Virus record (IMG/VR): IMGVR_UViG_3300027782_000047
Location: 44,668 to 108,667 of that record
Origin: a virus
Direction: 5' to 3' (one strand)
DNA: 64,000 nt
Position numbers and translations under genes: made by a program. Below, one piece after another: positions 1-64,000 of this stretch. Within the stretch, counting starts at the first letter, position 1. The number at the start of each line of letters is the position of its first letter. The notes under the pieces were generated by a model. The model saw only the letters and a program-made list of their open reading frames with translations. It had not been told where the DNA came from and did no database searches.

Positions 1-1
1 T

Positions 2-3000
2 TTTTATCGCATAGGATATAATACAACAACAATTAATGCAAATCCATCATATAAAATTGGTATTGAATTTACAGAAACTATTGTTGATGAAGTTGACGAT
101 ACTTCTTTATTGGATCCAGCTCAAGGCGCATTTAACTATCAAGCACCAGGAGCCGAGCGTTTTGCAATTCAAACTTCACTGTCAAAGAGAACATTAGATT
201 CTGCTGATATTTCAACATTCTTTGAAATTGTTCGTCTTGTTAATGGTATAAAAACAAAAGAAATTGAATATCCAATTTATAGCGAAATTGAAAAAACTTT
301 AGCTCGCCGAACACATGATGAATCTGGAAACTATACCGTAGATCCATTTGTTATTTCTCTTGAAGAAGGAGATACAGCTAATGGTAAGTTTAGCGTAGTC
401 TTGGATCCGGGTAAAGCATATGTAAGTGGATACGAATTTGAAACTATTGCTCCAACAATTATTTCAGTTGATAGAGCAAGAGATGTTTCAAATGTTTCAA
501 GTTTTGATTTACCAACAAACTATGAAAGTAGTTTGGTTCTAGCAAACGTTCGTGGCACACTTGATATTACATCATTCCCATCTTTGGATATTCATTCCGT
601 TCCACTGACAAACATAAGTTTGTCCACAACCGCAACATATAATTCTACCAAAATTGGTACCATTTATGCAAACATGATTCGCTACAATGATTCAACACTT
701 TCATCAAATGGAAATAGTCACAGTCATATAGTGAATACGTTTGGAGCAAACACTACTCCCATCACAGGAACATTGGCCGCATCAGGTTCATCTGCTACTA
801 CAATTGCAATTCCTGCCGCATTCAATGCTGGTTTGCCATTGAATGCTTATGCAAACATGTATTTTCAAATTACCAATGGTGCTGGCGCTTCATTGTCGCC
901 AATTCTAATTACTAGTTCAAATACCGTAACTCTCAATTTAGCATCATCATTGAATTTTATTCCAGGTTCAAACACATTCACTATTCAGTCCGATATTAAA
1001 AATGCAGAATCGTTAGTTCAAAATGGTGGATCATATATTCAATTTGGTGGTAATATTGATGTAGATTCAAAAAATCCAACTACAGGATTTGTATCTATCA
1101 GTGAACCAGCAAGAACAAGTCTTGTTTTTGAAACTCCATATGAAGCTATTAAAGCTAATACAATTAGCAATATGGACTTTCAAGTTAGAAAACTATATCA
1201 GGGAACAACGGTAGGCTCTAGCGGTGTATTTACTGTGACCGCTTCTGGCACAGATACGTTCTCGTTCTCATCTGGAGTAGATCCACTTAGCAATTCGCAG
1301 ATTCAAGACAATATAATTTGTTTTGTTCGTTCTGATAGTGCAAGTAATACTCAGTATGGTATTCAACCTAATACAGTTATTAGTTTATCACAATCTGGTT
1401 TTGCTGTTACTCCGATATCAGCATCTCAGTTTTCAATTAATTTGAAAGCTACTCAAACAATCAAAGTTGATTTGCTTATAAAAACAAAAATTAATAACGC
1501 CGAAGATGGTACAAACGGTGTTACCAAGCGTAAACAATTAATACCAATTACGGGCGGAACAGATTTACACTCATTGATTCCTTATGAAATGAATACTGCT
1601 GGAACTCAAGGAACAACTGTTCTATATTCAGCAAGTACATCTGGCGAAGTAACATATTTTGCTGGTGGTGCGGTATTCAAAAGTATCGGCGCAACCAACT
1701 TTGATAACGGTACAGTATTAACAGATTTGAGGACACCAGGAAAAGCAGTTAGCTTGCAAGTTCCGGATGTATATGAAATCATTGGCATTTATGATTCTAA
1801 AAATACAGGATCAAACGTTACCTCTGCTATGTTGACAACCGCAACGAATGATATTACATCATACTATGAGTTTGACAATGGTCAACGCAAAACACATTAT
1901 GACCATGCAACAATTAAATTGAAACGTGGTTATTCTGCACCAGTTGGAAAAGTATTTGTGCAATATAGGTACTTCAAAAGTTTGTCTGGATTTGCCGGAC
2001 TATTTGATGTTGATTCATACTCAAAAGGCTCAAACATCTCTTATGATGAAATATCTAAGTTTGATAATAAAGAAGATAAAAAACTTATTCCTCTAAGAGG
2101 CGCATTTGACTTTAGACCTTACAGAGCAATTGGTGGAACATCATTATCTGGAGCATTGAATCCAGAACCACTAGAAAACATCACGATGAATTATGATTAC
2201 TACTTGCCAAGAATTGACCAAGTGGTAGTTAAATCTTCTAGAGAAATTGGAGTGTTGAAGGGACAATCAGCCGTTGTTCCAGTTCCACCTCCAGTTGATA
2301 AAAAAGATATGTTGATTTATACTTTGTATATTCCAGCATATACCGAAAGTGTTAAAGATATCCGCGCAGACTTTAAGAATCATCGCAGATATACGATGAG
2401 TGACATTCAGGCGTTTGAGGATAGAATTCGTGGACTAGAGTACTATGTTGCATTGACAACATTGGAAAAGGATGCAGCCTCAACAAAAATTCTGGACAAC
2501 AATGGTCTTGAACGCTCAAAATATGGTATTCTTGTTGATAACTTCACATCAAAAGATTCACAAGCAACATTCTCAGATGCAGATTATGATAACAGAAACT
2601 TGATTGATGCTGGAAGATTGTATCCAGCTTCTCTAATGAGAACTGTTGCATTGGAAGCAAATACATCATTAAGCACCGGTGCAACAAAAGTTGTTGGAAC
2701 TGGTACCAAAAAAGCATTGATGCTTTCATACACAACTTCTGAATTTGCAAAGCAACCTTATGCAACAAAATCTTTAGCGATTGCTGATGCAACATTTGCT
2801 AACTTTAAAGGTAAAACAAAACTGTTCCCAGAATTTACTGGAGATGTTGATACTGGTTCTACAGCGAGAGTTACACTAAATTCAACTCAGGGCATTGATA
2901 ATGCTTTCAACTTTATCAATGATGCATTTAAGTATGTTGCTGACAATAATAAACAATGGGCTGATGATAGAAATAGTCCCTTTGCTCAAATTGCTGATAG

Positions 3001-5620
3001 TAAATGGTATAAAACTTTAAGAGAAACAGATTATACTAAACAAACAACCATACATTTAGGCGGAAGAACTTTCGGTCAATATGCAGCCGTTAATGACAAC
3101 ACTTATTTGACTAAGGGCGCAGAACTAAATCAGAAACAAATTTCCACATCAACTTCACAAGTGGACGTTGGAACTTTTGTTACAGATTTGGCTATTCAAC
3201 CATACATGAAGTCAAAGCAAATTCTTTTTGCTACCGAAGGCATGAGACCTTCAACAGTAATGTATTCTTTCTTTGACGAAACTGATGTTAACAAATATAT
3301 TGTAGTGCCAAACAAAGTTACTTTGAATGCTAATACAACTTTGATTTCTGGCGAATCAGTTCTTACAGCAAACACTATTGCAGACTTGACCGCAAACTTA
3401 GTAAGTCTATTATCTGGTGGAAATTCTTTTGATGCTGGATTTGTTGTTGTAAGTGAGATTGGATCTGCTAATGTCTCTATTATTAATGAAACAGGTAAAC
3501 CTCTTTCAGGTAAATATGTTTATGGACTAGACAGCGGTAAATATTACACAGTAAGTTCCGTAAATGACCATCGTTCCGGTGTAACAAGAGGCGTTAGTGC
3601 TTCAACGATTACTCTTGCTTCCGATGCGCCAGCTTACAGCATAGTTGGAAACACGATTACTCTTATTCGTTCAACTTCATCGTTTGAAGGAGTGGGAGCA
3701 CAATTTACAGTAACATCGTATGATACTAGCACAAAGGTTGCTACCGTAAGTGGAGCAAGTGCATATGCTGGTGGAACATATGTCTATAGTTTTGGAACAA
3801 ATAGAACGAACACTTTGGGACAAGTTGGCGGTGCATTCTATATGCCAAAAGCAACGTTTCGTTCGGGTGAAAGAAACTTCCGCGTTACTGAATCTTTTAA
3901 TAATACATATGACGCAGATTCAATTTCGTTCTCAGATAAAACATACAACGCAACTGGTCTAACAGTAAGCAAAACAACTCTTGTTGATACTGTATTGAAT
4001 GTTGATGTTGATAGAAAAATTGTTGGCACACAAACTTCCGACAGATTGATTGGTTCTGTAGCATCTGGCCAAGAATTTTTATATGCGTGGTCTACTACCG
4101 ATCCACTTGCACAAACATTCTTTGTTGATCCTGTAGTATATCCACAAGGTTTGTTCTTAAGTAGTGTTGATTTATTCTTTAAAGCAAAAGATGATGGCAA
4201 TTTGCCAGTGACAATGCAAATTCGTCCAACGGTAAATGGATTCCCATCTTCTGATTACTGGTATCCAGAATCTGTTGTCACCAAGTATCCTTCTCAAATC
4301 AATGTTTCTGAAACGCCGAGTGTTGCTGATTCAAGCACATCTACTAATTTTGAATTTAGTTTCCCTGTCTATTTAAAGCCGGGTCTATACGCATTAATTG
4401 TTTTGGCTGATACTCAAGATTATATTGTTTGGGAAGCTGAAAAGGGTAGTTCAACTACCAACAATGAATATGTGGATAAACAACCATATATGGGAACTTT
4501 ATATAAATCACAAAATACCGCTGAATGGACTCCTTTTATTAATGAAGATTTGATGTTTAGGTTAAATCGTTGCGTTTTTACAACGAACACTAATGCAACA
4601 TATTACCTAAGAAATCAAGCACTACCTACTAGCACAAACTATGACAAAATAAGATTGATTACAAATTCAATTGTACCAGATGCAAAGGTTACATCGTTGA
4701 CGCATAGCATCGCAACGACTACGATTTCGGGCGCAAAAGAATCTTCATTTAGAACATTGTCTCCAGGACAAACATATGATTTTTCCGCTGATGATTTGTA
4801 TCAAGTTGGTTATCGCAGAAAGAAAATGTTCAATGCAAATGATTTTACATTGAAACTTGATATGACAACAACAAGTGATGCTGTGTCGCCAATCTTCTCA
4901 TTAGAATCTGCTTATGTTAACATGTGGGAAAACTATATTGACAATGCAGAAATTAATTCTGAAGACTTCACTATCACTGCTCCCGGCAGAGGATACAATA
5001 ACGCAAACTCAATTATTATCACAAGTTCATCTGGTACAGGAGCAAATGCAAACGTAACTGTTGATGGTAATGGTAATGTTATTGCAATTTATGTTACATC
5101 GCCAGGATCAGGCTATTTGGATGACTTTACTATTTCATATCCAGATACCGGCAATTCAACCACAGTTACATCTAATGCAGTTATTGAATTGAATAGTGAA
5201 TATGATTCTTCGGGTGGTCCATGTCTAGCACGGTACATCACTAAGCCAGTTAAGTTAGCTGATGGATATGATGCTGGTGATTTGCGTGTATTCCTTGGCG
5301 CAAACAAACCCGGATCTTCGGAAGTTTCTGTATTCTACAAAGTATTGTCCGACAGCGATGCAACACCATTTAAAGATAGACCATATCAAAAAATGGTTTG
5401 TATTAATCCTACTGTAACATCATCGCCCGATAATGAAACCTTCCGCGATTATGAGTTTCGCCCATCGGCTACAACAAATGCAATCACATACGCTGGAACA
5501 AATGGAGTAACATATAATTCATTTAAAACTTTTGCTATTAAAATTGTATTGACTTCTAGTGATCCAGCGATTGTTCCAAGTGTTAAAGACTTGCGTATCA
5601 TCGCAACTCCAGCCGAGTAA
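2..5620 (+). CDS. Very large virion structural protein (tail fibre/baseplate-associated), 5'-truncated by the window
   Basis: The frame is open to the left window edge, so about 1872 residues are visible and the true start lies upstream; the TTG at 110 is not needed as a start. The visible N-terminal part (DPAQGAFNY..., then a beta-rich block with a PGKAYVSGYE segment) resembles the DUF4815 family found in structural proteins of aquatic T4-like phages; this is recall, not a search. The middle is Ser/Thr/Asn-rich beta repeats. The C-terminal third has a beta-sandwich-like block (AQTFFVDP ... LFLSSVDLFF) and two GxGY motifs, typical of phage adhesins. There are no cysteine clusters or catalytic motifs. 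It heads the fibre gene cluster, 2 bases before the next gene. Likely an exposed tail or baseplate component; the exact T4 equivalent is uncertain. Confidence 0.75.
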   Translation, partial: FYRIGYNTTTINANPSYKIGIEFTETIVDEVDDTSLLDPAQGAFNYQAPGAERFAIQTSLSKRTLDSADISTFFEIVRLVNGIKTKEIEYPIYSEIEKTLARRTHDESGNYTVDPFVISLEEGDTANGKFSVVLDPGKAYVSGYEFETIAPTIISVDRARDVSNVSSFDLPTNYESSLVLANVRGTLDITSFPSLDIHSVPLTNISLSTTATYNSTKIGTIYANMIRYNDSTLSSNGNSHSHIVNTFGANTTPITGTLAASGSSATTIAIPAAFNAGLPLNAYANMYFQITNGAGASLSPILITSSNTVTLNLASSLNFIPGSNTFTIQSDIKNAESLVQNGGSYIQFGGNIDVDSKNPTTGFVSISEPARTSLVFETPYEAIKANTISNMDFQVRKLYQGTTVGSSGVFTVTASGTDTFSFSSGVDPLSNSQIQDNIICFVRSDSASNTQYGIQPNTVISLSQSGFAVTPISASQFSINLKATQTIKVDLLIKTKINNAEDGTNGVTKRKQLIPITGGTDLHSLIPYEMNTAGTQGTTVLYSASTSGEVTYFAGGAVFKSIGATNFDNGTVLTDLRTPGKAVSLQVPDVYEIIGIYDSKNTGSNVTSAMLTTATNDITSYYEFDNGQRKTHYDHATIKLKRGYSAPVGKVFVQYRYFKSLSGFAGLFDVDSYSKGSNISYDEISKFDNKEDKKLIPLRGAFDFRPYRAIGGTSLSGALNPEPLENITMNYDYYLPRIDQVVVKSSREIGVLKGQSAVVPVPPPVDKKDMLIYTLYIPAYTESVKDIRADFKNHRRYTMSDIQAFEDRIRGLEYYVALTTLEKDAASTKILDNNGLERSKYGILVDNFTSKDSQATFSDADYDNRNLIDAGRLYPASLMRTVALEANTSLSTGATKVVGTGTKKALMLSYTTSEFAKQPYATKSLAIADATFANFKGKTKLFPEFTGDVDTGSTARVTLNSTQGIDNAFNFINDAFKYVADNNKQWADDRNSPFAQIADSKWYKTLRETDYTKQTTIHLGGRTFGQYAAVNDNTYLTKGAELNQKQISTSTSQVDVGTFVTDLAIQPYMKSKQILFATEGMRPSTVMYSFFDETDVNKYIVVPNKVTLNANTTLISGESVLTANTIADLTANLVSLLSGGNSFDAGFVVVSEIGSANVSIINETGKPLSGKYVYGLDSGKYYTVSSVNDHRSGVTRGVSASTITLASDAPAYSIVGNTITLIRSTSSFEGVGAQFTVTSYDTSTKVATVSGASAYAGGTYVYSFGTNRTNTLGQVGGAFYMPKATFRSGERNFRVTESFNNTYDADSISFSDKTYNATGLTVSKTTLVDTVLNVDVDRKIVGTQTSDRLIGSVASGQEFLYAWSTTDPLAQTFFVDPVVYPQGLFLSSVDLFFKAKDDGNLPVTMQIRPTVNGFPSSDYWYPESVVTKYPSQINVSETPSVADSSTSTNFEFSFPVYLKPGLYALIVLADTQDYIVWEAEKGSSTTNNEYVDKQPYMGTLYKSQNTAEWTPFINEDLMFRLNRCVFTTNTNATYYLRNQALPTSTNYDKIRLITNSIVPDAKVTSLTHSIATTTISGAKESSFRTLSPGQTYDFSADDLYQVGYRRKKMFNANDFTLKLDMTTTSDAVSPIFSLESAYVNMWENYIDNAEINSEDFTITAPGRGYNNANSIIITSSSGTGANANVTVDGNGNVIAIYVTSPGSGYLDDFTISYPDTGNSTTVTSNAVIELNSEYDSSGGPCLARYITKPVKLADGYDAGDLRVFLGANKPGSSEVSVFYKVLSDSDATPFKDRPYQKMVCINPTVTSSPDNETFRDYEFRPSATTNAITYAGTNGVTYNSFKTFAIKIVLTSSDPAIVPSVKDLRIIATPAE

Positions 5621-5622
5621 TC

Positions 5623-5856
5623 ATGTTTGTGAAAGTTGAAGGTACCAATTTTATTAAAGATACTGGCACAAACGCCCTGTTGATGACTGGGCGGAATGCC
5701 TTGGCTGAAAATGAAGCGAGGAAAAAACTTGCTGATAGGATGAATGGCAAAAATAATGAGATAAATAACTTGAAGAATCAGGTAGAAGAACTATCTTCTG
5801 ATATGAAGGAAATCAAGTCCCTACTAAACGCATTGCTGAAACAGAGTAAAGAATAA
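5623..5856 (+). CDS. Small coiled-coil protein between two fibre genes
   Basis: This is a 77-residue protein. The N-terminal half is not recognised. The C-terminal half is Lys/Glu/Asn/Leu-rich with heptad-like spacing ([22 protein letters not shown]), predicting a coiled coil that could trimerise or bind a fibre. The start lies 2 bases after the stop of the large structural gene, and its TAA overlaps the ATG of the following fibre gene by one base, so translation is probably coupled. Similar tiny proteins sit beside fibre genes in aquatic T4-like phages. The function is unknown; a connector or fibre-assembly helper is an inference from position only. Confidence 0.7.
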
Positions 5857-8800
5857 TGGCACTCAATAACATTACAAGAACAAATACAATTGATGAATGG
5901 CGCATTCAGACTAATTTGGCAGCCAATGCGCTTAATCAAATTGAGACTGGTAATTACAATAAAACTAACGGAACATTCACCATTTCTTCAAATGGTGCAT
6001 TGTCTATTATCGCACAAGGAACTGCATTATCTGTTGCCAACGGTGCATTGTTTCAGAGTAATGTTTCTATTGGTAAAGAAATTGTTTTGGGTTCTGAAGT
6101 ATCACAAACCGGCAATTTATTGGTTGGTAATGCAGTTTACATTTATGGTCAAGCAACCGCTCTTTATGTTGCGAATAATATAATTTCTAATGGTAGTATT
6201 GTTGTTCAAAATACAATTAAAACAAACAATATAACAGCAAATTCAAATGTAGTTGTTGTTGGTACAGCAAACGTAGGATATCTAGGTGTAGCAAATAGTG
6301 GTTATGTTGGCACAACTTTAACTGTTGTTGGTAACACAGCAGTGGGTAATTTGACAACAGCAAATTCTGTCTTTGCTGATAATGCTAGAATTACAACAAA
6401 CATTGCTTTTGGTAGTTTACTACAGTCATATGCTAACGCTAATGCCTATGTGTCAAACACAGGTTCCGTTGTTGCTAACAATGCTAGATTCATTGCTAAC
6501 ACTTCTATTGGAGAAGAATTAACAACCATTACGGTGAATGCAACAAATGTTAGGGTAACAGCAAATGCTAATGCCGCACATTTCACAGCTTCACAATCGG
6601 TTGTTGCAGACACTGCTAGATTTGCAACGAATGTTGCTTTTGGTAGTTCGCTACAATCATATGCTAATGGAACTTCTTTTGTCGCAAATGGTGGATCTGT
6701 TGTTGCCAACACCGCTACAATTAATGCCAACACTTCCGTCGGTGGGCATATTGTTGTAACAAACTCGGTTGTTTCGGACACTGCTAGATTTATAACTAAT
6801 GTTGCTTTTGGCAGTTCACTAGAATCATATGCTAATGGAACTTCTTTTGTCGCAAATGGTGGATCTGTTGTTGCCAACACCGCTACAATTAATGCCAACA
6901 CCAGTGTTGGTGGACATATTGTTGTAACAAACTCGGTTGTTTCGGACACTGCTAGATTTGCAACGAATGTTGCTTTTGGCAGTTCTTTACAATCATATGC
7001 TAATGGAACTTCTTTTGTCGCAAATGGTGGATCTGTTGTTGCTAATAATGCTAGAATTAACGTCAACACTTCTGTTGGTCAAGAATTAACTACAGTTACG
7101 GTTAACGCAACAAACTCAAGAGTTTCTGGAAATGCTAATGCCGCACATTTTACTACTAGTGCTGGTGGTTCTGTTGTTGCAGATAGTTTAAGAATAACAA
7201 GCGCAACTCAATCTGCCAATATCAGCGGTAATGTTATTGCCGGAAATGTAAATACGCAGGGTATGGTATACGCTGGATCTATAGTATCCACTGGTATGTT
7301 AAAATCCTTTGATATGGAAGTAGATCAGGATCTTACTGTTAATCGTAATCTAACCGTAGATGGAAATTTTGTTCTGTCTGGTGATATTGTTTATGATACA
7401 GATAATTTTACCATTAGCACAGTAACTCCAGTAACAACTACAGGTGCTGGTTATTTTGGTGTTTTTAGGGGAAATACAATTGGTGGTGTTTTTGGTCATA
7501 ACGGCCTGGTAAATACTGACGCTAATGCATATATTCGTTGGAGTGCATCTGCTAACAACTGGCAAATTCGTGATGTATTCAACCCTAGTATATCAACGTC
7601 ATATTCTAAAATACTTACTGCAAATTTAATTACTGTAAGCACTTCATCCGTAAGTAATAATGATTTTGCATCTTCATGGTTAATGAAAAACTATGTTGAT
7701 AATGCAAATACAAATTTACAGAATTATATTGATGTTGCTAACACCAGCATGAAAAGTTATGTTGACACAGCAAATACCAATTTAAAGAGTTATGTTGATA
7801 CTGCAAATACAAATGTTGTTAGATATGTTAATACACAAGTTACATCCAATGTTCTGAATTCTGGTGCCGCAGTTGTTGTCGCACAAAACTTTGCTACTGC
7901 GGTTGATGATTCTGATCCGGGCAATGGTAACTTTAAATTTAATAATGCAACGATTGCATCAGCAACTTTTGCATACATGGACAACTTGGACACATATGCA
8001 CAAACAATTACTGGAATATTGTCCACATATGGCGATTCAACCAATGCAGTAAAAGGACATTTGAGATTCTCTGTCTTTGGTTCATCAACTACAAAATTTG
8101 CAGTTTTTGCTATTACATCATCAACAGCAGCCTCTGGTTACTATAAAGTTGGTCTGACTTATGTTTCTGGCGCAGGAACATTTAGCGGTGGCGATCTCGT
8201 TATGGTTCAATATTCTAGAGCGGGCAATTTGGGCGCACAGGGACCAACAGGAGCACAGGGACCAACAGGAGCACAAGGACCACAGGGACCTCAAGGACCA
8301 CAGGGACCTCAAGGAACAAATGGTACAATAGGTGTTAATGGTGCACCGGGCGGACCTGGACCAACAGGACCGCAAGGACCAACAGGAGCGCAAGGTGCTC
8401 AAGGTGCTCAAGGCGCTCAAGGACCAACAGGACCTCAAGGACCAACAGGAGCGCAAGGGCCACTTGGACCAACAGGACCTACAGGACCACTTGGACCAAC
8501 AGGACCGCAAGGACCACTTGGACCTACAGGACCAACAGGACCACTTGGACCTACAGGACCACTTGGACCGACAGGACCAACAGGACCAACAGGACCACAA
8601 GGTCCAACTGGTGCCCAAGGTCCGACTGGTGCCCAAGGAGCCCAAGGCGCACAGGGACCATCAGGAACAATTACTAATACATCTTATCAAATGACTTCTC
8701 TTGGTGTTGGTACAGCAGCCTCGGGAACAACTGGTGAAATTCGTGCTACTGGTGCTATAACTGCTGGTTATTCTGACGATAGATTGAAAACAAGACTGGG

Positions 8801-9086
8801 TAATATTGAAAATTCTCTTATTAAAATTGCAGCCATTTCTGGATTCTATTATGAGCCTAATGAAATAGCTCAAGATTTAGGATATGAATTAAAAAGAGAA
8901 ATTGGTGTATCCGCTCAAGAAATTCAAGCAGTTCTTCCAGAAGTTGTCGTTTCTGCTCCAGTAGACGATCAATATTTAACTGTTCATTATGAAAAACTTG
9001 TTCCTTTATTAATTGAAGCTATTAAAGAATTGATTAAAGGATTCAAAGATTTGAAAGATGAAGTTGACGAATTAAAGAAGAAATAA
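5856..9086 (+). CDS. Long tail fibre with beta repeats, collagen-like domain and S74-type C-terminal chaperone
   Basis: This 1076-residue adhesin is modular. Residues 1-470 are Asn/Ala/Val-rich repeats (SVVANxA, ANTSVG), including a near-identical 56-residue tandem repeat. Around residues 610-650 there are repeated YVDTANTN units suggesting a trimeric helical stalk. Next is a globular beta domain, then about 146 residues of Gly-X-Y triplets (GPTGAQG, GPLGPTG) from residue 793. The end is an intramolecular chaperone of the Peptidase_S74/endosialidase type, with the SDDRLKT motif at about residue 973, [12 protein letters not shown] and a helical EAIKELIK tail. In that family the C-terminal domain trimerises the fibre and may be autocleaved at the serine. 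Likely a receptor-binding or side tail fibre. Confidence 0.85.
6609..7048 (+). repeat. 168-bp in-frame tandem repeat (about 2.6 copies)
   Basis: The segment starting GACACTGCTAGATTT recurs at 6609, 6777 and 6945, a fixed period of 168 bp (56 codons). The first two copies differ at only a minority of positions and the third is partial. Each unit encodes [27 protein letters not shown]. The near-identity of synonymous positions points to recent duplication rather than ancient repeats. Confidence 0.9.
8232..8669 (+). repeat. Collagen-like Gly-X-Y tract in the long fibre
   Basis: The tract has roughly 48 consecutive Gly-X-Y triplets, mainly GPT, GAQ, GPQ and GPL, with one interruption near [10 protein letters not shown]. 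The DNA is a low-complexity GGACCAACAGGA-type repeat prone to slippage. It lies between a globular domain and the S74-type chaperone, so it probably forms a triple-helical rod. Confidence 0.9.
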
Positions 9087-9087
9087 G

Positions 9088-9420
9088 ATGGCCGCATTTT
9101 CAGAAATCGTTATAGAGCAAGGCGCAACATTCAACACTACAATTAATGTTGAAGATACCGCTGGTGCCGCAATTAACCTTTTTGGTTATACAGCAAACTC
9201 CATGATGCGTAAATCATACTATTCATCAAGTGCAACAACAATTACATCTACAGTAACAGGTACAGCAAATGGTGAAGTAACCCTTCGTGTAACTGCGGCT
9301 AATACTGCGGCATTAACACCAGGAAGATATGTGTATGATGTTATTATTACATCTCCAACATCTGTGGTAACAAGAGTTGTTGAAGGGATTGTTACCGTCT
9401 TACCTTCAGTTACGAGGTAA
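9088..9420 (+). CDS. Small Ig-like/beta-sandwich virion protein
   Basis: This 110-residue protein is predicted almost wholly beta: EQGATFNTTINVED, a GYTANSMMRKSY segment, alternating Thr/Val strands and a closing RYVYDVIITSPTSVVTRVVEGIVTV. The pattern resembles the small beta-sandwich proteins (BppU-N or Ig-like) found among phage baseplate and fibre genes. It starts one base after the stop of the long fibre gene and ends 2 bases before the next start, so it belongs to the same transcription unit. The exact role is unknown; fibre attachment or capsid/tail decoration is inference. Confidence 0.65.
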   Translation: MAAFSEIVIEQGATFNTTINVEDTAGAAINLFGYTANSMMRKSYYSSSATTITSTVTGTANGEVTLRVTAANTAALTPGRYVYDVIITSPTSVVTRVVEGIVTVLPSVTR

Positions 9421-9422
9421 TT

Positions 9423-9677
9423 ATGGTTACAGCTAGAATCAATACTCCAGGAGTGATTGGTAAAGTTGCTGTTCGCCCAAATCAAAGAACAACAATCGCA
9501 GATCCAAAGTTTACTCCTAAACCTAATGTTGGTTTAGTTGAATTGTTTGATACCGCTATTGACCAAGCAGAGGAAGGCGACATTATTACATATGTCGCCA
9601 GCTCAGGAAAGTTTGAGAATCAGCAACTTGGAAATGTAAGTGTACAAGTTCCCAGAATAAATGGTGGGTTTTTTTGA
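9423..9677 (+). CDS. Small virion-associated protein ending in GGFF
   Basis: This is an 84-residue protein with no catalytic motif. It contains FTPKPNVGLVELFDTAIDQAEEGDIITYVASSGKFENQQ and ends INGGFF. The terminal Gly-Gly-x-Phe matches the ends of the next two genes (LNGGTF, SGGTF). The segment DIITYVASSGKFENQ is like fragments seen in phage structural proteins where a label is displayed on a fibre, but I cannot assign a family. It follows the beta-sandwich gene by 2 bases. Probably structural. Confidence 0.6.
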   Translation: MVTARINTPGVIGKVAVRPNQRTTIADPKFTPKPNVGLVELFDTAIDQAEEGDIITYVASSGKFENQQLGNVSVQVPRINGGFF

Positions 9678-9688
9678 TTTACCAAATT

Positions 9689-9696
9689 CATAAATA
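9689..9696 (+). promoter_or_regulatory. T4-type late promoter box (CATAAATA)
   Basis: CATAAATA is followed by GAATAATAAG and lies 36 bases before the ATG of the 9732 gene. It differs from the T4 late consensus TATAAATA only at the first base. No -35 box is needed for gp55-directed transcription. A start of transcription near 9702 is inferred. Confidence 0.55.
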
Positions 9697-9731
9697 GAAT
9701 AATAAGAAGATTCCACAACTAAGGAACCATA

Positions 9732-11387
9732 ATGGCAAATACAGTAATTCAGTTAAAATATTCTACCGCAACCAATAAACCGCCTACACTTAACGTAGCG
9801 GAACCAGCATATTCTAACGTATCAAGTACTCTTTGGATTGATGATGGAACGGGTGTTGTAGCAATTGGTGGTAAAGCATATACCGATAAAATTGATGCCG
9901 CTGCCTCAGCCGCGACTGCTAACGTTCTTGTTAAGAGAGATACCACAGGTAACGCATCGTTCAATTACATTACTGCTAACATTGTTGGTAGTATTTTCGG
10001 TAACGCTACAAGCGCAGATAAGTGGTTTACTCCTAGAAACATTGGTGTTTCTGGTGATGCAACAGGTATTATTTCCGTTGATGGTACAGCAAACGCTAAC
10101 ATTCCATTAGTTCTTTCCAACTCTGGCGTGGCTGCTGGAAATTATGGCGGTGCAACAAATGCCGCAGTAATTTCTGTAGATACAAAGGGTCGTGTAACAT
10201 ACGCGGCTAACGTTCCTATTTCTTCTACACTAAACTTCTCGGGTGATGTTGGTGCGGCTCCAGGAACATTATCTCTAATCTCTGATACCCTAACAATCAA
10301 GGGTAGTTTAAACGGAGGTATTAGCACCAATGCTGTTGATGCAAACAATACGGTACTTGTTAATGTTGATAATACAGTTCTTAGAAATTCTGGAAATCAA
10401 TTTATTACAGGCGACTTGTCACTAACAGGAAGTTTGTTTATTGCTGGTAATACCACAACAGTAGATACTACAACAATATCAACCTCAGACTCTTTAATTA
10501 GACTAGCCGCAAACAACAATAGTGATCTTTTAGATATCGGTTTCTATGGCGTAGCTAATTCGAATACAAATGTAACAGGTAGCACAGTATATCACGGTCT
10601 TGTTCGTAGAGCCCAAGCCAATGAGTTCTTCTTGTTCAAAGGACTAACGACAGATCCAACCTCAAATGTTTTACCAACGGGTTCAATAAGAGGATCTAAT
10701 ACAGCAACACTGATTGCGAACTTAACTGCCGGTATGATTTCTGGTCTTGCTAACACTATTGGTGTTGTTGACGGCGGTACTGGAGTAGGCACATTTGCAG
10801 TTGGTAGCATTCTAGTTGGCGATGGAACAAATTCATTAAAAATACTCGCTAATACAGGTACTGCAGGAGCATATGGTTCAGCATCTAATACATTAATTGT
10901 CACTACGGATACTTATGGTCGTGTATCAGCTATTACAAATAGTGCAATTCAAATTAATGCATCTAATATTGTATCTGGCAACTTAGCAATTAATAGAGGC
11001 GGTACAAACAACGATTCTTACACAACTGGTGCCGCAGTATTCTATGATGGTACTGCAATCAAGACATTAGCAAATACTGGTACAGCGAACACTTATGGTT
11101 CAGCATCTTATGTTCCTGTTATTACAACTGATGCATTAGGTCGTGTTTCTGGTGTAAGCAACACCGCAATCAATATTGATACAAGCGCAGTCGTTTCCGG
11201 CACACTAGGTATCGCAAGAGGCGGTTCAGGAGCATCTTCATTCTCAATTAAGGGTGTTATTGTTTCTGATGCGGCATCAACAACTGGTGCATTGTCTGCA
11301 TTGACTTCACCAACCGAAGGTCATCTATTACAAATTAACTCATCTGGAGCACCAACTTTTGCACACCTAAATGGTGGAACATTCTAA
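9732..11387 (+). CDS. Repeat-rich tail fibre protein (MANTVIQLK-type N-terminus, GGTF C-terminus)
   Basis: This 551-residue fibre begins MANTVIQLKYS, closely matching the start of the 11984 gene, which suggests a shared attachment domain. The N-terminal region (NVAEPAYSNVSSTLWIDDGTG) looks like an Mtd_N-type beta domain. The rest consists of TANTYGSAS.VPVITTDALGRVSGVSNTAI and GGTG repeats typical of aquatic phage fibres. The middle holds TTTISTSDSLIRLAANNNSDLLDIGFYG, a block also found in the 13173 gene (SVSDTLIHLGNENESDSLDIGFIG). It ends LNGGTF. A ribosome site AAGGA lies 8-9 bases before the ATG, behind a late promoter box. Probably a minor or accessory fibre. Confidence 0.75.
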   Translation: MANTVIQLKYSTATNKPPTLNVAEPAYSNVSSTLWIDDGTGVVAIGGKAYTDKIDAAASAATANVLVKRDTTGNASFNYITANIVGSIFGNATSADKWFTPRNIGVSGDATGIISVDGTANANIPLVLSNSGVAAGNYGGATNAAVISVDTKGRVTYAANVPISSTLNFSGDVGAAPGTLSLISDTLTIKGSLNGGISTNAVDANNTVLVNVDNTVLRNSGNQFITGDLSLTGSLFIAGNTTTVDTTTISTSDSLIRLAANNNSDLLDIGFYGVANSNTNVTGSTVYHGLVRRAQANEFFLFKGLTTDPTSNVLPTGSIRGSNTATLIANLTAGMISGLANTIGVVDGGTGVGTFAVGSILVGDGTNSLKILANTGTAGAYGSASNTLIVTTDTYGRVSAITNSAIQINASNIVSGNLAINRGGTNNDSYTTGAAVFYDGTAIKTLANTGTANTYGSASYVPVITTDALGRVSGVSNTAINIDTSAVVSGTLGIARGGSGASSFSIKGVIVSDAASTTGALSALTSPTEGHLLQINSSGAPTFAHLNGGTF

Positions 11388-11409
11388 ATTATAATGAAAG
11401 GATTTTATT

Positions 11410-11973
11410 ATGGATGTGAGATTACAAAATGCTTATGTAGAGGTTTTGCTTGGCAATTTTATGGAAGTTGTCAAGCAGAATTTAATGTTTCAAGCACAAA
11501 TTGAAGTAAATAAGAATAGTTTACAAGAAGCAGAAGATTCAGTAAGAAGATTAAAAGAAGTTTCGGACGCAAATATTAATTATCAAACTCAACTTGTTGA
11601 AAAAGATAAACTCATAAACGAGTTAACAACAGAAAGAAATAATTTAAAAAGCTCTTCAGGAAATAATGATTCTTTGAAACAAGAAAAAGATAGATTGCAA
11701 AGTGCAGTTAATGACTACATGAGGCAATTAAAATCTGCACAACAAGATGTGTTGACCGCTAAGAGTGAATCCCAAAATGTTTTAATGCAAAACAATAATC
11801 GGATTGAAGAACTCACTAAATATGTTGCAAGATTGGAAACTGTAGTTCCAGCAAACAAACTTAAAAAAGTTAAACTTGGTGAAGTTGTTCAACCTGATGC
11901 TCCAGAAATTACAGTTGAAGAACCTGTTCTTCCAATTGATGATGATACTGTAAAATCTGGCGGAACATTCTAA
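11410..11973 (+). CDS. Coiled-coil structural/assembly protein ending in GGTF
   Basis: The protein has 187 residues. A long coiled coil is predicted from about residue 15 to 150: Lys/Glu/Leu/Asn-rich heptads such as LVEKDKLINELTTERNNL and NNRIEELTKYVARLETV. The C-terminal tail is acidic and Pro-rich (PEITVEEPVLPIDDD) and ends SGGTF, the same terminal tag as the preceding fibre. It lies between two fibre genes with the MANTVIQLK start. A role as fibre-assembly chaperone or trimerising connector is an inference. A ribosome site (GAAAGGA) precedes the ATG. Confidence 0.6.
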   Translation: MDVRLQNAYVEVLLGNFMEVVKQNLMFQAQIEVNKNSLQEAEDSVRRLKEVSDANINYQTQLVEKDKLINELTTERNNLKSSSGNNDSLKQEKDRLQSAVNDYMRQLKSAQQDVLTAKSESQNVLMQNNNRIEELTKYVARLETVVPANKLKKVKLGEVVQPDAPEITVEEPVLPIDDDTVKSGGTF

Positions 11974-11983
11974 GATTCGGTAA

Positions 11984-13141
11984 ATGGCAAATACAGTAAT
12001 TCAATTAAAAAATTCGGGCGCATCAGGTAATACACCAGGTACTTTGCAACCGGGTGAATTGGCTATTAACTATGCCGATGGTAAACTGTATTATGGAAAT
12101 CAAGCAAATACGCCAGTTTTATTTGATGTTATAACTGAGCCTGGCGGTCTAAATCAAGAAATTCAATTTAATGATTCTGGTGCATTTGGCGCATCAGCAA
12201 ATCTAAAATTTGACAAGACAACAAAAACATTAACTACGAATAAAATTGTTTCGGCTAATATTGAAGTTTCATCAAACTTAGTCGCAGAAAATGTAATCGC
12301 ACATACAGCATTGTATGTTGGCATTGCAGACATTTCTCATACACCTCTAGCGAACTCATTAGGTTACTTTACAGGAAATTCTTCTCCATACGTTCAAGTA
12401 AACCTTGAAAATATTAATCCTAATGGTTCGGCTGATTGGGTTGCTACTGCTGACGTTGGTAGTGATTCAACATTCTACACTGACTTAGGTATTCAAAACT
12501 CTGCACACACTGATGGAACAATTAAACCACTAGATGGTTATTTGTTAGTGCAAGGTAACACAGGTCAAATTGGTGGTAATCTAATAATTGGTACCATTTC
12601 TGGAACACCAGGGCAAGAAATCCGTGTAGTTGTTGATGGCAATCAAGATGCGAATGTAGTCTTAAAAATTAATTCTTCTGGTTTGCAGATGGTCAGAGGT
12701 GATATCACAAGTAATATCACTACAAGAATTAGTAACGTTTCAAACTCAGCATTTGCACAAGCTAACTTAGCATACAACGCAGCCAATTCCGCGGTAACAT
12801 CAGGACAAGCTAACGTTGGTGCAGGTTTAATTGTTGTTACGGGAAGAACAAATTCAGCATTTGGACAAGCTAATTTGGCTTTTGATAAAGCAAACTCAGC
12901 TAGTGGTTTAGCACAAGCCGCATATGATTATGCTAATACCGTTTCTGTTGGAGGAGGAACTTCTTCATCAGATTATTTTCCAACTGCGCCTTATGGTTTT
13001 GTTACTGAAAGTTTGGTTGCTCTCGTTTCAGATAATACATTCATACAAGGAGAACTGGCTGGACCAGTTTATGATTGTTCAGATAATCCAATAACACCCG
13101 AAGGCTTTTATTTGGAAAAAGACCTTGGCTATTTAACCTAA
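11984..13141 (+). CDS. Tail fibre protein, paralogue of the 9732 gene at its N-terminus
   Basis: The protein has 385 residues. Its start MANTVIQLKNSGASGNTPGT followed by LQPGELAINYADGKLYYGN is the phage-fibre N-terminal pattern (Mtd_N-like: PGELAIN...GKLY.G). A middle beta domain contains ADVGSDSTFYTDLGIQNSAH, a segment frequent in aquatic phage fibres. The C-terminal part has AQANLAYNAANSA and ANVGAG repeats shared with the 13173 and 26631 genes. The end (ITPEGFYLEKDLGYLT) differs from the GGTF-tagged neighbours. Only a weak ribosome site is seen, so translation may be coupled to the preceding gene, which ends 10 bases upstream. Confidence 0.75.
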   Translation: MANTVIQLKNSGASGNTPGTLQPGELAINYADGKLYYGNQANTPVLFDVITEPGGLNQEIQFNDSGAFGASANLKFDKTTKTLTTNKIVSANIEVSSNLVAENVIAHTALYVGIADISHTPLANSLGYFTGNSSPYVQVNLENINPNGSADWVATADVGSDSTFYTDLGIQNSAHTDGTIKPLDGYLLVQGNTGQIGGNLIIGTISGTPGQEIRVVVDGNQDANVVLKINSSGLQMVRGDITSNITTRISNVSNSAFAQANLAYNAANSAVTSGQANVGAGLIVVTGRTNSAFGQANLAFDKANSASGLAQAAYDYANTVSVGGGTSSSDYFPTAPYGFVTESLVALVSDNTFIQGELAGPVYDCSDNPITPEGFYLEKDLGYLT

Positions 13142-13149
13142 CATAAATA
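13142..13149 (+). promoter_or_regulatory. T4-type late promoter box (CATAAATA)
   Basis: CATAAATAGATTGATAAT lies immediately after the stop of the upstream fibre gene and 24 bases before the ATG of the 976-residue fibre. The box plus its AGAT/ATAAT extension matches other late boxes in this window. Confidence 0.55.
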
Positions 13150-13172
13150 GATTGATAATTTAAGGATATTAA

Positions 13173-16103
13173 ATGCCAACGCAATTACAGTTAAGAAGAG
13201 GAAATACAGCCCAAACTGCAACATTTACTGGAGCAGTGGCTGAGATTACCGTTGACACAGATAAGAAAACAGTTGTTGTCCACGATGGCACAACAGCTGG
13301 TGGTTTCGCTCTCGCTTTAGAATCAGCGCAGTTAGACCAATTTGCATTCACAAAAGCAAACTTAGCGTTTGATAGAGCAAACTCGGCATTCGCTCAAGCA
13401 AATGCAGCCTATAGTACAGCTAATACAAAATTCAATTCTGCTGGTGGTACAATTTCTGGTAATGTAATTGTAACTGGTAATGTAACTCCAACAACGGATA
13501 ATATTTATAGTTTAGGTTCGTCATCTAATCGTTGGAAAGATTTGTTTGTTGGACCAGGTTCAATTAACATTGATGGCATTGTTATTGGAAATAATGGTGG
13601 GCAGATTGTAATCTCTGGCGCATCTGATTTTGTTTTTCAATCAACAACTGGTGCACCTTCCGTATCATCATCGGCTAGTGCTAACATTGCGCTTAATGCT
13701 TTCAATCAAGCCAATCTAGCATTCAATCAAGCAAATACTTCTTACGGTTCTTTTGCACAAGCTAACTTAGCATACACACAAGCAAACTCTGGTGTTGGTA
13801 TTGCTGTTTCTGCATTTGCTCAAGCCAACTTAGCGTTTACGGCTGCAAATAATGCCGTATCTACAGGACAAGCAAACGTTGGTGCTGGATTAATTACAGT
13901 TACTAGTGCTTATCAAGTAAACGTTGGTGCTGGCTTAATTGGCGTTACCTCGGCGTATGGAGCAAACGTTGGAGCGGCTAGAATTGCAGATGTTGCTTCT
14001 GGTCAGGCTAATGTTGGCGCAAGTGTAATTACATTAAACAATAATATTGGCAATGCATTCAATCAAGCAAATTTAGCATTTACGGCTGCAAATAATGCAG
14101 TTGACACTTGGGTTAGAAATCAAGCTAATGCCGCATATAATGCCGCAAACACAGCAGTAACAACTGGTCAAGCAAACGTAGGTGCTGGACTTATTAGTGT
14201 AACATCAGCATATCAAGCAAACGTTGGTGCTGGATTAATTAGTACCAAATCTGCATATGAAGCCAATGTAGGCGTTGCTATTGCATCAGGACAAGCAAAC
14301 GTAGGTAATGCAATTACTACTGTAACATCTGCTTATCAAGCAAACGTTGGTGCAAGTATAATTACAACTACTAATGCATACCAAGCAAACGCTGGTGCTG
14401 GTTTAATTACTGAAGTAGCCGCACGGCAAGCAAACGTTGGTGCAAGTGTTATTACTTTGTCTAATAACATAACTAATGTATTTAATCAGGCTAATCTAGC
14501 ATTTACGGCTGCAAACAATGCTGTAGATACTTGGGTTAGAAATCAAGCTAACTCCGCGTATGATAGAGCAAATTCATCATTTGCACAGGCTAACTTAGCA
14601 TACACCACAGCAAATGCCGCATTACCTAAAACTGGTGGTACAATTACTGGCGACTTGACAGTTTCGGGTAACTTATTTATTTCTGGTAATACAACAACAC
14701 TTAACGTTACCTCATTGAGTGTCTCGGATACTCTTATTCATTTAGGTAATGAAAATGAATCAGATTCGTTGGATATTGGTTTTATTGGTCACTATGCTAA
14801 TACGCCAAACAATCACACAGGTTTGATTCGTAAATTTACCGATGGTAGATATTACTTGTTTGATAACCTACTAACAAATGTTGAACCAACTAATATTGTT
14901 GATATTGCAAACACAAGAGTTGCAACATTAAGCGCAAATCTAATCACGAATGTAATCACATTGCGCGGACTTGATCCATTAGATTACTCAAATACAATTT
15001 ACAGTAATGCACAAGCAAATACTGGTGCCGCAGTTATTTCATTAACTTCTGCATATCAAGCAAATACTGGTGCAGCCGCTTTAGCTGGTCAAGCAAACGT
15101 AGGTGCAGGATTAATATCTGTAACATCAGCATATCAAGCAAATGTGGGTGCCGCTAGAATTGATGCGAATACGGCTAATACAACTTTAGCGGCTAGTATT
15201 GCTTCGGGTAGACTTGCGGATAACGCTAACGTTGGTGCAAGTATAATTACAGTTACAAATGCATATCAAGCAAACGTTGGTGCTGGTAGAATTGCTGATG
15301 TTGCGTCAGGACAAGCAAACGTAGGTGCTGGTTTAATTGCTGTAACATCTGCTTATCAAGCTAACGTTGGTTCAGCTAGAATTGATGCGAATACGGCTAA
15401 TACAACTTTAGCCGCTAGTATTGTTTCTGGTAGACAAGCTGATAATGCTAATCTTGGTGCTACTATAATTACAGTTACTTCTGCATATCAATCAAACGTT
15501 GGCGCAGGTTTAATTACAGTTACTTCTGCGTATCAATCGAATGTTGGTTCTGCAATCGCTCAAGGTCAAGCTAATACAGGTGCCGCAGTTATTTCATTAA
15601 CATCTGCATATCAAGCTAACGCTGGCGCTGGTGATATTACTGTTACCAATAACTATCAAGCAAATGTCGGTGCAGTAAACATTGCTAAAGTTGCAAAAGC
15701 TGGTGATGTAATGACTGGTGCTTTGTCTACCAGCGGTGCATTGATTGGTGCAAGTTTAACATCAAACACAATAGCAACAATTAACACAAATGCAGTTTAT
15801 GAATCTACTGCTGTAACAACTGCGGCGGCTACTCAATTTACATTAGATTCATTCTCAACAACTGCATATCGTTCAGCTAAATATCTCGTTCAGATTTCTA
15901 GCGGTTCATCATATGAATTACTAGAGATGACTTTGATTCATGATGGAACGACTGTGTATTTGTCTCAGTATGGTAACATTAAAACTGGTGCAACATTGGG
16001 TGTATTTGACGCTACAATTTCAACTGGCACTTTAAGTTTGTTAGCTACACCAAACAATGCAGTAACTACATTTAAGACAGCCATAACTCTGATACCGGCA
16101 TAA
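13173..16103 (+). CDS. Long ANVGAG-repeat tail fibre with Mtd_N-like N-terminus
   Basis: The protein has 976 residues. It begins PTQLQLRRGNTAQ...GAVAEITVDTDKKTVVVHDGTTAGG, the classic Mtd_N/fibre N-terminal pattern (QLRRG...E..VDT..k...vgDG). Residues about 60-480 and 610-840 are dominated by Ala/Asn repeats of 10-16 residues (YQANVGAGLISVTSA, FAQANLAFTAANNAVDT). Between them lies a SDTLIHLGNENESDSLDIGF domain shared with the 9732 gene. The C-terminal 120 residues form a distinct beta domain (VTTAAATQFTLDSFSTTAYRS...), common at the end of phage structural proteins. Ribosome site TAAGGA. Probably an elongated fibre shaft. Confidence 0.8.
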   Translation: MPTQLQLRRGNTAQTATFTGAVAEITVDTDKKTVVVHDGTTAGGFALALESAQLDQFAFTKANLAFDRANSAFAQANAAYSTANTKFNSAGGTISGNVIVTGNVTPTTDNIYSLGSSSNRWKDLFVGPGSINIDGIVIGNNGGQIVISGASDFVFQSTTGAPSVSSSASANIALNAFNQANLAFNQANTSYGSFAQANLAYTQANSGVGIAVSAFAQANLAFTAANNAVSTGQANVGAGLITVTSAYQVNVGAGLIGVTSAYGANVGAARIADVASGQANVGASVITLNNNIGNAFNQANLAFTAANNAVDTWVRNQANAAYNAANTAVTTGQANVGAGLISVTSAYQANVGAGLISTKSAYEANVGVAIASGQANVGNAITTVTSAYQANVGASIITTTNAYQANAGAGLITEVAARQANVGASVITLSNNITNVFNQANLAFTAANNAVDTWVRNQANSAYDRANSSFAQANLAYTTANAALPKTGGTITGDLTVSGNLFISGNTTTLNVTSLSVSDTLIHLGNENESDSLDIGFIGHYANTPNNHTGLIRKFTDGRYYLFDNLLTNVEPTNIVDIANTRVATLSANLITNVITLRGLDPLDYSNTIYSNAQANTGAAVISLTSAYQANTGAAALAGQANVGAGLISVTSAYQANVGAARIDANTANTTLAASIASGRLADNANVGASIITVTNAYQANVGAGRIADVASGQANVGAGLIAVTSAYQANVGSARIDANTANTTLAASIVSGRQADNANLGATIITVTSAYQSNVGAGLITVTSAYQSNVGSAIAQGQANTGAAVISLTSAYQANAGAGDITVTNNYQANVGAVNIAKVAKAGDVMTGALSTSGALIGASLTSNTIATINTNAVYESTAVTTAAATQFTLDSFSTTAYRSAKYLVQISSGSSYELLEMTLIHDGTTVYLSQYGNIKTGATLGVFDATISTGTLSLLATPNNAVTTFKTAITLIPA
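13860..15690 (+). repeat. ANVGAG coding repeat array
   Basis: Many imperfect copies of CAAGCAAACGTTGGTGC occur in frame at irregular spacings that are multiples of three. They encode QANVGA units. The same motif recurs at 26800-27330 in another gene. Sequence exchange between these arrays by recombination is plausible. Confidence 0.85.
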
Positions 16104-16133
16104 TAAAATTTATCAACAAAGGGATAGTGAACT

Positions 16134-17627
16134 TTGGCATCTAATCAAGACTTCATAGTAAAGAATGGGCTAACTGTTGGCTCATCGCAAGTGATTGCCG
16201 CCAATGGTCGTTGGGTTGGTGTCAGCACTGGTTTAATAGGACCTCAAGGCGCACAGGGTGCTCAAGGTCCAACAGGAGGCACTGGACCTCAAGGTGCTCA
16301 AGGGCCTGCTGGTCCTACTGGACCTCAAGGTGCTCAGGGAGCAACAGGCGGTACTGGTCCTACTGGTCCTCAAGGAGCCCAAGGCGCACAAGGAAATTCT
16401 GGCGGTACAGGACCAACAGGACCCCAAGGCGCACAGGGACCAGCAGGACCAACTGGACCTCAAGGAGCACAGGGAACACAAGGACCAACTGGACCACCAG
16501 GAGGAACTGGCGCTCAAGGCGCACAGGGTCCAGCTGGACCAACAGGACCAACAGGACCACAGGGCGCACAAGGAGCCCAAGGCGCACAGGGAGTTGCAGG
16601 ACCAACTGGTCCATTGGGACCAACAGGTCCGACTGGCGCACAAGGCGCACAAGGCGCACAGGGACCAACAGGACCAACAGGACCTTCGGGAGCAACTATT
16701 GATAATACAAACAGAACATTAAACAGTTTGACGTTCACTGGCCAAGGTGGAAATTCTGGTAATGCACCATCAAGTTATTATTACTCATTACATCAAAAAA
16801 CTGGTCCATGGACAGGCCCATATCCAGATTTATCAATCAATTATCATACTGGCATTTCGTTTGGCGCTCTTGCAGGTTATGAAGGTTATTCTTTTTGGGA
16901 TGATGCTCCCCAAAGCACATTAGTTTTTAGAATTAATGGCTCCAGCAATTATTCATACAAATATTACTGGCAATATACAAACACAACTGGTTATTACTCA
17001 GATACAAATAGTTGGCACTTGATACCAAATACTGGTAGTTCATATGGTTCAATGCAATTACAAGGCTCAAGAAATAGCTGGCGTGGTATTCATTTTTATG
17101 ATGGCGGAAATATTCCTCATTTGATGTTTGATGGTGGCGCAAACGGTGGAATTTATTTTGAATCTGGCCGATGGGCGATGTATTATAGTTACGGAAATGC
17201 TAGTTGGGGAATTAATACATCAACAACTTCCTCTGGTGTTGCATTGTATGCATCTGGAGACATATACTCAACGGGTAACATCACAGCATATTCTGACGGA
17301 AGAAAAAAAGATAATGTAGTTGCTATAAAGAATGCATTAGATGGAGTATTAAAATTAAGAGGTGTAACATATACCTGGAATGACAAAAAAGAATCTGATA
17401 TCGGTTATGGTAAAACAGAGATTGGTGTTATTGCTCAAGAGGTTGAAAAAGTATTTCCAGAAGTTGTTAAATACATGGAAGACGTTGATGTGTATTCAGT
17501 TGCTTATGGTAACATCACAGCAATATTGATTGAAGCTATAAAAGAACAACATTCTATTATAACTAGTCAAAATGATAGATTAGAGAGAATAGAAAACTTT
17601 ATTAATAATTACTTGGAGAAAAAATAA
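16134..17627 (+). CDS. Collagen-like tail fibre 1 of 3 (TTG start) with S74-type chaperone
   Basis: The protein has 497 residues. The start is TTG, chosen because the following residues [19 protein letters not shown] align with the ATG-started paralogues at 18066 and 19471, and AAAGGGATAG lies upstream. It has a 35-residue anchor, then about 152 residues of Gly-X-Y (16239-16695). A Tyr/Ser/Trp-rich putative receptor-binding region (residues ~190-380) is not shared with the other two fibres. The end is an S74-type chaperone beginning near [12 protein letters not shown], with [16 protein letters not shown] and a coiled tail. The usual RLK after the catalytic serine region is RKK here. The ATG of the next gene overlaps the stop. 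Confidence 0.85.
16239..16695 (+). repeat. Collagen-like Gly-X-Y tract, fibre 1
   Basis: About 50 Gly-X-Y triplets ([15 protein letters not shown]) start exactly 35 codons after the TTG. The codons are GGACCAACAGGA/GGCGCACAA types shared with the other collagen-like tracts. Confidence 0.9.
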
Positions 17628-18058
17628 TGGCGCTAATCAGAGATTATGAATTACCAGGAACTGGTGTAACTGTTGCTAATGCATATCATGTAGTAACAAA
17701 AGTTGATGTGGATAAAAGAACACAAGATATTTCTGCACCTCCAGATCCATCAAGACCCGGTGGCTTTACTGCTGGTCATCAAGAAGTTGGAAAAGAATTA
17801 TTTTGGAAAGCTGGTTATATTGGAACTATTTCCATCACAATATGGAAAGATGCACAAGCAAGAAATGATGGATTACAGCCTTTAGGATTTTTGGGAATGC
17901 ATCCATCAGATAATAAGTATGGTGCAAGTCTATCACAAGATGTAAAGAATTATCAACCTAGATTTTTCATTGATGTAGACTCACAAGACAATTATGTAAC
18001 TCAAGCATATGCTTATCTAAAAACAACACCGTACTATTTGAACTCAACAGAAGTTTAA
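17627..18058 (+). CDS. Hypothetical virion-associated protein between fibre genes
   Basis: The protein has 143 residues, begins [31 protein letters not shown], and contains WKAGYIGTISITIWKDAQARNDG...PLGFLGMHPS. This beta-rich pattern recurs among small genes near phage fibre clusters. It has no signal peptide, membrane segment or catalytic motif. Its ATG overlaps the last base of fibre 1 and it ends 7 bases before fibre 2. It may be a fibre accessory or tip protein; that is inference from position. Confidence 0.6.
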   Translation: MALIRDYELPGTGVTVANAYHVVTKVDVDKRTQDISAPPDPSRPGGFTAGHQEVGKELFWKAGYIGTISITIWKDAQARNDGLQPLGFLGMHPSDNKYGASLSQDVKNYQPRFFIDVDSQDNYVTQAYAYLKTTPYYLNSTEV

Positions 18059-18065
18059 TTCTTAA

Positions 18066-19481
18066 ATGGCATCTAATCAAGACTTCATCGTAAAGAACGG
18101 CTTAACAATAGGCGGTTCGCAAGTAATTGCTGCCAATGGTCGTTGGGTTGGGGTCACCACTGGTCTTATCGGTGCCACTGGTCTTCAAGGACCCGCAGGA
18201 CCGCAAGGCGCAACAGGACCGACCGGACCTCAGGGCGCACAAGGAACTCAAGGCGCACAGGGAGTTGCAGGACCTCAAGGCGCACAAGGACCAGCCGGCG
18301 GCACTGGACCAACTGGACCACAAGGCGCTCAAGGTCCTGCTGGCGGTACAGGACCAACGGGTCCTCAAGGAGCCCAAGGTGCTCAAGGTTCTGCTGGACC
18401 TCCGGGACCGACTGGCGCTCAAGGTCCTACAGGCGCTCAAGGTCCTACTGGCGCTCAAGGGCCAACCGGTGCTACAGGACCTACTGGACCAACAGGCGGC
18501 AATTCAGGAAATGATACTTACGTTGCTTGGGGTCAATTAGAAGCACATAGCACTTATACGAATTTTAATTCATCAGTAAATTATTGGGGCTTCACTTATG
18601 TTCAAGGAAGCACTAATGCTCCAAATTCAACATCATCTCAATGGTACCGAGGAAGATTTTCCCTAGGAAATGCATATGGTAAAAATTATGGTGGTAGCGA
18701 TTATTGGTTAGAACTAGCTTGGCCAAGAGAAAATCCAACCACAGCAGGACATATGTGGAGAAGAAATGGAGAAGCTGGTGGCGTTGGCTCTTGGACACAA
18801 GTTGGTGCAAACATTATTGGTACAGGATCTGCTACATCAGATTATAGAGCACCAATCTTCTACGATTCTAATGATACCGGATATTATGTAAATCCTAATA
18901 GTGGTACAAATTTAAAGTTTCTTCAAGTTTCTGGTGCATGGGCCAGTTCGCCTTTTGGATCAGCTCATGAACAATTTACAATTCGTACAAACTATCCATC
19001 ATACACACTTCGTAATACCGATACTGGATATTATTGGTTAGTACATCACGCTGCTGATTACACTATTAATTGGTACGGTGGTGGAGGTGGCGTAGATGGA
19101 TCTTCATGGAATAGAAACTTCTACGTTGATATGAGTGGTAACATAACAGCAAGAGGAAACGTTACAGCATATTCTGATGTTAGATTAAAAATCAATATTG
19201 TGACCATCAACAATGCAATAGATAAAGTAAAACGACTAAGAGGTGTTTATTTTGATTGGATTGATTCTGGTGAGCATTCCCTAGGAATGATTGCACAGGA
19301 AGTTGAAGAAGTTCTTCCAGAATTGGTTATGACTAATACGGAATGTAAAACATTCACACAAGAAGTACTTAATGTAACAAAGTCGCTAGATTATTCCAAA
19401 ATAGTTTCAGTTTTAGTGGAAGCAATCAAAGAACAACAAAAACAAATTGAAGAACTAAGAGAGATTATTAATGGCCAGTAA
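18066..19481 (+). CDS. Collagen-like tail fibre 2 of 3 with S74-type chaperone
   Basis: The protein has 471 residues. The anchor [20 protein letters not shown] is nearly identical to that of the fibres at 16134 and 19471. The collagen-like tract runs 18171-18500. The tip region includes [24 protein letters not shown] and [13 protein letters not shown], then [20 protein letters not shown], a module shared with fibre 3. The S74-type domain begins at [14 protein letters not shown] and continues [15 protein letters not shown], ending in a Gln/Glu-rich helix. The end overlaps the start of fibre 3 by 11 bases. Likely receptor binding. Confidence 0.85.
18171..18500 (+). repeat. Collagen-like Gly-X-Y tract, fibre 2
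   Basis: About 36 Gly-X-Y triplets ([15 protein letters not shown]) start 35 codons after the ATG, at the same offset as in fibres 1 and 3. Confidence 0.9.
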
Positions 19482-20934
19482 TCAAGATTTTATTATAAAG
19501 AACGGCCTTACAATAGGCAGTTCTCAAGTAATTGCCGCCAATGGTCGTTGGGTTGGAGTTAGCACTGGTCTTATTGGTCCACAAGGTCCTCAAGGAGTTG
19601 CAGGACCGCAAGGCGCACAAGGTCCGACTGGTGCTCAAGGGCCTGCTGGTCCCACTGGCGCTCAAGGACCAACAGGAGGCACTGGACCAACGGGACCGCA
19701 AGGCGCACAAGGAAATGCTGGCGGTACTGGACCCACTGGCCCTCAAGGAGCACAAGGAGTACAAGGTCCCGGTGGCGCAACAGGACCAACAGGACCTCAA
19801 GGAGCACAAGGACCAACAGGAGGCACTGGACCAACGGGACCGACAGGACCCACTGGACCTCAAGGCGCTCAAGGAGCACAGGGACCAACTGGTGCTACAG
19901 GACCTACTGGTGCTCAAGGCGCACAGGGCGCTCAAGGTGGAACAGGACCTACAGGCTCTTTTGTTGGATATAGTTTAGCAACACCAGGTGGAAGAAATCA
20001 AGATACCGGTAGAAATACATATGGTAATTTATCACATTTTTCAACATACACTTACACTAAAACACACGGTCTCACCTATCCATATCATTTACAAGTAACT
20101 AATGGTGGTCAAGGTTTCGAAATAGCCGCTGATTGGATTAATACGGGTTCAACTCCTTTACGTGTTAGAAGTTTAAGAGACTGTTGCCAAGACTGGAGTT
20201 CTTGGACAAGTATTGCTACATCAGGAGAATCATTTACTAATAACGTAGATTTAAGAGCACCAATCTTCTACGACAGCAATGATACTGGATATTACCTTGA
20301 TCCTAATACTACAAGTGATTCCGCACTAAGAATTCGCGGCGGAGCGTTGCACGGGCCGAATGTAACTTGGAATACCTATCTTTTAGTTGGTGGTGATGGA
20401 AGACAGAATTATATTAATAATAGCATCACAGCATCTGTCTGTTCAACGAACGGAAACTTGCACATGGATGCAGCCTCCGGTTTAGACATGTATTTAAATT
20501 ATTATGATGGAGCTAATATTCAATTAGGTAACGGAGCAAATGGTATTATAGGTGTTATTAGTGCCGCAGGTAATTTGACCATGAATGGTAACATTACTGC
20601 ATACTCAGATATAAGATTAAAAACTAATATTAAAACAATTCAAAATGCATTAGGTATGGTTAGTAGAATGCGCGGTGTTTATTTTGATTGGATAGAAAAC
20701 GGAAATCAGTCTATTGGATTGATTGCTCAAGAAGTGCAAGAAGTTATTCCAGAATTAGTTTTAGAGAGTGTAGTTAAAAATCCTCCATCTTTTCCTGGCG
20801 AAGAGACACCAGAAAAAACAATTTTATCAGTTGATTATGGAAAGATAACTTCTATTTTGATTGAAGCAATCAAAGAACAGCAAAAACAAATTGAAGAACA
20901 AAATAAAAGAATCGCTTTTTTAGAGAATAAATAA
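19471..20934 (+). CDS. Collagen-like tail fibre 3 of 3 with S74-type chaperone
   Basis: The protein has 487 residues. It has the shared 35-residue anchor, a collagen-like tract at 19576-19957, then a distinct tip. The tip has [23 protein letters not shown], a [18 protein letters not shown] segment with a Cys pair, and [19 protein letters not shown] shared with fibre 2. A second beta region precedes the S74-type domain ([14 protein letters not shown] ... [15 protein letters not shown]). The tail is a Gln/Glu coiled coil. The start lies inside the last codons of fibre 2. The three fibres likely offer different receptor specificities. Confidence 0.85.
19576..19957 (+). repeat. Collagen-like Gly-X-Y tract, fibre 3
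   Basis: About 42 Gly-X-Y triplets start exactly 35 codons after the ATG and end at GPTGSF before the tip region. Confidence 0.9.
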
Positions 20935-21168
20935 ATGAAAGCCTTTATTATTGAATTTTTACTAAAAGATCCAATCGCAAAAGTATCATCTATTATGGAA
21001 GATATAAAACGTGAGGCTTTATGTGATATGGAGGAAAGAAATAGAAGATTGGAAATTTGCAATAAATGTGAAAATCTAAAAAATAATTTTTGTTTAAAGT
21101 GTTATTGTTATATGCCAGCAAAATCTTTTATTAAAAATAAAAGTTGCCCATTAAACTTACACACTTAA
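20935..21168 (+). CDS. Small Cys-rich putative zinc-binding protein
   Basis: The protein has 77 residues. The N-terminal half is amphipathic. The C-terminal half has CNKCENLKNNFCLKCYCYMPAK...KSCP, that is CxxC, CxxCxC and a final Cys. This arrangement fits a small zinc ribbon seen in aquatic phage and bacterial proteins of unknown function. The ATG directly follows the TAA of fibre 3. The function is unknown; it may be a DNA- or protein-binding accessory rather than structural. Confidence 0.65.
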   Translation: MKAFIIEFLLKDPIAKVSSIMEDIKREALCDMEERNRRLEICNKCENLKNNFCLKCYCYMPAKSFIKNKSCPLNLHT

Positions 21169-21203
21169 ATTTTATTAACCCGCCAACATTTTAGGAGAAA
21201 ATA

Positions 21204-21572
21204 ATGGCTATTACATATACCTGGAAAGTCACCAGTCTAAAAACTAAGAACGAAGGTGCCAATCAAAACGCAGTTGTGCAAACATACTGGCAAAAGATTG
21301 GTACCGATGAAAATGGTAACGTAGGATCATTTTCTGGCGCAACACCATTCACATCAACAACTATGCCTGAAGGAAATGTGTTTGTTCCATTTGAAGAACT
21401 AACCGAAGAAGTTGTTCTTGAATGGATTAAAGATGTTGTTACCGGCTCTTATGAAACGCATGTGAATGGAAAAATTCAAGAACAAATTGACCAACATGTT
21501 AATCCTGTTTCCGAAGCGCAGATGCCTTGGGCACCACCAGCATCCAATACATCACCGAGCATACCCGCATAA
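21204..21572 (+). CDS. Conserved hypothetical phage protein (AITYTWKVTSLKT family)
   Basis: The protein has 122 residues, starts MAITYTWKVTSLKTKNE, contains NAVVQTYWQKIGTDENGN and FVPFEELTEEVVLEWIKD, and ends in a Pro-rich tail (MPWAPPASN). This pattern is familiar as a small protein recurring in T4-like aquatic phages, but no function is known to me. The strong ribosome site TTAGGAG precedes the ATG. It lies between the fibre cluster and the oxygenase cassette. Confidence 0.65.
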   Translation: MAITYTWKVTSLKTKNEGANQNAVVQTYWQKIGTDENGNVGSFSGATPFTSTTMPEGNVFVPFEELTEEVVLEWIKDVVTGSYETHVNGKIQEQIDQHVNPVSEAQMPWAPPASNTSPSIPA

Positions 21573-21623
21573 AAGACGAGATATATATTAGATAGTTTAT
21601 TAATTCATTATAAGGAGTTTGAC

Positions 21624-21830
21624 ATGAATGATATGATGCAACCACAACAACAAGAAGAACCACAAGTTACACTAACGCTTAAAGCAAGTTGGTTAAACGT
21701 GATTATAGCTGGCTTGGAAGAAATTCCACATAAGTTCAGTAGACAAGTTATTGATTCTGTTTCTCAACAAGCAAGAGCGCAGTTAGAAAACAAACCTCAA
21801 GGACCACTGTCATCTAAAGTAATTAACTAA
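21624..21830 (+). CDS. Small hypothetical protein
   Basis: The protein has 68 residues. The N-terminus is Gln-rich and acidic, followed by VTLTLKASWLNVIIAGLEEIPHKFSRQVIDSVSQQA, probably a strand and two helices. Similar short proteins with a TLTVKASWLN..L..LEE motif are common in phages but uncharacterised. Ribosome site AAGGAG. It ends 2 bases before the oxygenase gene. Confidence 0.6.
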   Translation: MNDMMQPQQQEEPQVTLTLKASWLNVIIAGLEEIPHKFSRQVIDSVSQQARAQLENKPQGPLSSKVIN

Positions 21831-21832
21831 TT

Positions 21833-22405
21833 ATGAACGGCGAATGGGCCTACTTCAAAAGTAGATTTACTAAAGAGCAATGTGATTTCATTTTAGAGGA
21901 AGGTTTAAAATTACCTTCTAAAAAAGCATCTATGGGTGTTTCAAATGAAATACATGATGACGAATATCGCAGAAGCGACATTCGGTTTATTCATCAAGAA
22001 CCCAAATTCCAATTTCTCTTTGATGAGATTTGGAAAATGGCAATTCAAGCAAATCACGACTTCTTCAATTTTCATATAACTAGATTAAGTTTTGTGCAAT
22101 TGGCTGAATATTCATCTGAATATCAAGGCGAATATAAAAGACACCACGATGTGTTTTGGATGAATGGTGATCCACACTTTCATAGAAAACTTACCTGTGT
22201 AATTCAGTTGACTGATCCGACAACTTATGAAGGCGGTGATTTTGAGATGTATGACTTGTCGCAAAATCCACCAGATAAGGAAGAAATACGCCAGCAAGGC
22301 ACTGCAATATTTCTTCCATCTTTCGTAAGTCATGCCGCATTGCCTGTGACAGAAGGAACAAGACATTCATTAGCAGTATGGATGGAAGGACCTAAGTGGA
22401 GATAA
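21833..22405 (+). CDS. 2OG-Fe(II) oxygenase, prolyl-4-hydroxylase-like
   Basis: The 190-residue protein fits the double-stranded beta-helix of 2-oxoglutarate/Fe(II) dioxygenases. Iron ligands are H104-x-D106 (in KRHHDVF) and H167 (in LPSFVSHAALPV), and R177 is a plausible 2OG anchor (EGTRHSLAVWMEGP). The intermediate YEGGDFEMY strand is characteristic of the 2OG-FeII_Oxy_3 type. Such enzymes hydroxylate protein side chains, nucleic acids or small molecules; the substrate cannot be read from sequence. It sits with a second oxygenase-like gene (2 bases apart) and a glycosyltransferase, downstream of collagen-like fibres. Confidence 0.85.
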   Translation: MNGEWAYFKSRFTKEQCDFILEEGLKLPSKKASMGVSNEIHDDEYRRSDIRFIHQEPKFQFLFDEIWKMAIQANHDFFNFHITRLSFVQLAEYSSEYQGEYKRHHDVFWMNGDPHFHRKLTCVIQLTDPTTYEGGDFEMYDLSQNPPDKEEIRQQGTAIFLPSFVSHAALPVTEGTRHSLAVWMEGPKWR

Positions 22406-22406
22406 T

Positions 22407-22961
22407 ATGAAAACTAATATGATTGTGATTGATGAGTTCTATAATAATCCAAATGATGTGAGAGAGTTTGCTTTAGCACAAGAGTTTGATGTTACTGGCA
22501 ATTGGCCAGGGAATAGAACAAAAACTTTTATCAATGAAAGCACAAAAGAAACCATACAGAAAATACTGCAAGATGTATCTGGAAATGTTACAGACTGGCA
22601 AGCAAATGATGGGTATACAGGATGTTTTCAACTAACAACTTCAATGGATAGAAGTTGGATTCATGCTGATTCATATAACACTTGGGCAGGTGTTTTATAT
22701 CTTACTCCTGATGCTCCACTATCTGGCGGCACAGGAATATTCAGATACAAAAAAACTGGTAGTATGATGGAAGATGGCACAGATTTATCTGGCGTCACAC
22801 AAGACATGACCAAGTGGGAACTTGTTGATAGAGTTGGAAATGTTTACAATAGATTAGTATTGTATCGTGGAAATAACTATCATATGTCTTTAGATTATTT
22901 TGGTAAAGACAAGGAAGATGGTAGATTATTTCAACTATTTTTCATAACAACAGAATATTGA
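22407..22961 (+). CDS. Second oxygenase-like protein (DUF6445-type double-stranded beta-helix)
   Basis: The protein has 184 residues. It contains HADSYNTWAGVLYLTPDAP (H86, D88), SGGTGIFRY and, near the end, NRLVLYRGNNYHMSLDYFG followed by DGRLFQLFFI (H159, R173). These residues are spaced as in an Fe(II)/2OG site, although the enzyme activity of this family is not established to my knowledge. It starts 2 bases after the preceding dioxygenase and ends 2 bases before a glycosyltransferase, so the three form one cassette. Confidence 0.7.
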   Translation: MKTNMIVIDEFYNNPNDVREFALAQEFDVTGNWPGNRTKTFINESTKETIQKILQDVSGNVTDWQANDGYTGCFQLTTSMDRSWIHADSYNTWAGVLYLTPDAPLSGGTGIFRYKKTGSMMEDGTDLSGVTQDMTKWELVDRVGNVYNRLVLYRGNNYHMSLDYFGKDKEDGRLFQLFFITTEY

Positions 22962-22962
22962 T

Positions 22963-23718
22963 ATGAAAATATGCAGAGTTATCTTCTCCACAAACAGACC
23001 AGAATTCTTAATTCCAACTTTAGAATCACATCAAAAGTATATTGACTTTGGCGATCATGAGGTCTATGGCATATTCATAGATGATTATCCAAAAGATAGA
23101 AATGATAAATTGATTATAGATTTGGCTAAAAGAAGTGGTTTCAATGAAGTTGTTTTACACGAAGTAAATGAAGGATTAACACCTACTTGGACTGAGTTGT
23201 GGAATTATCTAGCAACACAAGACTATGACTACATCTGGCACCATGAAGATGATGTAGTATTTGGTGAACCAATAAAAATACAATCTCTGATAGATTTCTT
23301 AGAAGAAAATAAAGAGTTTTGCCAAATCAATCTCAAAAGAAATCCATGGTATGATTTTGAGTTGAACAAACCAGCAATAACTTGGGAAGATAAATTCTTT
23401 AAAGAATACCGGTATGATGTTAGGGATGACTATTTCTGGACAATGGCATCATTATATCCAGCTTGGGTAACAAAAGAGCCAGTAAAAGAAGTTGAAGGTT
23501 GCAATTTGGCTGAGTATCCAGTAATGAAATACTTTAGAGAGCAACACAAAATGAAGATGGCCATTCTTAAAAATCAAGATGGAAGCAATCTTGTGGAACA
23601 CATTGGTGTATACTCTCAAGGCAAAAGAGTGCTTGAAGATGAGCCTGGATGGGAAAGATTTAAGTGGTTTGATCCTAATAAAAAATATGATTCCAAGACT
23701 GGTACTTTAATAGTATAA
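22963..23718 (+). CDS. GT-A-type glycosyltransferase
   Basis: The 251-residue protein starts with the nucleotide-sugar-binding pattern of GT-A enzymes (KICRVIFSTNRPEFLIPTLES, then VYGIFIDDYPKDRND). The WHHEDDVVF segment near residue 95 supplies a DxD-like metal site. Later DDYFWTMASLYPAWVTKEP and EHIGVYSQGK are typical of phage and bacterial family-2-like transferases. The acceptor is unknown: DNA, host glycan or virion protein are all possible. It follows two oxygenase-like genes with 2-base gaps and precedes the neck genes, so late expression and a virion substrate are plausible but inferred. Confidence 0.75.
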   Translation: MKICRVIFSTNRPEFLIPTLESHQKYIDFGDHEVYGIFIDDYPKDRNDKLIIDLAKRSGFNEVVLHEVNEGLTPTWTELWNYLATQDYDYIWHHEDDVVFGEPIKIQSLIDFLEENKEFCQINLKRNPWYDFELNKPAITWEDKFFKEYRYDVRDDYFWTMASLYPAWVTKEPVKEVEGCNLAEYPVMKYFREQHKMKMAILKNQDGSNLVEHIGVYSQGKRVLEDEPGWERFKWFDPNKKYDSKTGTLIV

Positions 23719-23721
23719 ATA
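23714..23721 (+). promoter_or_regulatory. T4-type late promoter box (TATAAATA)
   Basis: An exact TATAAATA is followed by GATAATAAA and overlaps the stop of the glycosyltransferase, 27 bases before the gene 13 ATG. It likely drives the neck and terminase genes. Confidence 0.7.
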
Positions 23722-23747
23722 GATAATAAAACTATTGGGAACTATAA

Positions 23748-24704
23748 ATGGCTAAACCCACAACTAGAGCAACTTTCAAAGACTACTGCCTACGCAGATT
23801 AGGTCATCCAGTAATCCAAATCAATGTGGATGATGACCAAGTTGAAGATAGAATTGATGATGCACTACAATTCTTTGAAGACTATCATTTTGATGGTTGC
23901 GAACAAATGTATATGAAGCATCAAATCACTCAAGCTGATATTGATCGCAGATGGATTTATTGCCCAGATCCAGTAATTTTTGTTACTGGAATCATACCAT
24001 TTGACCAGTCATCTTCCTCAGTCAATATGTTTGACTTGCGTTATCAGCTACGATTGCATGATTTGTATGACTTTACCTCAGTGTCTTATGTGTCATATGA
24101 AATTACCATGCAACACATTCGCACATTGAATCTGTTGTTCTCTGGTACACCATTGTTCAGATTCAATCGTAAACAAAATAGAATTTTCTTAGATATTGAT
24201 TGGTCTAGAGATTTACAGGTTGGTCAGTATGTTGTTGTAGAATGCTATCGTGCGATGCGCCCAGATACAGTTACTTTGACTGGTACAATAACCGGCACAA
24301 CAAGTAACAATACTTTGACTGGAACAGGAACAATATTTGACCAAGAAGTTATTGAAAACGACTTCATCACACTATCTAGTGGTCAAGAAGTTCAAATTCG
24401 TACAATCAATTCTCCAACAAGTATTACTATTGCAAGTAGTTTAACAACAAACATTACAGCTAACACAGCAACAAAAGCTGGTGTTACGGATGTTTGGAAT
24501 GATAAGTTTTTGAAGACTTATGCCACAGCTAAAATTAAATATCAATGGGGTACCAATCTTTCTAAGTTTGCTGGCATTCAAATGCCTGGTGGTGTAACAT
24601 TAGATGGTCCAAGAATAATGCAAGAAGCACAAGCTGAGTTGGACAAACTAGAAGAAGAAATGTATACCATCAGCAGTATGCCTAGCGAAATCTTTGTGGG
24701 CTAA
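23748..24704 (+). CDS. 13: Neck protein gp13 (head completion)
   Basis: The 318-residue protein matches T4 gp13 (about 309 residues) in length, position and pattern: TRATFKDYCLRRLGHPVIQINVDDDQVEDRIDDAL near the start and a C-terminal WNDKFLKTYATAKIKYQWG block. A Thr-rich insertion (residues ~185-245, TLTGTITGTTSN) interrupts the core. In T4, gp13 and gp14 complete the packaged head and form the neck that accepts the tail. It is followed at 2 bases by gene 14. Confidence 0.9.
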   Translation: MAKPTTRATFKDYCLRRLGHPVIQINVDDDQVEDRIDDALQFFEDYHFDGCEQMYMKHQITQADIDRRWIYCPDPVIFVTGIIPFDQSSSSVNMFDLRYQLRLHDLYDFTSVSYVSYEITMQHIRTLNLLFSGTPLFRFNRKQNRIFLDIDWSRDLQVGQYVVVECYRAMRPDTVTLTGTITGTTSNNTLTGTGTIFDQEVIENDFITLSSGQEVQIRTINSPTSITIASSLTTNITANTATKAGVTDVWNDKFLKTYATAKIKYQWGTNLSKFAGIQMPGGVTLDGPRIMQEAQAELDKLEEEMYTISSMPSEIFVG

Positions 24705-24706
24705 AC

Positions 24707-25615
24707 ATGCCAACGAATTTTTATTTTAATAATTTTCCACAACACCAAATAACTAGTGAGCAATTACTAGTAGAAGATTTGGTGATTGAAGCTATGCAAA
24801 TTCATGGCATGGATGTTTATTATCTTCCACAAACCACAAGAGACCAAGTGGATATGCTCTACGGTGAAGATACATTAAAAGAATTTCGCACAGCTTACGG
24901 AATTGAAATGTATTTGGAAAATGTTAGTGGAATGGATGGCGAAGGCGATTTCATCTCTAAATTTGGTTTAGAGATTAGAGATGAAGTAACACTACTAATG
25001 TCACGCAGAAGATTTGCATCCTTAGGTACATCGTTGACTAGACCTAGAGAGGGCGACTTAGTTTATATTCCTCTATTACAAAATTTCTTTGAGATATCAT
25101 TTGTGGAACATGAAAACAATCAAGCAATGTTTTACACATTAGGTCGTGGTCGCGGCGGTAATGTTTATGTGTATGCTTTGAAGTTGAAACAGTTTGTCTT
25201 TAGTGAAGAAATTATTTCCACTGGTGTTGATGAAATTGATGACCAGATACTTGATAGCTACAAACGTGCATCATTGCCTCTTGCAAATACAACAGTGTTT
25301 CCTGCAGGAACCGGTTCTTTTGTTCCTGGAGAAATCATATATCAAGGTTCTTCATTAGCGACAGCAAATGCACAAGCTATTGTTTATTCTTATACCGCAC
25401 ATTCATCAGTTGACATTATTCGTGTAAAAGGTTCTTTTGTTACGGGTAATGTTCGCGGTAATACAAGTAATACATTGAGAAGGTCTATATCATACAATGA
25501 TGATTCACAAGTTGGTAATAGTATATTTGAAGATATCGCAGACAATGTTAGAATAGAAACTGAAGCTGATGGAATATTAGACTTCACGGAAAATAATCCT
25601 TTTGGTGAAGCCTAA
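24707..25615 (+). CDS. 14: Neck protein gp14
   Basis: The protein has 302 residues (T4 gp14 has 256). It begins MPTNFYFNNFPQHQITSEQLLVEDLVIEAMQIHGMDV, a signature of gp14 homologues, and continues with EDTLKEFRTAYGIEMYLENVSG. The extra C-terminal length includes a beta-rich VYSYTAHSSVDIIRVKGSF insertion. It partners gp13 at the head-tail junction. The last base of its stop codon is shared with the ATG of gene 15. Confidence 0.9.
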   Translation: MPTNFYFNNFPQHQITSEQLLVEDLVIEAMQIHGMDVYYLPQTTRDQVDMLYGEDTLKEFRTAYGIEMYLENVSGMDGEGDFISKFGLEIRDEVTLLMSRRRFASLGTSLTRPREGDLVYIPLLQNFFEISFVEHENNQAMFYTLGRGRGGNVYVYALKLKQFVFSEEIISTGVDEIDDQILDSYKRASLPLANTTVFPAGTGSFVPGEIIYQGSSLATANAQAIVYSYTAHSSVDIIRVKGSFVTGNVRGNTSNTLRRSISYNDDSQVGNSIFEDIADNVRIETEADGILDFTENNPFGEA

Positions 25616-26616
25616 TGTTAAATAATTCACATTTTTATAATAGAACAATTCGTAAAGTAGTAGTTGCTTTTGGCACACTATTCAATGATTTGTTATTGGT
25701 AAGATACAATAAAGCTGGAACAATTGAGCATGAGAGAATGCGTGTTCCTCTTTCCTATGGCGCAAAAGAAAAGTATGTTACCAGATTGATATCTGATCCA
25801 ACACTAACTAAATCTATCGCAACATCTGTACCAAGAATTTCTTTTGATTTGGTTGGATTAGAATACGATTCATCCAGAAAATTTAATACTATAAACAGAA
25901 ACTTCTCAACGAATGCTACGACTGGTGCAGTATCTGGGCAGTATGCACCAATACCATATAACTTTGAATTTGAGTTGGCTATCTATGTTAGAAACACGGA
26001 AGATGGTACACAAATTCTTGAACAGATATTGCCATACTTCACACCAGACTTTACTGTGACTGTAGATTTAATACCCACATTAGGTAGAAAATATGATATG
26101 CCAGTTATTCTTAATTCTGTGACACCACAAACAGAATATGAAGGTGATATGTCTACGACTAGACTTATCATTTGGAACTTATCTTTTACCGTAAAAGGAT
26201 ACATCTTCCCACCAGTAAGTACAGTTGGTTTAATTGAACAAGCAAACACAAACATCTACACCGATTCAAGAAGCACTCTGTCACAAAAAGTATATGTTGA
26301 TTATGCTAATGGTTCTGGTGTTTTAGTTACGGGTGAAGTTGTTAGAAGTTCGTCCAAAAACAAAACAGGAACTGTCGTATACTTTGCAAATAATAGCGGA
26401 GGCACATTAGTTGTGTCAGACTTAAATGATTTGCTTGAAGAAGATGATGTGATTGTTGGTGATTATTCTAATGCTACATATACAATAAATACCGTAGATT
26501 TGAATCCATTAAAAACAGTTGCAATTATAACTGTGCCCGATCCAGTATCAGCAAACTCGGATGAAGATTTTGGATTCACAGAAACGATTACAGAATTTCC
26601 AAGTACTTTGACTTAA
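25615..26616 (+). CDS. 15: Tail sheath stabiliser and completion protein gp15
   Basis: The protein has 333 residues (T4 gp15 has 272). The N-terminal 210 residues carry the gp15 pattern: FYNRTIRKVVVAFGTLFNDLLL, RVPLSYGAKEKYVTR, PRISFDLVGLEYDSSRK, and YVRNTEDGTQILEQILPYFTPDFTVT. About 100 extra C-terminal residues form a beta-rich tail not needed in T4. In T4, gp15 caps the sheath and tube and docks to the neck. It overlaps gene 14 by one base. Confidence 0.9.
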   Translation: MLNNSHFYNRTIRKVVVAFGTLFNDLLLVRYNKAGTIEHERMRVPLSYGAKEKYVTRLISDPTLTKSIATSVPRISFDLVGLEYDSSRKFNTINRNFSTNATTGAVSGQYAPIPYNFEFELAIYVRNTEDGTQILEQILPYFTPDFTVTVDLIPTLGRKYDMPVILNSVTPQTEYEGDMSTTRLIIWNLSFTVKGYIFPPVSTVGLIEQANTNIYTDSRSTLSQKVYVDYANGSGVLVTGEVVRSSSKNKTGTVVYFANNSGGTLVVSDLNDLLEEDDVIVGDYSNATYTINTVDLNPLKTVAIITVPDPVSANSDEDFGFTETITEFPSTLT

Positions 26617-26630
26617 AATAGGAAGTCTAA

Positions 26631-27728
26631 ATGGCAAAAAAGCTATCTCAATTAACCGCTATCTCTAATGTTGGAAATATACCAGCAAACATTATATTTG
26701 GAATTTCCAACACAGCAAGCGGAACATCAAACACTATATCACTGTTATCATTAACAACACATCTCGATTCAACATTTGCTACTGATATTGCTTCATTGGC
26801 AAACGTGGGTGCTGGACTTATATCAACTAAAGCCGCTTATGAAGCGAATGTCGGCGTTGAAGTAGCCGCAAGGTCAGCAAACGTAGGAGTTGCTAGAATT
26901 ACTGATGTTGCATCAGGACAAGCAAACGTGGGTGCAGGTATTATTACAGTAACGTCTGCTTATCAAGCAAATACTGGTGCAGCCGCATTAGCCGGTCAAG
27001 CAAACGTTGGCGTTGGTTTAATTAATGCTAAATCAATATCGGAAGCAAATGTAGGTGTTGCTATTGCATCAGGTCAAGCTAACGTTGGTGTAGGATTAAT
27101 TACAATTACTGGTGCATATCAAGCAAACGTAGGCGCTGGGCTTATAACAACTAAAGCCTCTTATGAAGCAAATGTAGGTGTTGCTATTGCATCAGGACAA
27201 GCTAACGTTGTTGTTGCTATTGCATCTGGACAAGCTAACGTGGGTGCTGGATTATTATCTACTAAATCAGCATACGAAGCTAATGTTGGTGTAGAAGTGG
27301 CAAATAGGGCAGCAAACGTAGGTGCAGTTGTTATCACATTAACAAATAATATTAACAATGCCTACGAACAAGCCAATAGTGCATACACAGCCGCTAATAC
27401 TGCATTGAATATATCACAAAATATTCAAATACAAGATTACACATTGCAGTTGACAGATCGTGGAAAACATATCTATAGCACAAATACACAAATTCAAAAA
27501 ATTACAATTCCAAACGCTGGCGTTGTTGCATGGCCAACGGGCACAGTAATTGATATTGTTCTTAATGGCACTGGAAGAATTAACGTTGCTACATCAAATG
27601 ATGTTACCCTTTATGTTGCTAACAATTCTACAGTAAGAGGATATGCAAATGTGTATCCTCGAGGTTGGGCTACACTATTGTATGTTAGTGGAAATACTTG
27701 GTATATCAAAGGGCAAGGTGTAGATTGA
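26631..27728 (+). CDS. ANVGAG-repeat virion protein inserted between genes 15 and 16
   Basis: The protein has 365 residues. The N-terminus (AKKLSQLTAISNVGNIPANIIFGISN) looks like the attachment region of aquatic phage fibres. Residues ~60-245 are ANVGAGLISTKSAYEANVGVAIASGQ repeats shared with the 13173 fibre. The C-terminal domain (YTLQLTDRGKHIYSTNTQIQKITIPN ... WYIKGQ) is the beta domain common at the ends of phage tail proteins. T4 has no gene here. It may be a fibre or whisker at the neck. The end overlaps the start region of the terminase small subunit. Confidence 0.75.
   Translation: MAKKLSQLTAISNVGNIPANIIFGISNTASGTSNTISLLSLTTHLDSTFATDIASLANVGAGLISTKAAYEANVGVEVAARSANVGVARITDVASGQANVGAGIITVTSAYQANTGAAALAGQANVGVGLINAKSISEANVGVAIASGQANVGVGLITITGAYQANVGAGLITTKASYEANVGVAIASGQANVVVAIASGQANVGAGLLSTKSAYEANVGVEVANRAANVGAVVITLTNNINNAYEQANSAYTAANTALNISQNIQIQDYTLQLTDRGKHIYSTNTQIQKITIPNAGVVAWPTGTVIDIVLNGTGRINVATSNDVTLYVANNSTVRGYANVYPRGWATLLYVSGNTWYIKGQGVD
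26800..27330 (+). repeat. ANVGAG coding repeats, second array
   Basis: In-frame repeats of GCAAACGTNGG(T/C)G encode EANVGVAIASGQANVG. They share sequence with the array at 13860-15690 but sit in a separate gene 11 kb away. Confidence 0.85.
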
Positions 27729-28108
27729 AAACTAATGAAAATCTATCCAACATCTTTGGAGTTCAACCACTAGCAGAAGACGAATCTTCTATAGTTGAAA
27801 TTGTTCCAACAGATGTGGATTCGGATTTTGAATTTGCAAGAAATAATATTCGTGAGTTAGCAGAAAAAGGTAGAGTTGCTGTAGACAATATTCTTATGGT
27901 AGCAAAAGCAACGGATCATCCAAGAGCATATGAAGTTGCAGCCACGCTAATTAAAAATATGTCTGACATTAATAAAGATTTACTTGAGTTGCAAAAGAGA
28001 AAAAGAGATTTGTCACCAGTTAAAGAACAGACTGTGGTGAATGTGGACAAAGCTGTATTCGTAGGCTCAACAAGAGATTTAATTAAACAAATTAAACAAG
28101 TAGGATAA
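27725..28108 (+). CDS. 16: Terminase small subunit gp16
   Basis: The protein is about 127 residues when started at the TTG that overlaps the upstream stop (ATTGA); an in-frame ATG at 27698 would add nine residues of unlikely sequence (VYQRARCRL). I prefer the TTG because KTNENLSNIFGVQPLAED is a typical gp16-type start and AAGGGCAAGG lies upstream. The core ARNNIRELAEKGRVAVDNILMVAKATDHPRAYEV...ALIKN-type helices match small terminases of T4-like phages, which oligomerise and regulate packaging by gp17. A Dps-like gene separates it from gene 17. Confidence 0.85.
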   Translation: MKTNENLSNIFGVQPLAEDESSIVEIVPTDVDSDFEFARNNIRELAEKGRVAVDNILMVAKATDHPRAYEVAATLIKNMSDINKDLLELQKRKRDLSPVKEQTVVNVDKAVFVGSTRDLIKQIKQVG

Positions 28109-28109
28109 A

Positions 28110-28544
28110 ATGGAACAACTAATTCAACAACTAAAAGTAATCTTGGGTACCAATTTTGCTCTGTATCTAAAATCACATGGCTTCCATTGGAATATTGAGG
28201 GCGCTAATTTTCCACAATATCACGATTTTCTTAATGGATTCTACACCGAAGTTTTCAATCAAAACGATTCTATTGCGGAACACATCCGTCAATTAGACAG
28301 TTATGCTCCAGGATCATTAGAAAGAATGTTGGAATTGGCTGACTTGGAAGAATCACAAAATATTCCAATGGCACTTGCTATGATGGCTGAATTGAAACGT
28401 GATAACGATAGATACATAATTCATCTCCGTGCTGGTATTGTTGCAGCCGAACAAGCCGATGAGCCAGCGATTGGTAACTTTTTGCAAGAACTTTTGGGCG
28501 CTCACCAAAAGAAAGCATGGATGTTAAGAAGTATTATTAAATAA
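28110..28544 (+). CDS. Dps-like ferritin (starvation DNA-binding family)
   Basis: The 144-residue four-helix protein has a complete Dps inter-subunit ferroxidase set with exact family spacing: H26 and H38 (SHGFHWNIEGANFPQYHDF), D53 and E57 (NDSIAEHI). Dps proteins form 12-mers that oxidise and store iron and protect DNA. Canonical Dps has a basic N-terminal DNA-binding tail; this one starts directly at the first helix, so DNA binding is uncertain. It lies between the two terminase genes, one base after gene 16 and sharing one base with gene 17, an arrangement implying co-translation in the late operon. Confidence 0.85.
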   Translation: MEQLIQQLKVILGTNFALYLKSHGFHWNIEGANFPQYHDFLNGFYTEVFNQNDSIAEHIRQLDSYAPGSLERMLELADLEESQNIPMALAMMAELKRDNDRYIIHLRAGIVAAEQADEPAIGNFLQELLGAHQKKAWMLRSIIK

Positions 28545-30178
28545 TGTCAATCGGTGGTTATTTAGGTAATCCAAAGTTAAAGCGGTCTGGCGTACAAGTA
28601 GAGTATACCAATGACCAGCTGATTGAGATTACTCGGTGCATTAAAGATCCAGTCTACTTCATTAAAAATTATGTAAAGATTGTTAACGTAGACTTGGGTT
28701 TAATTCCTTTTGATATGTGGAACTTTCAAGAGGAGATGGTTCGTGGTTTCCACAGCAATCGTTTCTCTATTGCTAAGATGCCACGACAAGTTGGTAAAAC
28801 AACCACCACAGCAGGTTACATGCTTTGGGCTGTTTTGTTTACAGATGACTACAAGATTGCGATTTTAGCAAACAAAGGCGACTTAGCCCGTGACATTCTT
28901 GGTCGTATCAAATACTCATATGAATATCTTCCATTGTGGATGCAACAAGGCATTATGGAATGGAACAAGGGCAACATCGTTCTTGAGAATGGTTCTGAGA
29001 TTTCCGCTTACGCAACAAACGCATCTGGTGTTCGTGGAGGAACATACAATCTAGTATTCTTGGATGAGTTTGCTTTCGTTCCACAAAACATTGCAGCCGA
29101 ATTCTTTACTTCCACTTATCCGGTAATCTCGTCCGGTAAAACCACAAAAGTTATTATCGTTTCAACGCCACATGGATTGAATCAGTTTTACAAGATGTGG
29201 ACAGATGCAGTTGAACAGCGTTCATTATATGTGCCATTTGAAGTTCATTGGTCTATGGTACCTGGGCGAGATGCCGCATGGCGTGAAGAAACGATTAGAA
29301 ACACCAGTGAAGAACAGTTCAGGCAAGAGTTTGAAACCGAGTTTATTGGTTCATCAGCAACATTGATTCCTGGCGCTAAACTCAAGATGCTTACGTTTAA
29401 CAATCCAGTAGAAAAAGAAGAATACTTAGACATTTACGAATTACCAAAACCAGGTCATACTTACATAGCCATTGTGGATTGTGCGGAAGGCGTTGGACTA
29501 GACTATTCAGTATGCTCAATTATTGACGTTACCGAGATACCATACAAACATGTGGCTAAGTTTAGAGACAATAAACTATCAGCATTTATCTTTCCAACAT
29601 ATGTTTATAATCTTGCTAACAGATACAATCGTGCTTGGATATTGGTAGAAACTAATAGCGTTGGGCAACAAGTGGTTGACATTTTACATTATGATTTGGA
29701 GTATGAAAACATCTTTCGTATTGAAAGCCATGATATTAAAGGTCAGCACATTGCCAGTGGATTCAAGAAGGGTGCAGCCTATGGTGTCAAAACATCCAAG
29801 ACTGTCAAAAAGATTGGCTGTTCCAATCTAAAAACTTTGATAGAAACTGACAAACTCACTACTACAGACTTTGACACCATTGCGGAGCTAAATACTTTCG
29901 TAAGAGATAAAGATTCTTATAAAGCCGAAGAGGGCAACAATGATGATATCGTGATGACTTTGGTGCTTTTTTCATGGTTGTCAGCACAAAGTTTTTTCAA
30001 AGAGATAACAAATTCCGATGTTAGACAAAGACTTTTGGAAGAAAGAAACATCCAAATGGAAGAAGAATCGCTACCTATAGGCATTTTGGATGACGGCTTA
30101 GAAGAAGAAAAGCATTTTGACGGAGAAGACCTTTGGACGGCAGCAAAGCGCAAAGGTTATCTATCGTCAACTTTGTAA
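28544..30178 (+). CDS. 17: Terminase large subunit gp17 (packaging ATPase/nuclease)
   Basis: The protein has 544 residues (T4 gp17 has 610). The ATPase Walker A is at residues 79-86 (MPRQVGKT) and Walker B with the catalytic Glu at 171-175 (VFLDE). The coupling motif is SGKTTKVIIVSTPHG. The RNase-H-type nuclease begins with IVDCAEGVGLDYS (D312). It has the acidic residues expected for DNA cleavage in the C-terminal half (NDDIVMTL). It drives headful packaging at the gp20 portal. The start overlaps the end of the Dps-like gene. Confidence 0.97.
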   Translation: MSIGGYLGNPKLKRSGVQVEYTNDQLIEITRCIKDPVYFIKNYVKIVNVDLGLIPFDMWNFQEEMVRGFHSNRFSIAKMPRQVGKTTTTAGYMLWAVLFTDDYKIAILANKGDLARDILGRIKYSYEYLPLWMQQGIMEWNKGNIVLENGSEISAYATNASGVRGGTYNLVFLDEFAFVPQNIAAEFFTSTYPVISSGKTTKVIIVSTPHGLNQFYKMWTDAVEQRSLYVPFEVHWSMVPGRDAAWREETIRNTSEEQFRQEFETEFIGSSATLIPGAKLKMLTFNNPVEKEEYLDIYELPKPGHTYIAIVDCAEGVGLDYSVCSIIDVTEIPYKHVAKFRDNKLSAFIFPTYVYNLANRYNRAWILVETNSVGQQVVDILHYDLEYENIFRIESHDIKGQHIASGFKKGAAYGVKTSKTVKKIGCSNLKTLIETDKLTTTDFDTIAELNTFVRDKDSYKAEEGNNDDIVMTLVLFSWLSAQSFFKEITNSDVRQRLLEERNIQMEEESLPIGILDDGLEEEKHFDGEDLWTAAKRKGYLSSTL

Positions 30179-30181
30179 AAA

Positions 30182-30189
30182 CATAAATA
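30182..30189 (+). promoter_or_regulatory. T4-type late promoter box (CATAAATA)
   Basis: CATAAATAGATAATACG lies just after the gene 17 stop and 44 bases before the sheath gene ATG, which has a strong AAAAGGAG site. A dedicated late promoter for sheath and tube fits their high copy number. Confidence 0.65.
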
Positions 30190-30233
30190 GATAATACGAT
30201 TTAGTTCTATAATAATAAAAAGGAGAACACAAA

Positions 30234-31901
30234 ATGGCTTTCCAATTATCACCAGGAGTTAATATCTCCGAAGTAGATTTGACAACAGTTGTTCCTTCTG
30301 TTGCAACTACGATTGGTGGTTTAGCCGGCGCTTTTACATGGGGTCCTGTTAATGAAATTACTATCATTAGCAACGAAACGCAACTTGTAGATAGATTCGG
30401 CGAACCAGACGCAAATACATACCAAACATTCTTTACCGCAGCCAATTTCTTATCATATGGAAGCGATTTGAGAGTTGTACGTGCTGTTGGTACAGGTGCT
30501 AAAAATGCATCTTCAAATACATCAAACACAGTATTGATTGAAACTGAAACAGACTACGAACAAAATCATTCTGCAAACAGTAGTGTCGTTTTTCATGCTA
30601 GGTGGCCTGGCGCTTTAGGTAACTCTATTCGTGTTGAAATGGCAGACGCTAATACATATTCAACTTGGAATTCATACAAAGCTGAATTTGATTCTGCTCC
30701 AGCAACTTCTACATATGCTTCTCAACGAGGCGCATCAAATGATGAATTGCATATTATTGTTATTGATACAACAGGTAAAATTTCAGGCACTGCTAATACA
30801 ATTATTGAAAAATGGGGTTATGTTTCTAAAGCAAGTGATGCTAAGAATTCAGACGGAACAAGCAACTACTATAAAGATGTTTTAAACTCTAAATCCAAAT
30901 ATATTTGGTGGGGTGGTCACCTAACAGCAAACGCAGGAGTTGCTACAGCTAATGCCCTTTCATATGGTAATTTAGTGTCTACTTTTGCAACAACCTTTAC
31001 TGGTGGTGTTGATGCTACTCCAACCGCAGCTAACATAAACACGGGATATGGCAAATTTGCAAATCCTGATGCAGTAGACGTTTCTCTATTGATGGCAGGA
31101 GCAACAACAGGCACAACAATTCCAAACTTTTTGATTGCTCTTGCTGAGACACGTAAAGATTGTATGGTATTTGTTTCTCCTGAACAAGATGATGTTGTAA
31201 ACAATTCTGGCTCAGAATCCGCAACAGTGATTGCAGCCGCAGCCACATATACAAAGTCTTCATATGCAGTTATGGATTCTGGCTACAAGTATCAGTACGA
31301 CAAGTACAATGACGTATATCGTTGGGTGCCATTGAACGGTGATATTGCTGGTCTATGTGTTCGAACAGACAGTGAGCGTGATCCATGGTTCTCACCAGCT
31401 GGTCTAAATCGTGGCGTTATCAAGAACGTTGTTAGACTTGCTTGGAACCCAACCAAAGCTGAACGTGATGAAATGTACAAAGCTGGTGTAAATTCAGTTG
31501 TTACATTCCCAGGTGAAGGCACAATACTATACGGAGACAAAACTCTATTGAATCGCCCAAGTGCATTTGATAGAATCAATGTTCGCCGCTTGTTTATCGT
31601 TCTAGAAAAGTCTATTGCTAAAGCAGCCCGTTCTTCATTGTTTGAATTCAATGACGAATTCACAAGAGCCGCTTTTGTTAATATTGTAGAACCCTTCTTG
31701 CGTGATGTACAAGGTCGCCGCGGCATCTATGATTACCGTGTTGTTGCTGATACCACAAATAATACAGCACAAGTTATTGACCAGAATCAATTTGTTGGTG
31801 ATATTTACATCAAACCCGCTCGTTCTATCAACTTCATTCAATTGAATTTCACCGCTGTTCGCACTGGTGTAGCATTTGAAGAAATTGTTGGAAGAGTTTA
31901 A
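30234..31901 (+). CDS. 18: Tail sheath protein gp18
   Basis: The protein has 555 residues (T4 gp18 has 659). It starts FQLSPGVNISEVDLTTVVPSVATTIGGLAGAFTWGPVNE, the canonical sheath N-terminus, and its C-terminus (FIVLEKSIAKAARSSLFEFNDEFTRAAFVNIVEPFLRDVQGRRGIYDYRVV...) is the conserved inter-subunit linking domain. The variable middle is shorter than in T4. It forms the contractile sheath. Ribosome site AAAAGGAG; the stop is followed immediately by another late box and gene 19. Confidence 0.97.
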   Translation: MAFQLSPGVNISEVDLTTVVPSVATTIGGLAGAFTWGPVNEITIISNETQLVDRFGEPDANTYQTFFTAANFLSYGSDLRVVRAVGTGAKNASSNTSNTVLIETETDYEQNHSANSSVVFHARWPGALGNSIRVEMADANTYSTWNSYKAEFDSAPATSTYASQRGASNDELHIIVIDTTGKISGTANTIIEKWGYVSKASDAKNSDGTSNYYKDVLNSKSKYIWWGGHLTANAGVATANALSYGNLVSTFATTFTGGVDATPTAANINTGYGKFANPDAVDVSLLMAGATTGTTIPNFLIALAETRKDCMVFVSPEQDDVVNNSGSESATVIAAAATYTKSSYAVMDSGYKYQYDKYNDVYRWVPLNGDIAGLCVRTDSERDPWFSPAGLNRGVIKNVVRLAWNPTKAERDEMYKAGVNSVVTFPGEGTILYGDKTLLNRPSAFDRINVRRLFIVLEKSIAKAARSSLFEFNDEFTRAAFVNIVEPFLRDVQGRRGIYDYRVVADTTNNTAQVIDQNQFVGDIYIKPARSINFIQLNFTAVRTGVAFEEIVGRV

Positions 31902-31907
31902 TAAATA
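31900..31907 (+). promoter_or_regulatory. Possible late promoter box (AATAAATA)
   Basis: AATAAATAGAGAGATAGG overlaps the gene 18 stop and precedes the tube gene by 20 bases. The first base deviates from TATAAATA. The extension AGAGAGAT is like the other boxes, so it may add tube transcripts. Confidence 0.45.
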
Positions 31908-31927
31908 GAGAGATAGGAGAAACTTAA

Positions 31928-32473
31928 ATGGCATTTAACATTAACGAATTCCGCTCTCAGATGCAGGGAGATGGAGCACGCCCAAATTTATTTGAGGTTA
32001 CGCTTCCATTCCCAGCATTCTCATTGCCAGGAACTGCACAAAATAAATTAAGTTTTATGTGCAGGACTGCTCAACTACCCGGTTCAACAATCGGTACTGT
32101 GCCAGTTCAATACTTTGGTCGTGAATTAAAGTTTGCGGGAAATAGAACCTTTCAAGATTGGTCTATTACAATTATCAATGACGAAGATTTTGTCATTCGT
32201 AATGCATTTGAACGTTGGATGAATGGCATTAATAGCCATAATCTAAACGTTCGTAATCCAGCGGCGGCTACTCAACTAGGCTATAGCGTAGATGGCGAAG
32301 TTCGTCAGTATGGTAAATCTGGTTCCATTTTGAAGAAGTACAAGTTCATTGGTGTGTTCCCAACCGATCTTTCATCAATTGATGTTGATTGGAGTGCTAA
32401 TGACACAATTGAAGAATTTACTGTAAATCTTACCTATCAATGGTGGGAATCAGTAGAGGACCTAGTAGTCTAA
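31928..32473 (+). CDS. 19: Tail tube protein gp19
   Basis: The protein has 181 residues (T4 gp19 has 163). It contains the tube pattern NEFRSQMQGDGARPNLFEVTLPFP, FMCRTAQLPGSTIGTVPVQYFGRELKFAGNRTFQDWSITIINDEDF and KFIGVFPTDLSSIDVDWSANDTIEEFTVNLTYQWWE. It polymerises into the inner tube. It has a short leader with the ribosome site ATAGGAG, and is followed by a strong terminator. Confidence 0.95.
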   Translation: MAFNINEFRSQMQGDGARPNLFEVTLPFPAFSLPGTAQNKLSFMCRTAQLPGSTIGTVPVQYFGRELKFAGNRTFQDWSITIINDEDFVIRNAFERWMNGINSHNLNVRNPAAATQLGYSVDGEVRQYGKSGSILKKYKFIGVFPTDLSSIDVDWSANDTIEEFTVNLTYQWWESVEDLVV

Positions 32474-32477
32474 GTAA

Positions 32478-32505
32478 GGGGGGAGCCCAGGCTCTCCTCT
32501 TTTTT
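32478..32505 (+). terminator. Intrinsic terminator after gene 19
   Basis: The stem pairs 32478-32486 with 32491-32499 (GGGGGAGC type against GCTCTCCTC, with two G-T wobbles), loop CCAG, followed by a run of six T. It separates sheath/tube transcripts from the portal gene. Confidence 0.85.
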
Positions 32506-32526
32506 ATAATGTAAAGGAAAATCAAA

Positions 32527-34194
32527 GTGGCTATAAAACTATTTGGCTTCACAATCGGTGAAAAAGATATTGTTCAGAAGGAAAATCCTGAACAGGCTTC
32601 GTTCGCCCTTCCAACGGAAGCATTGGATGATGGCGCTGTTACGATTACCCAAAATGCTCACTATGGTACATATGTTGACTTAGAAGGCGCAGTTCGCAAC
32701 GAACTAGAATTAATTACTCGCTATCGTGAAATGTCCAATCACCCAGAGTGTGATATGGCAATTACTGAGATTGTAGATGAAGCAATCAGTCACGATGATA
32801 AAGGTAAAGTTGTTGATATCGTTCTTGATGATTTGAAGCAACCAGAATCAATTAAGAAAAAAATCAGAGAAGAATTTGATAATGTTTTATCAATGTTAAA
32901 CTTCTCAAACTTAGCAGATGATATCTTCCGTCGTTGGTATATTGATGGAAGAATTTATTTTCATATTATCGTAAACGAATCTAATCCTAAAGAAGGTATT
33001 CAAGAGTTACGATACATTGATCCACGCAAAATTCGCAAAGTGCGTGAAGTGCAAAAAGGTCGTGATTTAAAAACAGGTGCAGACATTATCAAATCAATGG
33101 CTGAATACTATGTCTACAACGACAAAGGCACAACTGCACAAAATTATACAGCAAGCGTTAATTCTGGACTAAGAATTGCACCAGATGCAATTGTAAATGT
33201 TAATTCTGGAATGATGGATGCAAAGAACACATTTGTTATTTCTTATCTACACAAAGCAATTAAGCCACTCAATCAATTACGTATGATTGAAGATGCGATT
33301 GTTATCTATCGTGTATCGAGAGCACCAGAGCGTAGAGTATTTTACATTGACGTAGGTAATTTACCAAAGGGTAAAGCTGAACAATACTTGCGTGATGTTA
33401 TGGTTAAGTATAAAAACAAAGTTGTTTATGATGCTAACACTGGCGAATTGCGTGATGACCGTAAACACATGTCTATGCTTGAAGACTTTTGGTTACCTCG
33501 CCGTGAAGGTGGTAAAGGTACAGAGATTACTACATTGCCAGCTGGTCAAAATCTTGGTCAAATGGAAGACGTACAATACTTTCAAAAGAAATTATTACAG
33601 TCATTGAATGTTCCTTACTCAAGACTTGAGCCACAAGGTGGTGGTCTGGTTGGTCTTGGTAGAACAACTGAAGTTACCCGTGATGAATTAAAATTTAATA
33701 AGTTTGTTGTTAAACTACGCAACAAATTTTCTCAAATATTTGACCACGCACTTAAGATACAACTATCACTAAAAGGTATTTGTTCACAGGAAGAATGGGA
33801 AACATTTAGAGAAGATGTTTTCTATGACTATAGAAAAGATAATAATTTTACAGAATTGCGTGATGCCGAATTGCTATCACAAAGATTACAAACACTTGGA
33901 CAAATTGATCCATATGTTGGCCGTTATTACTCACAAGAGTGGGTAAAGAAAAATGTATTGCATTTGACGGACGATGAAGTAGAAGAAATGCAAAAGCAAA
34001 TTGATTCTGCTCCTGAAACACAACAACTTGGTCCAGATGGTCAACCAATGCAACAAGATATGCAACAACCAGACCAAGCTACGCCAGCACAATTTCCACC
34101 AGAAGATAACGTGACAGAAACAGGATCAGAAGAATCTTCAACACCAGAATTAGATAGTGTTGTAAAGAGATTTGGAAGAGTTATAAATAGGTAA
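32527..34194 (+). CDS. 20: Portal vertex protein gp20 (GTG start)
   Basis: The protein has 555 residues (T4 gp20 has 524). GTG start preceded by AAAGGAAA. It has conserved portal segments: EQASFALPTEALDDGAVTITQNAHYGTYVDLEG, ITRYREMSNHPECDMAITEIVDEAI, RWYIDGRIYFHIIV, ELRYIDPRKIRKVREV and NVPYSRLEP. The C-terminal ~80 residues are Gln/Pro/Glu-rich. The dodecameric portal initiates head assembly and docks the terminase. It lies directly after the gene 19 terminator. Confidence 0.97.
   Translation: MAIKLFGFTIGEKDIVQKENPEQASFALPTEALDDGAVTITQNAHYGTYVDLEGAVRNELELITRYREMSNHPECDMAITEIVDEAISHDDKGKVVDIVLDDLKQPESIKKKIREEFDNVLSMLNFSNLADDIFRRWYIDGRIYFHIIVNESNPKEGIQELRYIDPRKIRKVREVQKGRDLKTGADIIKSMAEYYVYNDKGTTAQNYTASVNSGLRIAPDAIVNVNSGMMDAKNTFVISYLHKAIKPLNQLRMIEDAIVIYRVSRAPERRVFYIDVGNLPKGKAEQYLRDVMVKYKNKVVYDANTGELRDDRKHMSMLEDFWLPRREGGKGTEITTLPAGQNLGQMEDVQYFQKKLLQSLNVPYSRLEPQGGGLVGLGRTTEVTRDELKFNKFVVKLRNKFSQIFDHALKIQLSLKGICSQEEWETFREDVFYDYRKDNNFTELRDAELLSQRLQTLGQIDPYVGRYYSQEWVKKNVLHLTDDEVEEMQKQIDSAPETQQLGPDGQPMQQDMQQPDQATPAQFPPEDNVTETGSEESSTPELDSVVKRFGRVINR
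34182..34189 (+). promoter_or_regulatory. T4-type late promoter box (TATAAATA)
   Basis: An exact TATAAATA followed by GGTAATAAAGG lies inside the last codons of gene 20, 26 bases before the small prohead-core gene. It likely boosts core, protease and scaffold transcription. Confidence 0.65.
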
Positions 34195-34207
34195 TAAAGG
34201 AGTAATT

Positions 34208-34387
34208 ATGGACACAAGACAATTTATAGATTTGCTTGGCGCTGGTGAAAGTGCCGAAGCTAAGAATGCTTTAGAAGAATTGATTTCTGCAAAAGCATTT
34301 GAAGCATTAGACGCAAAGAAACAAGAAATTGGTTCAACACTATTTAATGGTAGAGAACAAGAAGTAGAAACGCAAGAAGAACAATGA
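34208..34387 (+). CDS. 67: Small acidic prohead core protein, gp67-like
   Basis: This 59-residue ORF has the strong ribosome site AAAGGAG 5 bases before its ATG and stops at the TGA that overlaps the next ATG (ATGA). The sequence MDTRQFIDLLGAGESAEAKN then ALEELISAKAFEALDAKKQEIG is helical and ends in an acidic QEVETQEEQ tail. T4 gene 67, a small acidic prohead core protein cleaved by gp21, occupies the same place directly after gene 20. The assignment rests mainly on position, size and charge. Confidence 0.75.
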   Translation: MDTRQFIDLLGAGESAEAKNALEELISAKAFEALDAKKQEIGSTLFNGREQEVETQEEQ

Positions 34388-35280
34388 AGTCTTTACAAGA
34401 ATTTAAAACTGTCGTTGAAGAAGAAAAGCAAGACTTTACAAAGTTTGATGCACTAGTACGTGCAGGCTTGGCTAACAAAGCACAACTTCAAAGACTACAC
34501 CAAATTCTTGGTAAAATGTCAGAGGAGAAGCCAAACTTTTCTCCTGCTGACCGTGCTATCATTCAAAACATGTTTACTAAAATGGTAGATATGATTACGA
34601 ATAATCCACAGATGTATCGCACTGCACGTAAAGCAGTATCAGAAGGTTTGTTAGATACATCAGATTTCAAACTTGACATTCTTGGTAGAAAAGTAAAAGC
34701 ACACAGAGTTAAAGTTGGTGATGATGCTTTGAATACATTACCAGCAGATAACATTAAAGAAGAAATAGAAATGATTGGTGAGGATCTTCGGAATGAGCCT
34801 CCATTCGTATTGCTTCTAAAAAGAACAGCGGTGCGTTTGTATCCTGGTAATGTTAGAGTTGCAACGTATCACAATCAAAAGTTGAATAGAGATTTTGCTA
34901 TTCCATTTTCAATAACCGGCACCGGTGATATTCAGTCCGAAGAAGTTAGCAATGATGAATTCAAAGACCAGATTAAAAAAGCACAAGATAAGTCTACAGG
35001 TAAAATAAAAGCCAATGTAGCTAAAGGCGCAGTTCAATCGGTATCAATTGAAGAAGCAGTTATGGATACACTTCACAAGATTGTTGCTGGTAAGTCTGCA
35101 CAGTCGGTAAAGTTTGCAACTGGTGAAACTCGTAAAGTTGACCACTTCACAGCATCAGCTTTGACACAAGTGCATAAAGCATTGAATGACGAAAACAAAA
35201 AGAAGTTTGCTGATATGGTACATAAGTCACCCGCACATTTTTCTAAAGCGTCAGACTTTGCGTTCAGTAAAGCTAAATGA
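34384..35280 (+). CDS. Hypothetical head-assembly protein between gp67-like and gp68-like genes
   Basis: The protein has 298 residues and no T4 counterpart that I recognise at this site. The N-terminal half is helical (QDFTKFDALVRAGLANKAQLQRLHQILGKM). The middle has TLPADNIKEEIEMIGEDLRNEPPFVLLLKRTAVRLYPGNVRVATYHNQ with a beta-rich core. The C-terminus is Lys-rich (KKKFADMVHKSPAHFSKASDFAFSKAK). It overlaps the preceding gene (ATGA) and the following one by 4 bases. The position in the prohead-core cluster and the Lys-rich tail suggest an internal head or core protein; this is inference. Confidence 0.65.
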   Translation: MKSLQEFKTVVEEEKQDFTKFDALVRAGLANKAQLQRLHQILGKMSEEKPNFSPADRAIIQNMFTKMVDMITNNPQMYRTARKAVSEGLLDTSDFKLDILGRKVKAHRVKVGDDALNTLPADNIKEEIEMIGEDLRNEPPFVLLLKRTAVRLYPGNVRVATYHNQKLNRDFAIPFSITGTGDIQSEEVSNDEFKDQIKKAQDKSTGKIKANVAKGAVQSVSIEEAVMDTLHKIVAGKSAQSVKFATGETRKVDHFTASALTQVHKALNDENKKKFADMVHKSPAHFSKASDFAFSKAK

Positions 35281-35708
35281 AATTAATTGATTTAATTTTT
35301 GAAGGTAAACTTGTAGAAGCGAAAGAAGAACTTTTTACTCGCTTGAATGAAGTTGCTTCTAAAAGATTAGAAGAAATAAAGCGTACCGTTGCAGCCGATA
35401 TATATGAAGAAGTGGAAGTAATTGATGAAGCAAACGTTCAACGTATGGGTAGAATCCAAAAGATTCGCCGTAGAATTAGACGCAACGCAAAGGGTAGAAT
35501 TATTGTTCAACGCAATGTAAGACGTTCAGCAATAAAAGGATTTAGAATTTCTGGTAATACAGTTAAAAGAATTCCTGCAATGGCAAGAATTCAAAAGTCA
35601 AGAAAGTTAAAGAGATATTGGAAAACTAAAGGTAGAGCAAAGTTGAATAGAACATTACTGAAAAGAAAAATGTCTTTGCGCCGCCGCACTTCAATGGGAA
35701 TAAAATAA
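35277..35708 (+). CDS. Strongly basic prohead core / internal head protein (gp68-like position)
   Basis: The protein has 143 residues of two contrasting halves. Residues 1-51 are mostly acidic helix with several L/I-x-E sites matching the T4 gp21 protease rule, including V-I-D-E51|A52. Residues 56-143 contain about 35 Arg/Lys and not one Asp or Glu (RRRIRRNAKGR, KLKRYWKTKGRAK, SLRRRTSMGIK). Cleavage after E51 would release a purely basic DNA-binding fragment into the head. T4 gene 68 sits here, but the charge segregation is more like internal proteins. It overlaps the preceding gene by ATGA. Confidence 0.7.
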   Translation: MKLIDLIFEGKLVEAKEELFTRLNEVASKRLEEIKRTVAADIYEEVEVIDEANVQRMGRIQKIRRRIRRNAKGRIIVQRNVRRSAIKGFRISGNTVKRIPAMARIQKSRKLKRYWKTKGRAKLNRTLLKRKMSLRRRTSMGIK

Positions 35709-35709
35709 A

Positions 35710-36078
35710 ATGGCATTCGAAATAACAAACCAACTAAGAAGCCCAAGTATTATTAGGGTAGAAGGTCCTTCAACAGTAAATGTTAATATAAGTCAATTAT
35801 CAACAAATACTGCTTTAGAAACTGTTCTGTCTGCAAATATTAAACGTATTGCTTGGTCAACAGGCGGTAGTATATCTGTTGGCAGACATGGAGCAAGTAA
35901 TACGTTGATAACTTTAGCCACATTATTTAACAGTGGGCAGATAAATCTTGATGAACTGGGCACTAGTTTAGCCAACACTAATACAGGTAATGTTACAGTT
36001 ACCATCGCAACTAGCGGTACTGTTTTCTTGGAAGTGTCTAAAACTGCAACATATTCAACAGATTTGGATAGAACATAA
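35710..36078 (+). CDS. Small beta-rich hypothetical protein before the prohead protease
   Basis: The protein has 122 residues. The pattern ITNQLRSPSIIRVEGPSTVNVNISQLSTN ... IKRIAWSTGGSISVGRHGASNTLITL is beta-sandwich-like with Asn/Thr/Ser-rich strands. It has no charged core and no catalytic motif, so it is unlike prohead core proteins and resembles small structural or decoration proteins. It starts one base after the basic protein's stop and ends one base before gene 21. Not recognised; probably structural. Confidence 0.6.
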   Translation: MAFEITNQLRSPSIIRVEGPSTVNVNISQLSTNTALETVLSANIKRIAWSTGGSISVGRHGASNTLITLATLFNSGQINLDELGTSLANTNTGNVTVTIATSGTVFLEVSKTATYSTDLDRT

Positions 36079-36079
36079 A

Positions 36080-36730
36080 ATGAAATTAATTACAGAAACA
36101 ATTGAAGACGTTCAGTATATTACTGAAGTAAAAGAAAACGGAAAGAAAAACCTTTTTATTGAAGGAGTCTTTCTAGTTGGAGAACAAGCTAACAAGAATC
36201 GTAGAATGTACAAGATGGATACACTACGAGAAGAAGTTGGCCGATATAACCAAGAGTACATTATGACAAATCGTGCTTTGGGAGAATTAGGTCATCCAGA
36301 CACACCAACATTAAATTTAGAACGTGTCTCACATAAAATCATTTCTCTTAAAGAAAATGGTAATGTTTTTATTGGTAAAGCACAAATTCTTGAGACACCA
36401 TACGGCAACATTGTAAAGAACTTTATTGATTCTGGAGTTAGTCTAGGTGTTTCCTCAAGAGGCATGGGTTCTTTGATTCCTGGTGAAGACGGAATTAACA
36501 TTGTTGGTGGTGATTTTCGTTTGGCTACGGCCGCAGATATTGTTGCTGATCCTTCAGCACCAGGTGCATTCGTAAACGGCATTATGGAAAACAAAGAATG
36601 GTTATTTGTTGAAGGACGTTTTGTTGAAGTTGATATTGACAGAACGAAACAAGCAATTCAAAGAGCCCCAAGAAAAGATGTTGAAAAAGTGGCTATTCGC
36701 CTCTTTGAAAATTTTCTATCAAAACTTTAA
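36080..36730 (+). CDS. 21: Prohead core protease gp21
   Basis: The protein has 216 residues (T4 gp21 has 212). The start is the ATG at 36080 (MKLITETIEDVQYI), one base after the upstream stop; the frame stays open further upstream but encodes unlikely residues. The herpes-protease-like fold is marked by the catalytic His in GELGHP (H72) and the nucleophile Ser in GVSSRG (S125/S126). It cleaves core, scaffold and capsid proteins after L/I-x-E during head maturation, and such sites occur in the neighbouring basic protein and in gp23. Confidence 0.95.
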   Translation: MKLITETIEDVQYITEVKENGKKNLFIEGVFLVGEQANKNRRMYKMDTLREEVGRYNQEYIMTNRALGELGHPDTPTLNLERVSHKIISLKENGNVFIGKAQILETPYGNIVKNFIDSGVSLGVSSRGMGSLIPGEDGINIVGGDFRLATAADIVADPSAPGAFVNGIMENKEWLFVEGRFVEVDIDRTKQAIQRAPRKDVEKVAIRLFENFLSKL

Positions 36731-36734
36731 TTAT

Positions 36735-36742
36735 TATAAATA
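36735..36742 (+). promoter_or_regulatory. T4-type late promoter box (TATAAATA)
   Basis: An exact TATAAATA (within ATTATAAATAAATATAC) lies between genes 21 and 22, 25 bases before the scaffold ATG. It probably drives high-level gp22 and gp23 synthesis, as no box is seen directly before gene 23. Confidence 0.7.
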
Positions 36743-36766
36743 AATATACACAAAAGGAGATTCCTA

Positions 36767-37783
36767 ATGGCTACAAATAAACTTTTTGAGGCGGCTGCTG
36801 AGATTCTTGCATCAGGCAAGGGTAAGAATGCTATGCCTCCAGAAAAGCTACCTGGCGAACAAGTTGATGCTGGCGGTCCAACCCCAATGAATGCCAAGCA
36901 AGACGATGACTCGCACAAAATTACACCAGCTACAAAGAGCGCAACCGCTCCTACTACTAAACCTTCTGCCGCTTCTGCTAAACAAGAAGAAGTAGAAGTT
37001 GAGGGCGAAGTTGTTTCAGAAGAACAAATTGAAGAAGTTGAATTAAATCTTTCCGAAGATATCAACGCTTTGTTTGCTGATGACAACACAATCTCAGAAG
37101 AATTCAAACAAAAAGTTACCACAATTTTTGAAGCCCGTGTCCTTGACCGTGTTAAACAAATTGAGGAAGAAACTGAATCTCGCTACGCATTTATGCTAGA
37201 AGAAGCAGTTGAAGCAGTTAAAGAAGACTTGACCGAAAAAGTAAATGACTATATTGCTTATGTGGTTGAGCAGTGGATGGCAGACAATGAAATCGCAATT
37301 GAAAAAGGCATTCGTGCTGAATTGACAGAAGATTTCATCTCTGGTCTCCGTAACCTATTCGCAGAACACTACATTGATGTTCCTGCAGAGAAAGTTGACC
37401 TCGTTGACGAAATGGCTACCAAGATTGATGAATTGGAAGGCAAGTTAAACGAGGAAGTTGAGCGTTCAGTACAGTATCGTAAAGAACTTGTTGAAGCTCA
37501 CAAAGTAGAAGTTACCCGTGAAGTATGTGAAGGTTTGACCGACACTCAAGTTGAAAAAATTAAAACACTTGCAGAGAGTGTAGAGTTCTCCACAGAGGAA
37601 GAATACAAACAAAAACTTGAGACAATTCGTGAGAATTATTTCCCTTCTGGTGTAAAGAAGGCCGATGGAGCCCAACTTCACGAACAAATGAATGAAGATG
37701 TTGAAGACAAGAAACCACAAGTTTCTAGCGATGCATTCGTTAATTCAATTGTTCAATCAATTTCAAAAACAAACAGATTTTAA
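36767..37783 (+). CDS. 22: Prohead scaffold protein gp22
   Basis: The protein has 338 residues (T4 gp22 has 269). It is acidic and highly helical, with the conserved LNLSEDINALFADDNTISEEFKQKVTTIFEARV core and DYIAYVVEQWMADNEIAIEKGIRAELTEDFISGLRNLF. A low-complexity Ala/Pro/Thr/Lys stretch at residues 40-70 is extra. It forms the assembly core and is degraded by gp21. Ribosome site AAAAGGAG; located between protease and capsid as in T4. Confidence 0.95.
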   Translation: MATNKLFEAAAEILASGKGKNAMPPEKLPGEQVDAGGPTPMNAKQDDDSHKITPATKSATAPTTKPSAASAKQEEVEVEGEVVSEEQIEEVELNLSEDINALFADDNTISEEFKQKVTTIFEARVLDRVKQIEEETESRYAFMLEEAVEAVKEDLTEKVNDYIAYVVEQWMADNEIAIEKGIRAELTEDFISGLRNLFAEHYIDVPAEKVDLVDEMATKIDELEGKLNEEVERSVQYRKELVEAHKVEVTREVCEGLTDTQVEKIKTLAESVEFSTEEEYKQKLETIRENYFPSGVKKADGAQLHEQMNEDVEDKKPQVSSDAFVNSIVQSISKTNRF

Positions 37784-37806
37784 TTTAAACCCAAGGAGAA
37801 CTCTAA

Positions 37807-39141
37807 ATGTATCTTTCCGAAGACCTACAAAAAAAATGGGCGCCTGTTCTAGAACATAGCGACCTACCAAAAATTTCTGATCCATACAAACGTGCTGTTA
37901 CAGCATTGGTACTTGAGAACCAAGTACAAGCTATGGCTAAAGAAAATGGCTATCTAACAGAAGCGTCACCAACCAACTCAGCTGGTACTGGTGGTTTCGG
38001 TAGCGGTGCGCTTGCTACTGGTGCTGTTGCTGGTTTTGACCCAATCCTTATCAGCTTGGTTCGCCGTTCATTGCCTAACCTAATTGCTTATGATATCTGC
38101 GGTGTTCAGCCTATGACTGGACCAACAGGTATGATTTTCGCAATGCGTTCAATCTATGGTACCAACACTCAGCCATCAGGTACAAATGAAGCCTTCTACA
38201 ACGAAGCTAATACTAACTTCTCGGCTGCTGGTGCTTCCCTAGCACAACAAACCTTTGCTATGAAGTCTGCTACATCTGATCGTCCATATGGCGTGTTTGA
38301 TGCTAACACTTCTACAGGTTTGACCACAGCTTCTGGTGAAGGCGATGCTCTACAAGAAATGGGCTTCTCAATTGAGAAAGTTACTGTTACTGCACGTACT
38401 CGTCAATTGAAAGCAGAATACTCAATGGAATTGGCACAAGACTTGAAAGCAGTTCATGGTCTTGACGCTGAAACCGAATTGAGCAACATTCTTTCTTCTG
38501 AGATTCTTGCTGAAATCAACCGTGAAGTTCTACGTACAATCTATACAGTTGCTAAAGTTGGCTGTAAAGTTGGTACAACCACAGTTGGTACTTTTGACCT
38601 TGACACCGATTCTAACGGTCGTTGGATGGTTGAAAAAGTTAAAGGCTTGGCATTCCAATTGGAACGTGAAGCTAACACCATTGCTAAGACAACCCGTCGT
38701 GGTAAAGGTAACGTGATGATTTGTTCTTCTGATGTAGCTTCTGCTCTTGCAATGGCTGGCATCCTAGACTATTCATCAGCACTACAAGGTCAAGTTAACC
38801 TAACAGTTGATGATACCGGTAACACCTTTGCTGGTACATTGTTCGGTCGTATCAAAGTGTACATTGATCCATATTTCGGCGCTAACTCTACTTCTGAGTT
38901 CGCAGTTATGGGCTTCAAAGGTTCTAACGCTTATGATGCTGGTCTATTCTACTGCCCATACGTTCCTCTACAAATGGTTCGTGCAGTTGATACCACAACC
39001 TTCCAGCCAAAAATTGGCTTCAAGACCCGCTACGGTCTAGTTGCTAACCCATTTGCTGAAGGCGCAACTCAAGGTCAAGGTGCTTTGACTGTAGGTGGAA
39101 ACTTCTACTACCGTGGTTTCAAGATTACTAACATTATGTAA
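37807..39141 (+). CDS. 23: Major capsid protein gp23
   Basis: The protein has 444 residues (T4 gp23 has 521, but aquatic T4-like capsid proteins are shorter). It has the typical N-terminus (LSEDLQKKWAPVLEHSDLPKISDPYKRAVTALVLENQ) and the maturation site LTE52|A53, which fits the gp21 L/I-x-E rule. HK97-fold segments include ILISLVRRSLPNLIAYDICGVQPMTGPTGMIFAMR and LKAEYSMELAQDLKAVHGLDAE. Codon use is biased toward abundant-tRNA codons compared with neighbours (many CGT, ACC, GGT). A GAAA-loop terminator follows. Confidence 0.97.
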   Translation: MYLSEDLQKKWAPVLEHSDLPKISDPYKRAVTALVLENQVQAMAKENGYLTEASPTNSAGTGGFGSGALATGAVAGFDPILISLVRRSLPNLIAYDICGVQPMTGPTGMIFAMRSIYGTNTQPSGTNEAFYNEANTNFSAAGASLAQQTFAMKSATSDRPYGVFDANTSTGLTTASGEGDALQEMGFSIEKVTVTARTRQLKAEYSMELAQDLKAVHGLDAETELSNILSSEILAEINREVLRTIYTVAKVGCKVGTTTVGTFDLDTDSNGRWMVEKVKGLAFQLEREANTIAKTTRRGKGNVMICSSDVASALAMAGILDYSSALQGQVNLTVDDTGNTFAGTLFGRIKVYIDPYFGANSTSEFAVMGFKGSNAYDAGLFYCPYVPLQMVRAVDTTTFQPKIGFKTRYGLVANPFAEGATQGQGALTVGGNFYYRGFKITNIM

Positions 39142-39170
39142 TCTAAGCCTCCATTAAGAGGGGTACTTTA

Positions 39171-39198
39171 AAGGGGAACAGAAATGTTCCCCTTTTTT
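39171..39198 (+). terminator. Intrinsic terminator after gene 23
   Basis: There is a perfect 10-bp stem (AAGGGGAACA 39171-39180 with 39185-39194) and a GAAA tetraloop, with a run of six T at 39193-39198. This is the strongest terminator in the window, ending the capsid operon. Confidence 0.95.
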
Positions 39199-39202
39199 CG
39201 TT

Positions 39203-39210
39203 TATAAATA
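39203..39210 (+). promoter_or_regulatory. T4-type late promoter box (TATAAATA)
   Basis: An exact TATAAATA lies 5 bases after the terminator T-run. Transcription would start about 6 bases downstream, at or next to the ATG at 39216, so the mRNA would have essentially no leader. Confidence 0.65.
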
Positions 39211-39215
39211 TACAT

Positions 39216-39755
39216 ATGGCAACTACACCAACATCAAGCACTCCACTAAATCAGAATTTTTTACACCCAAATAAGTTTCAATTAACTTTTTCACGGGTGC
39301 CAAACATTCAGTATTTCTGTCAAGCGGTATCAGTACCTGGTATCTCTATGGGAGAAGTACCAGTGTCTACACCATTCGTAGAGAAATATTCTCCTGGTGA
39401 AAAAGCAATCTATGATTTACTTAACGTTACATTTGCTATTGATGAAGAAATGCGTTCATGGATTGAGATACACGATTGGATTCGTGCTATGACATTTCCA
39501 GAAGACTTTGAACAATATCGTGAATTGCCTAGACTATCTAAAAATTTTGGTAATCCAAAGACGCCACAATTTTCTGATGCAACACTTACCATATACTCAT
39601 CTGCATTTACACCACTATACAGATTTAAGTTTGTAGATGTATTTCCAACATCTCTAGCATCATTTATGTTAGCTTCACAAGATACACCAGAAAATGTTCT
39701 AACATCTGATGCATCTTTCAGATATACCTACTACACTATTGACAAAATGTTTTAA
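39216..39755 (+). CDS. Tail-tube-fold protein (gp3/gp19-like, probable tail completion)
   Basis: The protein has 179 residues. NKFQLTFSRVPNIQYFCQAVSVPGISMGEVPVSTPF and YRFKFVDVFPTSLASF resemble the tube fold (compare gp19 KFIGVFPTDLSS). Length suits T4 gp3 (176), the tail terminator, and I recall a gp3-annotated gene after gene 23 in aquatic T4-like phages; a second tube or hub-proximal tube protein is the alternative. No Shine-Dalgarno is seen before the ATG, and a late promoter box ends 5 bases upstream. The TTGACA of the uvsY promoter lies within its last codons. Confidence 0.75.
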   Translation: MATTPTSSTPLNQNFLHPNKFQLTFSRVPNIQYFCQAVSVPGISMGEVPVSTPFVEKYSPGEKAIYDLLNVTFAIDEEMRSWIEIHDWIRAMTFPEDFEQYRELPRLSKNFGNPKTPQFSDATLTIYSSAFTPLYRFKFVDVFPTSLASFMLASQDTPENVLTSDASFRYTYYTIDKMF

Positions 39756-39767
39756 TTGATGTATACT
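39739..39767 (+). promoter_or_regulatory. Host-type promoter for uvsY (TTGACA-N17-TATACT)
   Basis: TTGACA (39739-39744) and TATACT (39762-39767) are separated by 17 bases, overlapping the end of the tail gene. The predicted start near 39774 leaves a leader of about 13 bases with the ribosome site AAGGAGGA at its very 5' end. Confidence 0.8.
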
Positions 39768-39786
39768 CCTACAAGGAGGAATTGTA

Positions 39787-40221
39787 ATGACTAAACTTGA
39801 AGAATTGATGAATGAGTGGAATAAAGATTCCAAAATTGATAGAACAGAGCCTGGTAAAGCACTAATTGATATACCACAGCTTCACAGTAAGTATCTGAAC
39901 ATTCTATCACACCATAAGTTGCTTTGTAAAGATGCTGACTTCAAATATTCCCGGATGAAGAAAATTAAATGGGAATACTATACAGGTAAGATGGGCGATG
40001 ATGATTTGAGAAAGTATGGTTGGGCACCATTTCCATTCACTATCAAGTCTGAAATTACCACATACATGGAAGCAGATGAAGACTTGAATAAATTTATTGC
40101 ATCTAGAATGATGCATGAAGAAATCGTCAGTTGCTGTGAGTTGATTTTGAAAGAACTACATAGTAGAACATTTCAACTTAAATCATTTATTGATTGGGAA
40201 CGGTTCGTACAGGGTGTCTGA
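39787..40221 (+). CDS. uvsY: Recombination mediator UvsY
   Basis: The protein has 144 residues (T4 UvsY has 137). It begins LEELMNEWNKDSKIDRTEPGKALIDIPQLHSKYLNILSHHKLL, a clear UvsY signature, with WEYYTGKMGDDDLRKYGWAPFPF in the middle. UvsY loads UvsX on gp32-covered single-stranded DNA. It has its own host-type promoter and a near-perfect Shine-Dalgarno. Its stop overlaps the likely GTG start of uvsW by 8 bases. Confidence 0.93.
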   Translation: MTKLEELMNEWNKDSKIDRTEPGKALIDIPQLHSKYLNILSHHKLLCKDADFKYSRMKKIKWEYYTGKMGDDDLRKYGWAPFPFTIKSEITTYMEADEDLNKFIASRMMHEEIVSCCELILKELHSRTFQLKSFIDWERFVQGV

Positions 40222-41680
40222 TTTAATTATTAGTAAGGTCAATGAGGCTTATATAAAGTTAGAGTGTGAAAAAAGCCTCGCTCAAGAAATATCTGACCAT
40301 TTCACATTTCATGTTCCTGGATATCAATTTACACCAGCATACAAGAATAGGTTATGGGATGGAAAGATACGTCTTCTTGATTTAAGAACATACTGCATGT
40401 ACTATGGTTTGATACCGTACATTCAAAAGTTTTGTGATGATAGAAACTACAAAGTATATTATTATCCAGAAGTTAACTTAACAAACAATTTTTCAGTTAA
40501 AGAAGCTGAACAGTTTATTGAGACTTTGAATTTACCTATTGTACCAAGAGATTATCAACTATCTTCTTTTGTTCATGCAATAAGAAACAAACGCTCACTA
40601 CTACTTTCGCCAACAGCATCTGGCAAATCTCTCATTCTTTATTTGATTCTCCGCAAGATACAAGATGAAGACCTTAAGAAAGGTTTGTTGATTGTACCAA
40701 CAACATCTTTGGTAGAACAGATGTATTCAGATTTCAAATCATACGGATATGATTCTGAAACAAACTGCCACAAACAATACGCAGGTAAAGATAAAAACAC
40801 AGACAAGTTTTTAACTATTACTACCTGGCAATCTATCTACAATCGTGAGCCAGAATACTTTGAACAATTTGATTTTGTTCTTGGTGATGAAGCGCATCAA
40901 TTTAAAGCTAAGTCGTTGGCTACAATTATGAGTGGTCTTACAGAAACGAAGTATCGTATAGGTTGTACTGGTACTCTTGATGGCACACAAACACACAAAC
41001 TTGTTCTTGAGGGTTTGTTTGGTGCTGTATTAAAAGTAATAACTACCAAAGAATTGATTGACAACAAACAACTTGCAGATTTCAAAATAAAATGTCTGAT
41101 ACTGAAACATTCAGAAGAAGCGTGTAAACAAGCTAGGTCTTGGGACTATCAATCCGAGATAGAATACATAGTTATGAATGCACAAAGAAATGCATTTATT
41201 AAAAATCTAGTTTTGTCATTAAAAGGAAACTCTCTAGTTCTCTTTCAATTGGTTGAGAAACACGGTAAAGAATTGTTTAAGTTGATAGACGCTGAAAAAG
41301 GAAATCGTAAAGTATTTTTTGTTTACGGAGATACAGATGTTGAAGTCCGAGAATCAATTCGTGCTATTACAGAAGAAGAAAATGATGCTATTATTGTGGC
41401 ATCTTATGGCACTTTTAGCACTGGCGTTAACATTCGCAACCTACACAATGTCATCTTTGCTTCTCCATCTAAATCTCGCATTCGCAATTTGCAGTCCATT
41501 GGTCGTGGATTACGAAAGGGCGACAACAAAGAATCAGCAGTCTTATTTGACATTTCAGACGATTTTAGAATAGGCAAGTTTACCAACTTTACCTTGAAAC
41601 ATTTTGTTGAACGTGTTAAAATATATGAAGAAGAAAAGTTCTCCTACAAGTTTTACAACATAGAGTTAAAAAATGCATAA
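40214..41680 (+). CDS. uvsW: Recombination helicase UvsW
   Basis: The protein is about 488 residues when started at GTG 40214 (VSDLIISKVNEAYIKLE), the usual UvsW N-terminus; a TTG at 40190 would add eight residues with no conserved look. Neither start has a good ribosome site, so coupling to uvsY is likely. SF2 helicase motifs: SPTASGKS (Walker A), LGDEAHQF (DEAH box), GCTGTL (III), SIGRGLRKG (VI). The N-terminal domain FHVPGYQFTPAYKNRLWDGKIRLLD is typical. It unwinds branched DNA and R-loops in recombination-dependent replication. Confidence 0.93.
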   Translation: MSDLIISKVNEAYIKLECEKSLAQEISDHFTFHVPGYQFTPAYKNRLWDGKIRLLDLRTYCMYYGLIPYIQKFCDDRNYKVYYYPEVNLTNNFSVKEAEQFIETLNLPIVPRDYQLSSFVHAIRNKRSLLLSPTASGKSLILYLILRKIQDEDLKKGLLIVPTTSLVEQMYSDFKSYGYDSETNCHKQYAGKDKNTDKFLTITTWQSIYNREPEYFEQFDFVLGDEAHQFKAKSLATIMSGLTETKYRIGCTGTLDGTQTHKLVLEGLFGAVLKVITTKELIDNKQLADFKIKCLILKHSEEACKQARSWDYQSEIEYIVMNAQRNAFIKNLVLSLKGNSLVLFQLVEKHGKELFKLIDAEKGNRKVFFVYGDTDVEVRESIRAITEEENDAIIVASYGTFSTGVNIRNLHNVIFASPSKSRIRNLQSIGRGLRKGDNKESAVLFDISDDFRIGKFTNFTLKHFVERVKIYEEEKFSYKFYNIELKNA

Positions 41681-42092
41681 CGAAATAAAAATTCTAAGAT
41701 TACAAGATGGCGAAGATATCATTGCATCTTATCATATAGATGAGGTTAGTAAGATGGTTGTGATGAACAATCCAATGACTTTGTTTTTTAAACGAATCAG
41801 TAGTGGTAAATCCATGGTTATGATGGCACCATGGTTGCCTTTAGAGTTGATTGGTGAGAATACAGCTAAGGTATATGAGACTAGCGTTCTTACGATGATT
41901 GAACCTAAGAAGTCGCTCGTTGATTACTACTTGAGTGCTGTTGAAGAATCTAATGAGTTGATTCAGATGAGTGCAGACGCTATTGATGAAGCGTTGCTTA
42001 ATGAGTGTGACGATGATTATGATGAAGACGATGCTGAGTTTGAGCAAGTTCAAGAGTCAATTAAAGAAACCAAGAAGAACTTATTACATTAA
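41673..42092 (+). CDS. Conserved hypothetical with small beta-barrel N-terminus and acidic tail
   Basis: The protein has 139 residues. The N-terminal 85 residues (IKILRLQDGEDIIASYHID.VSKMVVMNNPMTLFF ... MMAPWLPLELIGEN) look like a five-strand Sm/Lsm-like barrel, and the C-terminal 40 residues are extremely acidic (CDDDYDEDDAEFEQVQE). The pattern of alternating strands around NP and PWLPL is shared, weakly, with the 60882 gene. It lies between uvsW and the late sigma gene, overlapping uvsW by 8 bases. Proteins of this kind recur in T4-like phages without known function. Confidence 0.65.
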   Translation: MHNEIKILRLQDGEDIIASYHIDEVSKMVVMNNPMTLFFKRISSGKSMVMMAPWLPLELIGENTAKVYETSVLTMIEPKKSLVDYYLSAVEESNELIQMSADAIDEALLNECDDDYDEDDAEFEQVQESIKETKKNLLH

Positions 42093-42159
42093 TTGAAGAC
42101 CCCACAGGGTGTATTGTACGCACGACACTGGCGGTTGTCAAGTGTTATTTTAGGAAATA
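42093..42159 (+). other. Non-coding leader before the late sigma gene
   Basis: This is 67 bases with no ORF. It contains a small hairpin CCC-ACA-GGG (42101-42109) and a longer ACACT...AGTGT arm pair (about 42125-42145) before TTATTTT. It may be a weak terminator or a structured leader of gene 55. No convincing promoter was found; a TGTTATTTT sequence is the nearest match to an extended -10. Confidence 0.35.
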
Positions 42160-42723
42160 ATGATGAAAGAGAAACACTATGTTAACAATGCCGATTTTTT
42201 GAAGGCATTGATAGACTATAAAACTGCATGTGATGCAGCCAAAGCAGAAGGTAAGGATGATCCTATAGTACCAAACTATATCGGTGAATGCTTCCTAAAA
42301 ATTGCTAACCATCTATCTCGCAAACCAAACTTCATATCATATTCTTTCCGAGAAGAGATGGTATGTGATGGTATTGAAAATTGCATTATGTATTTTCGGA
42401 ACTTTGATCCAATCAAGTCTTCCAACCCATTCGCATACTTTACTCAAATCATATACTTTGCTTTTCTAAGGCGTATTCAAAAAGAGAAGAAACAATTGTA
42501 TGTGAAGTACAAAGCTACCGAACAGTTTGGTCTTCTTGATGAAGGTGAAATGTATGAAGATTCGGAAGGTAACATGAAACAGTTTGTCTTGTATGACAAT
42601 CTTTCCGAATTCATTCAAACATTTGAGGCAAAGAAAAACGAAAAGAAGAAAACTAAACTAAAAGTCTTGGATAAATTCCTAGAAGAAGATATCATAGACG
42701 AACAATTACCCGACAAACTTTAA
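42160..42723 (+). CDS. 55: Late transcription sigma factor gp55
   Basis: The protein has 187 residues (T4 gp55 has 185). ECFLKIANHLSRKPNFISYSFREEMVCDGIENCIMYFRNFDPIKSSNPFAYFTQIIYFAFLRRIQKEKKQ is the conserved sigma-2-like region. It directs host RNA polymerase to TATAAATA boxes, which occur before many structural genes here, and requires the gp45 clamp for full activity. The acidic-hydrophobic C-terminal end could hold the clamp contact. Two adjacent ATG codons open the gene. Confidence 0.95.
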   Translation: MMKEKHYVNNADFLKALIDYKTACDAAKAEGKDDPIVPNYIGECFLKIANHLSRKPNFISYSFREEMVCDGIENCIMYFRNFDPIKSSNPFAYFTQIIYFAFLRRIQKEKKQLYVKYKATEQFGLLDEGEMYEDSEGNMKQFVLYDNLSEFIQTFEAKKNEKKKTKLKVLDKFLEEDIIDEQLPDKL

Positions 42724-42736
42724 TTTATGGAGTATA

Positions 42737-43189
42737 ATGATGCTAGTGTTGCCTGATAATATGATTGGTAAGCCTGTTGGTTTTACTTGTTCCACTTTTG
42801 ACTTGCTTCATGCTGGTCACATTTTGATGCTGGCCGAAGCAAAATCAATATGTGATTACCTAATTGTTGCATTACAGATGGATCCATCAATTGATAGACC
42901 AGAATCTAAAAACAAACCAGTTCAGTCTATTGTTGAACGATATGTCCAGCTTTCGGCTGTTAAATTTGTAGACGAAATTATTGTGTACCAAACAGAGAAA
43001 GACCTTGAAGACATGTTGATGTTCTTACCAATCACAATACGAATTATTGGTGAAGAATACAAAGACAAAGATTTCACTGGTAAACAAATTTGTGAAGACA
43101 GAGGAATTAAAATTTTCTACAACCAACGCAAACATAGTTTTTCAACAACTGAATTACGTAAGAGAGTAGCTAATAAAAGTACACTATGA
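42737..43189 (+). CDS. Nucleotidyltransferase of the cytidylyltransferase (TagD-like) type
   Basis: The protein has 150 residues. The HxGH signature is HAGH at residues 25-28 (GFTCSTFDLLHAGHILML). Other family elements are the substrate segment DPSIDRPESKNKPVQSIVERYVQL and the C-terminal motif FSTTELRKR (the ISTT.LR signature). Family members transfer CMP or AMP to glycerol-3-phosphate, pantetheine phosphate or sugars. The phage substrate is unknown. It lies between genes 55 and 47, overlapping gene 47 by 4 bases. The ATG at 42740 is an alternative start. Confidence 0.85.
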   Translation: MMLVLPDNMIGKPVGFTCSTFDLLHAGHILMLAEAKSICDYLIVALQMDPSIDRPESKNKPVQSIVERYVQLSAVKFVDEIIVYQTEKDLEDMLMFLPITIRIIGEEYKDKDFTGKQICEDRGIKIFYNQRKHSFSTTELRKRVANKSTL

Positions 43190-44256
43190 AGATTGCTTTA
43201 ATTAATGATACACATGCTGGCGCACGTGGTGATAGTTTATTGTTCAATGAGTTTTTCTTTAAGTTTTGGGAAGGTACTTTCTTTCCATATCTAAAAGAAA
43301 ACAACATAACTCAGATTGTGCATCTTGGTGATGTGGTTGATAGACGCAAATTTATCAACTATGTCATTTTGAATTCATGGCGCAAACGATTCTTTGATGT
43401 GCTTGAAAGAGAAAACATCAAGATGGATGTTATCGTTGGTAACCATGATGTAACATACAAGAACACAAACGAAATTAATGCCATGCATGAATTGTTTGAT
43501 AGGTATGACAACATCAATGTGTATATTGATCCTGTTGAAAGAACCTATGACGGTCTTCCAATAACATTAATGCCATGGATCAACTCATCCAACTACGAAA
43601 ATTCACTTCAATTTTTGCAAGACACCAAGTCGGAAATTGTGTTCGGGCACTTTGAAATTTCTGGCTTTGAGATGGACAGAGGTAATGTTTGTCATGCTGG
43701 ACTAGATAAGAAAATCTTTGATAGATTTGATATGGTTCTATCTGGACACTTTCACCACAAGTCATCCGATGGTACAATTCACTATCTTGGTAATCAATAT
43801 GAAATTACCTGGACTGACTTCAATGATCCGAGAGGCTTTCATGTCTTTGATACCGAGACAAGAGAGTTGACATTCGTTTCAAATCCATGTAGAATGTTCT
43901 ATAAGATTAGCTATGATGATGAATCACAATCGTTTGAGTACTGGAAAGCATATGACTTCTCGGTACACAAAGACACTTATGTCAAAGTGGTTGTGGTAAA
44001 CAAAACAAATGCTTATCTTTTTGATTATGTGCTTGAGCAATTGAACAAAGCTGGTGTAGCCGATGTTGCTGTGGTAGAAGATTTTTCTGATACTACAATA
44101 GATGATGACCAGGAATTAATTGACCAAGCGGAAGATACCATGACTATTCTTTCCAAGTATATTGATGGGTTGACACTTGATGTAGATTCTGATAAACTAA
44201 AGAATCTAATGCGTGAATTATACGTTGAATCTTTGAATGTTGAAGTGACTGAATGA
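43186..44256 (+). CDS. 47: Recombination endonuclease subunit gp47 (Mre11-like)
   Basis: The protein has 356 residues (T4 gp47 has 339). Calcineurin-type phosphoesterase motifs: D8-x-H10 (NDTHAG), GDVVDRR (48-54), GNHD (85-88), GH in the FGHFE segment, and GHFHH (187-191). It pairs with gp46 to resect DNA ends for recombination. It overlaps the upstream transferase and gene 46 by ATGA, which fits stoichiometric co-translation. Confidence 0.96.
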   Translation: MKIALINDTHAGARGDSLLFNEFFFKFWEGTFFPYLKENNITQIVHLGDVVDRRKFINYVILNSWRKRFFDVLERENIKMDVIVGNHDVTYKNTNEINAMHELFDRYDNINVYIDPVERTYDGLPITLMPWINSSNYENSLQFLQDTKSEIVFGHFEISGFEMDRGNVCHAGLDKKIFDRFDMVLSGHFHHKSSDGTIHYLGNQYEITWTDFNDPRGFHVFDTETRELTFVSNPCRMFYKISYDDESQSFEYWKAYDFSVHKDTYVKVVVVNKTNAYLFDYVLEQLNKAGVADVAVVEDFSDTTIDDDQELIDQAEDTMTILSKYIDGLTLDVDSDKLKNLMRELYVESLNVEVTE

Positions 44257-45965
44257 TTTTTTTCAAATCAATAAAATTTAAAAACTTTCTCTCTACTGGT
44301 AATTACTTCACAGAAATTAATCTGTGTAACAGTTCAAACACACTGGTAGTAGGAACAAACGGTGCAGGCAAGTCTACCTTGCTTGATGCGCTGTGCTTTG
44401 TGCTGTTCGGAAAACCATTTCGTTCAATCAATAAACCGCAATTGGTAAACTCAATCAATCAAAAAGATTGTGTCGTTGAGTGTGAGTTTGATATTGGAAA
44501 CAAGAAATTCAAAATCATTCGTGGTATCAAACCAAACATCTTTGAGATTTATGTTGATGGCGAAATGTTGAATCAAGATGCCGCTGTAAGAGACTATCAA
44601 GAACACCTAGAGAAATTCATTCTCAAATTAAATTACAAATCTTTCACACAAATTGTCATTCTCGGTTCAGCTTCTTTTGTGCCATTCATGCAACTCTCTG
44701 CGGCTGATCGCAGAGCAATCATTGAAGACTTGTTAGACATTCAAATCTTTTCCACAATGAATGGTCTATTAAGAGACAAACATTCAATCAATAAAGAAAA
44801 CATTCAGTCTAACAAACATGAATTGGATTTGTGTTCCAATCAACACAAATTGGTAGAAGAACACACAGAAAAAATTAAGAAGAATACCGATGAATTGATT
44901 GTGAGCAAAGAATTGGAAGTAGCCAATGTTTGGCTTGAGATTGATTTGGTGCAAACAGAAATCAATTCCATGAACACAGCTATTTCTGACCTTCAGAAAG
45001 AGATAGAAGACAAGTCTATTGTAAACGATAAATTGAAAAAGCTAAATCAATTTGAAACACAGATTGAAACCAACTTGTCAAAGTATCGTAAAGACGTAAA
45101 CTTTTTCCTAAATAATGATGATTGCCCAACTTGTCGCCAAAGCATCCAGTTGGAATTTAAAGAAAAACAAATAACAGATTTGAATGATAAAGTTGAGAAG
45201 TGTACTCACGGTTTGACAAAACTTGAATCTGACATTCTAGTGCAACAAAATCGGCTAAATGATATTACAAAAATTTCTAATGCGATTCAGGTTAAACAAG
45301 TTGCTGTTGCATCCAACAATTCAACCATCATTGAATTGAATAAGTACATAGGAAAATTGCAGAAAGAGATAGGAGTATTGTCATCATCCAAGGAAAACTT
45401 GTCCTCGGAGACCAATAAACTTCTCGCATTGCAAACACAATTAGCAGAGTTAGAATCCAAAAAGAAATCGTTAATAGAAGAAAAGACATATCTTGAAGCT
45501 GCCTCTCTGTTGTTAAAAGATACTGGAATCAAAACAAAAATCATTAAGCAATATTTGCCTATCATAAACAAGATGGTAAATAAGTATCTAGCATCGCTGG
45601 ATTTCTTTGTGAATTTTAATCTTGATGAATCTTTCAAAGAAACAATCAAGTCACGCCATCGTGATGAATTCAGTTACGCATCTTTTAGTGAAGGTGAGAA
45701 ACAAAGAATTGATATGGCACTTATGTTGACTTGGAGAGCAGTAGCAAAACTTAAGAATTCCACAAATACCAATTTGTTGATTCTAGATGAAGTGTTTGAT
45801 AGTAGCCTAGATAATAATGGAACTGAGTACTTGATGACAATTCTACAGATGCTTGAAGATGTAAATCTGTTTGTGATATCACACAAGGGTGACATACTGC
45901 AAGATAAGTTCCGAAACTTAATTCGGTTTGAGAAGGTAAATAATTTTTCAAGGATAGTAAAATGA
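44253..45965 (+). CDS. 46: Recombination endonuclease subunit gp46 (Rad50-like)
   Basis: The protein has 570 residues (T4 gp46 has 560). Walker A GTNGAGKST at 34-42, Q-loop region near FTQIVILGSASFVPF, two long coiled coils meeting at the zinc-hook CPTC (291-294), ABC signature SFSEGEKQR and Walker B LLILDEVFDSSLD. It works with gp47. Its stop overlaps the ATG of the deformylase gene. Confidence 0.96.
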   Translation: MIFFKSIKFKNFLSTGNYFTEINLCNSSNTLVVGTNGAGKSTLLDALCFVLFGKPFRSINKPQLVNSINQKDCVVECEFDIGNKKFKIIRGIKPNIFEIYVDGEMLNQDAAVRDYQEHLEKFILKLNYKSFTQIVILGSASFVPFMQLSAADRRAIIEDLLDIQIFSTMNGLLRDKHSINKENIQSNKHELDLCSNQHKLVEEHTEKIKKNTDELIVSKELEVANVWLEIDLVQTEINSMNTAISDLQKEIEDKSIVNDKLKKLNQFETQIETNLSKYRKDVNFFLNNDDCPTCRQSIQLEFKEKQITDLNDKVEKCTHGLTKLESDILVQQNRLNDITKISNAIQVKQVAVASNNSTIIELNKYIGKLQKEIGVLSSSKENLSSETNKLLALQTQLAELESKKKSLIEEKTYLEAASLLLKDTGIKTKIIKQYLPIINKMVNKYLASLDFFVNFNLDESFKETIKSRHRDEFSYASFSEGEKQRIDMALMLTWRAVAKLKNSTNTNLLILDEVFDSSLDNNGTEYLMTILQMLEDVNLFVISHKGDILQDKFRNLIRFEKVNNFSRIVK

Positions 45966-46549
45966 ATGATAATGATATTTTAGTTATTAATACGGAGACT
46001 AAATCTCCAACCAAAGTCGTAGAAGAAAAAATTCTACCATTACCTATTCTGACAGAAGGTAATCCGTTACTAAGAACACCAGTTGAAGAATTTGATATGT
46101 CGCAAATCATGCAACCAGAGATTCAAAAATTTATCAAACAATTGAAATTGACAATGCATACCTATAATGGTGTTGGGCTGTCAGCTAATCAGTGTGGATT
46201 TAAATTCAGAATGTTTGTGATTGGTACAGACCAATTTCAAATGGTTTGCGTCAATCCAAAAATCATTGATGTTGATGGTGATCCAAAACTAATGCGTGAA
46301 GGTTGCTTGTCGTATCCAGCATTGTTTGTTGGTGTACCTAGATATGAAGGTGTTCTTGTAAATTACTATGATGAATATTCACAGCCAAAAGAGTTGTGGT
46401 TGCGTGGTATAACAGCACAATGCTTTCAGCATGAACTAGAACATCTTGATGGCAAAGTGTTTATTGAGAAAGTTAAACCTCTTGCTATGCAGATGGCAAG
46501 AAAACGTCAAACTAAGTTAATTAAGAAAATTGTGAGGAATTCAAAATGA
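45962..46549 (+). CDS. def: Peptide deformylase
   Basis: The protein has 195 residues. All three deformylase motifs are present: GVGLSANQ (70-77), EGCLS (113-117) and HELEH (157-161), giving metal ligands C115, H157, H161 and catalytic E158. The last motif has Glu in place of the usual Asp (HExDH). It removes formyl groups from nascent proteins; phage-encoded copies are known in aquatic T4-like phages. About 30 N-terminal residues precede the usual start. It is fused into the gene 46 operon by overlaps on both sides. Confidence 0.93.
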   Translation: MNDNDILVINTETKSPTKVVEEKILPLPILTEGNPLLRTPVEEFDMSQIMQPEIQKFIKQLKLTMHTYNGVGLSANQCGFKFRMFVIGTDQFQMVCVNPKIIDVDGDPKLMREGCLSYPALFVGVPRYEGVLVNYYDEYSQPKELWLRGITAQCFQHELEHLDGKVFIEKVKPLAMQMARKRQTKLIKKIVRNSK

Positions 46550-46917
46550 GCGATGTGAAGGTTAATGAAACTACCGAGTATGAGAGTTGTCTTGATTTTG
46601 AGAGTGATGAAATCAATGATGTTTCTAAATTCATGGATGGTGAACAAACACAAGAACAAAAACTTCCTGTAGATGATGTTGATGATTCATTGCTTACCAG
46701 AGACCAATTCTTTAAGAAGTATTGGAAAGGTATGCCAACTTTTGACCAGAATGATAATCCTCCATGGAAACAACTGTATGTGAACTTCCGAAACAAAGCA
46801 GACTATGATGCTTTTGCTAAGTTGATTGAACAAGACATAACTGAAAAGAGTAAAAGTATTTGGTATCCAAAACTTGACATTGAAGAAAACTCCTTGAATC
46901 GTTGGATTGTAGAATGA
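46546..46917 (+). CDS. Conserved phage hypothetical, IWYP type, upstream of TAGT
   Basis: The protein has 123 residues. The N-terminal half is acidic and probably disordered. The C-terminal half has WKQLYVNFRNKADYDAFAKLIEQDITEKSKSIWYP, a compact alpha/beta unit with the motif (V/I).F....D...FA.LI.Q.IT.K.KSIW(Y/F)P that I recognise as recurrent in phages but without assigned function. It overlaps the deformylase gene (ATGA) and the glycosyltransferase gene (ATGA), so it is probably functionally linked to DNA modification; that link is inference. Confidence 0.65.
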   Translation: MSDVKVNETTEYESCLDFESDEINDVSKFMDGEQTQEQKLPVDDVDDSLLTRDQFFKKYWKGMPTFDQNDNPPWKQLYVNFRNKADYDAFAKLIEQDITEKSKSIWYPKLDIEENSLNRWIVE

Positions 46918-47819
46918 TTAACCCTAAGTATCCAGTTTATATTATATCTAAGGGTCGGCATGAATCCATGTTGACTTCCCGCTCACTCGCTCGTATGAAA
47001 GTTCCTCATTACATTGCGATTGAGCCACAAGACTTAGACAACTATGAAAAAGCACTGGATGAATTTAAGATTCGCCCATATGTTACATTGCTAGTTGCAC
47101 CATTCAGTAATCATGGTGATGGACCAGGTCGTGCTAGAAATTGGTGTTGGGATCATGCGATTGAAATTGGTACCGAAAAGCATTGGGTACTAGATGATAA
47201 TATCTCTGACTTCTATAGATTAAATCAGAACAAACGCTATCGTGTTGAATCTGGTGCTATCTTCCGAGCCGCAGAAGATTTCATTGACCGCTTTGAGAAT
47301 GTACCAATCTCTGGCTTTCAGTATCGGTTCTTCATTGCACCAAATTCAAAGTATCCACCATTCGTAACTAACACACGAATCTATTCCTGTTTGCTAATCT
47401 CCAATGATTGTAAACATCGTTGGCGTGGTAGATACAATGAAGATACCGATATCTGTCTCCGCGTGTTGAAAGATGGTGATTGTACCATTCAGTTCAATGC
47501 ATTCTTGCAAGGCAAGGCGGCTACACAGACAGTTAAGGGTGGTAACACCGAAGAATTCTATCATAAAGAATTTGCAGATGCTGATGAAAACTTTAAGAAG
47601 ACTGGTTATAACAGTAGCGGTACAATCAACAAATCACAGATGCTTGCAGATATGCATCCAGATGTTGCAAGAGTTGTTTGGCGTTATGGTCGTTGGCATC
47701 ATTATGTTGACTACAATCCATTCAAAGTAAACAAGTTGCGAATGAAACCTGATGCAATAGTTCCAGAAGGCAACAACGAATATGGAATGAAGTTGATTCG
47801 TAATTGGAAACCAGATTGA
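46914..47819 (+). CDS. TET-associated glycosyltransferase (TAGT) family, putative DNA hypermodification enzyme
   Basis: The protein has 301 residues from the ATG at 46914 (overlap ATGA); the upstream TTG adds four residues only. The sequence YPVYIISKGRHESMLTSRSLARMKVPHYIAIEPQD, GPGRARNWCWDHAIEIG, HWVLDDNISDFYRLN and RWRGRYNEDTDICLRVLKDG fits the TAGT family closely. The DDN segment supplies the GT-A metal site. TAGT enzymes are linked to TET/JBP oxygenases and thought to glycosylate hydroxymethyl-pyrimidines in phage DNA. No TET/JBP oxygenase is seen in this window. A methyltransferase follows with ATGA overlap. Confidence 0.87.
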   Translation: MINPKYPVYIISKGRHESMLTSRSLARMKVPHYIAIEPQDLDNYEKALDEFKIRPYVTLLVAPFSNHGDGPGRARNWCWDHAIEIGTEKHWVLDDNISDFYRLNQNKRYRVESGAIFRAAEDFIDRFENVPISGFQYRFFIAPNSKYPPFVTNTRIYSCLLISNDCKHRWRGRYNEDTDICLRVLKDGDCTIQFNAFLQGKAATQTVKGGNTEEFYHKEFADADENFKKTGYNSSGTINKSQMLADMHPDVARVVWRYGRWHHYVDYNPFKVNKLRMKPDAIVPEGNNEYGMKLIRNWKPD

Positions 47820-48673
47820 TGAGTATTGTTGATGAAATAGGCAAAGAGAGTCTAAAGCGGTATCTTGAAAACTGCGCTAAGGTTGCAGACATAGATATTG
47901 AGGCGGCATTCAAAGTCACATTGAATTGTATGAAAGCGCATGATGGGGCAATCATACCCGATGATGATATGCGTCAGATGAAAGACCTTGAGAATAGATG
48001 GTATGCATCATTGGAAACAGGAACGCCAGACTATTCTGTTTACTCTGATGCTTATTATTTCTGCGAAGTATGGATGTGTTGGTCAAAATACTCTAGAAGG
48101 TATCTCAAAGAAATCAATTCACCGAAGTCCATGTTTGGTAAAAGTATAGTTGAGTACATTGGTAATGTTGACAATGTGGTTGACTTGGGATGCGGTTTCG
48201 GTTATACTACAGTTGGTATGAAAGAATTGTTTCCGAACTCAAATGTCTATGGTACAAATCTAAAAGATAGTTACCAGTATAAGATGGCAACAGAGTTGGG
48301 CGACAAACACAATTTCAAAATCATTGAAAATCTTACACAAGTTGAAAAGCCAGGAACAAGTTTGTTTTTTGCTTCCGAATACTTTGAACACTTTGACAGA
48401 CCGATTGAGCATTTGATTGATGTGATTGAACAAGGGTCACCAACATATATGTTGATTGCTAACACATTCAACGGAAGAGCCATTGGTCACTTCAATCAAT
48501 ACAAAGATGGTACCGAAGTCTATGATGGAAAACAAATGGGAAGATTGTTCGGAAAGACACTCAGAAAATATGGATACGAAAGTGTTACCACAGATTGTTG
48601 GAATAATAGACCCGCATTTTGGCAGAAGAAAGATAGTTGTTTTTTGACAACACAATACTTTAGTAGTACTTGA
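47819..48673 (+). CDS. Class I SAM-dependent methyltransferase-like protein
   Basis: The protein has 284 residues from the ATG overlapping the TAGT stop (TGATG). The Rossmann glycine motif is VVDLGCGFGYTTVGM (residues ~120-134), followed by VYGTNLKDS as the acidic/adenosine strand position and FFASEYFEHF as the motif IV region. The first 100 residues are helical and unrelated to common methyltransferases. The target (DNA base, sugar or small molecule) is not evident, as no NPPY or PC motif of DNA methylases is present. Its coupling to TAGT suggests it acts in the same modification pathway. Confidence 0.8.
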   Translation: MSIVDEIGKESLKRYLENCAKVADIDIEAAFKVTLNCMKAHDGAIIPDDDMRQMKDLENRWYASLETGTPDYSVYSDAYYFCEVWMCWSKYSRRYLKEINSPKSMFGKSIVEYIGNVDNVVDLGCGFGYTTVGMKELFPNSNVYGTNLKDSYQYKMATELGDKHNFKIIENLTQVEKPGTSLFFASEYFEHFDRPIEHLIDVIEQGSPTYMLIANTFNGRAIGHFNQYKDGTEVYDGKQMGRLFGKTLRKYGYESVTTDCWNNRPAFWQKKDSCFLTTQYFSST

Positions 48674-48697
48674 CATTCGTTCTGGTCCTGATATACT
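48670..48697 (+). promoter_or_regulatory. Host-type promoter (TTGACA-N16-TATACT)
   Basis: TTGACA at 48670-48675 and TATACT at 48692-48697 lie directly after the methyltransferase gene. The predicted start is near 48704, with the ribosome site AAGGAA before the ATG at 48723. The -10 lies in GATATACTTGTATC, a sequence reused at 52740. Confidence 0.8.
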
Positions 48698-48722
48698 TGT
48701 ATCTGTAGTTAGAAGGAACACC

Positions 48723-51044
48723 ATGCAGTTTACTCAAGAATCCAAATCCCAATTAGCCAAGTTGATGGCTACCGAAAACCTCACCGTTGAGCACCGCAAA
48801 GTATCCACGGCTTCTTTTAATCTTAAAGACCGTGTTCTTACCCTTCCAGTCTGGAAAGATATGTCTGGCGAAATGTATGATTTGCTGACAGGTCACGAAG
48901 TTGGTCACGCATTAGAAACGCCAGAAGAAGGTTGGCACAATGCAGTTATGGGCACTGGCAAATTTAATAAGAATTTCAAAAACTTCTTGAATGTGGTTGA
49001 AGATGCCCGCATTGAGAAAAAAGTCAAACGCCGTTTCCCTGGCCTACGTCAATCGTTTGTCAAAGCATACGGTCAACTATTAGAAAAAGATTTTTTCGGT
49101 ATCAAGTACCGAAATGTCAATGCTTTGCCTTTCATTGACCGCTTGAACCTTTACACTAAAGGTGGTGTCTCACTCGGTATTCAATTCAACAATGAAGAAA
49201 CCAAAATGTTAGCCGATGTTGAATCGTGCGAAACGTGGGAAGATGTTGTCCGTATTACCGAAGCAATTTTTGACTATTCAAAAACCGAACAAAAAGAAAT
49301 CCAAGATAGTAAACTTAACCAATTGAATTCATTCTATGATGATGAAGATGGTGATTATGAAACGGACATGGACGGCAATGATGATTCTTCTAATGATGAA
49401 GAAGAAAATCAGGAAGATGGCCAACCTCAAGATGGCAAAACTGAAAAAGAATCATCCGATGGTGAAGATACAAAAAAATCTGAATCTGGTAAATCTGATT
49501 CCGATTCCGAAGAAACCTCGGAAGAACAGCCAGAAGAAAGCAATACAATTGAACGTGATAAAGAATCACACAATAGTATCAGTGAAGATGAAGACTTTGA
49601 ACCAGTTTGTGAAACCGATGAAAAGTACCGTGAAAACGAAAGCCAATTGTTGGACAAATCATGCAAAGAATATTTGTATGTGAATTTGCCAACTCCAATT
49701 TATTCTGAGATTCTTACTCCATACAAACGGGTACATGAATTGATGGAAATGTATTGGGCTGACCGGTTTGATTCATATAAAGATACTCAGAATGTTTTGC
49801 TCCGTGAATTCAAAAATCGGAATGACCGTTACATTTCTCTGCTTGCGAAAGAATTTGAAATGCGTAAAGCCGCATCAAAATATTCCAAACAGAAAATTTC
49901 TGAGACTGGTGATATTGATGTTAACCGCATCTACAAATACCAAGTTGATGACAATATTTTCCGCAAAGCAACCTTTGTACCAAAAGGCAAATCGCATGGT
50001 TTAGTTTTGTTGCTTGACCGTTCGGGTTCAATGCAAAACAATATGGAATCATCATGGGAACAAATTTTGGTTCTCGCAATGTTCTGCCGCAAAGTGAATA
50101 TTCCTTTTGTTGTTTATGGTTTTGGCAATGATACCGGTGCTTTTCAACTTGACCACGGCCGTGAAAATAATCGTTCATTCACCAAAAACCTCCACGAATT
50201 AAGTGGCTCAGATGTTTTCTTGCGTGAGTATTTGAATTCAAAAATGAGTGCAAGTGAATTTACCCGGTGCTCTAAAAATATCATGGCTTTGTCTGGTAGT
50301 TATAGTTATCGTGGCAATCGTAAATTTTCAACACCTAAGACTGAGAATTTGTCAAATACTCCTATGACCGAAGCAATGATTGCCTTGAAGCCGCTTGTTG
50401 AGCAATTCCGCAAAGTGAACAATCTTGATATTGTGAACACGGTTATCATGCACGATGGTGATGCAGACAGAATTACCGCCATAATTGGTGAGCGTGTAGA
50501 TTACAAAGGTCAATCTTACTCTAGCACGGTAGGTATCGGTCACGGCCAGTACAATCTTGTTTTGCGTGATACGAAAAATAAATTTGAAGAATTGATGGTT
50601 GATGATGATGAATGTCCTGTGCGTAAATCAGTTTTCAATTGGTATCGCAAAACTACAGGTTCTAAGATTATCGGTTTCTTCATTGCTGGAACTGGTGCTG
50701 GTCTCCGTGCTGGCATTGAGCGCCGTTACATCAACGAAAAAGGTGAATCGTTGCGCCAAGTTTATGAGGGTCACTCTAATGATTCTTACTATCAAAGAAA
50801 AGAAGCGACTAAACAACTTGCACAAATCATCAAAGTCGAAAGATTCCTAGAATCTAAAAATTCTGGATACAATAAATTCTTTATTATTCCTGGTGGCGAT
50901 GACCTTGACATTGAAAACGAAAGTTTACATGTTGATGGTGCAGTTACTGCTGGTAAACTAAAGAATGCATTTATGAAAATGAATAAGAAGAAACAAGTAA
51001 GCCGTGTTTTGGTAAATCGTTTCATTGGCGAGATTGCTCTGTGA
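48723..51044 (+). CDS. CobT-like VWA protein with N-terminal zincin motif
   Basis: The protein has 773 residues. Residues 58-62 are HEVGH, a HExxH zinc-protease motif, with a possible third ligand in VVEDARIE (E93). Residues 205-300 form an acidic, Ser-rich linker. The C-terminal VWA domain has the MIDAS start DRSGS (432-436) with supporting MHDGDAD and a Thr-containing region. Such proteins are often annotated CobT (cobaltochelatase) in phages, but CobT lacks the zincin motif and no other cobalamin gene is present. It partners a MoxR-type ATPase downstream. Likely a chaperone or protease-type machine with an unknown target. It has its own strong host-type promoter. Confidence 0.85.
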   Translation: MQFTQESKSQLAKLMATENLTVEHRKVSTASFNLKDRVLTLPVWKDMSGEMYDLLTGHEVGHALETPEEGWHNAVMGTGKFNKNFKNFLNVVEDARIEKKVKRRFPGLRQSFVKAYGQLLEKDFFGIKYRNVNALPFIDRLNLYTKGGVSLGIQFNNEETKMLADVESCETWEDVVRITEAIFDYSKTEQKEIQDSKLNQLNSFYDDEDGDYETDMDGNDDSSNDEEENQEDGQPQDGKTEKESSDGEDTKKSESGKSDSDSEETSEEQPEESNTIERDKESHNSISEDEDFEPVCETDEKYRENESQLLDKSCKEYLYVNLPTPIYSEILTPYKRVHELMEMYWADRFDSYKDTQNVLLREFKNRNDRYISLLAKEFEMRKAASKYSKQKISETGDIDVNRIYKYQVDDNIFRKATFVPKGKSHGLVLLLDRSGSMQNNMESSWEQILVLAMFCRKVNIPFVVYGFGNDTGAFQLDHGRENNRSFTKNLHELSGSDVFLREYLNSKMSASEFTRCSKNIMALSGSYSYRGNRKFSTPKTENLSNTPMTEAMIALKPLVEQFRKVNNLDIVNTVIMHDGDADRITAIIGERVDYKGQSYSSTVGIGHGQYNLVLRDTKNKFEELMVDDDECPVRKSVFNWYRKTTGSKIIGFFIAGTGAGLRAGIERRYINEKGESLRQVYEGHSNDSYYQRKEATKQLAQIIKVERFLESKNSGYNKFFIIPGGDDLDIENESLHVDGAVTAGKLKNAFMKMNKKKQVSRVLVNRFIGEIAL

Positions 51045-51053
51045 CATTTTTAC

Positions 51054-51093
51054 AACACCACCTATTGACAAAGTGGTGTTTCCCTGTTATAAT
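51054..51093 (+). promoter_or_regulatory. Perfect consensus promoter within an inverted repeat, upstream of the MoxR/CobS-like gene
   Basis: TTGACA (51065-51070), a 17-base spacer and TATAAT (51088-51093) form an exact sigma-70 consensus with extended -10 TGTTATAAT. An 8-bp inverted repeat AACACCAC / GTGGTGTT (51054-51061 and 51073-51080) encloses the -35 box in its 11-base loop. As RNA from upstream it forms a hairpin, so it may both end the upstream transcript and start the next. Confidence 0.85.
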
Positions 51094-51127
51094 TATTGTA
51101 TTGATTGATTGAAATGGAGTTTATATT

Positions 51128-52309
51128 ATGCGTAAAGTGAATGTTTCCGCCCGTGAGAAGTTTATTTCTTTGGCTCTTGCTACAGGCAAAAGCACTTTGA
51201 ATGTTGAAGATATCTGGGCAATTTGTAATGAGGCCGACCTAAAATATCCACAATGGTTCACAAAAGATCCAGAAAATCGTGCTGGTCGTGGGCTATATAA
51301 ACTACCAACTAATGTTTCCACAGTTGATTTATCTGCTCAAGTTTTACCTATGAAGAAAACCGAAATCGCACCTGTTGCACCTGTTGCACAAAATCGAATT
51401 GCTAATGTATCTACTGACCTTGAGACTGGAAATCTAATTCCTCAAGTATACAAAAATTATGTGCCATTTGGCAACTATGAAGATTTGCTGGCTATCGTAA
51501 ACAGTAAACAATTCTTTCCTATCTTTATCACTGGTCAATCTGGCAACGGTAAAACAATGTCCGTTGAACAAGCCTGTGCCAAAGCAAAACGCAAATTCGT
51601 TTGTATCTCAATGACACCAGAAACCGATGAAGGCGATTTGCTCGGTAACTTTGTTTTGATTAACGGTCAGATGGAATGGCGTGACGGTCCCGTTACTACA
51701 GCCGCACGACAAGGTGCCGTTTTGTGTATTGATGAAATTGACTACGGCGCACAAAACTTGTCCTGCTTGCAAAGGGTACTAGAAGGTAAGCCTTTCATGT
51801 TGAAGAAAAAAGGTGAAGTTGTTTACCCAGCCGAAGGCTTTACGATTGTTGCCACTGCAAATACAAAAGGTAAAGGCTCAGAAGATGGTCGTTACATGTT
51901 CACCAACGTATTGAACGAAGCCTTCTTGGAACGTTTCTTGAATACATATGAACAAGAATATCCTCCTGTTGCAGTTGAACGTAAAATCATCAAAAAAGAA
52001 TTGACCTCCGCTGGTCGTACCGATGATGAATTTGCCGAGAAACTTGTTACTTGGGCTGATGTAATTCGCAAAACCTTCTCCGAAGGTGGTGTTGATGAAA
52101 TTATCTCCACTCGCCGTCTGGTACACATTTGCAAAACATATGGTGTGCATGGTGATCGAATGAAAGCGGTATCATTGTGTTTGAATCGTTTTGATACCGA
52201 TACCAAAATGTCTTTCCTTGACTTGTATACCAAACTTGATGCACCAGCCAAAGAAGAAGATCCTGTTACAGTGAATGTACCTTCACATATTGAAGAAGTA
52301 CCATTTTAA
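51128..52309 (+). CDS. MoxR/CobS-like AAA+ ATPase
   Basis: The protein has 393 residues. The N-terminal ~60 residues look like a winged-helix or homeodomain-like unit (NVEDIWAICNEADLKYPQWF). Walker A is GQSGNGKT (136-143) and Walker B is IDEID (201-205), with VATANTKGKG as sensor 1 and RRLVHICK in the lid. This is the MoxR clade that includes CobS. MoxR ATPases act with VWA proteins to remodel or activate client proteins, and the VWA gene is immediately upstream. Phage copies are called cobS in the literature; cobalt chelation is unlikely as no third chelatase subunit or cobalamin genes are visible. Confidence 0.88.
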   Translation: MRKVNVSAREKFISLALATGKSTLNVEDIWAICNEADLKYPQWFTKDPENRAGRGLYKLPTNVSTVDLSAQVLPMKKTEIAPVAPVAQNRIANVSTDLETGNLIPQVYKNYVPFGNYEDLLAIVNSKQFFPIFITGQSGNGKTMSVEQACAKAKRKFVCISMTPETDEGDLLGNFVLINGQMEWRDGPVTTAARQGAVLCIDEIDYGAQNLSCLQRVLEGKPFMLKKKGEVVYPAEGFTIVATANTKGKGSEDGRYMFTNVLNEAFLERFLNTYEQEYPPVAVERKIIKKELTSAGRTDDEFAEKLVTWADVIRKTFSEGGVDEIISTRRLVHICKTYGVHGDRMKAVSLCLNRFDTDTKMSFLDLYTKLDAPAKEEDPVTVNVPSHIEEVPF

Positions 52310-52320
52310 TTGATACATTT

Positions 52321-52362
52321 ACCACTAAGAGTATTGACTTACTCTTAGTGGTTTGTTATAAT
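52321..52362 (+). promoter_or_regulatory. Promoter with -35 inside an 11-bp perfect inverted repeat
   Basis: The arms ACCACTAAGAG (52321-52331) and CTCTTAGTGGT (52342-52352) flank a 10-base loop containing TTGACT (52334-52339). TATAAT follows at 52357-52362 after a 17-base spacer, with extended -10 TGTTATAAT. The geometry is the same as at 51054-51093. It drives the winged-helix gene and probably terminates transcripts from the ATPase gene. Confidence 0.85.
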
Positions 52363-52369
52363 TATGAAT

Positions 52370-52392
52370 CTTGAGAATGACCACCTCTCAAG
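52370..52392 (+). promoter_or_regulatory. Hairpin at the predicted 5' end of the mRNA
   Basis: CTTGAGA (52370-52376) pairs perfectly with TCTCAAG (52386-52392) across a 9-base loop. The predicted transcript start is near 52369, so the hairpin would cap the 5' end, as seen in some stable phage mRNAs; a stabilising role is inferred. Confidence 0.6.
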
Positions 52393-52430
52393 TGTATTAT
52401 TAAAGTGTGGTTTTATTATGGAGTTTTACT

Positions 52431-52712
52431 ATGTCTAAGATGACTACTAAAGAAAAAATGCTTGCCGCTTTGAGCAAGACTGATGGCTACAACACCTTCA
52501 CCACTGCTCAGGCTCGGGCACGTTTTGGTATTGTCAACGTTGCCGCACGTATCAACGAATTGCGTGAAGATGGCCATGCAATTTACACCAACAGCAAAAC
52601 TCTTGCTAATGGTCGTAAAATCTCCTTCTACCGCCTTGGTCAGCCAACCAAGCGCATGGTTGCAGAAGGTATCAAAGCCCTACGTGCAAAGGGTGTTAGC
52701 ACTTTTGCCTAA
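52431..52712 (+). CDS. Small winged-helix DNA-binding protein
   Basis: The protein has 93 residues from the ATG at 52431 with GGAG upstream; an earlier in-frame start at 52407 encodes an unlikely leader. The pattern TTKEKMLAALSKTDGYNTFTTAQARARFGIVNVAARINELREDGHAIYTN is a helix-turn-helix followed by a wing, then NGRKISFYRLGQPTKRMV. Similar proteins recur in T4-like phages, often called helix-turn-helix domain proteins. It could bind the inverted-repeat promoters nearby, including its own; this is speculation. A hairpin terminator follows. Confidence 0.8.
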   Translation: MSKMTTKEKMLAALSKTDGYNTFTTAQARARFGIVNVAARINELREDGHAIYTNSKTLANGRKISFYRLGQPTKRMVAEGIKALRAKGVSTFA

Positions 52713-52732
52713 TCCCTAGGCGATTGCTAAGA

Positions 52733-52770
52733 AGGATGTGATATATACTTGTATCGCATCCTCTTTTTTT
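52733..52770 (+). terminator. Hairpin terminator with a promoter-like loop
   Basis: The 11-bp stem AGGATGTGATA (52733-52743) / TATCGCATCCT (52752-52762), with one G-T pair, is followed by C and seven T (52764-52770). The loop and inner stem contain TATACTTGTATC, the same as around the -10 of the promoter at 48692. It may thus serve as terminator and weak promoter at once. Confidence 0.8.
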
Positions 52771-52781
52771 ATGGATAAATT

Positions 52782-53597
52782 ATGGAAATAAAAGTTAAAA
52801 TTGAAGACTTGAAGAAGCATAAATTGTTTGTTGCGACACCAATGTATGGTGGCATGGCACACGGCATGTATGTTAAGGCTTGCCTTGACTTGCAAGCAGT
52901 CATGTCTAAATATGGCGTTGAAACACGATTTTCGTTTTTGTTCAATGAATCGTTAATCACACGGGCTAGAAATTATTTGGTAGATGAATTTCTCCGCTCC
53001 GAATGTACCCATCTACTGTTTATTGATTCTGATGTTCACTATAATCCACAAGATGTAGTCGCACTTCTAGCACTTGATAAAGATGTTATTGGTGGTCCTT
53101 ATCCCAAGAAGGCTATCAACTGGAACAATATCGCACTGGCCGCACGTAAACATCCAGACTTAGCACCACAAGAATTAGAAAATCTTGTTGGTGATTATGT
53201 GTTTAACGTTGTTAAAGGCACTCAACAATTCTCCGTGACTGAACCTCTAGAAGTTTTGGAGATTGGTACTGGCTACATGATGGTCAAGCGAGAAGTGTTT
53301 CCAATCTTGGAAGAAAAATATCCCCAATTGCGTTACAAACCTGACCACGTTGGGCAAGCACACTTTGATGGTTCAAGGTACATTCATGCGTATTTTGATA
53401 CCGTGATTGATACACTTGATAGCGCAACAGGAGGTGGTTCTGAAAGATACCTAAGTGAAGACTATATGTTTTGTCAACTATGGCGCAAAACTGGAGGTTC
53501 TATCTTCTTGTGCCCATGGATGAAAACACAACATATCGGTACATATCCTTTCACGGGTAACCTATCTAAGATTGCTGAATTGACGGGTAAACTGTAA
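52782..53597 (+). CDS. GT-A-type glycosyltransferase-like protein
   Basis: The protein has 271 residues. KLFVATPMYGGMAHGMYVKACLDLQ...RFSFLFNESLITRARNYLVDEFLRSECTHLLFIDSDVHYNPQDVVALL is typical of phage proteins of the GT2/Anp1-like type, with the DxD site in FIDSDVHY. The C-terminal half keeps EIGTGYMMVKREVF and SEDYMFCQLWRKTGG, the catalytic E/D...D arrangement. The substrate is unknown; it may act on modified DNA bases or host glycans. The start has only a weak ribosome site. It overlaps the next gene by one base. Confidence 0.75.
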   Translation: MEIKVKIEDLKKHKLFVATPMYGGMAHGMYVKACLDLQAVMSKYGVETRFSFLFNESLITRARNYLVDEFLRSECTHLLFIDSDVHYNPQDVVALLALDKDVIGGPYPKKAINWNNIALAARKHPDLAPQELENLVGDYVFNVVKGTQQFSVTEPLEVLEIGTGYMMVKREVFPILEEKYPQLRYKPDHVGQAHFDGSRYIHAYFDTVIDTLDSATGGGSERYLSEDYMFCQLWRKTGGSIFLCPWMKTQHIGTYPFTGNLSKIAELTGKL

Positions 53598-53953
53598 TGG
53601 CAAATGTCTGGGAAGCACAACTTGATGCTATTACAGCATCACAGACTGCTACTACAGGCGGTCGTAAGTTTGACGGAAACAAACTAGAATATGGTTTGAT
53701 TCCGCCTCTTGCTCAACAAGAAATGGTAAGGGTTCTTACTTTTGGTGCTCAGAAGTATGAAAGAGATAACTGGAAAAGAGTTCCCGATTCCAAACGCAGA
53801 TACTTTGATGCACTGGAACGCCATATATGGGCATGGAAAATGGGTGAGCAACTAGACCCAGAATCAGGTATACATCACCTAGCCCATGCTATGTGTTGTC
53901 TATCATTTTTATTTGAGCATGATGTTAAGTATTCGCTTGACAATGCTGAATGA
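53597..53953 (+). CDS. dATP/dGTP diphosphohydrolase-like protein (DUF5664-type)
   Basis: The protein has 118 residues. GRKFDGNKLEYGLIPPLAQQEMVRVLTFGAQKYERDNWKRV...RRYFDALERHIWAWKMGEQLDPESGIHHLAHAMCCLSFLFEHD is the DUF5664 pattern, an all-alpha MazG-like fold with the metal-binding E.H and D..H residues. I recall related phage enzymes hydrolysing dATP/dGTP. It could bias the nucleotide pool for synthesis of modified DNA. The -35 box of the clamp promoter lies in its last codons. Confidence 0.75.
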   Translation: MANVWEAQLDAITASQTATTGGRKFDGNKLEYGLIPPLAQQEMVRVLTFGAQKYERDNWKRVPDSKRRYFDALERHIWAWKMGEQLDPESGIHHLAHAMCCLSFLFEHDVKYSLDNAE

Positions 53954-53965
53954 ATGTTGTATAAT
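53937..53965 (+). promoter_or_regulatory. Perfect consensus promoter for the sliding clamp (TTGACA-N17-TATAAT)
   Basis: TTGACA at 53937-53942 lies within the upstream gene, and TATAAT at 53960-53965 follows 17 bases later. The predicted start is near 53972, with the ribosome site TTGGAGAG before the gene 45 ATG. Confidence 0.88.
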
Positions 53966-53988
53966 TAAATTTTTTTGGAGAGTATATT

Positions 53989-54672
53989 ATGAAATTGTCT
54001 AAAGACACCTTGAGTGTATTGAAAAACTTTGCATCTATCAATGATGGAATTATGTTCCGTAAGGGTAGCGTATTGCGTACTTGTGACGCACAACGACAAG
54101 TATTGGCTGAAACTACAATCGCAGAAACGATTGATGAAGATTTTGGTATTTATGACTTGAATAAGTTTCTGGCCGCATTGAGTTTGCATCCGGATGATTC
54201 CCAACTTCACCTTGATATGGCAACAAGTTCCGCTATCATCAATGATAGTAGTGGTCGTAAAACAAGTAACTATCGTATCTGTGATGCCGGCATGATTAAA
54301 AATGCAACTGACAAATCGGTTAAAATGCCTGATGTGGAAGTTAAATTTACACTCACCCAAGAAGACCTTGAATATAGTCTACGGGCATCTTCTATTCTTG
54401 GAACACCACACATTGCAATAAAATCTGACGGAAATAAAATATTTCTTTCAGCCTTTGATGACAAAAACACATCTACCCATAGCAATCAACTTGAAGTCGC
54501 TGATGGTAATGGTAAGAAATACAAGATGCTTTTCAAGACTGAGAATATGAAAATGATTCCTGGTTCTTATGAAGTTTCTATTTCTTTCAAAGGTATTGCA
54601 CACTTTAAGAACACCACAAAGCCATTGCAATATTGGGTTGCTACTGAACTTGGCTCAACCAACGAAGGTTGA
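53989..54672 (+). CDS. 45: Sliding clamp gp45
   Basis: The protein has 227 residues (T4 gp45 has 228). It opens MKLSKDTLSVLKNFASINDGIMFRKGS and has the clamp pattern AETTIAETIDEDFGIYDLNKFLAALSL, with SYEVSISFKGIAHFKNTTKPLQYWVATE at the end. It encircles DNA to hold the polymerase and, in T4, activates late transcription with gp55 and gp33. It precedes the clamp-loader genes as in T4. Confidence 0.95.
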   Translation: MKLSKDTLSVLKNFASINDGIMFRKGSVLRTCDAQRQVLAETTIAETIDEDFGIYDLNKFLAALSLHPDDSQLHLDMATSSAIINDSSGRKTSNYRICDAGMIKNATDKSVKMPDVEVKFTLTQEDLEYSLRASSILGTPHIAIKSDGNKIFLSAFDDKNTSTHSNQLEVADGNGKKYKMLFKTENMKMIPGSYEVSISFKGIAHFKNTTKPLQYWVATELGSTNEG

Positions 54673-54701
54673 TTTTTTGAATTTTTTATTATGGAGTTTC
54701 T

Positions 54702-55634
54702 ATGCAACATTTATTGTGGACCGAAGCACATCGTCCCAAAACTATTGAGGAGTGTATTCTACCAGAACGTCTGAAAAAGCCGTTTCAAGAATATGTAAAC
54801 TCAGAAAAGATTCCACACCTGTTACTATCTGGCGGTGCAGGTGTAGGAAAGACCACTGTTGCTAAGGCAATGTGTAATCAAATTGATGCTGATTACATTA
54901 TGATTAACGGTTCAGATGAATCAGGCATTGATGTTTTTCGTACCAAGATTAAAGACTTTGCCTCGTCAATGTCATTCACTGGTGGTCGTAAAGTTATCAT
55001 CATTGATGAAGCTGACTATCTGAATCCAAATTCAACACAACCAGCTTTGCGTAATGCAATGGAAGAATTTGCATCCAACTGTTCTTTCATCTTTACATGT
55101 AATTTCAAGAATCGCATCATTGATCCACTACACAGTCGGTGTGCGGTTGTTGACTTTACATTAAAGAATGATGAAAAGACAAAGATGGCGGCGCAGTTTT
55201 TTAAACGCATCCAGTCAATTTTGCAAAGTGAAAATGTTGAGTATGAAGACAAGGTAATTGCTGAATTAGTCAAGAAACACTTTCCAGACTTTCGGCGAAT
55301 TTTGAATGAGTTGCAACGCTACTCACAGTTTGGTAAAATTGATGTTGGTATTCTCGCACAGATTGGTGACATATCAATTGCAGAAATCACCAAACACTTG
55401 AAGAACAAAGACTTTGGTGCAATTCGTAAATGGGTTGCTACTGCTGACTTTGATGCCGCAACATTGTATCGTAAACTGTATGATAGTCTCTATGAAGTAT
55501 TGCAACCACAAAGCATACCTCAAGCGGTTATTATTCTAGCCGACTATCAATATAAGCAAGCATTCGTTGCTGATGCTGAGATTAACACCGTCGCATGTTT
55601 GACTGAGTTGATGGTGAGTGTGGAGTTTGTATGA
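54702..55634 (+). CDS. 44: Clamp loader ATPase subunit gp44
   Basis: The protein has 310 residues (T4 gp44 has 319). AAA+ motifs: Walker A GGAGVGKT (44-51), Walker B with DEAD (102-105), sensor 1 FIFTCNFKNR, and the SRC arginine-finger motif (145-147). The N-terminal box LWTEAHRPKTIEECILPERL is typical of RFC small subunits. It loads gp45 with gp62. Its stop overlaps the next ATG (ATGA). Confidence 0.96.
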   Translation: MQHLLWTEAHRPKTIEECILPERLKKPFQEYVNSEKIPHLLLSGGAGVGKTTVAKAMCNQIDADYIMINGSDESGIDVFRTKIKDFASSMSFTGGRKVIIIDEADYLNPNSTQPALRNAMEEFASNCSFIFTCNFKNRIIDPLHSRCAVVDFTLKNDEKTKMAAQFFKRIQSILQSENVEYEDKVIAELVKKHFPDFRRILNELQRYSQFGKIDVGILAQIGDISIAEITKHLKNKDFGAIRKWVATADFDAATLYRKLYDSLYEVLQPQSIPQAVIILADYQYKQAFVADAEINTVACLTELMVSVEFV

Positions 55635-55816
55635 GTGATTTTGAAGTACATCCAATTGGAACATATACTGAGATTAAATATTCTCGGGAATTAGTTAAAG
55701 CGATTGAGCAGATTACATACCAATATGGAGAAGGTATCGTGCCTAAGTCTGTTTTCAATGCATACTTGAAACTAAAACACCACCATGATGTTAAACTTGA
55801 ATCGGAAAATCTATGA
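55631..55816 (+). CDS. Small hypothetical in the clamp-loader operon
   Basis: The protein has 61 residues and no T4 homologue that I recognise. It has an N-terminal Ile/Tyr-rich strand and a helical body (SRELVKAIEQITYQYGEGIVPKSVFNAYLKLKHHHDVKLE). It overlaps gene 44 and the next small gene by 4 bases each. The function is unknown; co-translation suggests a link with replication. Confidence 0.6.
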   Translation: MSDFEVHPIGTYTEIKYSRELVKAIEQITYQYGEGIVPKSVFNAYLKLKHHHDVKLESENL

Positions 55817-56103
55817 TATTAGATTTATTTAAACCCACATTTGATTGGATCAAAGATGACTTTAAGTCTAATCGCATTCGCTTTGTTGCCGAGCTTCTTG
55901 CTTGGATTATTAGTATTGGGTGTAGCATTACAATGGCACTTACCGTACCAAATCCTCCCCTCTTGGCTCTTTATCCTGTGTGGATTACTGGCTGTGCTAT
56001 CTATGCTTGGGCTGCTTATACTAGGAAATCATTTGGCATGCTTGCTAACTACATGCTTCTAGTGTGTATTGATATGGTTGGTTTGATTAGGATGTTAACA
56101 TGA
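55813..56103 (+). CDS. Small membrane protein with about three helices
   Basis: The protein has 96 residues. Three hydrophobic segments are visible: residues ~25-44 (FVAELLAWIISIGCSITMAL), ~50-68 (LALYPVWITGCAIYAWAAY) and ~76-92 (MLANYMLLVCIDMVGLI). The N-terminus is amphipathic. It resembles small integral membrane proteins (possibly PnuC-like in size only) that recur in aquatic T4-like phages. Its position between gp44 and gp62 is unexpected, and it overlaps both neighbours by 4 bases. Confidence 0.65.
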   Translation: MILDLFKPTFDWIKDDFKSNRIRFVAELLAWIISIGCSITMALTVPNPPLLALYPVWITGCAIYAWAAYTRKSFGMLANYMLLVCIDMVGLIRMLT

Positions 56104-56684
56104 GTTATCTATATGATGATGGCGGTAAATCTCTTGGATGGTTTACACAACAAGAAGTAAAAGAACGAAGAAATCACATTTCTGCGGCTGTATATGCGTT
56201 TACTTTTGCTGAAGAAAAACCAAGCGAAAAAGTTTTGCCTTATGAATTAGAAGATACATTCTACATAGGAATGTCTGGCGGCACGGCTTTTGAATATACT
56301 TACGATAGCAACAAAGGCAAATACTTCACGGCTTTTGGATACAGACAAAAAACTCATTGGCGACATTTAATAAAAATAAATGATACTTTTGATATGAAAT
56401 ATCTTCCATTCCATGAAAAATATTTGCCCGAAGAAAATACACACAAAACTATCTTTATGAATATTTGTATTCCTGGCGATTTATTACAAAAACAGAATGT
56501 TAGAGGATATTTAAGTGTTGTTGAGCAAGAGTTTATTTACTTGTATCAAAGACGTTGGAATGGTCCACCGCTATTAAATCTTGCTGAAAATACAACAACA
56601 AGAAAGACTGGCAATGATGCATCTAATTCTGGTAAGTTGAGAGAATTCTCACGAAAAAATAATCTTAATAAATTTTATGAGTAA
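56100..56684 (+). CDS. GIY-YIG-like nuclease between clamp-loader genes
   Basis: The protein has 194 residues. The elements of the GIY-YIG fold are AVYAFTF (30-36), FYIGMSGG (54-61), a basic RQKTHWRHL helix (82-90) and the distal Glu in VEQEFIYLYQRRWNGPPLLN (E142/E144, with the typical LN ending). The GIY part is diverged, with VYA replacing IY. The C-terminal 30 residues may contact DNA (RKTGNDASNSGKLREFSRKNN). It may be a homing endonuclease or phage repair nuclease. It lies between genes 44 and 62, overlapping gene 62 by 8 bases. Confidence 0.7.
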   Translation: MSYLYDDGGKSLGWFTQQEVKERRNHISAAVYAFTFAEEKPSEKVLPYELEDTFYIGMSGGTAFEYTYDSNKGKYFTAFGYRQKTHWRHLIKINDTFDMKYLPFHEKYLPEENTHKTIFMNICIPGDLLQKQNVRGYLSVVEQEFIYLYQRRWNGPPLLNLAENTTTRKTGNDASNSGKLREFSRKNNLNKFYE

Positions 56685-57063
56685 TCCATTTGACTATGTA
56701 AATCAGATCCTGCAGGGTAAAAAGCAGTTGATTGTAGATGATGTTACAGAGAAATCCTATGAACCATTTCTAGTGAATCGTGCGCTTTCCTATCATAAGG
56801 ATTGTATCATATACGCCAATGAAATGAATCGTAGGTCTCTCCTAGACAAGAAACTGCAAAATGACTATTTACTAAATATAGTTAGGTCCAAGAAAAGACC
56901 TTTCAATAAGTGGGTTAAGGCTGAAAAAAGTGAAGATATAGCATGTGTAAAGACATACTTCGGTCTATCCGATTCTAAAGCCCGTGAAGCCTTGCGCTTA
57001 CTTAGCGATGAACAAATCCAAGAATTAAAAGAAAAAACCGATATCGGTGGATTAAGGAAATGA
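56677..57063 (+). CDS. 62: Clamp loader small subunit gp62
   Basis: The protein has 128 residues, shorter than T4 gp62 (187), as in other aquatic T4-like phages. NPFDYVNQILQGKKQLI and EPFLVNRALSYHKDCIIYANEMNRRSLLDKKLQNDYLLNIVRSKKRPFNKWVKAEKS are characteristic. It completes the gp44/62 loader. It is followed after one base by regA, as in T4. Confidence 0.9.
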   Translation: MSNPFDYVNQILQGKKQLIVDDVTEKSYEPFLVNRALSYHKDCIIYANEMNRRSLLDKKLQNDYLLNIVRSKKRPFNKWVKAEKSEDIACVKTYFGLSDSKAREALRLLSDEQIQELKEKTDIGGLRK

Positions 57064-57064
57064 A

Positions 57065-57466
57065 ATGGTCGACTTATCAACCTTTGTTGAGGTGACGCTA
57101 AACGAACACGATGATTTTTTAAAAGTGAGAGAAACGCTAACCAGAATTGGTGTATCCTCACGCAAAGAACGGGTTCTATACCAGTCTTGCCACATCTTAC
57201 ACAAACGCGGACAGTATTATATTGTCCACTTTAAAGAATTATTCGCACTAGACGGAAAACCATCTAGCATCATAGATAACGATATTGAAAGGCGAAACGC
57301 AATAGCTAAACTCCTAGAAGAATGGGGTCTAGTTAAGATTGTTAATCCTGACATTATGGTAGACAAGATTGCTCCGATTCATCAAATTAAGATTATATCT
57401 TACAAAGAAAAAGATGAATGGGAACTAGTCAGCAAGTATAACATCGGAAAGAAATCTCAAGAATGA
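57065..57466 (+). CDS. regA: RegA translational repressor
   Basis: The protein has 133 residues (T4 RegA has 122). FVEVTLNEHDDFLKVRETLTRIGVSSRKERVLYQSCHILHKRGQYYIVHFKELFALDGK is the conserved RNA-binding core. In T4, RegA binds start regions of early mRNAs including 44, 45 and 62 and its own. Eleven C-terminal residues extend beyond the T4 length. A structured RNA region follows before hsp20. Confidence 0.93.
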   Translation: MVDLSTFVEVTLNEHDDFLKVRETLTRIGVSSRKERVLYQSCHILHKRGQYYIVHFKELFALDGKPSSIIDNDIERRNAIAKLLEEWGLVKIVNPDIMVDKIAPIHQIKIISYKEKDEWELVSKYNIGKKSQE

Positions 57467-57486
57467 TTGAGGCTTTTGCAAAGTTG

Positions 57487-57494
57487 TATAAATA
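57487..57494 (+). promoter_or_regulatory. T4-type late promoter box (TATAAATA)
   Basis: An exact TATAAATA lies 20 bases after the regA stop. It is unusual in that it precedes non-structural DNA: the transcript would begin near 57500 and carry the structured element upstream of hsp20. Confidence 0.65.
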
Positions 57495-57500
57495 ATTGTT

Positions 57501-57620
57501 CCCACCTTAGGGCTGTTTGATGCTACGGTATAAGGCGTCCGTGTAATTACACCTCCGACACGATAGTTCGGACCAGTATAAGGTAAGCTGGAAGTTATGC
57601 CTTCGGGGTAACATTTTTTT
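57501..57620 (+). ncRNA. Candidate structured RNA (leader or small RNA) upstream of hsp20
   Basis: This is about 120 bases without an ORF. Several helices can form: CCC/GGG around loop ACCTTA (57501-57512), GTGT-AATT-ACAC (57541-57552), TCCGA/TCGGA (57554-57572), and CCAG/CTGG (57573-57591). The loop of the first (ACCTTA) is perfectly complementary to TAAGGT at 57579-57584 in the loop of the last, allowing a kissing interaction. The element ends with a cUUCGg terminator. It resembles no family that I recognise. Confidence 0.5.
57594..57620 (+). terminator. cUUCGg-loop intrinsic terminator before hsp20
   Basis: The stem pairs GTTAT..CC (57594-57601, one bulged G) with GGGTAAC (57606-57612), closing a canonical C(UUCG)G loop at 57602-57605. 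Seven T follow at 57614-57620. UUCG-loop terminators are well known in T4. As hsp20 begins 25 bases later with no promoter in between, read-through or regulated attenuation is implied. Confidence 0.8.
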
Positions 57621-57644
57621 AACTTGCTTTTAAAGGAGAACTTT

Positions 57645-58091
57645 ATGACAACATTAAGATTCACACATCTATACCCTTCCGTTGTTGGCTTTGACCGACT
57701 ACTTGACACATTTGATACCATGCTAACGGAAAAACCTACCACTTTCCCTCCACACAACATTGTTAAAGTTGATGATAATAATTATCTTGTTGAACTTGCT
57801 GTTGCTGGATTCGCAGAAAGTGAAATCACTATTGAGGTGTTGAAAAATACTTTGACTATCAAAGGTGAAAAAAGCCTTGATGACACCAGAAACTATTTAC
57901 ATCGTGGTATTGGCACACGTTCGTTTAAGAAAACTGTAACGTTGGCTGATACTGTGCAAGTTGATGGTGCAAGTTTGGATAATGGTGTTCTTACAGTAAA
58001 ACTTATCAATATTGTACCAGTTGAAAAACAACCGGTTAAAATTGCTATCAATACAGTAAGTAAACCACAATTACTCCAAGAAAAAGTTTAA
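57645..58091 (+). CDS. Small heat-shock protein (Hsp20/alpha-crystallin)
   Basis: The protein has 148 residues from the ATG at 57645, with AAAGGAG 6 bases upstream. The N-terminus RFTHLYPSVVGFDRLLDTFDTM matches IbpA-type proteins. The alpha-crystallin domain covers FPPHNIVKVDDNNYLVELAVAGFAESEITIEVLKNTLTIKGEK to LDNGVLTVKLINIVPVEKQPVKI. Hsp20 genes are common in aquatic T4-like phages. It is a holdase chaperone probably active in late infection. Its expression may be governed by the upstream RNA and terminator. Confidence 0.93.
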   Translation: MTTLRFTHLYPSVVGFDRLLDTFDTMLTEKPTTFPPHNIVKVDDNNYLVELAVAGFAESEITIEVLKNTLTIKGEKSLDDTRNYLHRGIGTRSFKKTVTLADTVQVDGASLDNGVLTVKLINIVPVEKQPVKIAINTVSKPQLLQEKV

Positions 58092-58106
58092 TTATTACCT
58101 AAAAAA

Positions 58107-58144
58107 TCTGCCTTCTTGTGTTATAATAAGCACTTGAAGGCAGA
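58107..58144 (+). promoter_or_regulatory. Extended -10 promoter inside a 9-bp inverted repeat
   Basis: The arms TCTGCCTTC (58107-58115) and GAAGGCAGA (58136-58144) enclose a 20-base loop with TGTTATAAT (-10 hexamer at 58122-58127). The same nine bases form the -10 of the promoters at 51093 and 52362. No good -35 box is present at the right spacing. The right arm includes GAAGG upstream of the phosphoesterase ATG. It may act as operator, terminator for hsp20, or both. Confidence 0.7.
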
Positions 58145-58153
58145 AAGTAAACT

Positions 58154-59008
58154 ATGAAAATTGCTCTAGCATCCGACGTACACCTTGAATTTGGTGAAAT
58201 ATCTTTTGAGAATACCGAGAACGCTGATGTTCTTATTCTCTCTGGAGATATTTGTGTGGCCGCAGACTTGATGGTAAAAGATGATATTGGATTCTTTGAT
58301 AAAAATGTTCGCTCTGAAAAATATCATAAATTCTTTCAAGAATGTGGTGAAAGATTTCCGCATGTCATTTATGTTATGGGAAACCATGAACACTATAACG
58401 GTGATTATCGGAACACTATTACAACTTTGCGTGATAGGCTTTCTTATATACGCAACCTCCGTATCTTAGATAAAGATGTTTTTGTTGTTGATGATGTAAC
58501 ATTCATCGGTGGTACTTTGTGGACAGATATGAACAAAGAAGATCCAATTACTCTGATGCAAATGTCAGGTATGATGAATGACTTCCGTTGTGTTCAAAAT
58601 AGTAATCGGGTGACAATCTTTAAAGATGAAGATGGTAAATTCCATGAACGCAAAAGTCGTTTCACACCAGAAGATGCTGTGGAAGACCACAAGCAAATGA
58701 TGGATTATATTCGCATTATGACTGAAGGCAAGTTTGACCAAAAGTTTGTTGTCGTTGGGCATCATTCTCCAAGCAAACAGTCAACACATCCTCGGTATAA
58801 AGAAGAAGTGGTTATGAATGGTGGTTATAGTTCCGATTTGAATGATTTCATTATGGATCATCCACAAATTAAACTATGGACTCATGGGCATACACATGAA
58901 GACTTTGATTACATGATTGGTAGCACAAGAATCGTTTGTAATCCACGTGGTTACATTAATTATGAAAACCGTGCTGATAGATTTGAACTTAAATTTTTGG
59001 AGATTTGA
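58154..59008 (+). CDS. Calcineurin-like metallophosphoesterase
   Basis: The protein has 284 residues. Motifs: D8-x-H10 (SDVHLEFG), LSGDICV (the GD motif), MGNHEHY (GNHE), VVGHHSPS and WTHGHTHEDFDY. All metal ligands of the phosphoesterase fold are in place. Unlike gp47 it lacks partner ATPase genes next to it and resembles single-domain phosphoesterases of T4-like phages, whose substrates may be cyclic nucleotides or phosphodiesters. It has its own stem-loop promoter. Confidence 0.88.
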   Translation: MKIALASDVHLEFGEISFENTENADVLILSGDICVAADLMVKDDIGFFDKNVRSEKYHKFFQECGERFPHVIYVMGNHEHYNGDYRNTITTLRDRLSYIRNLRILDKDVFVVDDVTFIGGTLWTDMNKEDPITLMQMSGMMNDFRCVQNSNRVTIFKDEDGKFHERKSRFTPEDAVEDHKQMMDYIRIMTEGKFDQKFVVVGHHSPSKQSTHPRYKEEVVMNGGYSSDLNDFIMDHPQIKLWTHGHTHEDFDYMIGSTRIVCNPRGYINYENRADRFELKFLEI

Positions 59009-59009
59009 T

Positions 59010-59180
59010 ATGAAACCAGGTGCTAATTTTAAAATTAATCGTAGTGTTAAACGCCGTATGGCTACTATCGTTAATCCATTTGAGCGACATTCGTATAAGA
59101 ATGCAATGATTCAAGCGCAACTTATTGGCAATAAGCCTGTTGTGCATGAAAAGAAAAACAAAAACAAAAACGGAGAATGA
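59010..59180 (+). CDS. Small basic hypothetical protein
   Basis: The protein has 56 residues from the ATG at 59010, with TTGGAG upstream. It is Lys/Arg/Asn-rich (KPGANFKINRSVKRRMATIVNPFERHSYKNAMIQAQL) and ends with a low-complexity KKNKNKNGE. Its stop overlaps the deaminase ATG (ATGA). The function is unknown; nucleic-acid binding or a small host-directed peptide are possibilities. An in-frame start at 58917 inside the phosphoesterase is much less likely. Confidence 0.6.
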   Translation: MKPGANFKINRSVKRRMATIVNPFERHSYKNAMIQAQLIGNKPVVHEKKNKNKNGE

Positions 59181-59704
59181 TTCTTGTGAAAGAAAAATTT
59201 CGTGATGCATATATGAAGGTGGCAGAGACTTTTGCAGAATTGTCTTCCGCTAAACGCCTTCATGTTGGTGCCATTGTAGTCAAAGAAGATAGAATCATAT
59301 CTATTGGTTACAATGGTATGCCCGCAGGATGGGACAACAATTGTGAAGATAAAGAATATATGGACCAAACCGCAGGTGGTTGGTTGTCACCTGAAGAAAT
59401 TAAAGAACAGTGGCCATGGAGTGAACAACAGTTACCAAAAACTGAAGACCTTCCGTGGCTTCGTTATCGTTTAAAAACCAAACCTGAGGTACTTCATGCT
59501 GAAACAAATGCGATTGCCAAGTTGGCTAAATCTACCGAATCTGGTATGGGTGCTACTATGTTTATTACCCATGCTCCATGTTTGGAGTGTGCCAAACTTA
59601 TCTACCAAAGTGGTATTAACAGTGTTCTATATCGGAACTCTTATCGTAGCGATGATGGTATCAAGTTTTTGGAAAAAGCGTCCGTAGAGGTTGAAAAAAT
59701 ATGA
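59177..59704 (+). CDS. cd: dCMP deaminase
   Basis: The protein has 175 residues (T4 Cd has 193). The zinc site is H107-A-E109 (VLHAETNAI) and P134-C-L-E-C138, the HAE and PCxxC motifs of deoxycytidylate deaminases. The N-terminal part (LSSAKRLHVGAIVVKEDRIISIGYNGMPAGWDNN) matches the family. It converts dCMP to dUMP for dTTP synthesis, which would also feed hydroxymethyl-pyrimidine routes. The stop overlaps the next start by 4 bases. Confidence 0.93.
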   Translation: MILVKEKFRDAYMKVAETFAELSSAKRLHVGAIVVKEDRIISIGYNGMPAGWDNNCEDKEYMDQTAGGWLSPEEIKEQWPWSEQQLPKTEDLPWLRYRLKTKPEVLHAETNAIAKLAKSTESGMGATMFITHAPCLECAKLIYQSGINSVLYRNSYRSDDGIKFLEKASVEVEKI

Positions 59705-59919
59705 GTAAAGTTTACACATCAAAAGTTATTGAAATCTGTGAAAACGGCGATGCAATAATTGAATTGCCTAAAGAACTTATGGAAGATATGGGTTGGAAAA
59801 CAAACGACCTGTTAGACATTGACTATGTTAATGGCGAACTTATCATTAAAAAGATTGAAGAAACACGTATGAAAAGATACTGGAGAATCTTCAAATCTTT
59901 TTTTCAGAAAACTAAATAA
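59701..59919 (+). CDS. AbrB/MazE-like swapped-hairpin DNA-binding protein
   Basis: The protein has 72 residues. YTSKVIEICENGDAIIELPKELMEDMGWKTNDLLDIDYVNGELIIKKI matches the SpoVT/AbrB/MazE fold, in which dimers bind DNA or a toxin partner. A basic aromatic tail (KRYWRIFKSFFQKTK) follows. No toxin gene of MazF type lies next to it, so a transcription regulator is more likely than an antitoxin. It overlaps the deaminase by 4 bases and ends 6 bases before the tRNA. Confidence 0.75.
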   Translation: MSKVYTSKVIEICENGDAIIELPKELMEDMGWKTNDLLDIDYVNGELIIKKIEETRMKRYWRIFKSFFQKTK

Positions 59920-59925
59920 AACAAC

Positions 59926-59999
59926 CGCGGGATAGTAAAACGGTATTACAGAGGACTCATAATCCTCAGTTCTTGGTTCGATTCCAGGTCCCGCAACCA
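59926..59999 (+). tRNA. tRNA-Met(CAT), initiator-like with encoded CCA
   Basis: This is a 74-base cloverleaf. Acceptor: G2-A7 GCGGGA pairs with TCCCGC, C1 faces A72 unpaired, then A73 and an encoded CCA (59997-59999). D-stem GTAA/TTAC with the loop holding GG, anticodon stem GAGGA/TCCTC with loop CTCATAA (anticodon CAT at 59958-59960), 4-base variable loop, and T-stem CTTGG/CCAGG with loop TTCGATT. The C1xA72 mismatch is the hallmark of bacterial initiator tRNA. Only two of the three G-C pairs of the initiator anticodon stem are present, so an elongator Met with a mutated first base remains possible. Confidence 0.88.
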
Positions 60000-60011
60000 A
60001 TAGGATATATT

Positions 60012-60371
60012 ATGACTGATATGAATAAAGACGTTAATATTTTTATTGACGCTTGTGACCAAGTTCCTTCTATAGAGAACATTAGTCTTTACCGTAATCT
60101 TATCAATGAAGAATACTGGGAATTCCAAGACGCACTTAAAGCCAAAGATGATGTAGAACAACTAGATGCATGTATGGACATGATTTGGGTTATTTTAGGT
60201 TACTGCCGCATGAAAGGCTTTGAAGTACCTGGTGCTTGGGCTGAGGTAGCACGTAGCAATCTATGCAAGATTGATTCTGTGACTGGTAAAGTTATTAAGA
60301 ATGAATCGGGTAAAGTTATGAAACCTGAAGGATGGACTGCTCCAGTGCTTGCACCTTTTGTTAAACTGTGA
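60012..60371 (+). CDS. MazG-like nucleotide pyrophosphohydrolase 1
   Basis: The protein has 119 residues from the ATG at 60012 with AGGA upstream; an upstream in-frame start would lie inside the tRNA. SLYRNLINEEYWEFQDALKAKDDVEQLDACMDMIWVILGYCRMKG has the helix pattern E(E)xxE...D...D of the all-alpha NTP-PPase fold, with DSVTGKVIKNESGKVMKPEGW as the C-terminal substrate loop seen in phosphoribosyl-ATP-type enzymes. It may hydrolyse non-canonical or excess dNTPs, or (p)ppGpp-like alarmones. The gene follows the tRNA by 12 bases. Confidence 0.78.
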   Translation: MTDMNKDVNIFIDACDQVPSIENISLYRNLINEEYWEFQDALKAKDDVEQLDACMDMIWVILGYCRMKGFEVPGAWAEVARSNLCKIDSVTGKVIKNESGKVMKPEGWTAPVLAPFVKL

Positions 60372-60377
60372 TATAAT
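60349..60377 (+). promoter_or_regulatory. Host-type promoter (TTGCAC-N17-TATAAT, extended -10)
   Basis: TTGCAC at 60349-60354 lies inside the upstream gene and TATAAT at 60372-60377, preceded by TGA, gives an extended -10. The predicted start falls at or near the ATG at 60384, so transcripts would be leaderless. Confidence 0.75.
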
Positions 60378-60383
60378 ATCGTT

Positions 60384-60662
60384 ATGGATGAAGATACAAG
60401 AGAAATTCTATTAATTCTGCAAGAAGAATGTGCGGAAGTTATTCAAGCAATAAGCAAATGTTTTCGTTTCGGTCCTGACCAATTAAAACCCGGTAAAGAC
60501 AAAACGAACATTCAAATGTTGCAGGAAGAATTGGGTGACCTTCTGGCTATGATTGATTTGCTTGTGAAGAAAGATGTTGGTGTCAATTGGAAAGAATTGA
60601 TGTTAGCAAAGCAAAACAAATTTTTAAAACTTAAACAATGGAGTAATATTGAAATTGATTAA
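60384..60662 (+). CDS. MazG-like nucleotide pyrophosphohydrolase 2
   Basis: The protein has 92 residues. REILLILQEECAEVIQAISKCFRFG and QMLQEELGDLLAMIDLLVKKDVG carry the ExxE and ExxD metal-binding helices of MazG-type enzymes. It has a shorter and more compact fold than the preceding MazG-like protein, with which it shares no clear recent ancestry. No Shine-Dalgarno is visible before the ATG, and a promoter ends 6 bases upstream. Its end overlaps the next gene. Confidence 0.82.
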   Translation: MDEDTREILLILQEECAEVIQAISKCFRFGPDQLKPGKDKTNIQMLQEELGDLLAMIDLLVKKDVGVNWKELMLAKQNKFLKLKQWSNIEID

Positions 60663-60885
60663 TATCAATACATCAAAACTCGCCTATCATATGGCAGTTG
60701 AAAACAAACTCCAGGCATACAAGTATGACCTGGTTCTGCGTGAGTTTGACAATATGGTTGAACTTATTGGTCTAGTTAATGACCCAACCCAAGACATGGC
60801 CGACTTCCGCGGTCGTGAAATGTTGTTCCCCAAGAAGTGGGTAACATTGAAAACCTTTTTTGCCGAAGAAAGGATTAAAGTATGA
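60649..60885 (+). CDS. Small hypothetical protein (TTG start)
   Basis: The protein has 78 residues, starting at TTG 60649, chosen because GGAG lies 6 bases upstream and overlaps the preceding gene's end. KLININTSKLAYHMAVENKLQAYKYDLVLREFDNMVELIGLVND is helical, and ends in PKKWVTLKTFFAEERIKV. Not recognised. It overlaps the following gene by 4 bases, so it belongs to the gene 43 transcription unit. Confidence 0.6.
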   Translation: MKLININTSKLAYHMAVENKLQAYKYDLVLREFDNMVELIGLVNDPTQDMADFRGREMLFPKKWVTLKTFFAEERIKV

Positions 60886-61178
60886 GTTTGAAACTTATTA
60901 CTTTCAAAACAAACCAAACCATTCTTGGTGAAGTTGAGTATAGCGGTGGTGTATACACCGTAAAGAAACCTGTGCAGGTTATTGTACAGCCAACTAAAGA
61001 TGGTCCAATGATGGGCTTCTCTCCATTCTTAGATTACTGTCTAGAGTTTTCCACTGGAATTGAATTCGTATCTTCGGATATTCTAACTGTAACTACACCA
61101 GCGATTGAATTGTCAAATCAATACAATCAAGTCTTTGGTTCTGGTATTCAAATCGCATCTTCTATTCCTAGATTTTAA
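60882..61178 (+). CDS. Conserved hypothetical, Sm-like small beta barrel
   Basis: The protein has 98 residues. LKLITFKTNQTILGEVEYSGGVYTVKKPVQVIV...GFSPFLDYCLEFSTGIEFVSSDILTVTTPAIELSNQY matches the strand order and the NP/KP and PWLP/PFLD positions of the 41673 gene without its acidic tail. Proteins of this form recur next to T4-like polymerase genes and are uncharacterised; an Sm/Hfq-like fold is possible. The stop overlaps the polymerase ATG (TAATG). Confidence 0.6.
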   Translation: MSLKLITFKTNQTILGEVEYSGGVYTVKKPVQVIVQPTKDGPMMGFSPFLDYCLEFSTGIEFVSSDILTVTTPAIELSNQYNQVFGSGIQIASSIPRF

Positions 61179-63712
61179 TGAGTAATTTTTACACTAATGT
61201 AATTTGTGTTGGCAACAACATTCTTTACAGAGGCGTAGAAAACGGTAGGCGTGTAAAACTCCGCGTGGGTTACACGCCTACAATGTTTTTGCCTTCCCAA
61301 AAAGAAACGAAATGGAAAACTCTCCATGGTGAATACCTGGATGAGATTAAACTTGGATCTATTCGTGAATGTAGAGACTTCATTAAGCGATATGAAGATG
61401 TTGAGAACTTTAAGATTTATGGTAACACAAGATATGAATATGCCTATATTGCTGATGAATTCAAAGGCGCAATTGATTGGGACCAAGCCAAAATTAATAT
61501 TGCAGTCATTGATATTGAAGTCGGTTCAGAAAATGGCTTTCCTGACCCATACAAAGCAAATGAGCCAATCACAGCGATTGCGATAAAGACGCTTGATGGT
61601 GATATGAAGGTTTATGGTTGCGGTAATTTTAATAACAGCCGTGATGATGTTACTTACATAAAGTGCAGAGATGAATATGACCTCTGCAAGAGATTCCTAG
61701 AAGATTGGAAATACGATACACCAGATATCATTACTGGTTGGAACACTCGCTTCTTTGATATTCCATATTTGGTTAATCGCTTTGTTAAGATTCTTGGTGA
61801 AGATGAAATGAAGAATCTTTCACCGTGGGGAATTGTACAAGAACGTAAGACCAACATCAAAGGTCGTGAATTAATCTCGTATGAAATCTATGGCATTTCA
61901 TCGCTAGACTATATTGAATTGTATAAGTGGTTTGCTCCTGGTGGTAAGTCACAAGATTCATATCGCTTGGACAACATTGCTAACATTGAATTGGGTAAGC
62001 AAAAACTTTCTTATGATGAATTTGAAAACTTGCACCAATTGTATAAGTTAAACTATCAAAAGTTTATTGAGTACAACATCGTTGACGTTGAATTGATTGT
62101 TGAATTGGAAGCTAAGTTAAAGCTGATTGAATTATCTTTGACACTTTCATATGATACCAAGTCTAACTATGGTGATGTGTTTACACAAACTAGAATGTGG
62201 GACGCTATCATCTATAACTATTTGCTTGAACGAAACATCGTTGTGCCTCCTAATGAGACAAGTGTTAAAGATGGTGCGTTTGAGGGTGCGTATGTAAAAG
62301 ATCCACAAATTGGTGTGCATGATTACGTTGCATCGTTTGACTTGAATAGTTTGTATCCACATTTGATGATGCAGTATAACATTTCGCCTGAAACAATTAT
62401 TGAGGTCAAAGATTATGATGACAACATGCGTCAGATTATTTCCGATGGTGTTAATGTTGATAAGATGTTGAGCAAAGAAGTTGATACTTCAAAACTACAA
62501 GGTGTTACCATTACACCCAATGGTCAATTCTTCCGAACAACCGAACAAGGTTTCTTGCCTAAGATGTTGGAAGAAATGTATGAAGACCGCAAAAAGTTTA
62601 AGAAGCTGATGCTTTCCGCTAAACAGGAATATGAAAAAGAAACAGATGCCAATAAGAAGTATGAATTGAAAAAGAAGATTGCACGATATGACAATCTGCA
62701 ACTTGCTAAAAAAGTTTCATTGAATTCAGCTTATGGTGCGATGGGTTCACAATACTTCCGATTTTATGATTTGCGTCTAGCACTTGGTGTTACTTCGGCA
62801 GGTCAACTTTCAATTCGTTGGATTGAAGAAAAGATTAATAAGTATATGAACGACTTGTTAAAAACGAATGGTGTAGATTATGTTATTGCCTCAGACACAG
62901 ATTCAATTTATCTCCGTCTTGGTGAGTTGGTTGATAAAGTGTATTCAAAGAAAACGGATGTTAATCAACTTATCTCCTTCATGGACCGTGTCTGTGAAGA
63001 TAAGATTCAACCATACATTGATAACTCTTATCAAGAACTTGCTACGTATGTCAACGCATATTCCCAAAAAATGCAAATGAAACGTGAAGGGTTGTCTAAC
63101 AAAGGTATCTGGACAGCAAAGAAGCGGTACATTTTGAATGTATATAACAACGAAGGTGTTCAGTATGCCGAGCCTCAGATGAAAGTCATGGGTCTTGAAA
63201 TGGTAAAGTCTTCTACTCCATCTTCCATTCGTGATAAGATGAAAGAAGTTATCAAGTTGATGGTAACTGGTACAGAAGACGATGTGCAAGAATTCATTGC
63301 CAACTTCCGCAAAGAGTTTAGAACATTGCCGATTGAAGAAATATCTTTTCCTCGTTCTGTCAATGGTTTGAAGACATACACAGACAAAGCGCAAATATAT
63401 ACTAAGGGTACACCGATTCATGTTAAGGGTGCGTTGCTGTATAATTACCTGTTGGATAAACATAACTTATCAAACAAGTACCCTAAGGTTCAAGAAGGTG
63501 AGAAATTAAAGTTTACATACCTGATTCAACCTAACCCAATCAACGATACGGTAATATCGTATCCAACACGCTTGCCAACTGAATTTGGACTTGACGAATA
63601 CATTGATTATGAGTTACAATTTGAGAAAGCGTTTCTTGATCCAATCAAAATCATTCTTGATTGTATTGATTGGCAAGTTGAGAAAACAAGTTCACTGGCA
63701 GATTTTTTCTAA
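61178..63712 (+). CDS. 43: DNA polymerase gp43 (family B)
   Basis: The protein has 844 residues (T4 gp43 has 898). The 3'-5' exonuclease has D112/E114 (IDIEVGS), D194 (GWNTRFFDIPYL) and D303 (EYNIVDVEL). Polymerase motifs A (SFDLNSLYPHLM, D388), B (KKVSLNSAYGAMG, ~511-523) and C (DTDS, 573-576) are intact. No intein or split is seen, although polymerases of some related phages are interrupted. The C-terminal SSLADFF resembles the clamp-binding peptide of gp43. The start overlaps the upstream stop. Confidence 0.97.
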   Translation: MSNFYTNVICVGNNILYRGVENGRRVKLRVGYTPTMFLPSQKETKWKTLHGEYLDEIKLGSIRECRDFIKRYEDVENFKIYGNTRYEYAYIADEFKGAIDWDQAKINIAVIDIEVGSENGFPDPYKANEPITAIAIKTLDGDMKVYGCGNFNNSRDDVTYIKCRDEYDLCKRFLEDWKYDTPDIITGWNTRFFDIPYLVNRFVKILGEDEMKNLSPWGIVQERKTNIKGRELISYEIYGISSLDYIELYKWFAPGGKSQDSYRLDNIANIELGKQKLSYDEFENLHQLYKLNYQKFIEYNIVDVELIVELEAKLKLIELSLTLSYDTKSNYGDVFTQTRMWDAIIYNYLLERNIVVPPNETSVKDGAFEGAYVKDPQIGVHDYVASFDLNSLYPHLMMQYNISPETIIEVKDYDDNMRQIISDGVNVDKMLSKEVDTSKLQGVTITPNGQFFRTTEQGFLPKMLEEMYEDRKKFKKLMLSAKQEYEKETDANKKYELKKKIARYDNLQLAKKVSLNSAYGAMGSQYFRFYDLRLALGVTSAGQLSIRWIEEKINKYMNDLLKTNGVDYVIASDTDSIYLRLGELVDKVYSKKTDVNQLISFMDRVCEDKIQPYIDNSYQELATYVNAYSQKMQMKREGLSNKGIWTAKKRYILNVYNNEGVQYAEPQMKVMGLEMVKSSTPSSIRDKMKEVIKLMVTGTEDDVQEFIANFRKEFRTLPIEEISFPRSVNGLKTYTDKAQIYTKGTPIHVKGALLYNYLLDKHNLSNKYPKVQEGEKLKFTYLIQPNPINDTVISYPTRLPTEFGLDEYIDYELQFEKAFLDPIKIILDCIDWQVEKTSSLADFF

Positions 63713-63721
63713 AGGATAATT

Positions 63722-64000
63722 ATGAGTTTATTGGACAAAATTAAAAAGAATTCTACAATCAAAGATAGTGCAATTCTATCTAAATCAAAATTCTTTACTG
63801 AGAAAGACATGATACCAACATCCATTCCTATGGTGAATGTTGCTCTTTCAGGTAAATTAGAGGGCGGCCTAACTCCTGGTCTTACAATGTGGGCTGGTCC
63901 ATCAAAGCACTTTAAGACTGCATTTAGTTTGTTGATGGCTAAATCTTACATGGACAAATACGATGAAGCAGTTCTTATCTTCTACGATTCAGAGTTTGGT
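63722..64000 (+). CDS. uvsX: UvsX recombinase, 5' part only
   Basis: The first 93 residues are visible and the gene runs off the window. MSLLDKIKKNSTIKDSAILSKSKFF matches UvsX N-termini. The Walker A is AGPSKHFKT (T4 has GPSKSFKS, so the Ser-Lys-x-Phe-Lys core is conserved), and VLIFYDSEFG resembles the UvsX core strand. It is the RecA-type strand exchange protein that UvsY loads. A ribosome site AAAGGA precedes the ATG, 9 bases after gene 43. Confidence 0.93.
   Translation, partial: MSLLDKIKKNSTIKDSAILSKSKFFTEKDMIPTSIPMVNVALSGKLEGGLTPGLTMWAGPSKHFKTAFSLLMAKSYMDKYDEAVLIFYDSEFG

Follow-up and report, generated by a model that had tools for sequence, protein, structure and literature searches.

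The hsp20 gene is a core gene of cyanomyophages. In Pseudomonas, the short ROSE-like RNA thermometers of ibpA consist of two hairpins, in which a U(U/C)GCU motif pairs with the Shine-Dalgarno (SD) sequence with an extra G opposite, and of which hairpin II melts while hairpin I does not (PMC3669281). Structured RNAs have also been described in phages, among them the manA motif (RF01745), a T4-like cyanophage RNA reported in the 5' UTRs of ibpA chaperones and other genes, and the wcaG motif (RF01761), a candidate cis-regulatory RNA of cyanophages with a 98-position model (PMC2864571). The methylophage Melnitz, a related aquatic T4-like phage, has a glutamine (glnA-type) riboswitch, which is likewise a structured RNA regulator but differs from the present case in RNA and gene context (PMC9004378); the riboswitch and hsp20 passages of that paper mention no ROSE-like leader. 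In the open-licence papers covered by a literature search, no ROSE-like leader was reported for a phage.

Here, we analysed a window of 64,000 nucleotides, part of a virus record of 108,667 bases (IMG/VR IMGVR_UViG_3300027782_000047), in which a 158-nt stretch (57487-57644) separates regA (PF01818) from hsp20 (PF00011) within a T4-type gene order of clamp loader, regA, gap, hsp20 and metallophosphoesterase (Table 1). The best isolate relatives of the window's Hsp20 among the matches listed are two Kyanoviridae, namely phage C48C1 and methylophage Melnitz-2. The original prediction for this gap, made from the letters of the window, had its sequence and coordinates right, namely the 158-nt length, TATAAATA at 57487, a cUUCGg hairpin followed by T7, and three loop or TAAGG sites. 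On its own, the window offers little to judge the predicted functions by, since the minimum free energy of the gap RNA is not unusual (z = -0.62) and the count of TATAAATA in the window is at chance (6 compared to 5.4 expected), so that significance comes from the relatives. The gap also gave zero matches to Rfam at E ≤ 5. Protein searches with Hsp20 and RegA yielded more than 130 IMG/VR loci, in which the distance from regA to hsp20 ranges from 82 to ~600 nt and in which two features recur: an optional block of ~90 nt that starts with CACCUUAGG (element A), and a hairpin followed by AACUYGCUU..AGGAG, which is nearly always present directly 5' of hsp20.

Table 1 Features of the regA-hsp20 region, in window coordinates.
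Feature	Position	Strand	Evidence or remark
regA, translational repressor, upstream neighbour	57065-57466	+	Pfam PF01818 4.8e-47; PHROG translation repressor
Remnant of ~61-aa ORF, ends AAG-TTG-TAT-AAA-TAA	57467-57497	+	ORF seen in the 351-nt gaps of relatives
TATAAATA, probable T4-type late promoter box, also last codons of the ORF remnant	57487-57494	+	
Element A, double-pseudoknot RNA	57501-57591	+	Covariation on A1, 24 pairs; 107.8 bits in the window
P0, CCC-[ACCUUA]-GGG, loop near-invariant	57501-57512	+	Outer pair C-G in 68 and U-A in 32 of 103 distinct sequences
P2 hairpin	57513-57516 with 57525-57528	+	98% paired; C-G/U-G and U-A/C-G exchange
Pseudoknot 1, CGUG 57540-57543 with P4-loop CACG 57559-57562	57540-57562	+	98.4% paired
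Pseudoknot 2, ACC 57551-57553 with P5-loop GGU 57582-57584	57551-57584	+	159/159 cells paired
P4, 57554-57558 with 57568-57572; 9-nt loop, mostly nnCGnnAnn	57554-57572	+	99.1% paired; double changes at 5/5 pairs
P5, 57573-57577 with 57587-57591; 9-nt loop AnnnnGUAA	57573-57591	+	99.2% paired; double changes at 4/5 pairs
Two-hairpin ROSE-like thermometer	57594-57638	+	Hairpin I covariation; conserved motif with Shine-Dalgarno
Hairpin I of the ROSE-like thermometer, GUUAU-g-CC-UUCG-GG-GUAAC, bulged G57599	57594-57612	+	Covariation, 54 sequences
T7 run, not conserved	57614-57620	+	T-run of at least 5 in only 28/92 distinct leaders
Hairpin II, C57623-G57638, U57624-A57637, U57625-G57636, C57627-G57635, U57628-A57634; G57626 bulged	57623-57638	+	
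hsp20, small heat-shock chaperone	57645-58091	+	Pfam PF00011 4.2e-17; PHROG Hsp20

Element A and its pairing across relatives

Copies of element A were collected by a DNA-pattern scan that is unbiased for gene context and by a second scan for the divergent group III (CACCUUAGGACCG), and one named structure of 24 pairs was tested on an alignment of 53 distinct sequences (A1). Overall, 98.7% of the cells were paired compared to 80.3 ± 0.7% in shuffles, 204 cells were changed on both sides (57 in shuffles), and the covariation score was 0.462 (0.146 in shuffles), while sliding the partners by 1-3 columns left 24-38% paired. Although these counts are inflated by relatedness, chance is an implausible explanation in view of the slid controls and of how many different stems occur (29 for P4, in a separate count of 95 distinct sequences). 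At the core, hairpins P4 and P5 stand side by side, and the 9-nt loop of each is tied back by a pseudoknot: pseudoknot 1 joins the P4 loop to a CGNG upstream of P3, and pseudoknot 2 joins the P5 loop, whose GUAA is invariant in A1, to the three bases before P4. Both pseudoknots exchange their third pair, which is U-A (25), A-U (9), G-C (9) or G-U (5) in the former and U-A (30), C-G (18) or G-C (5) in the latter, and pseudoknot 2 has 23 double changes compared to 6.6 in shuffles. P4, P5 and pseudoknot 2 are also kept in group III, a second, shorter clade in which the outer pair of P0 changes from C-G to U-A. A 2-bp helix P1 (57511-57512 with 57538-57539) showed no double change and conflicts with P0. 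Three loci (L028, L026, L029) carry an expansion of ~66 nt inside the P3 region with the P2/P4/P5 core kept.

The predicted presence of a structured RNA in the gap is strongly supported by this covariation. Element A of the window matched no Rfam 15 family at the gathering score or at E ≤ 5, and the relatives gave no Rfam match at element A at E ≤ 1; with an unusually clear covariation record, it looks like an uncatalogued class of double-pseudoknot RNA. The manA motif, too, is a structured RNA reported at chaperone genes, in T4-like cyanophages, but its model has 192 positions, and none of 11 records, the window's included, matched it at E ≤ 10. An identity with wcaG was also rejected: the window's record gave no match and the other records bearing element A gave only weak, chance-level matches, none above the cut-off and none at element A; true copies of wcaG in S-WAM2 and syn9 lie elsewhere in those genomes.

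The base pairing originally proposed was a different one, a kissing interaction between the ACCTTA loop (57504-57509) of the small CCC/GGG hairpin and the TAAGGT loop (57579-57584), with a second TAAGG at 57531 competing for the same site to give two alternative states. The complementarity is perfect in the window; across the relatives, however, these loops showed 0 double changes and were 78.6% paired compared to 79.4% in shuffles, the pairing is lost in most of them (one C-G pair in 35/53 sequences), ACCUUA is near-invariant while its supposed partner loop varies, and the competing TAAGG showed no covariation. The UAAGGU loop does pair at a distance, as had been foreseen, but its partner is 57551-57553, and since pseudoknot 2 accounts for this loop, a switch between two kissing states is extremely improbable.

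The ROSE-like hairpins before hsp20

Downstream of element A, hairpin I was 95.8% paired compared to 75.1% in shuffles, with double changes at 6/7 pairs (54 sequences). The hairpin and the T7 run about 25 nt before hsp20 can be seen by eye in the window and had been read as a UUCG terminator that would end a late small RNA or an attenuator. This is very improbable, because a terminator scan did not call the site and the U run is present in a minority of distinct leaders (Table 1) and in none of the isolate cyanophage leaders, which keep the hairpin. An uninterrupted GC-rich stem with a conserved U run, as in intrinsic terminators, was not found, as it is the bulge in the stem that is conserved. 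The conserved features are instead the bulged G of hairpin I and a CUYGCUU after the hairpin, followed by AGGAG, in fixed order.

These features are those of a ROSE-like leader. In the window, as in its relatives, it forms the part of the 5' UTR that adjoins a small heat-shock gene, at least one stable hairpin (hairpin I) precedes the sensing hairpin, and a U(U/C)GCU (UUGCU in the window) pairs with the SD sequence with an extra G opposite (G57626). The SD sequence itself (57634-57638) is paired with CUUGCU in hairpin II, and hsp20 starts 6 nt after it, at 57645. The motif CTYGCTT-N1-9-AGGAG was found in 127/134 distinct phage hsp20 leaders that had been chosen by protein homology; the U(U/C)GCU-SD motif was found in 226 loci and is readable in most of the isolate-phage leaders inspected, and in Synechococcus phage S-WAM2, a C-G pair of hairpin II is replaced by G-C, a compensatory change. 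When whole genomes were compared to ROSE_3 (RF02523), the hsp20 leader was the best match in W02 (1.6e-6), G001 (6e-5) and W01 (1.3e-4) and, more weakly, in G003 (0.004), W04 (0.03) and W03 (0.06). The window itself gave no ROSE_3 match at E ≤ 5, and no phage match attained the Rfam gathering score (43), the best reaching 34.1 bits. In computed melting curves, the SD sequence was not tightly masked in the window and did not clearly open with temperature in either the window or the homologue average, although nearest-neighbour models describe bulged helices poorly.

As in Pseudomonas ibpA (ROSE_3; PMC3669281), two hairpins stand directly before the small heat-shock gene, and hairpin I shares the AUGCC..GGGU core with its bulged G. 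Unlike the Pseudomonas leaders, those of the phages belong to T4-like phages, are probably part of a late transcript, fall below the Rfam cut-off and carry the extra upstream RNA modules A and B (see below). By this analogy, the hsp20 leader very probably works like a ROSE thermometer. We call it ROSE-like and claim no formal membership of ROSE_3 because it misses the Rfam cut-off and its heat response is putative. The thermosensor-like leader for the chaperone that had been suggested from the letters of the window is therefore supported, through the hairpin at the SD sequence and not through the proposed loops.

ROSE-like hsp20 leaders were seen in ten cyanophage loci (L357-L361, L364, L365, L367, L246, L247) and appear general in cyanomyophages, and another was found in the unrelated Pseudomonas jumbo phage Cassandra (L362), which suggests wide use or repeated capture together with the gene. 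In four loci (L157, L202, L223, L149), a protein of 70-91 aa follows directly after a thermometer-like leader, and hsp20 comes next where the contig reaches that far.

Genomic setting and possible roles of element A

Each record that matched strongly carries element A once, and these are T4-like (Kyanoviridae-related) contigs. Where the flanking sequence is long enough, almost every copy sits downstream of regA in the same orientation, and most are then followed by ROSE-hsp20; several hsp20-bearing relatives have no element A. In ~15 loci of several gene arrangements, it stands directly behind regA with neither ROSE nor hsp20, and it is still intact there (every pair of P5 and of pseudoknot 2 is kept, and of P4 all except 4), which indicates a function independent of the thermometer and argues against element A being a mere hsp20 regulator. 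In eight loci (L081, L291, L305, L308, L309, L316, L318, L337), hsp20 and the thermometer are missing, and element A, right after regA, is followed by the phosphoesterase gene with an apparent sigma-70-type promoter of its own. A blastn search of INPHARED phages returned no element A. Nine pattern matches in bacterial MAGs were treated as chance, as only L277 scored (15.2 bits, E 0.18).

An exact TATAAATA, taken as a late box, had been noted at the start of the gap, and this sequence is indeed there; the same bases are also the end of an ORF (Tyr-Lys-stop), and their count in the window is at chance (see above). This ORF of ~61 aa, common in relatives between regA and element A, matches no Pfam or PHROG family; it is visible in the 351-nt gaps of close relatives (e.g., L007:5666-5848) and deleted in the window, the distance from regA to hsp20 being 182 in the window, L001, L015 and L016 compared to 351 in L005, L007 and L011. 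Across the relatives, [AT]TAAATA ends just upstream of element A (≤ 20 nt) in 31/118 distinct loci, compared to ~0.35 expected, and does so in 29/87 loci that keep ROSE/hsp20 but in 2/31 of the others; many loci have no late box next to element A. This enrichment, mostly with ROSE/hsp20, suggests that in the window and its like, element A probably opens a late hsp20 mRNA.

A further RNA was seen outside the window. Element B is an H-type pseudoknot of ~45 nt (YYCGGGAUGGGA-S1-[S2]-S1'-UAAA-S2') that lies just upstream of element A or of the ROSE-like hairpins (L069:2200, L093:870, L241:4919, L112:6596, L141, L188:282, L236:2907, L242:1981, L352:7182), with 38 distinct copies, 14 different S1 stems and no Rfam match where tested.

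What element A does can be read in several ways. The compact pseudoknotted fold of element A, in which several loop residues do not vary (ACCUUA; nnCG..A; GUAA), its place 5' of ROSE-hsp20 in most loci and its tandem arrangement with module B in relatives would suit a riboswitch-like aptamer for a metabolite or protein that tunes hsp20 jointly with the thermometer. However, no expression platform with alternative pairing and no match to an Rfam riboswitch was found, and an aptamer of this kind is unlikely also because of the ~15 loci that keep it intact without ROSE or hsp20; where the phosphoesterase gene follows, the sigma-70-like promoter that apparently lies between the two would leave it nothing downstream to control. 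That element A is self-contained, present in single copy and retained without hsp20, and that a late box immediately precedes it in a quarter of its loci, would fit a stand-alone noncoding RNA, processed or transcribed late, whose gene happens to lie between regA and hsp20. We consider this doubtful, as no conserved terminator follows element A and the IMG/VR matches showed it nowhere but at the regA/hsp20 position. In its size, its double pseudoknot and the scatter of its invariant loop residues, element A may recall small ribozymes, and the intercistronic position would suit self-cleavage that separates the regA and hsp20 messages; such a ribozyme is quite improbable given that no Rfam family, ribozymes included, was matched and no cleavage site was identified. 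A RegA-binding role for element A is unsupported.

Our preferred guess, to which we give somewhat less than an even chance, is that element A is an mRNA-end domain that may protect the transcript. This seems to fit best because it matches both positions of element A, which would lie at the 5' end of the hsp20 mRNA here and, in phages where hsp20 has been lost, at the 3' end of the regA mRNA.

Proposed organisation of the hsp20 leader

Taken together, the gap probably encodes a two-module 5' leader, element A plus the ROSE-like thermometer, for a late hsp20 mRNA. Transcription would probably start a few bases after TATAAATA, which would place element A first in the mRNA, as the 5' module; covariation establishes that this RNA of ~90 nt is closed by two pseudoknots. 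The next module consists of the stable hairpin I and then the weak hairpin II, in which CUUGCU with the bulged G masks the SD sequence, as conservation and one compensatory change indicate. If the parallel with Pseudomonas ibpA holds, hairpin II would melt on warming or under heat stress and switch on translation of the chaperone. More tentatively, the region could be a modular control region with a ROSE-like thermometer as its output and interchangeable pseudoknot modules A and B in front, so that several inputs would be combined with temperature, while element A would also act alone at the end of the regA mRNA.

Our analysis adds what looks like an uncatalogued class of double-pseudoknot RNA in abundant aquatic T4-like phages and points to RNA thermometers of the bacterial type as likely controls of viral hsp20 genes. 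If this is true, translation would adjust the phage's supply of chaperone to temperature in late infection, and this would bear on the outcome of infection in warming waters.
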